From assembly GCA_015904045.1 (NCBI GenBank), contig JABMDG010000032.1, forward strand, positions 1-18,410: a stretch of DNA of 18,410 bases. The letters run 5' to 3'. This stretch comes from Nitrospira sp. (GTDB lineage Bacteria; Nitrospirota; Nitrospiria; Nitrospirales; Nitrospiraceae). Position numbers and translations under genes: made by a program. Position 1 is the stretch's first letter, and every line of letters begins with the position of its first letter. The notes under the pieces are model-generated. The model saw nothing but the letters and a program-made list of their open reading frames with translations. It was not told the DNA's origin and searched no databases. Of the stretch, positions 1-18,410 are shown piece by piece.

Positions 1-388
1 TCGGGATATATCCGATGGCCGCCTGGCCGACCTTCGCCCCTGCGTCGAAAATCGTCATCCCTTCGAACACTCCATAGGGCGCATGGTGCTTGCGTCCGAC
101 GCGGACGTTCCACACCTGGCCTCCCGGATTCACCTGTTCAATGAGCTGGGTGATTTTGACGTCGTAGAACTGAGGATAGCCGCCATACGGCTTGGTTTCG
201 ACGTTGTTCCACCACATGTACTCCTGGCCCTTCGAGAAGAGCCAAGTCGACTTGTCTGCCATGGAACAGGTTTGGCACGCGAGACACCGATTGATGTTGA
301 ACACAAAGGCAAACTGCCACTTCGGATGGCGTTCCTCGTAGGGATACAGCATCTTCCGTCCCAGTTGCCAGTTATACACTTCAGGCAT
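1..388 (-). CDS. nxrB: Nitrite oxidoreductase beta subunit NxrB (5' part; 3' end outside window)
   Basis: This is the first 129 codons of the iron-sulfur electron-transfer subunit of nitrite oxidoreductase. It passes electrons from the molybdenum subunit NxrA towards the membrane cytochromes. The start ATG (388-386) follows an AAGGAG ribosome site by seven bases, and the protein begins MPEVYNWQLG. A ferredoxin-type motif is visible at residues 34-40 (CLACQTC, first three ligands of a [4Fe-4S] cluster, within NRCLACQTCSMADKSTW). The family carries four clusters; the others would lie beyond the window. There is no signal peptide, which fits export in complex with the Tat-signal-bearing NxrA. 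It lies 70 bases downstream of nxrA on the same strand, so the two almost certainly form one transcript. The reading frame is open to base 1. The identification rests on the Nitrospira-type N-terminus and on the neighbour. Confidence 0.95.
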   Translation of the reverse strand, partial: MPEVYNWQLGRKMLYPYEERHPKWQFAFVFNINRCLACQTCSMADKSTWLFSKGQEYMWWNNVETKPYGGYPQFYDVKITQLIEQVNPGGQVWNVRVGRKHHAPYGVFEGMTIFDAGAKVGQAAIGYIP

Positions 389-458
389 TGTTTCTCTCCT
401 TTTCGTTAGGCGTGAGGAGCAACGAGCCGACCCTCGCCTTCTCGCCAGACGCCTACGG

Positions 459-3400
459 TTACACCTTGATCTTAATATGTTCGCCTTTAAGCCACTTGAT
501 CATGAATTCATTTTCTTGGCCAGGTGTAAAGCCGGTCCTTACAGGTTCCCATGGACCGCGTGCACCGATTCCGCCGTCCTCGGCCTTGGTGATCCGGATC
601 AAGCACTCCTTTGGCACGGTATTGATCGCGTGGTGATCGACCTGATAGCCCCATTTGAATTTCCACGCAATGGCATGCTTGCCGGGGAGTGAGTCGGTTT
701 GATGCATCGGCATCAGCCAATTGCGTGTGAAAGATTGCTGGGCTCCATACCGGAAATTCGACTGGTACCCGGTGTCGATCGCAATGGCCCGTCCATCAGG
801 TCTGGTTTCATGTCCTTTGACGGATTTGGCCGTTGCCACATACGGCGCGTGCTTCGTCATTGTCACGTGATACGGATACGCCGGGTTGTACTTGGCTCGA
901 ATCATCAGTCGAGCAACTTTGTAATAGGGATCGCTTGGCTTCCACCCTCGGTAGGGCCGGTCAACCGGATTACCATCAACATACACATAGTCTCCATCGT
1001 TGATACCACGGTCTTTAGCCGCTTGAGGATTGATGTGGAGCTGATGTTCGCCAACGCCAGGCGTCCGTTTGTCCATCCGATAAGGGTCGCCGAAGTTCGA
1101 TTCATAGATCTGGACCCAATCGTTCACCGACCACTGACTGTGGACACGATGCCGGGTCTTGGGAGTGACGCAATAGAACTGATAGCCCTTTTCCCAGAGC
1201 GGGTTGCTGTGACGCTTAATCTCGTGCCATGAAAGCTTGATGTTGCGGACCGTTTTGTCGTCGTGGTGCTGCGCCGTGATGGGTATGCCGTAGTCATCCG
1301 GCCTGCAATAAGGATTGGTCGTGAAGATGGCGTTCGGCAAGTACGGCGTGGCCTCAGGCCCTTCACGGTGGGAGATGAAATTCTCTCCGTATTCGATTGC
1401 TTCTGGCTCTATCCGATAGTTTTCATAGCGTCCGCTACGGGTCCACATAGGCTTGGACTCGTTCGTTTCTTCCCAGAATGGATGACGCGGATAGGTGCGC
1501 ACCATGACCATCCAGCCCTTTTCTGACTTCAGCATCACGTCTGCCGAATAACCGTAGAAGGTGCTGGAGGCATCGAGCATGCGCTGGACATACACGTCAA
1601 CGCGATTGCTGTAGACCATCGCGAAGTAGTCCCGCATACGTTTGTCGCCGGTCATGTCCGACAACTTGGCGGCCACACCGGCGAAGGTGTCGAGGTCATT
1701 CCGAGTGTCGTAGAGAGGACGGATTCCACCTTTCCAAATCTGTACCCATGGATTGGACACCGTGATCGTCATCTCCGGATAGGTGAACTCAACCCATGTG
1801 TTACAGGCAAAGGCAATGTCGTTGTGATTGACATCCGACGTCATCTCAACGTCTTGGGTAATTAAGCACTCGAGGTTGGGATCGACGTTGCGCACCATGT
1901 CATAGTGGTGCTTGGCGTTATTGAGCACGTTCACGTTGGTCACCCAACGGAATTTGCTCGGAGTCGGCATATGGGTTTTGCCGGTAAAGACTTTCCGGCC
2001 ATACTTTGGCGTGTTCACGATGAGGGCCGTATCACCGTGGTTCCAATACCCAACCTCTTCTCCATAGTAGTAGGATTTCGTTTTGATTTCTTTCCCGTGA
2101 GCATTTGGATCCAAGGTAATATTGAAGGGATCCTCGCCCGTATGCACAGCGAGACCGGCCCCGGACCAAGGCGTAGCCGTCCACGCGCCAGCTTTATAGT
2201 TACCAGCCCATGTGTGTTGGCCTGTGCCGAACTTTCCGACGTTACCGGTGATGATGAGGACCATCGCCGCACCGCGGGAATTGATGGTTTGATGGAAATA
2301 GTGGCAGGTACCTTCACCGTTGTGAATTGCAGCCGGCTTGATGGTACCCGAGTCACGAGCCCATCGAACGATCAGATCTTTCGGCGTGCGGCAGATTTGA
2401 TGGACGGTGTCCAGGTCATAGTCTTGGAAATGCACCATATACATCTGCCACACCGGCATGGCATCGATCTCGCGGCCGTTGAGCAGTTTCACGCGGTAGG
2501 TCCCGTTGAGCGCCGCATCGATGCCGCTGTTCACATAATGCCAGCCCACCTGCTCTCGGTGCAGAGGAACCGCCTGCTTCTTATTGAGATCCCACACCAT
2601 CATTCCGCCGAGCCGTTCGATCTGCTCCGCTTTCAATGACTGAATCCGACCGGAGTAGCTCTTTGAGAAGTCGGGGAATTTGTAATCCGCGATCACATCG
2701 CGCGGATCAAGGTACTGCAAGGTATCCGTACGGATGAGGATCGGTGCATCGGAAAAGGACTTCATAAAGTCGGTGTCGTGCATGTTTTCATCGACGATGA
2801 TCTTCATCGCGCCGAGAAACAGCGAACCATCGGACTCTGGGCGGAGCGGCATCCAATAGTCAGCTCGATAGGCTGTTGGGTTGTATTCTGGTGTAATGAC
2901 CACCACGCGGGCACCGCGCTCGATACACTCCAACTTCCAGTGGGCTTCCGGCATTTTGTTTTCGACGAAGTTCTTCCCCCAGCTGGTATTGAGCTTGGAG
3001 AAGCGCATGTCGGAGAGGTCGATATCCGATCCTTGCACACCTGACCACCAAGGATGGGCAGGATTTTGGTCGCCGTGCCAAGTGTAATTCGACCAATATC
3101 GGCCGCCTTGAGCCTGATCGGGGCCAACCTTTCGAATCCAGGTATCCAACAGGGCGTTCACGCCACCGTTCATGCGGGTATTGCCCATTTTGCCGACAAT
3201 GCCGAGCACGGGCATGCCGGATCGGTGCTTAAAGCACCGGGTACCTGCCCCCTTCATCATTTCGATCATCTCGGGAGCATAACCCTGCTCTCGGAGACGT
3301 CTCGCACCAGCCTCACCACTGTATCGGGTGGCAATGATGATCATGGCCTTTGCAGCATAGGTAAAAGCCGTATCCCACGAGACCCGTAGCATGTCGTCCA

Positions 3401-3896
3401 GAAAGCGACTGTCAAATTTATATTTGCGCTTCGTTTCGGGGGTCAACTCAGGAGAGCCATCGTCCATCCATTGCTTCCAGCCCTTCCGCATCAATGGACC
3501 CTTGAGACGATACGGTCCATACACACGACGATGAAAGGTGAACCCCTTCAGACACATGCGTGGGTTATGGGCAAACGTCCCACGGTTACCGTAGAGATCC
3601 TCATAGGTTTGATGGTCGTAGTTCTGCTCCACACGCATAATCACACCGTTCCGGACGAACGCCCGAACACGGCATGCGTGCGTGTCGTTTGGAGAACAGA
3701 CCCAGGTGAAGGATGAATCGTACCGATACTGGTCGTGATAGACTCGCTCCCATGACCGATCCGGATAGTCACCCAACGGATTGCCAACCTCAATAACTGG
3801 CTGCAGTGCGGTCAGCGCCAGAACCTTATCGGCCACCGCCACTGCGGCGACCGTTCCCGCGGAGACTTTCAAGAACTGCCTGCGCGACAAAAACAT
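459..3896 (-). CDS. nxrA: Nitrite oxidoreductase alpha subunit NxrA, Mo-bis-MGD catalytic subunit, Tat-exported
   Basis: Catalytic subunit of nitrite oxidoreductase (nitrite + water to nitrate + 2 e-), the energy-yielding enzyme of nitrite oxidizers; type II DMSO reductase family; 1145 residues. The N-terminus MFLSRRQFLKVSAG is a twin-arginine signal followed by an Ala/Val-rich stretch, placing the enzyme in the periplasm. The N-terminal cluster site reads Cys67-x3-Asp71-x3-Cys75-x39-Cys115, with Asp where many relatives have Cys. Asp276 in the segment WHGDQNPAHP matches the position of the Asp that coordinates molybdenum in NarG-type enzymes. I start it at ATG 3896: AGGAGG (3910-3905) lies eight bases upstream. 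The GTG at 3905, which would add three residues, overlaps that Shine-Dalgarno site and is unlikely to be used. nxrB follows. A sigma-54-like element and a ~150-base leader precede it. Nitrospira genomes often carry several nxrAB copies; whether others exist cannot be seen here. Confidence 0.97.
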   Translation of the reverse strand: MFLSRRQFLKVSAGTVAAVAVADKVLALTALQPVIEVGNPLGDYPDRSWERVYHDQYRYDSSFTWVCSPNDTHACRVRAFVRNGVIMRVEQNYDHQTYEDLYGNRGTFAHNPRMCLKGFTFHRRVYGPYRLKGPLMRKGWKQWMDDGSPELTPETKRKYKFDSRFLDDMLRVSWDTAFTYAAKAMIIIATRYSGEAGARRLREQGYAPEMIEMMKGAGTRCFKHRSGMPVLGIVGKMGNTRMNGGVNALLDTWIRKVGPDQAQGGRYWSNYTWHGDQNPAHPWWSGVQGSDIDLSDMRFSKLNTSWGKNFVENKMPEAHWKLECIERGARVVVITPEYNPTAYRADYWMPLRPESDGSLFLGAMKIIVDENMHDTDFMKSFSDAPILIRTDTLQYLDPRDVIADYKFPDFSKSYSGRIQSLKAEQIERLGGMMVWDLNKKQAVPLHREQVGWHYVNSGIDAALNGTYRVKLLNGREIDAMPVWQMYMVHFQDYDLDTVHQICRTPKDLIVRWARDSGTIKPAAIHNGEGTCHYFHQTINSRGAAMVLIITGNVGKFGTGQHTWAGNYKAGAWTATPWSGAGLAVHTGEDPFNITLDPNAHGKEIKTKSYYYGEEVGYWNHGDTALIVNTPKYGRKVFTGKTHMPTPSKFRWVTNVNVLNNAKHHYDMVRNVDPNLECLITQDVEMTSDVNHNDIAFACNTWVEFTYPEMTITVSNPWVQIWKGGIRPLYDTRNDLDTFAGVAAKLSDMTGDKRMRDYFAMVYSNRVDVYVQRMLDASSTFYGYSADVMLKSEKGWMVMVRTYPRHPFWEETNESKPMWTRSGRYENYRIEPEAIEYGENFISHREGPEATPYLPNAIFTTNPYCRPDDYGIPITAQHHDDKTVRNIKLSWHEIKRHSNPLWEKGYQFYCVTPKTRHRVHSQWSVNDWVQIYESNFGDPYRMDKRTPGVGEHQLHINPQAAKDRGINDGDYVYVDGNPVDRPYRGWKPSDPYYKVARLMIRAKYNPAYPYHVTMTKHAPYVATAKSVKGHETRPDGRAIAIDTGYQSNFRYGAQQSFTRNWLMPMHQTDSLPGKHAIAWKFKWGYQVDHHAINTVPKECLIRITKAEDGGIGARGPWEPVRTGFTPGQENEFMIKWLKGEHIKIKV

Positions 3897-3904
3897 TGTA
3901 GACA

Positions 3905-3910
3905 CCTCCT
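3905..3910 (-). promoter_or_regulatory. Shine-Dalgarno site of nxrA (decides the start codon)
   Basis: On the minus strand AGGAGG occupies 3910-3905 and is followed by eight bases and ATG (3896-3894). The in-frame GTG at 3905-3903 shares its first base with this site, so it cannot use the site as its own ribosome-binding sequence. Confidence 0.85.
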
Positions 3911-3925
3911 ACGATTTTGAGGGCT

Positions 3926-3945
3926 CCACTAAACCCCCCACTAAA
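3926..3945 (-). repeat. Two-unit 12-base direct repeat in the nxrA leader
   Basis: On the minus strand TTTAGTGG occurs twice (3945-3938 and 3933-3926) separated by four Gs, a period of 12 bases. The repeat ends 15 bases before the nxrA Shine-Dalgarno site, inside the predicted leader. It could be a protein-binding site, but two units are too few to exclude chance. Confidence 0.4.
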
Positions 3946-4057
3946 TCATCACGTCTTTACCAGCTCAACGGTACCGATCCAAGACCATACATTTCCGACC
4001 TACAAGCTCATTTACGCGTCCGAATGTAGCAACACGCGGAAAAAACAATTATCTCCA

Positions 4058-4073
4058 AGCAATAGTCGAACCA
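4058..4073 (-). promoter_or_regulatory. Sigma-54-like -24/-12 promoter for nxrAB
   Basis: The minus strand reads TGGTTCGACTATTGCT. Compared with the sigma-54 consensus TGGCACG-N4-TTGC(A/T) it matches everywhere except CA to TT at the fourth and fifth positions. The obligatory GG (4072-4071) and GC (4060-4059) are spaced exactly ten bases apart. Transcription would begin near 4047, giving a leader of about 150 bases before the nxrA ATG. No convincing sigma-70 -35/-10 pair was seen in the same stretch. Sigma-54 promoters need an activator ATPase bound upstream; no such gene lies in this window. It is a motif match only. Confidence 0.55.
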
Positions 4074-4283
4074 ACGTGATGGGACATGTACTACTCATTG
4101 CTGCGATGATTTAAGCTTATGAAATATAAAGTGTGATCATCATTGCCCCTCGTATTCCCACAGATCAAACCATCCTTGGCAGATGATTACTTGCCGTAGC
4201 AATCAATCAATCAAAATTCATCATTGTTTAAATATACTCGTTAATTCAACCATTTGGAGAGACTTATTTGGTGATTATAGGAT

Positions 4284-4327
4284 GTTACTGAATTGTAACG
4301 ATTAGGATCTTGTTGACTGCGTAACAA
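4284..4327. promoter_or_regulatory. Cluster of GTTAC/GTAAC inverted repeats, possible upstream activator site
   Basis: GTTAC (4284-4288) and GTAAC (4295-4299) form an inverted repeat with a six-base centre. A second dyad, TTGTT (4310-4314) and AACAA (4323-4327), contains a further GTAAC (4321-4325), set 26 bases from the previous one. The cluster lies about 240-280 bases upstream of the predicted nxrA transcription start, a usual distance for a sigma-54 activator site. It also lies just upstream of the tRNA-Gly promoter and could serve that instead, or be chance. Confidence 0.3.
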
Positions 4328-4363
4328 CCCAGATAGTGATGACTCGATCAGGACCTAGGTTGC

Positions 4364-4392
4364 TTGACAGGGTATTGCAAGCTCAGTAGAAT
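4364..4392 (+). promoter_or_regulatory. Sigma-70 promoter of tRNA-Gly
   Basis: TTGACA (4364-4369, a perfect -35) is separated by 17 bases from TAGAAT (4387-4392, five of six for -10). Transcription should begin near 4399, 27 bases before the mature tRNA. A GC-rich patch (ccgcg, 4393-4397) follows the -10, as at growth-rate-controlled stable-RNA promoters. Confidence 0.8.
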
Positions 4393-4425
4393 CCGCGTTC
4401 CTTATCTGGCTAGTGACTTCTGAGA

Positions 4426-4500
4426 GCGGGAATAGCTCAGTGGTAGAGCATCGCCTTGCCAAGGCGAGGGTCGAGGGTTCAAATCCCTTTTCCCGCTCCA
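4426..4500 (+). tRNA. tRNA-Gly (anticodon GCC)
   Basis: Full cloverleaf by eye. The acceptor GCGGGAA (4426-4432) pairs with TTCCCGC (4490-4496). The D stem is GCTC/GAGC (4435-4438, 4446-4449). The anticodon stem TCGCC/GGCGA (4451-4455, 4463-4467) closes the loop TTGCCAA with anticodon GCC at 4458-4460. The T arm is GAGGG/CCCTT (4473-4477, 4485-4489) around TTCAAAT. The discriminator is T4497 and the CCA end is encoded (4498-4500). It decodes GGC and GGU glycine codons. No clear T-tracted terminator hairpin was found after it. Confidence 0.97.
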
Positions 4501-4748
4501 TAATTCTCTCTGTCTCCGGTTGTATCCAAACGCATGGGTAGTATTCTGCCTGCATTCTACAGATGGCGTCCTGAATAGTCTCCGGGGAGTAGTCGGTCAG
4601 GCCTGCGCCCTATCGTCTGAACCTATGCCCTATGATTACATTCCTGGGCTTTTGCGCTATTGTGATTGCGATAGTGACGAATTCCATTTCACGTAAGCAT
4701 TCATTCTCTGACTGCGTGGAGTCACGGCCCGTTTGAGGATGTCCGTCC

Positions 4749-5363
4749 ATGTCACAACAACCCTCCTCTAAAGGTTCCGCTCTCACGCTCACAATCGGTC
4801 TTGGCCTCGTCATCGTGATCATTGGACTCGGCTATCTATTTCTCTTCAAACCTCAAGGCTTATCGACAGAGAGCTTTTCATTTTCATCTTCGACAGCCCA
4901 GCCCAGCCCCTCATCACCGAATCCCTCGCCCAAACCTTTCGAGCCCGAGCCACCTTTGACGCGAGCCTCAATCGATCTGCTACTGAACAACCTTGAGCAA
5001 GCCACCAGACAAAAAGACGTGGACAGCGTTCTGCGACACATCGCTCCCGACGTGACGGTCACCATCCATATGAAGCAGGGAACACACCAGCAGTCCGCGA
5101 TGTTGACACGAGAAGAGTACCGGAAAACGCTCGGCATGGAATTCGCCTTCCCCAGCGCCAATGATTTTACCCGTGTGAATACCACGGTCTCGCTGGCGCC
5201 CGACGAGCGAAGCGCAAAAGTTTCATACAAAACGACGCAGACTTTGCTGCAATCGAATCGGGAATTCAAAATCGAGGGCGAAGAAACTTTCGTTGTACAA
5301 ATGCTGGGCAAGAGGCCCATCATCGTCTCGCTCGAAAAAGTCGTCCCGGGGGAGTCAATGTAG
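4749..5363 (+). CDS. Membrane-anchored protein with NTF2/SnoaL-like domain, function unknown
   Basis: 204 residues. Residues 11-33 are a single strongly hydrophobic helix following a short polar N-terminus with one Lys, so the protein is probably anchored in the inner membrane with its bulk in the periplasm. Residues 40-70 are a Ser/Pro-rich linker. From about residue 73 to the end the helix-then-strands pattern (ASIDLLLNNLEQATRQKDVD, then IAPDVTVTIHM and later strands ending VVQMLGKRPIIVSLEK) resembles the NTF2-like/SnoaL/DUF4440 cone fold. That fold is used both for small-molecule enzymes and for ligand binding; no catalytic residues can be assigned. GAGGA (4735-4739) lies nine bases before the ATG. 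It is followed, 112 bases on, by a two-component system in the same direction, so a periplasmic accessory role for that system is possible but unproven. The 248 bases between the tRNA and this gene hold no other recognisable gene. Confidence 0.75.
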   Translation: MSQQPSSKGSALTLTIGLGLVIVIIGLGYLFLFKPQGLSTESFSFSSSTAQPSPSSPNPSPKPFEPEPPLTRASIDLLLNNLEQATRQKDVDSVLRHIAPDVTVTIHMKQGTHQQSAMLTREEYRKTLGMEFAFPSANDFTRVNTTVSLAPDERSAKVSYKTTQTLLQSNREFKIEGEETFVVQMLGKRPIIVSLEKVVPGESM

Positions 5364-5446
5364 TCGACCGTTAGTCTGTGGCCACCTCCTCCGACCTCTC
5401 AGTCGGCATCTGCTCAAAACTTCTTCCCATGCGTGCCCGCCCGGTT

Positions 5447-5455
5447 TGGTATAAT
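5447..5455 (+). promoter_or_regulatory. Extended -10 promoter of the response regulator gene
   Basis: TGGTATAAT gives a perfect TATAAT (5450-5455) with the TGn extension. No good -35 is visible, which the extended -10 can compensate. Transcription would begin near 5462, about 14 bases before the ATG, leaving room for the weak AGGA ribosome site (5466-5469). The two-component genes can therefore be transcribed separately from the upstream gene. Confidence 0.6.
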
Positions 5456-5475
5456 CACGCCCTACAGGATCGTCC

Positions 5476-6147
5476 ATGCGCGTACTCGTCATCGAAGATG
5501 AAACCAAAGTCGGCTGCTTTATCAAGCGCGCGCTTGAAGAAGAAAGCTACGCCGTCGATCTGTGCGAGGACGGAGTCAAAGGGCTTGAGATGGCCTTGGC
5601 GACCAATTACGATTTGTTGGTGGTTGACCTGATGCTCCCGTCGATGTCCGGCATGGATATTCTCAGAACGATCCGCCGCGAGCGCATTCAAACTCCCGTG
5701 CTCATTCTCACGGCACAGTCCCAGATCGATCAGCGGGTGAAAGGGCTCGATGCCGGCGCCGACGACTACTTGACCAAACCGTTCGCCATCGATGAGTTAC
5801 TGGCCCGCGTCCGCGCCCTTCTCCGCCGAGGCGCAACGGAAAGTTCGGGAATGCTCCAGGTCGATGATTTGGTCCTGAATCCGGCGACGCGCGAAGTGAC
5901 CCGTGGCGGGCAACGCGTCGACCTCACACTCAAGGAATATGCCCTGCTGGAGTACCTCATGCGGCACACCGGCCGCGTCTTGACGCGGCCCATGATTTCC
6001 GAGCACGTGTGGAATCAAGATTTCGATACCTTCACCAACGTCATTGATGTCTATGTGAACTACCTCCGTAACAAGATCGATCGAGGCCGAACCAAAAAGC
6101 TGATCCACACAATCCGGGGCAGCGGGTACATGTTGAAAGCCGACTGA
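5476..6147 (+). CDS. Two-component response regulator, OmpR/PhoB family
   Basis: 223 residues, the usual length. The receiver domain (1-~120) has the acidic pair Glu7/Asp8, the phospho-acceptor Asp51 (LLVVDLMLPSMSG), Thr79 and Lys101 (LTKPF), all intact. The linker is followed by a winged-helix DNA-binding domain (~127-223) with the typical LTLKEYALLEYLMRHTGRV and VIDVYVNYLRNKID segments and the final strand IRGSGYML. It should be phosphorylated by the histidine kinase encoded just downstream and bind promoter DNA as a dimer. The overall look resembles the CusR/IrlR-type regulators that often answer to metals, but the signal and targets here are unknown. The start ATG has AGGA six bases upstream. 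The next kinase ORF is in the same reading frame, separated by this TGA stop and 30 further sense codons. Confidence 0.93.
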   Translation: MRVLVIEDETKVGCFIKRALEEESYAVDLCEDGVKGLEMALATNYDLLVVDLMLPSMSGMDILRTIRRERIQTPVLILTAQSQIDQRVKGLDAGADDYLTKPFAIDELLARVRALLRRGATESSGMLQVDDLVLNPATREVTRGGQRVDLTLKEYALLEYLMRHTGRVLTRPMISEHVWNQDFDTFTNVIDVYVNYLRNKIDRGRTKKLIHTIRGSGYMLKAD

Positions 6148-6148
6148 C

Positions 6149-6238
6149 ATGACCATCCTGCTTATTCTGCCTCCGCTGGTCTACGGATACCGACTCACGG
6201 CGACCCATTCGTTCGGACCCTGCGCTGGAGCTCGCTGA
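6149..6238 (+). CDS. Possible 29-codon linking ORF between response regulator and kinase (uncertain)
   Basis: An ATG lies two bases after the response-regulator stop. It opens a 29-residue frame that begins MTILLILPPLVYGYRL and ends with a TGA whose last base is the first base of the kinase ATG (TGATG). The hydrophobic start and the stop/start overlap suggest that ribosomes could pass from regulator to kinase through this frame by reinitiation. It has no clear ribosome-binding site of its own and no relative that I recognise. It may be chance; a linker role, not a functional peptide, is the more cautious reading. Confidence 0.25.
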   Translation: MTILLILPPLVYGYRLTATHSFGPCAGAR

Positions 6239-7641
6239 TGCCGCTGCGCGTCAGGCTCACCCTCTGGTACGGAAGCGCGCTGGCGCTGGTCTTGATCGTG
6301 TTCTCCGTCGTCCTGTACGTGATCACCGCCCGAAACCTTCGCGACGACGTTGATCAATCGCTCCAAGAAACCGCCGCCACCGCGGTGCGCTCTTTGGAGG
6401 AACGCGGGTTTCTTCCGCTTCTCGACGAAGAAGACCTGCTCTCCCAGTTTCCCGAATTGGCCCGAATCGACAAATTCTTCCAGATCTTCAGCCCCTCCGG
6501 CACCATCACGATCCGCTCACCCAATATCAAACGGCATGAGGTGCCGCTCAGCCGAAAAGCGCTCGAGACGACATTCCGCGGCCAGACGATGTTCGAAACG
6601 ACCAAGTATCCCAACGAGCCCCAGCTGCGGCTCATCTCCGTCCCGATCAATTACAGAGGCCAGCTCCTCTACATCGTGCAGGTCGGCACATCGATGGAGT
6701 CGATCGAGGATACCTTGCGCCGTTTTCTCATCCTGCTGATCGTGGCCGTACCGATTGCGTTGGCCGTCTCGCTTGCGGCGGGGTGGTTTCTCGCCGGCCG
6801 GGCCTTGCGCCCGGTCGATGCAATCACGCTGGCCGCTCAACGCATCGCGGCGGGCGATCTCAGCCAGCGCCTGACCATGCAGACCGCGTCCGACGAAATT
6901 GGCCGGCTGGCCGGAACGTTCAACAACATGATCGGACGGCTCGACACGTCCTTTCGACAGATTCGCCAATTCACCAGCGACGCTTCGCACGAGCTTCGGA
7001 CGCCGTTGACCGTGATGAAAGGGGAAACCGAGCTCGTGCTGCGGCGGCCTCGCCCGCTGGAAGATTATCACTCCGTGCTCGAGAGCAACCTCGAGGAAAT
7101 CGACCGAATGACCCGCATTGTCGATGAACTGCTGTTTCTCTCCCGAGCCGACATGGGCGAGGTCAAGATGGAACTGCTACCGGTCTCCCTGGAAACACTG
7201 GTCGAGGACATCCATCGGCAAGCCACCTTGCTCGGGCAGGACCGCATGATCGAGGTCGTGTTGGGAACTGTCATGCCGGCGCTGGTGCAGGGCGACGAAC
7301 TGCGGCTGCGCGAACTGCTACTCAATTTGGTCGAGAACGCCGTCAAGTATTCAAATCCGAAAGGGAAAGTCACGATCAGTCTGTTGACCGACGGCCAACA
7401 GGCCATTGTATCGGTCACCGACCAGGGCATCGGTATCGCGCCGGACGATCGGCCCAAAATCTTTGACCGCTTTTTCCGCACTGACGAAGCGCGCGCACAC
7501 ACCAAAAAAGGCACCGGTTTGGGTCTCGCCATCTGCTCCTGGATCGCCGAAGTCCACAAAGGCCGGATTAACGTGCAGAGCGCGTTGGGTCGGGGCTCCA
7601 CCTTCACGGTCACGCTCCCGCTCGCACCGCGCCCGGCGTGA
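6238..7641 (+). CDS. Membrane sensor histidine kinase with HAMP domain
   Basis: 467 residues. Layout: transmembrane helix 1 (~10-31), periplasmic sensor region (~32-160), transmembrane helix 2 (~163-184), HAMP domain (~185-238), dimerisation/phosphoacceptor domain with His251 in SHELRTP, and an ATPase domain with the N box (NLVENAVKYS, Asn367), G1 box (Asp395 in DQGIGIAP) and G2 box (GTGLGLAI from Gly425). All catalytic motifs are intact. It should phosphorylate the response regulator encoded 90 bases upstream. The periplasmic region matches no small-molecule sensor I can name; the whole resembles CusS/IrlS-type kinases, so metal or envelope sensing is an inference only. The ATG is preceded by GGAG (6227-6230) at seven bases, which favours this start over the in-frame upstream codons. 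Confidence 0.92.
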   Translation: MPLRVRLTLWYGSALALVLIVFSVVLYVITARNLRDDVDQSLQETAATAVRSLEERGFLPLLDEEDLLSQFPELARIDKFFQIFSPSGTITIRSPNIKRHEVPLSRKALETTFRGQTMFETTKYPNEPQLRLISVPINYRGQLLYIVQVGTSMESIEDTLRRFLILLIVAVPIALAVSLAAGWFLAGRALRPVDAITLAAQRIAAGDLSQRLTMQTASDEIGRLAGTFNNMIGRLDTSFRQIRQFTSDASHELRTPLTVMKGETELVLRRPRPLEDYHSVLESNLEEIDRMTRIVDELLFLSRADMGEVKMELLPVSLETLVEDIHRQATLLGQDRMIEVVLGTVMPALVQGDELRLRELLLNLVENAVKYSNPKGKVTISLLTDGQQAIVSVTDQGIGIAPDDRPKIFDRFFRTDEARAHTKKGTGLGLAICSWIAEVHKGRINVQSALGRGSTFTVTLPLAPRPA

Positions 7642-7703
7642 CTCGTTGTCATTTGCGCCTGCGGCAACCCGACCAAGACAATGACGCGTTGCTCTCGCGG
7701 CTC

Positions 7704-8570
7704 TCAGTCGAACACGACTGTCTTCCGGCCATACACGAGTACGCGATGTTCGATATGCCGCCGCACGGCGCGAGCCAGCACGATTTCCTCCAAATCTCGG
7801 CCTTTGCGGACGAGATCCTCGACGGTGTCCCGGTGACCGATCCGGATCACATCCTGCTCGATGATCGGTCCTTCGTCCAGGTCCTGTGTGGCGTAGTGCG
7901 CGGTCGCCCCGATGATCTTGACCCCGCGGTCATAGGCCTGCCGATAGGGATTCGCACCGATGAAGGCGGGGAGGAACGAATGATGGATATTGATAACCGG
8001 GCAGCCGACTTGGGCCAGAAACTCCGCGCTGAGGATCTGCATGTACCGGGCCATCACGACCAGTTCCACACGGTGTTCCTTCAAGAGGGTGACGACCTGC
8101 CGCTCTTGCTGAGGCTTGGTCTCCTTGCTGACGGGGTACACGGCGAATGGAATCTTGAAGAGATCCGCCCAACTCGCGCAAGTGTCGTGGTTTGAAATGA
8201 TGATGGGAATGTCGATATGGAGTTCGTCTCGACGATGCCGTTGCAACAGATCCGCCAAACAGTGGTCCTGCTTCGAGACCATCATCCCGACACGGGTGCG
8301 CCGGCTGGTGTGATGGACTTCATATCGCATCTCGAACACTTTGGCGATGGGAGCGAAGGCTGCGGGGATCTCATCGGGCGCAATCTGCAATCCCTCCGTC
8401 GCGCACTCCATCCGCATCAGAAAATCGTTCGTCTCTTCGTCCGTGTGGTGATCGGAGTCGAGGATGTTGCCCCCGAAATCGTGAATGAATCCCGAAACCC
8501 GGGCGACGATGCCCTTCCGATCTTTGCAGTGGATCAGCAAAACAATGGAGTCTTTTCTCTGTGCAGTCAT
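7704..8570 (-). CDS. purU: Formyltetrahydrofolate deformylase PurU
   Basis: Hydrolyses 10-formyl-tetrahydrofolate to formate and tetrahydrofolate, balancing the one-carbon pool and supplying formate. 288 residues from ATG 8570, near the usual ~280. An N-terminal ACT domain (about 8-88, IVLLIHCKDRKGIVARVSGF) is followed by a formyltransferase domain. The catalytic residues known for this fold are present: Asn194 and His196 (NIHHSFLPAF) and Asp232 (LDEGPII). The ATG has AGGGAA about eight bases upstream. The TTG at 8603, which would give 11 more residues, has no ribosome site and falls in the predicted -10 box. It ends 62 bases from the convergent kinase gene. The shorter enzyme PurN has no ACT domain, so PurU is the better call. 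In autotrophs this enzyme links folate and formate metabolism; its role here is inferred. Confidence 0.94.
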   Translation of the reverse strand: MTAQRKDSIVLLIHCKDRKGIVARVSGFIHDFGGNILDSDHHTDEETNDFLMRMECATEGLQIAPDEIPAAFAPIAKVFEMRYEVHHTSRRTRVGMMVSKQDHCLADLLQRHRRDELHIDIPIIISNHDTCASWADLFKIPFAVYPVSKETKPQQERQVVTLLKEHRVELVVMARYMQILSAEFLAQVGCPVINIHHSFLPAFIGANPYRQAYDRGVKIIGATAHYATQDLDEGPIIEQDVIRIGHRDTVEDLVRKGRDLEEIVLARAVRRHIEHRVLVYGRKTVVFD

Positions 8571-8602
8571 GTGGTACTTCCCTGTCTGAGATGACTCAAC
8601 CA

Positions 8603-8611
8603 ATTCTAGCA
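8603..8611 (-). promoter_or_regulatory. Extended -10 promoter upstream of purU
   Basis: On the minus strand TGCTAGAAT gives a TGn extension plus TAGAAT (8608-8603). Transcription would begin near 8596, leaving a leader of about 26 bases with the ribosome site. No good -35 was found. It would let purU be expressed apart from rimO, which lies 146 bases upstream. Confidence 0.45.
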
Positions 8612-8716
8612 GAGAGCAGATCCGGCAGAGGGCGGGGGCTTTTCAGGTTCAAAAGGCTCTTGGGGGTCCCGTCGTTCATGAGCATGCGAGGAGATGCGCT
8701 GCACGGGTCGGGAGCG

Positions 8717-10135
8717 CTACGTGACGATGTGGCCGACCAGGTCATAGGTGGCGGCATCCGTGATCTCGACCTTTACGAGATCGCCCGGGTTTGCCGTGCC
8801 GTCGTTGATATAGACAACGCCGTCGATCTCAGGCGCCAGCCCTTCATGGCGGCCTTCCAGCAGCAAGTTCGACTCTTCGGAGGGACCGTCGATCAGCACA
8901 TCGAGCACCGACCCGACCCTCTCTTGCCCCTTCGCTGCCGCAATGGGGTCCTGAACTGCCAACAATTCGTTGCGGCGCTCATCCATCACGTCACGGTCGA
9001 TCTTTTTTTCGAATCCGACTGCGGGCGTGTCTTCTTCGTCCGAATAGAGGAACACGGCTACCCGGTCGAATTCCGCTTGTTCCACATAGTCCCGCAACTC
9101 GGTGAAGGCGGCTTCGGTTTCACCGGGAAATCCGACGATGAATGCCGTTCGGAAAGTCACGCCGGGAATGCGGTGCCTGATACGATCGACTACTCGCTCG
9201 ATGGCCGCCCGGTCGCCCAGTCTGTGCATGGCTTTGAGCATGCGGTCGTTGATGTGCTGCAACGGCATGTCGATATATTTCACGATCTTCTCTTCACCCG
9301 CATACAGATCCAACAGCTCGTCCGTGATTTGCTGCGGGTACAAGTAGAAGGGCCTGATCCACCGCACGTCGTTGACCTTGACCAATTCGCGCAGCAGCGA
9401 GGCGAGACCGTGGCGAAGCCCGAGATCGACCCCGTAGTTGATCGTGTCTTGTGAAATCAGGTTGATTTCTTTGACGCCCTCGGCAGCCAGCTGCCGCGCT
9501 TCGGCGACGATCGATTCCACCGGCCGGCTTCGCTGCTTGCCCCGCATCAGCGGGATCGCGCAGAAGGCGCAGTTGCGGTTGCAGCCTTCGGCGATCTTCA
9601 CGTAGGCGCTGTGCTGCCTGCCGAATCGCAGGCGAGGAGCGTCCGCGTCGTAGAGATAGGGAGGCTCGCTGATCCAGAGCCGTTGGTGCCGTTTCTTGGG
9701 AATCAGGAGATCCCGGCAGATGGTGGCGATCTTCCCGAACTCGCCGGTTCCCACCACGCCGTCCAGCTCCGGCAGTTCTTTCAGGAGATCGCCCTGATAG
9801 CGCTGTGCCAGGCAGCCTACGGCTATAAGCACCCGGCAGGCTCCATTCTTCTTCAGCTTGCCATGTTCCAGGATGGTATCGATCGATTCCTGTTTGGCCT
9901 CTTCGATAAAGCCGCAGGTATTGATGATCACGACCTCGGCTTTTTTCGGATTGTCGGTCAGGTGGAATCCATCCTGGACAAGGGTGCCCAGCATCACTTC
10001 GGAATCAACCTGGTTTTTAGAGCACCCCAGATTGACGAAGCCGATGGTCGTTTTTTTAGCAGCAGCGGTCTTCTTTGCAAGCGCCGTCTTTCTGGTGGTT
10101 TTCTTTCGGTCGAGCTGGATCAACGGCGTAGACAT
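8717..10135 (-). CDS. rimO: Ribosomal protein S12 methylthiotransferase RimO (intact copy)
   Basis: Radical-SAM enzyme that adds a methylthio group to an aspartate of ribosomal protein S12. 472 residues. The N-terminal MTTase domain has the three cluster ligands Cys38, Cys74 and Cys108. The radical SAM domain has Cys185-x3-Cys189-x2-Cys192 (EGCNRNCAFC). The C-terminal ~70 residues form the TRAM domain (ending DLVGHIV). The motif set VNLGCSKN/NTCGFIEEAKQES favours RimO over MiaB. Unusual: a ~30-residue Lys/Thr/Ala-rich tail precedes the conserved start of the family, also present in the second copy. No internal ATG gives a shorter form. No Shine-Dalgarno site precedes the ATG; the -10 box lies six bases away (see promoter). 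Divergent from the gamma-carbonic-anhydrase gene. A diverged truncated copy lies at 11440-12438. Confidence 0.95.
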   Translation of the reverse strand: MSTPLIQLDRKKTTRKTALAKKTAAAKKTTIGFVNLGCSKNQVDSEVMLGTLVQDGFHLTDNPKKAEVVIINTCGFIEEAKQESIDTILEHGKLKKNGACRVLIAVGCLAQRYQGDLLKELPELDGVVGTGEFGKIATICRDLLIPKKRHQRLWISEPPYLYDADAPRLRFGRQHSAYVKIAEGCNRNCAFCAIPLMRGKQRSRPVESIVAEARQLAAEGVKEINLISQDTINYGVDLGLRHGLASLLRELVKVNDVRWIRPFYLYPQQITDELLDLYAGEEKIVKYIDMPLQHINDRMLKAMHRLGDRAAIERVVDRIRHRIPGVTFRTAFIVGFPGETEAAFTELRDYVEQAEFDRVAVFLYSDEEDTPAVGFEKKIDRDVMDERRNELLAVQDPIAAAKGQERVGSVLDVLIDGPSEESNLLLEGRHEGLAPEIDGVVYINDGTANPGDLVKVEITDAATYDLVGHIVT

Positions 10136-10141
10136 TCGAGC

Positions 10142-10171
10142 AGTCTACGGGAGGCTTGAAAAGCCTGTCAA
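10142..10171 (-). promoter_or_regulatory. rimO promoter with dyad between -35 and -10; possible leaderless start
   Basis: On the minus strand TTGACA (10171-10166) is separated by 18 bases from TAGACT (10147-10142), and the ATG begins six bases further on (10135). Transcription should start at or next to the A of ATG, and no ribosome site is present. The spacer region holds a perfect inverted repeat, AGGCTT-ttc-AAGCCT (10166-10152), whose first base is the last base of the -35 box. It is placed where MerR-type regulators and some repressors bind. The arrangement is kept in the second copy. Confidence 0.6.
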
Positions 10172-10192
10172 CGAACGCACAAGAGGGCTGTC

Positions 10193-10222
10193 TTGATATT
10201 CTGGAAGCCGTTCCCCTAGAGT
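10193..10222 (+). promoter_or_regulatory. Gamma-carbonic-anhydrase gene promoter, possible leaderless start
   Basis: TTGATA (10193-10198), 18-base spacer, TAGAGT (10217-10222; four of six), then seven bases to the ATG at 10230. Transcription would begin at the start codon, and no Shine-Dalgarno sequence precedes it. It lies back to back with the rimO promoter, 21 bases between the two -35 boxes. Confidence 0.5.
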
Positions 10223-10229
10223 GCCCTCT

Positions 10230-10766
10230 ATGATTCGCACGTTTCAAGGCATCAAGCCGACTGTTCCCACCTCCTGTTTCATCGAGGACACAGGGGTCGT
10301 CATCGGCGACGTGGTGATGGGCGAGAACTGTAGTGTGTGGTTCCACGCGGTGATCAGAGGGGACGTGAACTATATCCGGATCGGCGATCGGACCAACGTC
10401 CAGGATCTCTGCATGTTGCACGTCACCCACGACACTCATCCTCTCCTGATCGGGAGCGACGTCACAGTCGGGCACAATGTCGTGCTGCACGGATGTACCA
10501 TCAAGGATCGCGTATTGGTGGGGATGGGCGCCATCATCATGGACGGCGTGGTCATTGGAGAAGATTCGGTGGTCGGCGCCGGAGCGCTGGTCGTGGAAGG
10601 CACCGTTGTTCCGCCGAAGAGTCTGATCCTGGGCGCGCCCGCCAGAATTCGACGGGCTGTGACGGACAACGAACTCGCCTGGATCAGGGAATCGGCCGAG
10701 AACTACGTGCGATATGCTCGTACCTACATGGACCCTCCATCAAAGTCCACCGGTTTTGTTCCGTAA
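10230..10766 (+). CDS. Gamma-carbonic-anhydrase-family protein, copy 1 (YrdA/PaaY-like)
   Basis: 178 residues of left-handed beta-helix hexapeptide repeats with a C-terminal helix. The metal-site histidines are present: His64 (CMLHV), His82 and His87 (GHNVVLHG). So are the Arg43-Gly-Asp45 pair and Gln58 typical of the family. The acidic proton-shuttle loop of the archaeal Cam enzyme is absent, as in most bacterial YrdA/PaaY-type members, so carbonic anhydrase activity is possible but not certain. Other members hydrolyse CoA thioesters or have no known activity. I start at ATG 10230, not at the in-frame GTG at 10221, because that GTG overlaps the -10 box and the second copy has no matching upstream frame. 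The last 27 bases overlap the convergent gene at 10740-11492. Divergent from rimO. About 90% identical over the first 163 residues to copy 2. Confidence 0.85.
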   Translation: MIRTFQGIKPTVPTSCFIEDTGVVIGDVVMGENCSVWFHAVIRGDVNYIRIGDRTNVQDLCMLHVTHDTHPLLIGSDVTVGHNVVLHGCTIKDRVLVGMGAIIMDGVVIGEDSVVGAGALVVEGTVVPPKSLILGAPARIRRAVTDNELAWIRESAENYVRYARTYMDPPSKSTGFVP

Positions 10767-11492
10767 CCGTCCGCCTTTCCCCTGACTCCTCCCTTCTGCC
10801 CCTCGACCAACCCGAATAAAACAGATCGGGTCGCCCACCAAGGCGGTTGGATATTGTCTCTGCTCAACGTGATACGGAGTGCCATGCCGATGACACCACT
10901 CCGCGATCCAGACCACTTCCTCCGTTGAGGTCGTGACCCAAGCGGGCAAACTGATCTTGGGCATACAGCGATCGACAATCGACCGGACGATGCGACGCTG
11001 TTGTTCAAACCTTGTGGGGTTGAACGTGACCGGATCGAGGTGTCCATAGGACAGCGGTGAGAGGTCTGGGAATCGCTCCGGGTCGTTGAGGACGCTCACG
11101 ATCCAGAGATGATCGAACGTCCCCTTGGCCTTCTCCGCAGTTGATGCGCGGAACTTCACCGGCGTGCCACGGCAAGCCCGGTTGAGTACGGAGACTTCGG
11201 ACCGGCGGAGGTTATAGGGTTCGACGTGGCGATGAAGCTCGATGGCTTCGGCCAACAGACACGGCAACTCCGCAACACCGGCTCCCACATACAGGCTTCG
11301 CCCGCCACGCGGCAACTTTCTCAGGAGTGCCCGGGACAGGTTGATGCCCAGCCGCTCGCAGGGATTTCTCTTGGCTTTCCAGAACTCATCGCCCCCTTCG
11401 TAGCAATAGACGGGACCGAGCTTCTGGTAATCGAGCTGGTCAAACACGCGGCGGACAGCTTTGAGGGTTTGAGTGTGAAGCCTGTATTTCAT
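10740..11492 (-). CDS. Conserved protein of unknown function with methyltransferase-like motif, copy 1
   Basis: 250 residues; I do not recognise a named family. The segment SLYVGAGVAELP (66-77) resembles the glycine-rich SAM-binding motif I of Rossmann-fold methyltransferases. FDHLWIVSVLNDPE (127-140) lies where a motif IV strand would be, so an SAM-dependent methyltransferase is plausible but unproven. The most conserved part between copies is YCYEGGDEFW...KR.PCERLGINLS (29-53). Compared with copy 2 the C-terminus is about 18 residues longer and very basic/polar, because the frame runs on past where copy 2 stops and overlaps the 3' end of the gamma-carbonic-anhydrase gene by 27 bases. No ribosome site precedes the ATG. 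The truncated rimO copy 2 runs 53 bases into this gene in another frame, so it may now depend on the rimO copy 2 promoter. Confidence 0.7.
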   Translation of the reverse strand: MKYRLHTQTLKAVRRVFDQLDYQKLGPVYCYEGGDEFWKAKRNPCERLGINLSRALLRKLPRGGRSLYVGAGVAELPCLLAEAIELHRHVEPYNLRRSEVSVLNRACRGTPVKFRASTAEKAKGTFDHLWIVSVLNDPERFPDLSPLSYGHLDPVTFNPTRFEQQRRIVRSIVDRCMPKISLPAWVTTSTEEVVWIAEWCHRHGTPYHVEQRQYPTALVGDPICFIRVGRGAEGRSQGKGGRLRNKTGGL

Positions 11493-12438
11493 GGGGGACC
11501 GCAGTGAAGCATCGAATGGGATATCGATGCATGCGTTTCAACATCCGGTCGTTGATGTGTTGGAGCGGCATGTCGATGTACTTGGTAATTTTCTCCTCGC
11601 CGGCATAGAGATCCAGGAGTTTATCCGTGATCTGCTGCGGGTAGAGGTAAAAGGGTCTGATCCAGTGAATGTCCTTCACCTTCACAAGCGCGCTCAGCAG
11701 CGTGGTTAATCCATCTCGAATCCCCAGATCCACGCCGTAGTTGATCGTATCCTGGGAGATGAGGTTGAGTTCTTTCACCCCTTCAGCGGCGAGGCGTTCG
11801 GCTTCAGCCACGATCGATTCCACCGGGCGGCTGCGTTGCTTGCCCCGCATGATGGGAATAGCACAGAAGGCGCAGTTGCGGTTGCAGCCTTCGGCGATTT
11901 TCACATAGGCGCTGTGAGCCTTACCGAGCCGCAGGCGCGGGGCATCCGCGTCGTAGAGATAGGGCGGCTCGCTGATCCAGAGCCGTTGCTGCCGCTTTTG
12001 GGGAGCCAGGAGATCCCGGCAGATGGTGGCGATGTTCCCGAATTCGCCGGTTCCCACCACGCCGTCCAGCTCCGGCAGTTCTTTCAGAAGATCGCCCTGA
12101 TAGCGTTGTGCCAGGCAGCCGGCGGCAATGAGGACGCGGCAGACTCCGTTCTTTTTGAGCTTGCTATGTTCGAGAATCGTGTTGATGGATTCCTGTTTCG
12201 CTTCTTCAATGAAGCCGCAGGTATTGATGATGACGACCTCGGCTTTCTTGGGATTGTCGGTTAAAGTGAAGCCGTCGTGTACGAGTGTACCGAGCATTAG
12301 TTCCGAGTCTACCTGGTTTTTCGAGCACCCCAGGTTGACGAAGCCGATGGTCGTTGTTTTAGCAGCCGCGGTCTTCCTGGCAAGCGCTGCTTTCTTGGTG
12401 GTGTTCTTCCGGCCGAGCTGGATCAAAGGTGTAGACAT
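11440..12438 (-). pseudogene. rimO: Truncated second copy of rimO (RimO' lacking the C-terminal third)
   Basis: The reading frame of 332 codons matches intact RimO for residues 1-305 (about 88% identical by hand count) up to LKRMHR. It then continues for 27 unrelated residues through the gap and into the 5' end of the next gene in another frame. The end of homology is abrupt, near base 11524. All six cluster cysteines (38, 74, 108, 185, 189, 192) remain, but the end of the radical SAM barrel and the whole TRAM domain are missing, so normal activity is very unlikely. The Lys/Ala-rich N-terminal tail and the promoter match copy 1. In the 60 bases I compared in detail (12141-12200), 12 differ from copy 1 and only about three change the residue, so the sequence diverged while under selection. 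It is not annotated as functional. Confidence 0.9.
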
Positions 12439-12444
12439 CCGAAC

Positions 12445-12474
12445 AGTCTACGGGAGGCTTGAAAAGCCTGTCAA
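12445..12474 (-). promoter_or_regulatory. rimO copy 2 promoter with the same dyad
   Basis: TTGACA (12474-12469), 18-base spacer, TAGACT (12450-12445), six bases, ATG (12438), identical in arrangement to copy 1. The dyad AGGCTT-ttc-AAGCCT (12469-12455) is unchanged. Since rimO copy 2 is broken, this promoter now faces unknown-protein copy 1. Confidence 0.55.
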
Positions 12475-12495
12475 CGAATGCTCAAGAGAGCCGTC

Positions 12496-12525
12496 TTGAT
12501 ATTCTGGAAGCCGTTCCCCTAGAGT
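12496..12525 (+). promoter_or_regulatory. Gamma-carbonic-anhydrase copy 2 promoter
   Basis: TTGATA (12496-12501), 18-base spacer, TAGAGT (12520-12525), six bases, ATG (12532). The boxes are identical to copy 1. A one-base shortening between -10 and ATG removes the alternative GTG frame of copy 1. Confidence 0.5.
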
Positions 12526-12531
12526 GCCTCT

Positions 12532-13071
12532 ATGATCCGCATCTTTCAAGGTATCAAGCCGACGATTCCGTCCTCCTGTTTTATCGAGGACACGGGGGTG
12601 GTCATCGGCGACGTGGTCATGGGTGAGGAGTGCAGCGTCTGGTTCCATGCCGTGATCCGTGGGGATGTGAACTATATCCGGATCGGCAATCGGACCAACA
12701 TCCAAGACCTCTGCATGTTACACGTCACTCACGATACCCATCCTCTCCTGATCGGGAACGACGTGACCGTCGGCCACAGTGTGGTTCTCCATGGCTGTAC
12801 GATTCACGATCGCGTGTTAGTCGGGATGGGCGCCATCATCATGGACGGGGCTGTTATTGGAGAGGATTCAGTAGTGGGAGCCGGGGCGCTGGTAGTGGAA
12901 GGTACCGTTGTTCCGCCGAAGAGCCTCATCCTGGGCTCACCCGCACGGGTCCGACGGTCCGTGACCGACGAAGAATTAGCCTGGATCAAGAAATCCGCTG
13001 AGAACTATGTGAAGTACGCCGGGTTGTATCTGGGCGGTTCCGCCAAACCGAAGACCGGCTTTCACCTTTGA
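12532..13071 (+). CDS. Gamma-carbonic-anhydrase-family protein, copy 2
   Basis: 179 residues, full length, hexapeptide-repeat beta-helix. The metal-site histidines (64, 82, 87), Arg43, Asp45 and Gln58 are all kept. It differs from copy 1 at about 17 of the first 163 residues, mostly conservative, and in the last ~15 residues (ends TGFHL). Nothing suggests that it is inactive, so the cell may make two slightly different trimers or a mixed one. It ends 28 bases before the convergent unknown-protein copy 2, without the overlap seen in copy 1. It is the only certainly intact gene in the block that is not on the minus strand. Confidence 0.85.
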   Translation: MIRIFQGIKPTIPSSCFIEDTGVVIGDVVMGEECSVWFHAVIRGDVNYIRIGNRTNIQDLCMLHVTHDTHPLLIGNDVTVGHSVVLHGCTIHDRVLVGMGAIIMDGAVIGEDSVVGAGALVVEGTVVPPKSLILGSPARVRRSVTDEELAWIKKSAENYVKYAGLYLGGSAKPKTGFHL

Positions 13072-13099
13072 CCGATCTCAGAGTTGTATCTCTTACGCC

Positions 13100-13798
13100 T
13101 CACCCCTCACCAACTTTAATAAAACAGATTGGGTCACCGACGAGCGCCGTGGGATATTGTTTCCGCTCCACGCGATAGGGAATCCTGTGTCGGTGGCACC
13201 AGTCGGCGATCCACACGACTTCTTCCGTCGAGGTTGTGACCAGGCCGGGTAGACTGAGCTTGGGCATACACTGATCGACGATCGACTGGACAATCCGACG
13301 CTGCTGTTCAAACCTTCCGGGATTGAAGGTGACCGGGTTCGCATTCCCATAGGACAACGGCGAGAGATCTGGAAATCGCTCAGGGTCGTTCAATACGCTC
13401 ACGATCCAGAGATGGTCAAAGAGGCCTCTTGCCTGTGCCGCTGATCTCGCGCGAAGCTTGACCGGTGTGTCACGGCAGGCGTGATTGAGCACCGTGACTT
13501 CGGATCGGCGGAGGTTATACGGTTCAACCTGGCGCTGGAGCTCGATGGCTTCAGCCAACAGGACCGGCAGCTCTGCGACACCGGCGCCCACGTACAGACT
13601 TCGCCCGCCACGCAGCAACTTTTTCAGCAGTGCCTGGGAGAGGTTGATGCCCAGCCGCTCGCAGGGCTTGCGTTTCGCCCGCCAAAATTCATCGCCGCCT
13701 TCGTAACAGTAGAGGTTGCCCAATGTTTTGTAATCGAGCTGAGCGTATATCTTTGTGATCAGCGCCTTTGTTACCGGACTAATCTGCATCGTCATCAT
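13100..13798 (-). CDS. Conserved protein of unknown function with methyltransferase-like motif, copy 2
   Basis: 232 residues. Same motif core as copy 1: YCYEGGDEFW (29-38 in copy 1 numbering), SLYVGAGVAELP and FDHLWIVSVLNDPERFPDLS. The first ~25 residues differ strongly (MMTMQISPV against MKYRLHTQT), whereas the rest aligns well. The start ATG overlaps the stop of the M28 peptidase gene by four bases (ATGA), a typical translationally coupled operon pair, so it probably acts or is at least expressed with that peptidase. It ends IKVGEG, which is likely the natural C-terminus of the family; copy 1 runs on past it. SAM-dependent methyltransferase is the best guess from the motif, at modest confidence. 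Confidence 0.72.
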   Translation of the reverse strand: MMTMQISPVTKALITKIYAQLDYKTLGNLYCYEGGDEFWRAKRKPCERLGINLSQALLKKLLRGGRSLYVGAGVAELPVLLAEAIELQRQVEPYNLRRSEVTVLNHACRDTPVKLRARSAAQARGLFDHLWIVSVLNDPERFPDLSPLSYGNANPVTFNPGRFEQQRRIVQSIVDQCMPKLSLPGLVTTSTEEVVWIADWCHRHRIPYRVERKQYPTALVGDPICFIKVGEG

Positions 13799-14664
13799 GG
13801 AGTCCCTTGAGTTTCTGAGAGATAGACGATTGCTGCGGTGAGACCATCTGCAACGGCGGACATAAAGTCCAGATTCAGTGTCTCAATCGTATCGGTCGGC
13901 CGATGGTAGTGGGGATTGCGGAAGTTGGCGGTGTCGGTGAGCATCACCGCTGGAAATCCATGCTCCCAGAACGGTGTATGGTCACTGCGTCTTGTATCAG
14001 GCAACAGTTCGCCGTTGCCCGGCACGATTAAGGGCACTATCGGCAGATGAAGCCTCATCGCCTGTTCAACAGCCATGGTCAGGGAACTCGATGACTGATT
14101 GCCGATGACGGCCAGAAAGTTTCCAACCGTCGGGACGGCGATCGGGACTCCTGGGGGAATCTGTTGAGACCCTTCTTCATCACGCGCGTAGCCCACACAT
14201 TCCAGTATGATCGCACCATGCAGGGGCTCGCGTGTCTCCGTGAGGTGGGCAACGTAGGCCTGACTCCCCACGAGTCCCTCCTCCTCAAGACAGAACGCGA
14301 TGAAGTGGACGGGTCGGCGGAGCGAGGTCTGCTTGATTCGTTGCGCCACGTCGAGCAAGACCGCCAATGCGCTGCCATTGTCATCGGCTCCCGGTGAGCC
14401 CAACACGGTGTCATAGTGTGCGGCGACAATTAAAGGAGGCAGAACCGGTTGGTCCAGTTCTGATGGCGGATGGGCGACTCCGATCACGTTTCGATAGCTG
14501 CCGCCCAAGGCCTCGAAGTCGTGCGTCGTGACAGCGAGACCAATGTTGGAAAACTGCTCACCGATATAGTGTGCTGTCTGCTGGAGATGGGCCGGTGAGG
14601 ACCACGGATGACGTTCTCCGATCAAGGCCTGCAGATGAGCCCTCAGTCGGAATTTAACAGCCAT
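13795..14664 (-). CDS. M28-family zinc metallopeptidase, copy A
   Basis: 289 residues. Two-zinc aminopeptidase fold of family M28, judged by its ordered ligand motifs: His83 and Asp85 (AAHYDT), Asp94 (GADDNGSA), the Glu pair near 127-128 (CLEEEG), Glu155 (ILECVGYA) and His254 (HYHRPTDT). Asp228-His229 in RRSDHTPFW is also typical. No signal peptide or membrane helix, so it is probably cytoplasmic. The substrate is unknown; members include aminopeptidases and N-acyl-amino-acid hydrolases, and the place next to argB would allow a role on acylated amino acids, which is speculation. It follows an argB 3' remnant by 26 bases, and its stop overlaps the next gene (ATGA). A close paralogue lies at 14855-15736. 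No good ribosome site precedes the ATG. Confidence 0.85.
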   Translation of the reverse strand: MAVKFRLRAHLQALIGERHPWSSPAHLQQTAHYIGEQFSNIGLAVTTHDFEALGGSYRNVIGVAHPPSELDQPVLPPLIVAAHYDTVLGSPGADDNGSALAVLLDVAQRIKQTSLRRPVHFIAFCLEEEGLVGSQAYVAHLTETREPLHGAIILECVGYARDEEGSQQIPPGVPIAVPTVGNFLAVIGNQSSSSLTMAVEQAMRLHLPIVPLIVPGNGELLPDTRRSDHTPFWEHGFPAVMLTDTANFRNPHYHRPTDTIETLNLDFMSAVADGLTAAIVYLSETQGTP

Positions 14665-14690
14665 TGGGGGTTATGCGCTTCACGGTCTGA

Positions 14691-14757
14691 TTAGGCGACG
14701 ATCTCGGTCCCGATCCCCTTCCGCGTGAAGATCTCGAGAAGAATCGCATCGTTGATC
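14691..14757 (-). pseudogene. argB: Remnant of the 3' end of a second argB
   Basis: Read on the minus strand, the frame ending at TAA 14691 gives ...DAILLEIFTRKGIGTEIVA, against ...HAVLLEIFTRKGIGTEIVV at the end of the intact ArgB. Only about 20 codons remain, and an in-frame TGA closes the frame upstream. Similarity fades beyond about 14750, with possible traces of the preceding IIDG region. Like the intact argB it precedes an M28 gene by about 25 bases, so it marks the right end of the duplicated block. Confidence 0.85.
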
Positions 14758-14854
14758 TCTCATGACCAAGATCAGCGGCTCTAATGGATCATGAACACGA
14801 TGAGGCGTTCGTGATGACATGGGCAGGAATAATAACGAAATTGTCCGGTGGAAT

Positions 14855-15736
14855 CTACGAGCAACGCTGACCGGCCAATTCAATGACCGCTGCTGTCACC
14901 GCATCAGCGACGGCGGCAATGAAGTTCAGGTTCAACGTGTCGATGGTATCGGTGGACCGATGGTAGTGGGGGTTACGGAAGTTGGCCGTGTCGGTGAGCA
15001 TGACGGCGGGGAATCCTTGCTCCCAGAACGACGTGTGGTCGCTGCGCCGGGTGTCGGGCAGGAGCTCGCCGTTGCCAGGGACGATGAGCGGCACGATGGG
15101 CATATGCCGTCTCATGGCTTGGCTCACGGAGTGAGTCAAATCGGCTGAGGCTTGATTCCCGATGACGGCCAAAAAGGTTCCAACCGTGGGAACGTCGATC
15201 GGGACGCCAGGCGGAATCTTTTGCGACCCTTCATCTTCACGCGCGTAGCCGACACATTCCAGTATGATCGCACCCTGCACGGGCTTGCGTGTCTCCGTGA
15301 GATGGGTGACGTAGGCGCGACTGCCCAAGAGATCCTCCTCTTCGAGGCAAAATGCAATGAAGTGGACGGGTCGGCTGAGCGAGGTCTGTGTGATTCGGTG
15401 CGCCACATCGAGCAATACCGCCAATGCGCTGGCATTGTCATCGGCTCCCGGTGAGCCCGGTACGGTGTCATAGTGTGCGGCGACGATCAGGGGCGGCTGA
15501 ACCGGTTGGTCCTGTTCTGACGGCTGATGGGCTGCTCCGATCACGTTGCGATGGATACCGCCCAATGCCTCGAATTCGTGCGTGACGACGGTGAGGCCAA
15601 CCTTGGAGAACTGCTCACCGAGATAGCGTGCTGTCCGATGAAGACGGGCTGGTGAGGACAGGGGATGACGTTCGCCGATCAGGGCACGGAGATGCGCCAG
15701 CAGCCTGGTCTTTGCGGGAGTCGTTGATTGGCTCAC
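14855..15736 (-). CDS. M28-family zinc metallopeptidase, copy B
   Basis: 293 residues from GTG 15736. It has the same metal-site motifs as copy A (AAHYDT, GADDNASA, CLEEED, ILECVGYA, HYHRSTDT), all intact, and no signal peptide. The open frame runs further upstream, but that part overlaps argB in another frame and has no family character; no ATG exists between the argB stop and the conserved start, so GTG is the best choice. No ribosome site precedes it. An eight-codon frame begins at the argB stop (TAATG) and ends on this GTG (GTGA), so translation may be handed over from argB. Followed by ~90 bases of unexplained DNA and the argB remnant. In the inferred original order it would be followed by unknown-protein copy 1. 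Confidence 0.82.
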   Translation of the reverse strand: MSQSTTPAKTRLLAHLRALIGERHPLSSPARLHRTARYLGEQFSKVGLTVVTHEFEALGGIHRNVIGAAHQPSEQDQPVQPPLIVAAHYDTVPGSPGADDNASALAVLLDVAHRITQTSLSRPVHFIAFCLEEEDLLGSRAYVTHLTETRKPVQGAIILECVGYAREDEGSQKIPPGVPIDVPTVGTFLAVIGNQASADLTHSVSQAMRRHMPIVPLIVPGNGELLPDTRRSDHTSFWEQGFPAVMLTDTANFRNPHYHRSTDTIDTLNLNFIAAVADAVTAAVIELAGQRCS

Positions 15737-15758
15737 GAATGACGGTGGACGAGCAACA

Positions 15759-16655
15759 TTACACAACGATTTCCGTGCCGATGCCCTTGCGCGTGAAGAT
15801 CTCGAGCAGGACGGCATGGGGAACCCGCCCGTCGATGATATGAGCTTTCCCGACTCCTCCCGCCAACGCATCGAGGCAGGCATGTACTTTTGGCAGCATG
15901 CCCTCCGTGATCGTCCCTTTCTTCACCATACGTTGGACGTCCTTGCGCGAGACGGTCGAAAGATGGCGCCCCTTGGCGTCGCGGATCCCTTTGATATCCG
16001 TCATCATAACGAGCTTTTCCGCACGCAACGCGCCGGCAATCGCGCCGGCCACCAGATCGGCATTGATGTTGTACGTATTCCCCTCTCGATCCGTGCCGAT
16101 CGGCGCGATGACGGGGATGTAGTGGTCTTCTTGAAGGTTGCGTAACAGGCCCGGGTCAACTTTCTCGATATCGCCCACCAAACCGAAGTCTCCTTCACCG
16201 TCCTCTCCATCCAAGTCGCGCTCCAGGCTTTCCGCCCAGGCCTTAGCCGTGAGCGGCTTGCTGAGAATCAAGCCCCCGTCCTTGCCGCTCAATCCGACCG
16301 CGCTGCCCCCGTGCCGGTTGATAAGGTCGGTGATCTCCATGTTGATTTGCCCGGCCAAGACCATTTCCACGATTTCCATCGTGGCTTCGTCGGTGATCCG
16401 GACGCCGTGCCGGAACTTCGCTTCGATGCCGAGCCGATCCAGCATCTTGTCAATCTGGGGCCCTCCGCCGTGGATGATGACCGGATTGATCCCGACATAT
16501 TTCAACAACACCACATCCTGCGCGAACCGTTCTTTCAAGGAGGCATCCGTCATGGCATGGCCGCCGTACTTCACCACGACGGTCTTTCCGCGGAAGGTCC
16601 GAATGTAGGGCAAGGCCTCGATCAGGACGCTGGCTTTCTTGATAAGTCGATTCAT
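15759..16655 (-). CDS. argB: N-acetylglutamate kinase ArgB
   Basis: Phosphorylates N-acetyl-L-glutamate with ATP, the second step of arginine synthesis. 298 residues, amino-acid kinase fold. Visible motifs: VVVKYGG with Lys29, the glycine-rich HGGG at 62-65, FRHGVRITD (81-89), and the end HIIDGRVPHAVLLEIFTRKGIGTEIV. An N-terminal helix of about 20 residues precedes the first strand (RLIKKASVLIEALPYI), as in the hexameric, arginine-inhibited members, so feedback inhibition by arginine is likely. I start at ATG 16655, with GGGAG seven bases upstream; the frame's longer start (TTG 16676) has no such site. The gene is followed after 22 bases by the M28 peptidase and preceded, after 73 bases with an inverted repeat, by hslU. 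Confidence 0.96.
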   Translation of the reverse strand: MNRLIKKASVLIEALPYIRTFRGKTVVVKYGGHAMTDASLKERFAQDVVLLKYVGINPVIIHGGGPQIDKMLDRLGIEAKFRHGVRITDEATMEIVEMVLAGQINMEITDLINRHGGSAVGLSGKDGGLILSKPLTAKAWAESLERDLDGEDGEGDFGLVGDIEKVDPGLLRNLQEDHYIPVIAPIGTDREGNTYNINADLVAGAIAGALRAEKLVMMTDIKGIRDAKGRHLSTVSRKDVQRMVKKGTITEGMLPKVHACLDALAGGVGKAHIIDGRVPHAVLLEIFTRKGIGTEIVV

Positions 16656-16679
16656 GCGTGCGCTCCCGGCCATCAATCT

Positions 16680-16722
16680 CCAGCCCTCAGCAATCGGCGT
16701 TCAGCATGCAGCTGATGGCTGG
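16680..16722. repeat. Inverted repeat between hslU and argB, REP-like
   Basis: CCAGCCCTCAGC (16680-16691) and GCTGATGGCTGG (16711-16722) are inverted copies with one mismatch and a 19-base spacer. Neither side has the T tract of a strong intrinsic terminator for the minus-strand genes. The wording (TCAGC, CAGCC, TTCAGCATGCAGC) resembles dispersed intergenic palindromes, so it may be one copy of a repeat family, or a weak attenuator or processing site between hslU and argB. Confidence 0.5.
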
Positions 16723-16728
16723 CAGTTT

Positions 16729-18126
16729 CTAGAGTATATACCGGCTCAGATCCTGATCCTTCACCACGTCTTTCAGGCGCTCATGGACATAGTCGGCGGT
16801 AATGTTCACAGTCTTGTCCGGCCACTCGGCTCCTTCAAATGAGATCTGTTCCAGCAGCCGTTCCATGATCGTGAACAGACGGCGTGCTCCAATGTTCTCC
16901 GTCCGCTCATTGACCTGCACGGCAATGTCGGCGATGGCCTCCAATCCGTCCGGGGCAAACTGCACGGTGAGCCCCTCCGTCGCCAACAAGGCCTGATACT
17001 GCCGGACCAGCGCCCCTTTCGGTTCCGTGAGGATACGCACAAAGTCTTCTTTCGACAAGGGGCTGAGTTCCACACGGATCGGAAACCGCCCTTGCAGCTC
17101 CGGAATCAGGTCGGAGGGTTTGGCGACGTGAAACGCTCCCGCCGCGATGAAGAGAATATGGTCCGTCAACACCGCTCCATGTTTCGTGGTGACCGTACAG
17201 CCTTCGACGATGGGGAGCAAGTCTCGCTGCACGCCTTCCCGCGAGACATCTGGCCCCATGGTCCGTTCCCGCCCGGCGATCTTGTCGATCTCGTCGAGGA
17301 ACACGATGCCGGTTTGCTCGACCTTGTTGATGGCTTCACGCACCACCTCATCCATGTCGATGAGCTTCTGTGCCTCTTCCTGCGTCAGGTGCTTGAGCGC
17401 TTCCGGGACTTTCATCAGCCGCTTCTTCTTCTTGCCCTGAAACATTCCACCCAACATGTCGCGGAGGTTTCCTTCCAGCTCATCCATTCCACCCATGTTG
17501 GAGATGACGCCGACCGGCATGCTGCGCTCCTTGACCTCCATTTCAACCGTCCGCTCGTCGAGCTTGCCGTCGCGCAATTGGAGCCGCAGTTTCGACCTGG
17601 TGGCCTCGTAGGAATCGTGGGCCGTCGTAGCGGGAGGCTCGCCCTGCCCCTCCATGAATCCAGGTCTCGGCGGGGGTTGGGGCAGCAGCAGGTCGAGCAG
17701 ACGTTCTTCCCCAAGTTGTGCGGCCTTGTGCTGCACCGCGTCCAGACGATGGGATTTCACCATATTGATGGCCAGTTCGGTCAGGTCCCGGATGATGGAT
17801 TCCACGTCCCGCCCGACGTAGCCGACTTCCGTGAACTTGGAGGCTTCCACCTTAATGAACGGAGCCTGAGCCAGCTTGGCCAGCCGCCTGGCGATCTCCG
17901 TCTTTCCCACCCCGGTCGGTCCGATCATGATGATGTTCTTCGGCATAACCTCGTCCCGCAAGTCCGGTGAGAGCTGCTGCCGGCGCCACCGATTGCGGAG
18001 CGCGATGGCCACCATGCGCTTGGCGTCTTTTTGCCCGATGACGTAGCGGTTCAGCTCCTCCACGATCTGCCGCGGGGTGAGGTTGTTGAGATTCAATGAG
18101 TCGGCGGCACTAGTGTGGTGCGTCAT
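16729..18126 (-). CDS. hslU: ATP-dependent protease ATPase subunit HslU (ClpY)
   Basis: AAA+ unfoldase that feeds proteins to the HslV peptidase. 465 residues. Walker A GPTGVGKT (69-76), pore loop GYVG (102-105), inserted I domain (~110-245), Walker B IVFLDEID (274-281), sensor-2 region ENIGARRL, and the C-terminal tail ending DLSRYIL that docks into HslV. All are intact. I start at ATG 18126: the longer open frame (to 18285) lies inside hslV in another frame and its translation has no HslU character. Shine-Dalgarno-like AAGGAT and AAGGA runs lie between 18127 and 18141. It begins 19 bases after hslV, the usual hslVU operon order. Confidence 0.97.
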
Positions 18127-18145
18127 GTCCTTGCGTATCCTTGGC

Positions 18146-18410
18146 TTACCCGTATAGTTCCTCGACGATGATCTGCTGGTTAGTATAAATGTCGATCGCA
18201 CCGGCGATCTGCATCGCTTCAGTGACAACAGCCACCGCGTCCAATGGGGAATGCCCCAGCAATGCTCTGGCCGCTGCCAAGGCATAGGGACCCCCTGAGC
18301 CTATGGCCAGAATCCCGTCTTCCGGCTCGACGACGTCGCCGGTCCCTGAAATGATGAAGGACTGCTCCCGGCCCGCCACCGCAAGCAACGCTTCCAAGCG
18401 GCGTAGAACA
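18146..18410 (-). CDS. hslV: ATP-dependent protease peptidase subunit HslV (3' part; start outside window)
   Basis: The last 88 codons of the proteasome-like threonine peptidase that pairs with HslU. The segment [18 protein letters not shown] and the end [13 protein letters not shown] are characteristic of HslV. The N-terminal catalytic threonine lies beyond the window. The frame is open to the right edge; the apparent Met near 18397 is internal. hslU follows after 19 bases, so the two are co-transcribed. Confidence 0.96.

Follow-up and report, generated by a model that had tools for sequence, protein, structure and literature searches.

How did a Nitrospira genome come to carry a second, diverged version of a gene neighbourhood inside its own homologous region? 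The window analysed here, an 18,410-nucleotide stretch of contig JABMDG010000032.1 (Nitrospira sp.), raises this question between argB and rimO. Genes for an M28 peptidase, an unknown protein (unk) and a gamma-carbonic-anhydrase-like protein (gamma-CA) are present there twice, and argB and rimO are each joined by a partial copy. An earlier note, made from the letters alone, had described a 3.2-kb diverged copy inserted within its own homologous region. It had proposed a single insertion of an allelic segment from a relative, either through real recombination between related genomes or as an assembly chimera.

Extent and gene content of the block

Self-comparison confirms the diverged copy and the gene order described for it. 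Positions 9225-11438 are repeated at 11528-13741 with 80% identity, and 13832-14749 at 14889-15817 with 79% identity; the repeated stretches correspond to rimO, gamma-CA, unk, M28 and the argB tail (Table 1). The ends first placed at 11,524 and 14,757 proved correct within 1 and 8 bp, respectively, and are refined here to 11,523 and 14,749. Pfam recognizes radical-SAM/UPF0004 domains in both RimO frames, hexapeptide repeats in gamma-CA, Peptidase_M28 in M28 and AA_kinase in argB, and gives no match for unk. In the rimO-2 of the block, the radical-SAM domain is incomplete at its end and the TRAM domain is missing. The rimO-2 frame is found in a database entry (P0001) whose two member sequences represent one contig and are not clear independent support.

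Table 1. Features of the window around the block (M28-B start computed from the 293-aa size of database entry P0266)
Feature	Position	Strand	Remarks
rimO copy 1, native, complete	8717..10135	-	98% to L001
gamma-CA copy 1, native	10221..10766	+	comparison with relatives
unk-1, native	10740..11492	-	about the first 68 bp closer to L006 than to L001
rimO-2 open frame	11440..12438	-	304-305 rimO codons plus ~28 aa from the recipient side; P0001
Recipient-side spacer, rimO-2 break to unk-1	11493..11522	-	the 18 bp next to unk-1 are L006-like
Foreign block, 3,227 bp (truncated rimO-2, gamma-CA-2, unk-2, M28-A, argB tail)	11523..14749	-	blastn against L005, junction alignments
gamma-CA-2, intact frame	12532..13071	+	95% to L005
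unk-2, intact frame	13100..13798	-	97% protein, 96% nt to L005
M28-A, foreign, intact frame	13795..14664	-	94% nt to L005
Donor argB 3' fragment, about the last 20 codons	14690..14749	-	self-comparison, junction alignments
ORF6N gene, first 24 codons; resident cargo of the hotspot, broken by the block	14749..14820	-	similarity to L076 ORF6N
M28-B, native	14855..15736	-	93% nt to L081 of G001
argB, native, complete	15759..16676	-	98% protein to L002, 98% nt to L081

We also compared the gene order with that in other Nitrospira, a check that the earlier note had suggested. Among 80 fetched loci, all five genes were found in 48; these follow the order argB, M28, unk, gamma-CA, rimO without exception, with gamma-CA on the opposite strand in each. 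The unk gene is normally single-copy, with one match in 153 of the 155 genomes that carry it (175 searched).

Origin of the block

The block aligns with one Nitrospira locus, L005 (bin.260), in a single colinear blastn match, in which 11523-14757 corresponds to L005 10266-7039 with 95.0% identity over 3,237 bp. The synonymous distance from L005 is 0.12-0.19 along the block. The flanks, in contrast, are only 70-85% identical to L005, mostly ~80%, and instead resemble L001 (93.4%) and L002 (89.1-92.6%) across three long matches; the right flank is 96.6% identical to L081. At the level of sequence, these comparisons establish 11,523-14,749 as one contiguous foreign tract with native flanks. Three genomes (G018, G059 and G063), whose rimO is 96-99% identical to a probe of the left junction over 76-78 bp, were considered as closer donors and rejected, because longer stretches of the block are only 70-87% identical to them, below L005. 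The donor-type, bin.260-like stretch begins in the last part of argB, covers two thirds of rimO and carries no cargo between M28 and unk.

Trees of the four gene pairs, also suggested by the earlier note, agree with this picture. In each, copy 1 is nearest to L001 or L002 (L081 for M28) and copy 2 to L005, so that the pairs are not each other's closest relatives and in-place tandem duplication is rejected. The AU test rejects sister copies for all four pairs (p = 4e-64 for M28, 2e-57 for unk, 6e-8 for gamma-CA and 2e-4 for rimO). Two old, adjacent in-place tandem duplications, one of rimO'-gamma-CA-unk and one of M28-argB', since diverged by 20%, would fit the gene order taken alone. We consider them hardly conceivable, given the rejected sisterhood and a single foreign tract, 95% identical to L005, that crosses the border of the supposed units. 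Integration of a circle by a single (Campbell) crossover was rejected as well; it predicts the order argB-M28-unk2-gCA2-rimO2' followed by argB'-M28A-unk1, and the observed order differs. The contiguous match to L005, the flanks matching other Nitrospira and the rejection of sister copies thus support a single insertion of a relative's allelic segment.

The 82% identity of M28-B to L002 had suggested that this copy was co-imported with cargo. We dropped this idea because G001, whose M28 lies on a different contig, matches M28-B at 93%, which makes the L002 gene the odd one.

The M28-unk interval is an insertion hotspot

The interval between M28 and unk exceeds 300 bp in 19 of 67 loci, with gaps ranging from -13 to 6,666 bp, whereas the five neighbouring intervals exceed this length in 1/36, 0/63, 3/77, 1/61 and 0/49 loci. 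The contents of the interval vary among the 24 regions listed. Fixed flanks, variable content and an excess of insertions over its neighbours mark the M28-unk interval as a hotspot of insertion in Nitrospira. Between loci with and without cargo, the pairwise identities of M28 and unk show no consistent difference, and M28 gives no sign of extra recombination.

Cargo found elsewhere at the hotspot includes an ORF6N candidate defence gene and type III restriction-modification genes. A defence scan of 10 hand-picked cargo proteins matched models for PDC-S05 (ORF6N), MTase_III, REase_III, DruA, HerA/mad8 and pAgo-type proteins, the last through the AlbA protein of L006; two of the matches were weak (L045, L046) and two of the 10 proteins had none. 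In the window, the right end of the block meets the remnant of such a cargo gene. This fragment shares 19 of 24 residues with the ORF6N protein of L076 (E = 6e-9, search of 80 loci), a gene recognized as ORF6N by Pfam and as PDC-S05 by PADLOC. The closest relative, G001, carries another ORF6N fragment directly after its M28. Since the right junction breaks the ORF6N gene after codon 24, the block appears to have displaced resident cargo. As cargo the block is unusual; the hotspot itself is of an ordinary kind.

The joins and the question of an artefact

At the left end (11,523), we probed 79 genomes of the genus with a 161-bp junction sequence. Matches occurred in 64 of them, and each rimO-side match listed stops at position 73-78 of the probe; at the sensitivity used, the join itself was absent from all 79. 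At the right end (14,749), junction alignments place the argB tail directly against the ORF6N fragment, with an overlap of 1 bp. We then compared 100 bp of L005 on each side of the break with the adjoining 100 bp of the window, a comparison in which L005 substitutes for the true donor and the lost recipient sequence is invisible. The longest common word was 7 bp at the left join and 6 bp at the right join. As far as these alignments reach, neither join is homologous. We considered whether the 30-bp spacer that separates unk-1 from the rimO-2 break is the end of a cargo gene common to L006, but the frame in L006 does not look clearly coding.

The sequence may come from a metagenome, and the hotspot is a place where assemblies break. 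The L001 contig stops 2.3 kb upstream of unk, the M28 of G001 lies on a separate contig that itself ends in cargo, and the metagenome-assembled genomes G005 and G006 each carry two diverged copies on separate contigs. A piece of a co-occurring bin.260-like strain might thus have been misplaced, during assembly or library construction, in a gap typical of this variable site; such a strain chimera would also be expected to land at its own locus. L018 does look chimeric at this locus, and its join contains a 100-bp exact repeat, whereas the joins of the window share at most 7 bp. Assemblers normally require a longer overlap than this. In addition, no N occurs at either join, the gene interrupted at the right join is plausibly a resident one in its customary position, and two wrong joins would be required. 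A chimera is therefore rather unlikely, though it keeps some weight. Given the absence of common words longer than 7 bp and a right join within a cargo gene frequent at this site, a real event is favoured over an artefact. Of the two explanations first offered, real transfer between related genomes is thus the one preferred, but the "recombination" involved would be illegitimate, because the joins are not homologous crossovers.

Alternatively, a composite of the ORF6N fragment and the block might have been built in another lineage and then imported whole, through homologous recombination within the genes on either side. The 5' end of unk-1 is suggestive in this respect: about its first 68 bp, together with the 18 bp upstream, are closest in appearance to L006 (88% identity across 86 bp), and the remainder is nearest to L001. 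Database names also indicate that unk occurs in several diverged copies in other Nitrospira (HP491_02010 and _02030, listed with 92,866 bases, and HP491_02060, with a longest listed contig of 96,935), and two M28 copies are listed with one 96,935-base contig. Recombination at flanking core genes is, moreover, a published model for hotspots, as outlined in the available text of PMC5635113. Such a tract, however, would have to stop before M28-B, which looks native (93% to G001, with argB at 98%), and M28 bears no sign of extra recombination in cargo-bearing loci. We regard this route as improbable.

Proposed mechanism and significance

Taken together, our data suggest that the block is probably a real interspecies acquisition, in which a bin.260-like 3.2-kb stretch was captured in the M28-unk hotspot and most of the resident ORF6N-led cargo was replaced. 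A donor fragment with the argB and rimO limits given above may have been taken up by the recipient; ComEC was found in five of six genomes tested among the relatives. Homology to the locus might then have held the fragment in register, as a random fragment would hardly be expected at its own locus. Both ends would have been joined illegitimately, through end capture or template switching, to the broken or replicating hotspot. Ku was not found in the relatives G001 and G002, which leaves Ku-dependent end joining without support; Ku is present in the donor-like G003 and in 10 of 79 genomes overall. The outcome would be a partially diploid locus, which gained three intact genes and two gene fragments and in which a candidate defence gene was disrupted; this state is probably near-neutral and transient.

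A broader reading would have the site between argB-M28 and unk-gamma-CA-rimO repeatedly capture foreign copies of its own flanking genes, which would act as homology arms drawing in cargo and further versions from relatives; the hotspot would in this way make and carry its own arms for recombination between species. We hold this to be unlikely. If true, the window would be one case, and a second would be the metagenome-assembled genome or genomes in which three copies of unk and two of M28 occur. If the acquisition itself is real, the window offers a readable snapshot of uncultured nitrifiers acquiring chromosomal DNA from another species (~80% identity) through joins that are not homologous, and it shows that core genes of a neighbour can overwrite a hotspot in which candidate defence genes reside. 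The M28-unk interval also provides a defined locus for following Nitrospira gene exchange in metagenomes.

Comparison with known systems

In homology-facilitated illegitimate recombination, one end of the incoming fragment is homologous and the other joins at short microhomology. Here, unlike that process, neither end is homologous, and kilobases of homologous donor DNA are added beside the native copy. As far as the available account of natural transformation in PMC6382021 goes, the two are alike in that the joining of foreign DNA needs no extended homology at the join, while homologous sequence in other parts of the fragment plausibly guides it. In transformation merodiploids of Streptococcus pneumoniae, the recipient's own region (~100-900 kb) is tandemly duplicated by unequal crossing-over between repeats, according to the portion of PMC3784515 at hand. 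These share with the window a partial diploidy tied to DNA uptake, but the extra copy here is a 3.2-kb donor segment. A third comparison is with the horizontal transfer hotspots between core genes, for which recombination at the flanking core genes has been proposed (PMC5635113, in the part available). Like them, the M28-unk site has fixed flanks, strong cargo turnover among relatives and a ComEC background. Unlike the new accessory genes that those hotspots carry, as described there, the cargo in the window consists of the hotspot's own flanking genes in a foreign version, truncated on either side.

Results

The block in the window resembles a different Nitrospira lineage from the sequence around it. 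L005, a locus of Nitrospira bin.260, matches the block in a single colinear alignment (95.0% over 3,237 bp) and the flanks at 70-85%, mostly about 80%. The flanks match L001 (93.4% over 8.7 kb) and L002 (three matches of 92.6, 89.1 and 91.7%), and the sequence to the right of the block is 96.6% identical to L081, on contig 49 of the L001 genome, G001. Between the block genes and L005, synonymous distances are 0.12-0.19, which reflect both lineages and give no date for the transfer, and dN/dS is 0.11-0.21. Domains of rimO, gamma-CA, M28, argB and purU were assigned with Pfam, and hslU and nxrA by reading translations, without a family search.

Features of the window and of related loci
Feature	Strand	Position	Content
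Window gene series, part 1	minus		hslU, argB, M28-B, then block
Block	minus	~11,523-14,749	argB tail, M28-A, unk-2, gamma-CA-2 (opposite strand), rimO-2 (first 304 codons)
Window gene series, after block			unk-1, gamma-CA-1, rimO-1, purU; farther along nitrite-oxidoreductase-like large subunit (nxrA)
Left join		11,523	donor rimO stops
Match to L005		11523-14757	
Match to L081		14868-18410	
Self-comparison		9225-11438 vs 11528-13741	80%
Self-comparison		13832-14749 vs 14889-15817	79%
ORF6N example		L076:3910-4503	
Secondary insertion, unk-gamma-CA		L006:8690-14142	5.4 kb
Secondary insertion, unk-gamma-CA		L007:5668-8078	2.3 kb
Secondary insertion, gamma-CA-rimO		L007:8608-10613	2.0 kb
Direct repeat, 160 bp		L008:711-870 and 1702-1861	96%; includes unk end, flanks ~0.8 kb between unk and gamma-CA
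Exact repeat, 100 bp		L018:9747-9846 and 554-653	within truncated rimO
hslU-argB copies		L018:4170-7126 and 12310-15220	88% identical

Searching the genome collection for unk, the unknown gene, gave 112 loci, of which the best 80 were used. The earlier note had held that removing the block leaves one complete argB-M28-unk-gamma-CA-rimO series, and this order, strands included, is indeed canonical in all 48 loci with all five genes. The remaining loci of the 80 are without at least one of the five, many through a contig end. The earlier note had also preferred an allelic segment from a relative over duplication in place, and the trees bear this out. In the trees of rimO (58 rows), gamma-CA (79), unk (82) and M28 (67, or 68 once L081 was added), built from loci covering at least 60% of the gene, the native copy 1 is nearest L001/L002/L081 and copy 2 is nearest L005. 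In the unk tree the copy 1 group is weakly supported: it takes 11 rows to make up the smallest set that contains it and is well supported. Forcing the two copies together was rejected for all four pairs (AU test, p = 4e-64 for M28, 2e-57 for unk, 6e-8 for gamma-CA and 2e-4 for rimO).

Extra copies are rare. At E <= 1e-10, unk is matched in 155 of the 175 genomes of the family and is single in 153, the exceptions being two MAGs, G005 and G006; a looser threshold adds a short piece on the same contig in G047, the genome of L008. M28 (E <= 1e-60) is single in all 66 of the 79 genus genomes that match. Three diverged unk homologues, HP491_02030 (P0166), HP491_02010 (P0174) and HP491_02060 (P0176), lie within about ten locus tags and presumably belong to one Nitrospira MAG; the first two are listed with a contig of 92,866 bases. 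A contig of 96,935 bases is listed for two M28 homologues (P0252, P0267) that share 89% identity. These may be a further case of extra copies, and we treat them as a lead only.

The block lies in the M28-unk interval, an insertion hotspot. Its median length is 2 bp, and it exceeds 300 bp in 19 and 2 kb in 12 of the 67 loci with both genes. Gaps above 300 bp occur in 1/36 hslU-argB, 0/63 argB-M28, 3/77 unk-gamma-CA, 1/61 gamma-CA-rimO and 0/49 rimO-purU intervals. These counts leave out the second copy of L018 and come from loci picked by similarity to unk, so that broken contigs are missed. The cargo includes ORF6N genes, a type III restriction-modification pair, an AlbA/Schlafen-type protein, a DruA-like gene with a HerA-like ATPase and a weak AbiEii-like match, as well as an rve-type transposase on the contig of L001. 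An ORF6N gene or fragment is present in 15 of the 19 long gaps (16/20 when recounted by raw match ends). ORF6N, the PADLOC candidate defence family PDC-S05, is matched in 17 of the 80 loci as common, often decayed cargo after M28. The direct repeat in L008 is as a single-crossover insertion would leave. With the thresholds used, M28 is absent between argB and unk in L004, L060 and L080, among 66 loci with argB and unk.

At the right join, M28-B is followed by 34 bp and then by 24 ORF6N codons; there the argB tail interrupts the gene, and the two overlap by 1 bp. The 24-codon piece is identical to the ORF6N of L076 at 19/24 positions (E 6e-9, search within the 80 loci). In G001 a different ORF6N fragment, covering about residues 104-178 of 197, directly follows M28, and in L002 an ORF6N gene occupies the same place; the common ancestor therefore probably had such a gene after M28. 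For the left join, a 161-bp junction probe matched in 64 of the 79 genus genomes searched, and none of the matches listed spans the join: all are rimO-side and end at probe position 73-78, except for a single unk-side match in G007, the genome to which L006 belongs. When 100 bp of L005 on either side of each break were compared with the adjoining 100 bp of the window, the longest common word was 7 bp at the left and 6 bp at the right; this comparison takes L005 as a stand-in for the true donor and covers recipient sequence only as far as it survives.

Discussion

A random fragment is unlikely to reach the very locus it corresponds to, which leaves two options: pairing by homology that kept the donor DNA in register, or an assembly in which two strains were mixed. 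Mixing of strains, the alternative, would fit a site that breaks assemblies and the two diverged copies on separate contigs in G005 and G006. Diverged pairs of unk-gamma-CA (82% and 87%), split between contigs in the way expected of mixed-strain bins, are seen in the MAGs LK70 (L014/L036) and bin_25 (L017/L020). In L018 one contig carries hslU-argB twice, the second copy being diverged and lying behind the exact repeat; this looks like a wrong assembly join and may illustrate such joins at this locus. In the window, however, we found no overlap at the joins usable by an assembler, N is absent from both joins, and the resident gene is cut at its usual place. For the chimeric rimO protein, P0001, the database gives 2 member sequences on 1 contig of 65,283 bases; this record is not counted as independent support for the join.

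Given the joins, we favor uptake, homologous pairing and illegitimate joining of both ends. A donor fragment would be taken up and pair with the locus, both its ends might then be joined illegitimately into the hotspot, and most of the resident cargo would be lost. Of 6 genomes tested for ComEC, 5 have it. A search for Ku was positive in 10 of 79 genomes; the donor-like G003 is one of these, but G001 and G002 are not, leaving Ku-dependent joining unsupported.

In narrow open-access searches, on Nitrospira with genomic islands and hotspots and on interspecies merodiploids, none of the papers listed dealt with this locus by title or abstract opening. Hotspots flanked by core genes are an established phenomenon, as is homologous recombination in those flanks (PMC5635113), and illegitimate joining aided by homology is described in PMC6382021. 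Pneumococcus merodiploids made by transformation differ, as reported in PMC3784515, in that their duplicated DNA is the recipient's, whereas the extra segment here is donor-like.
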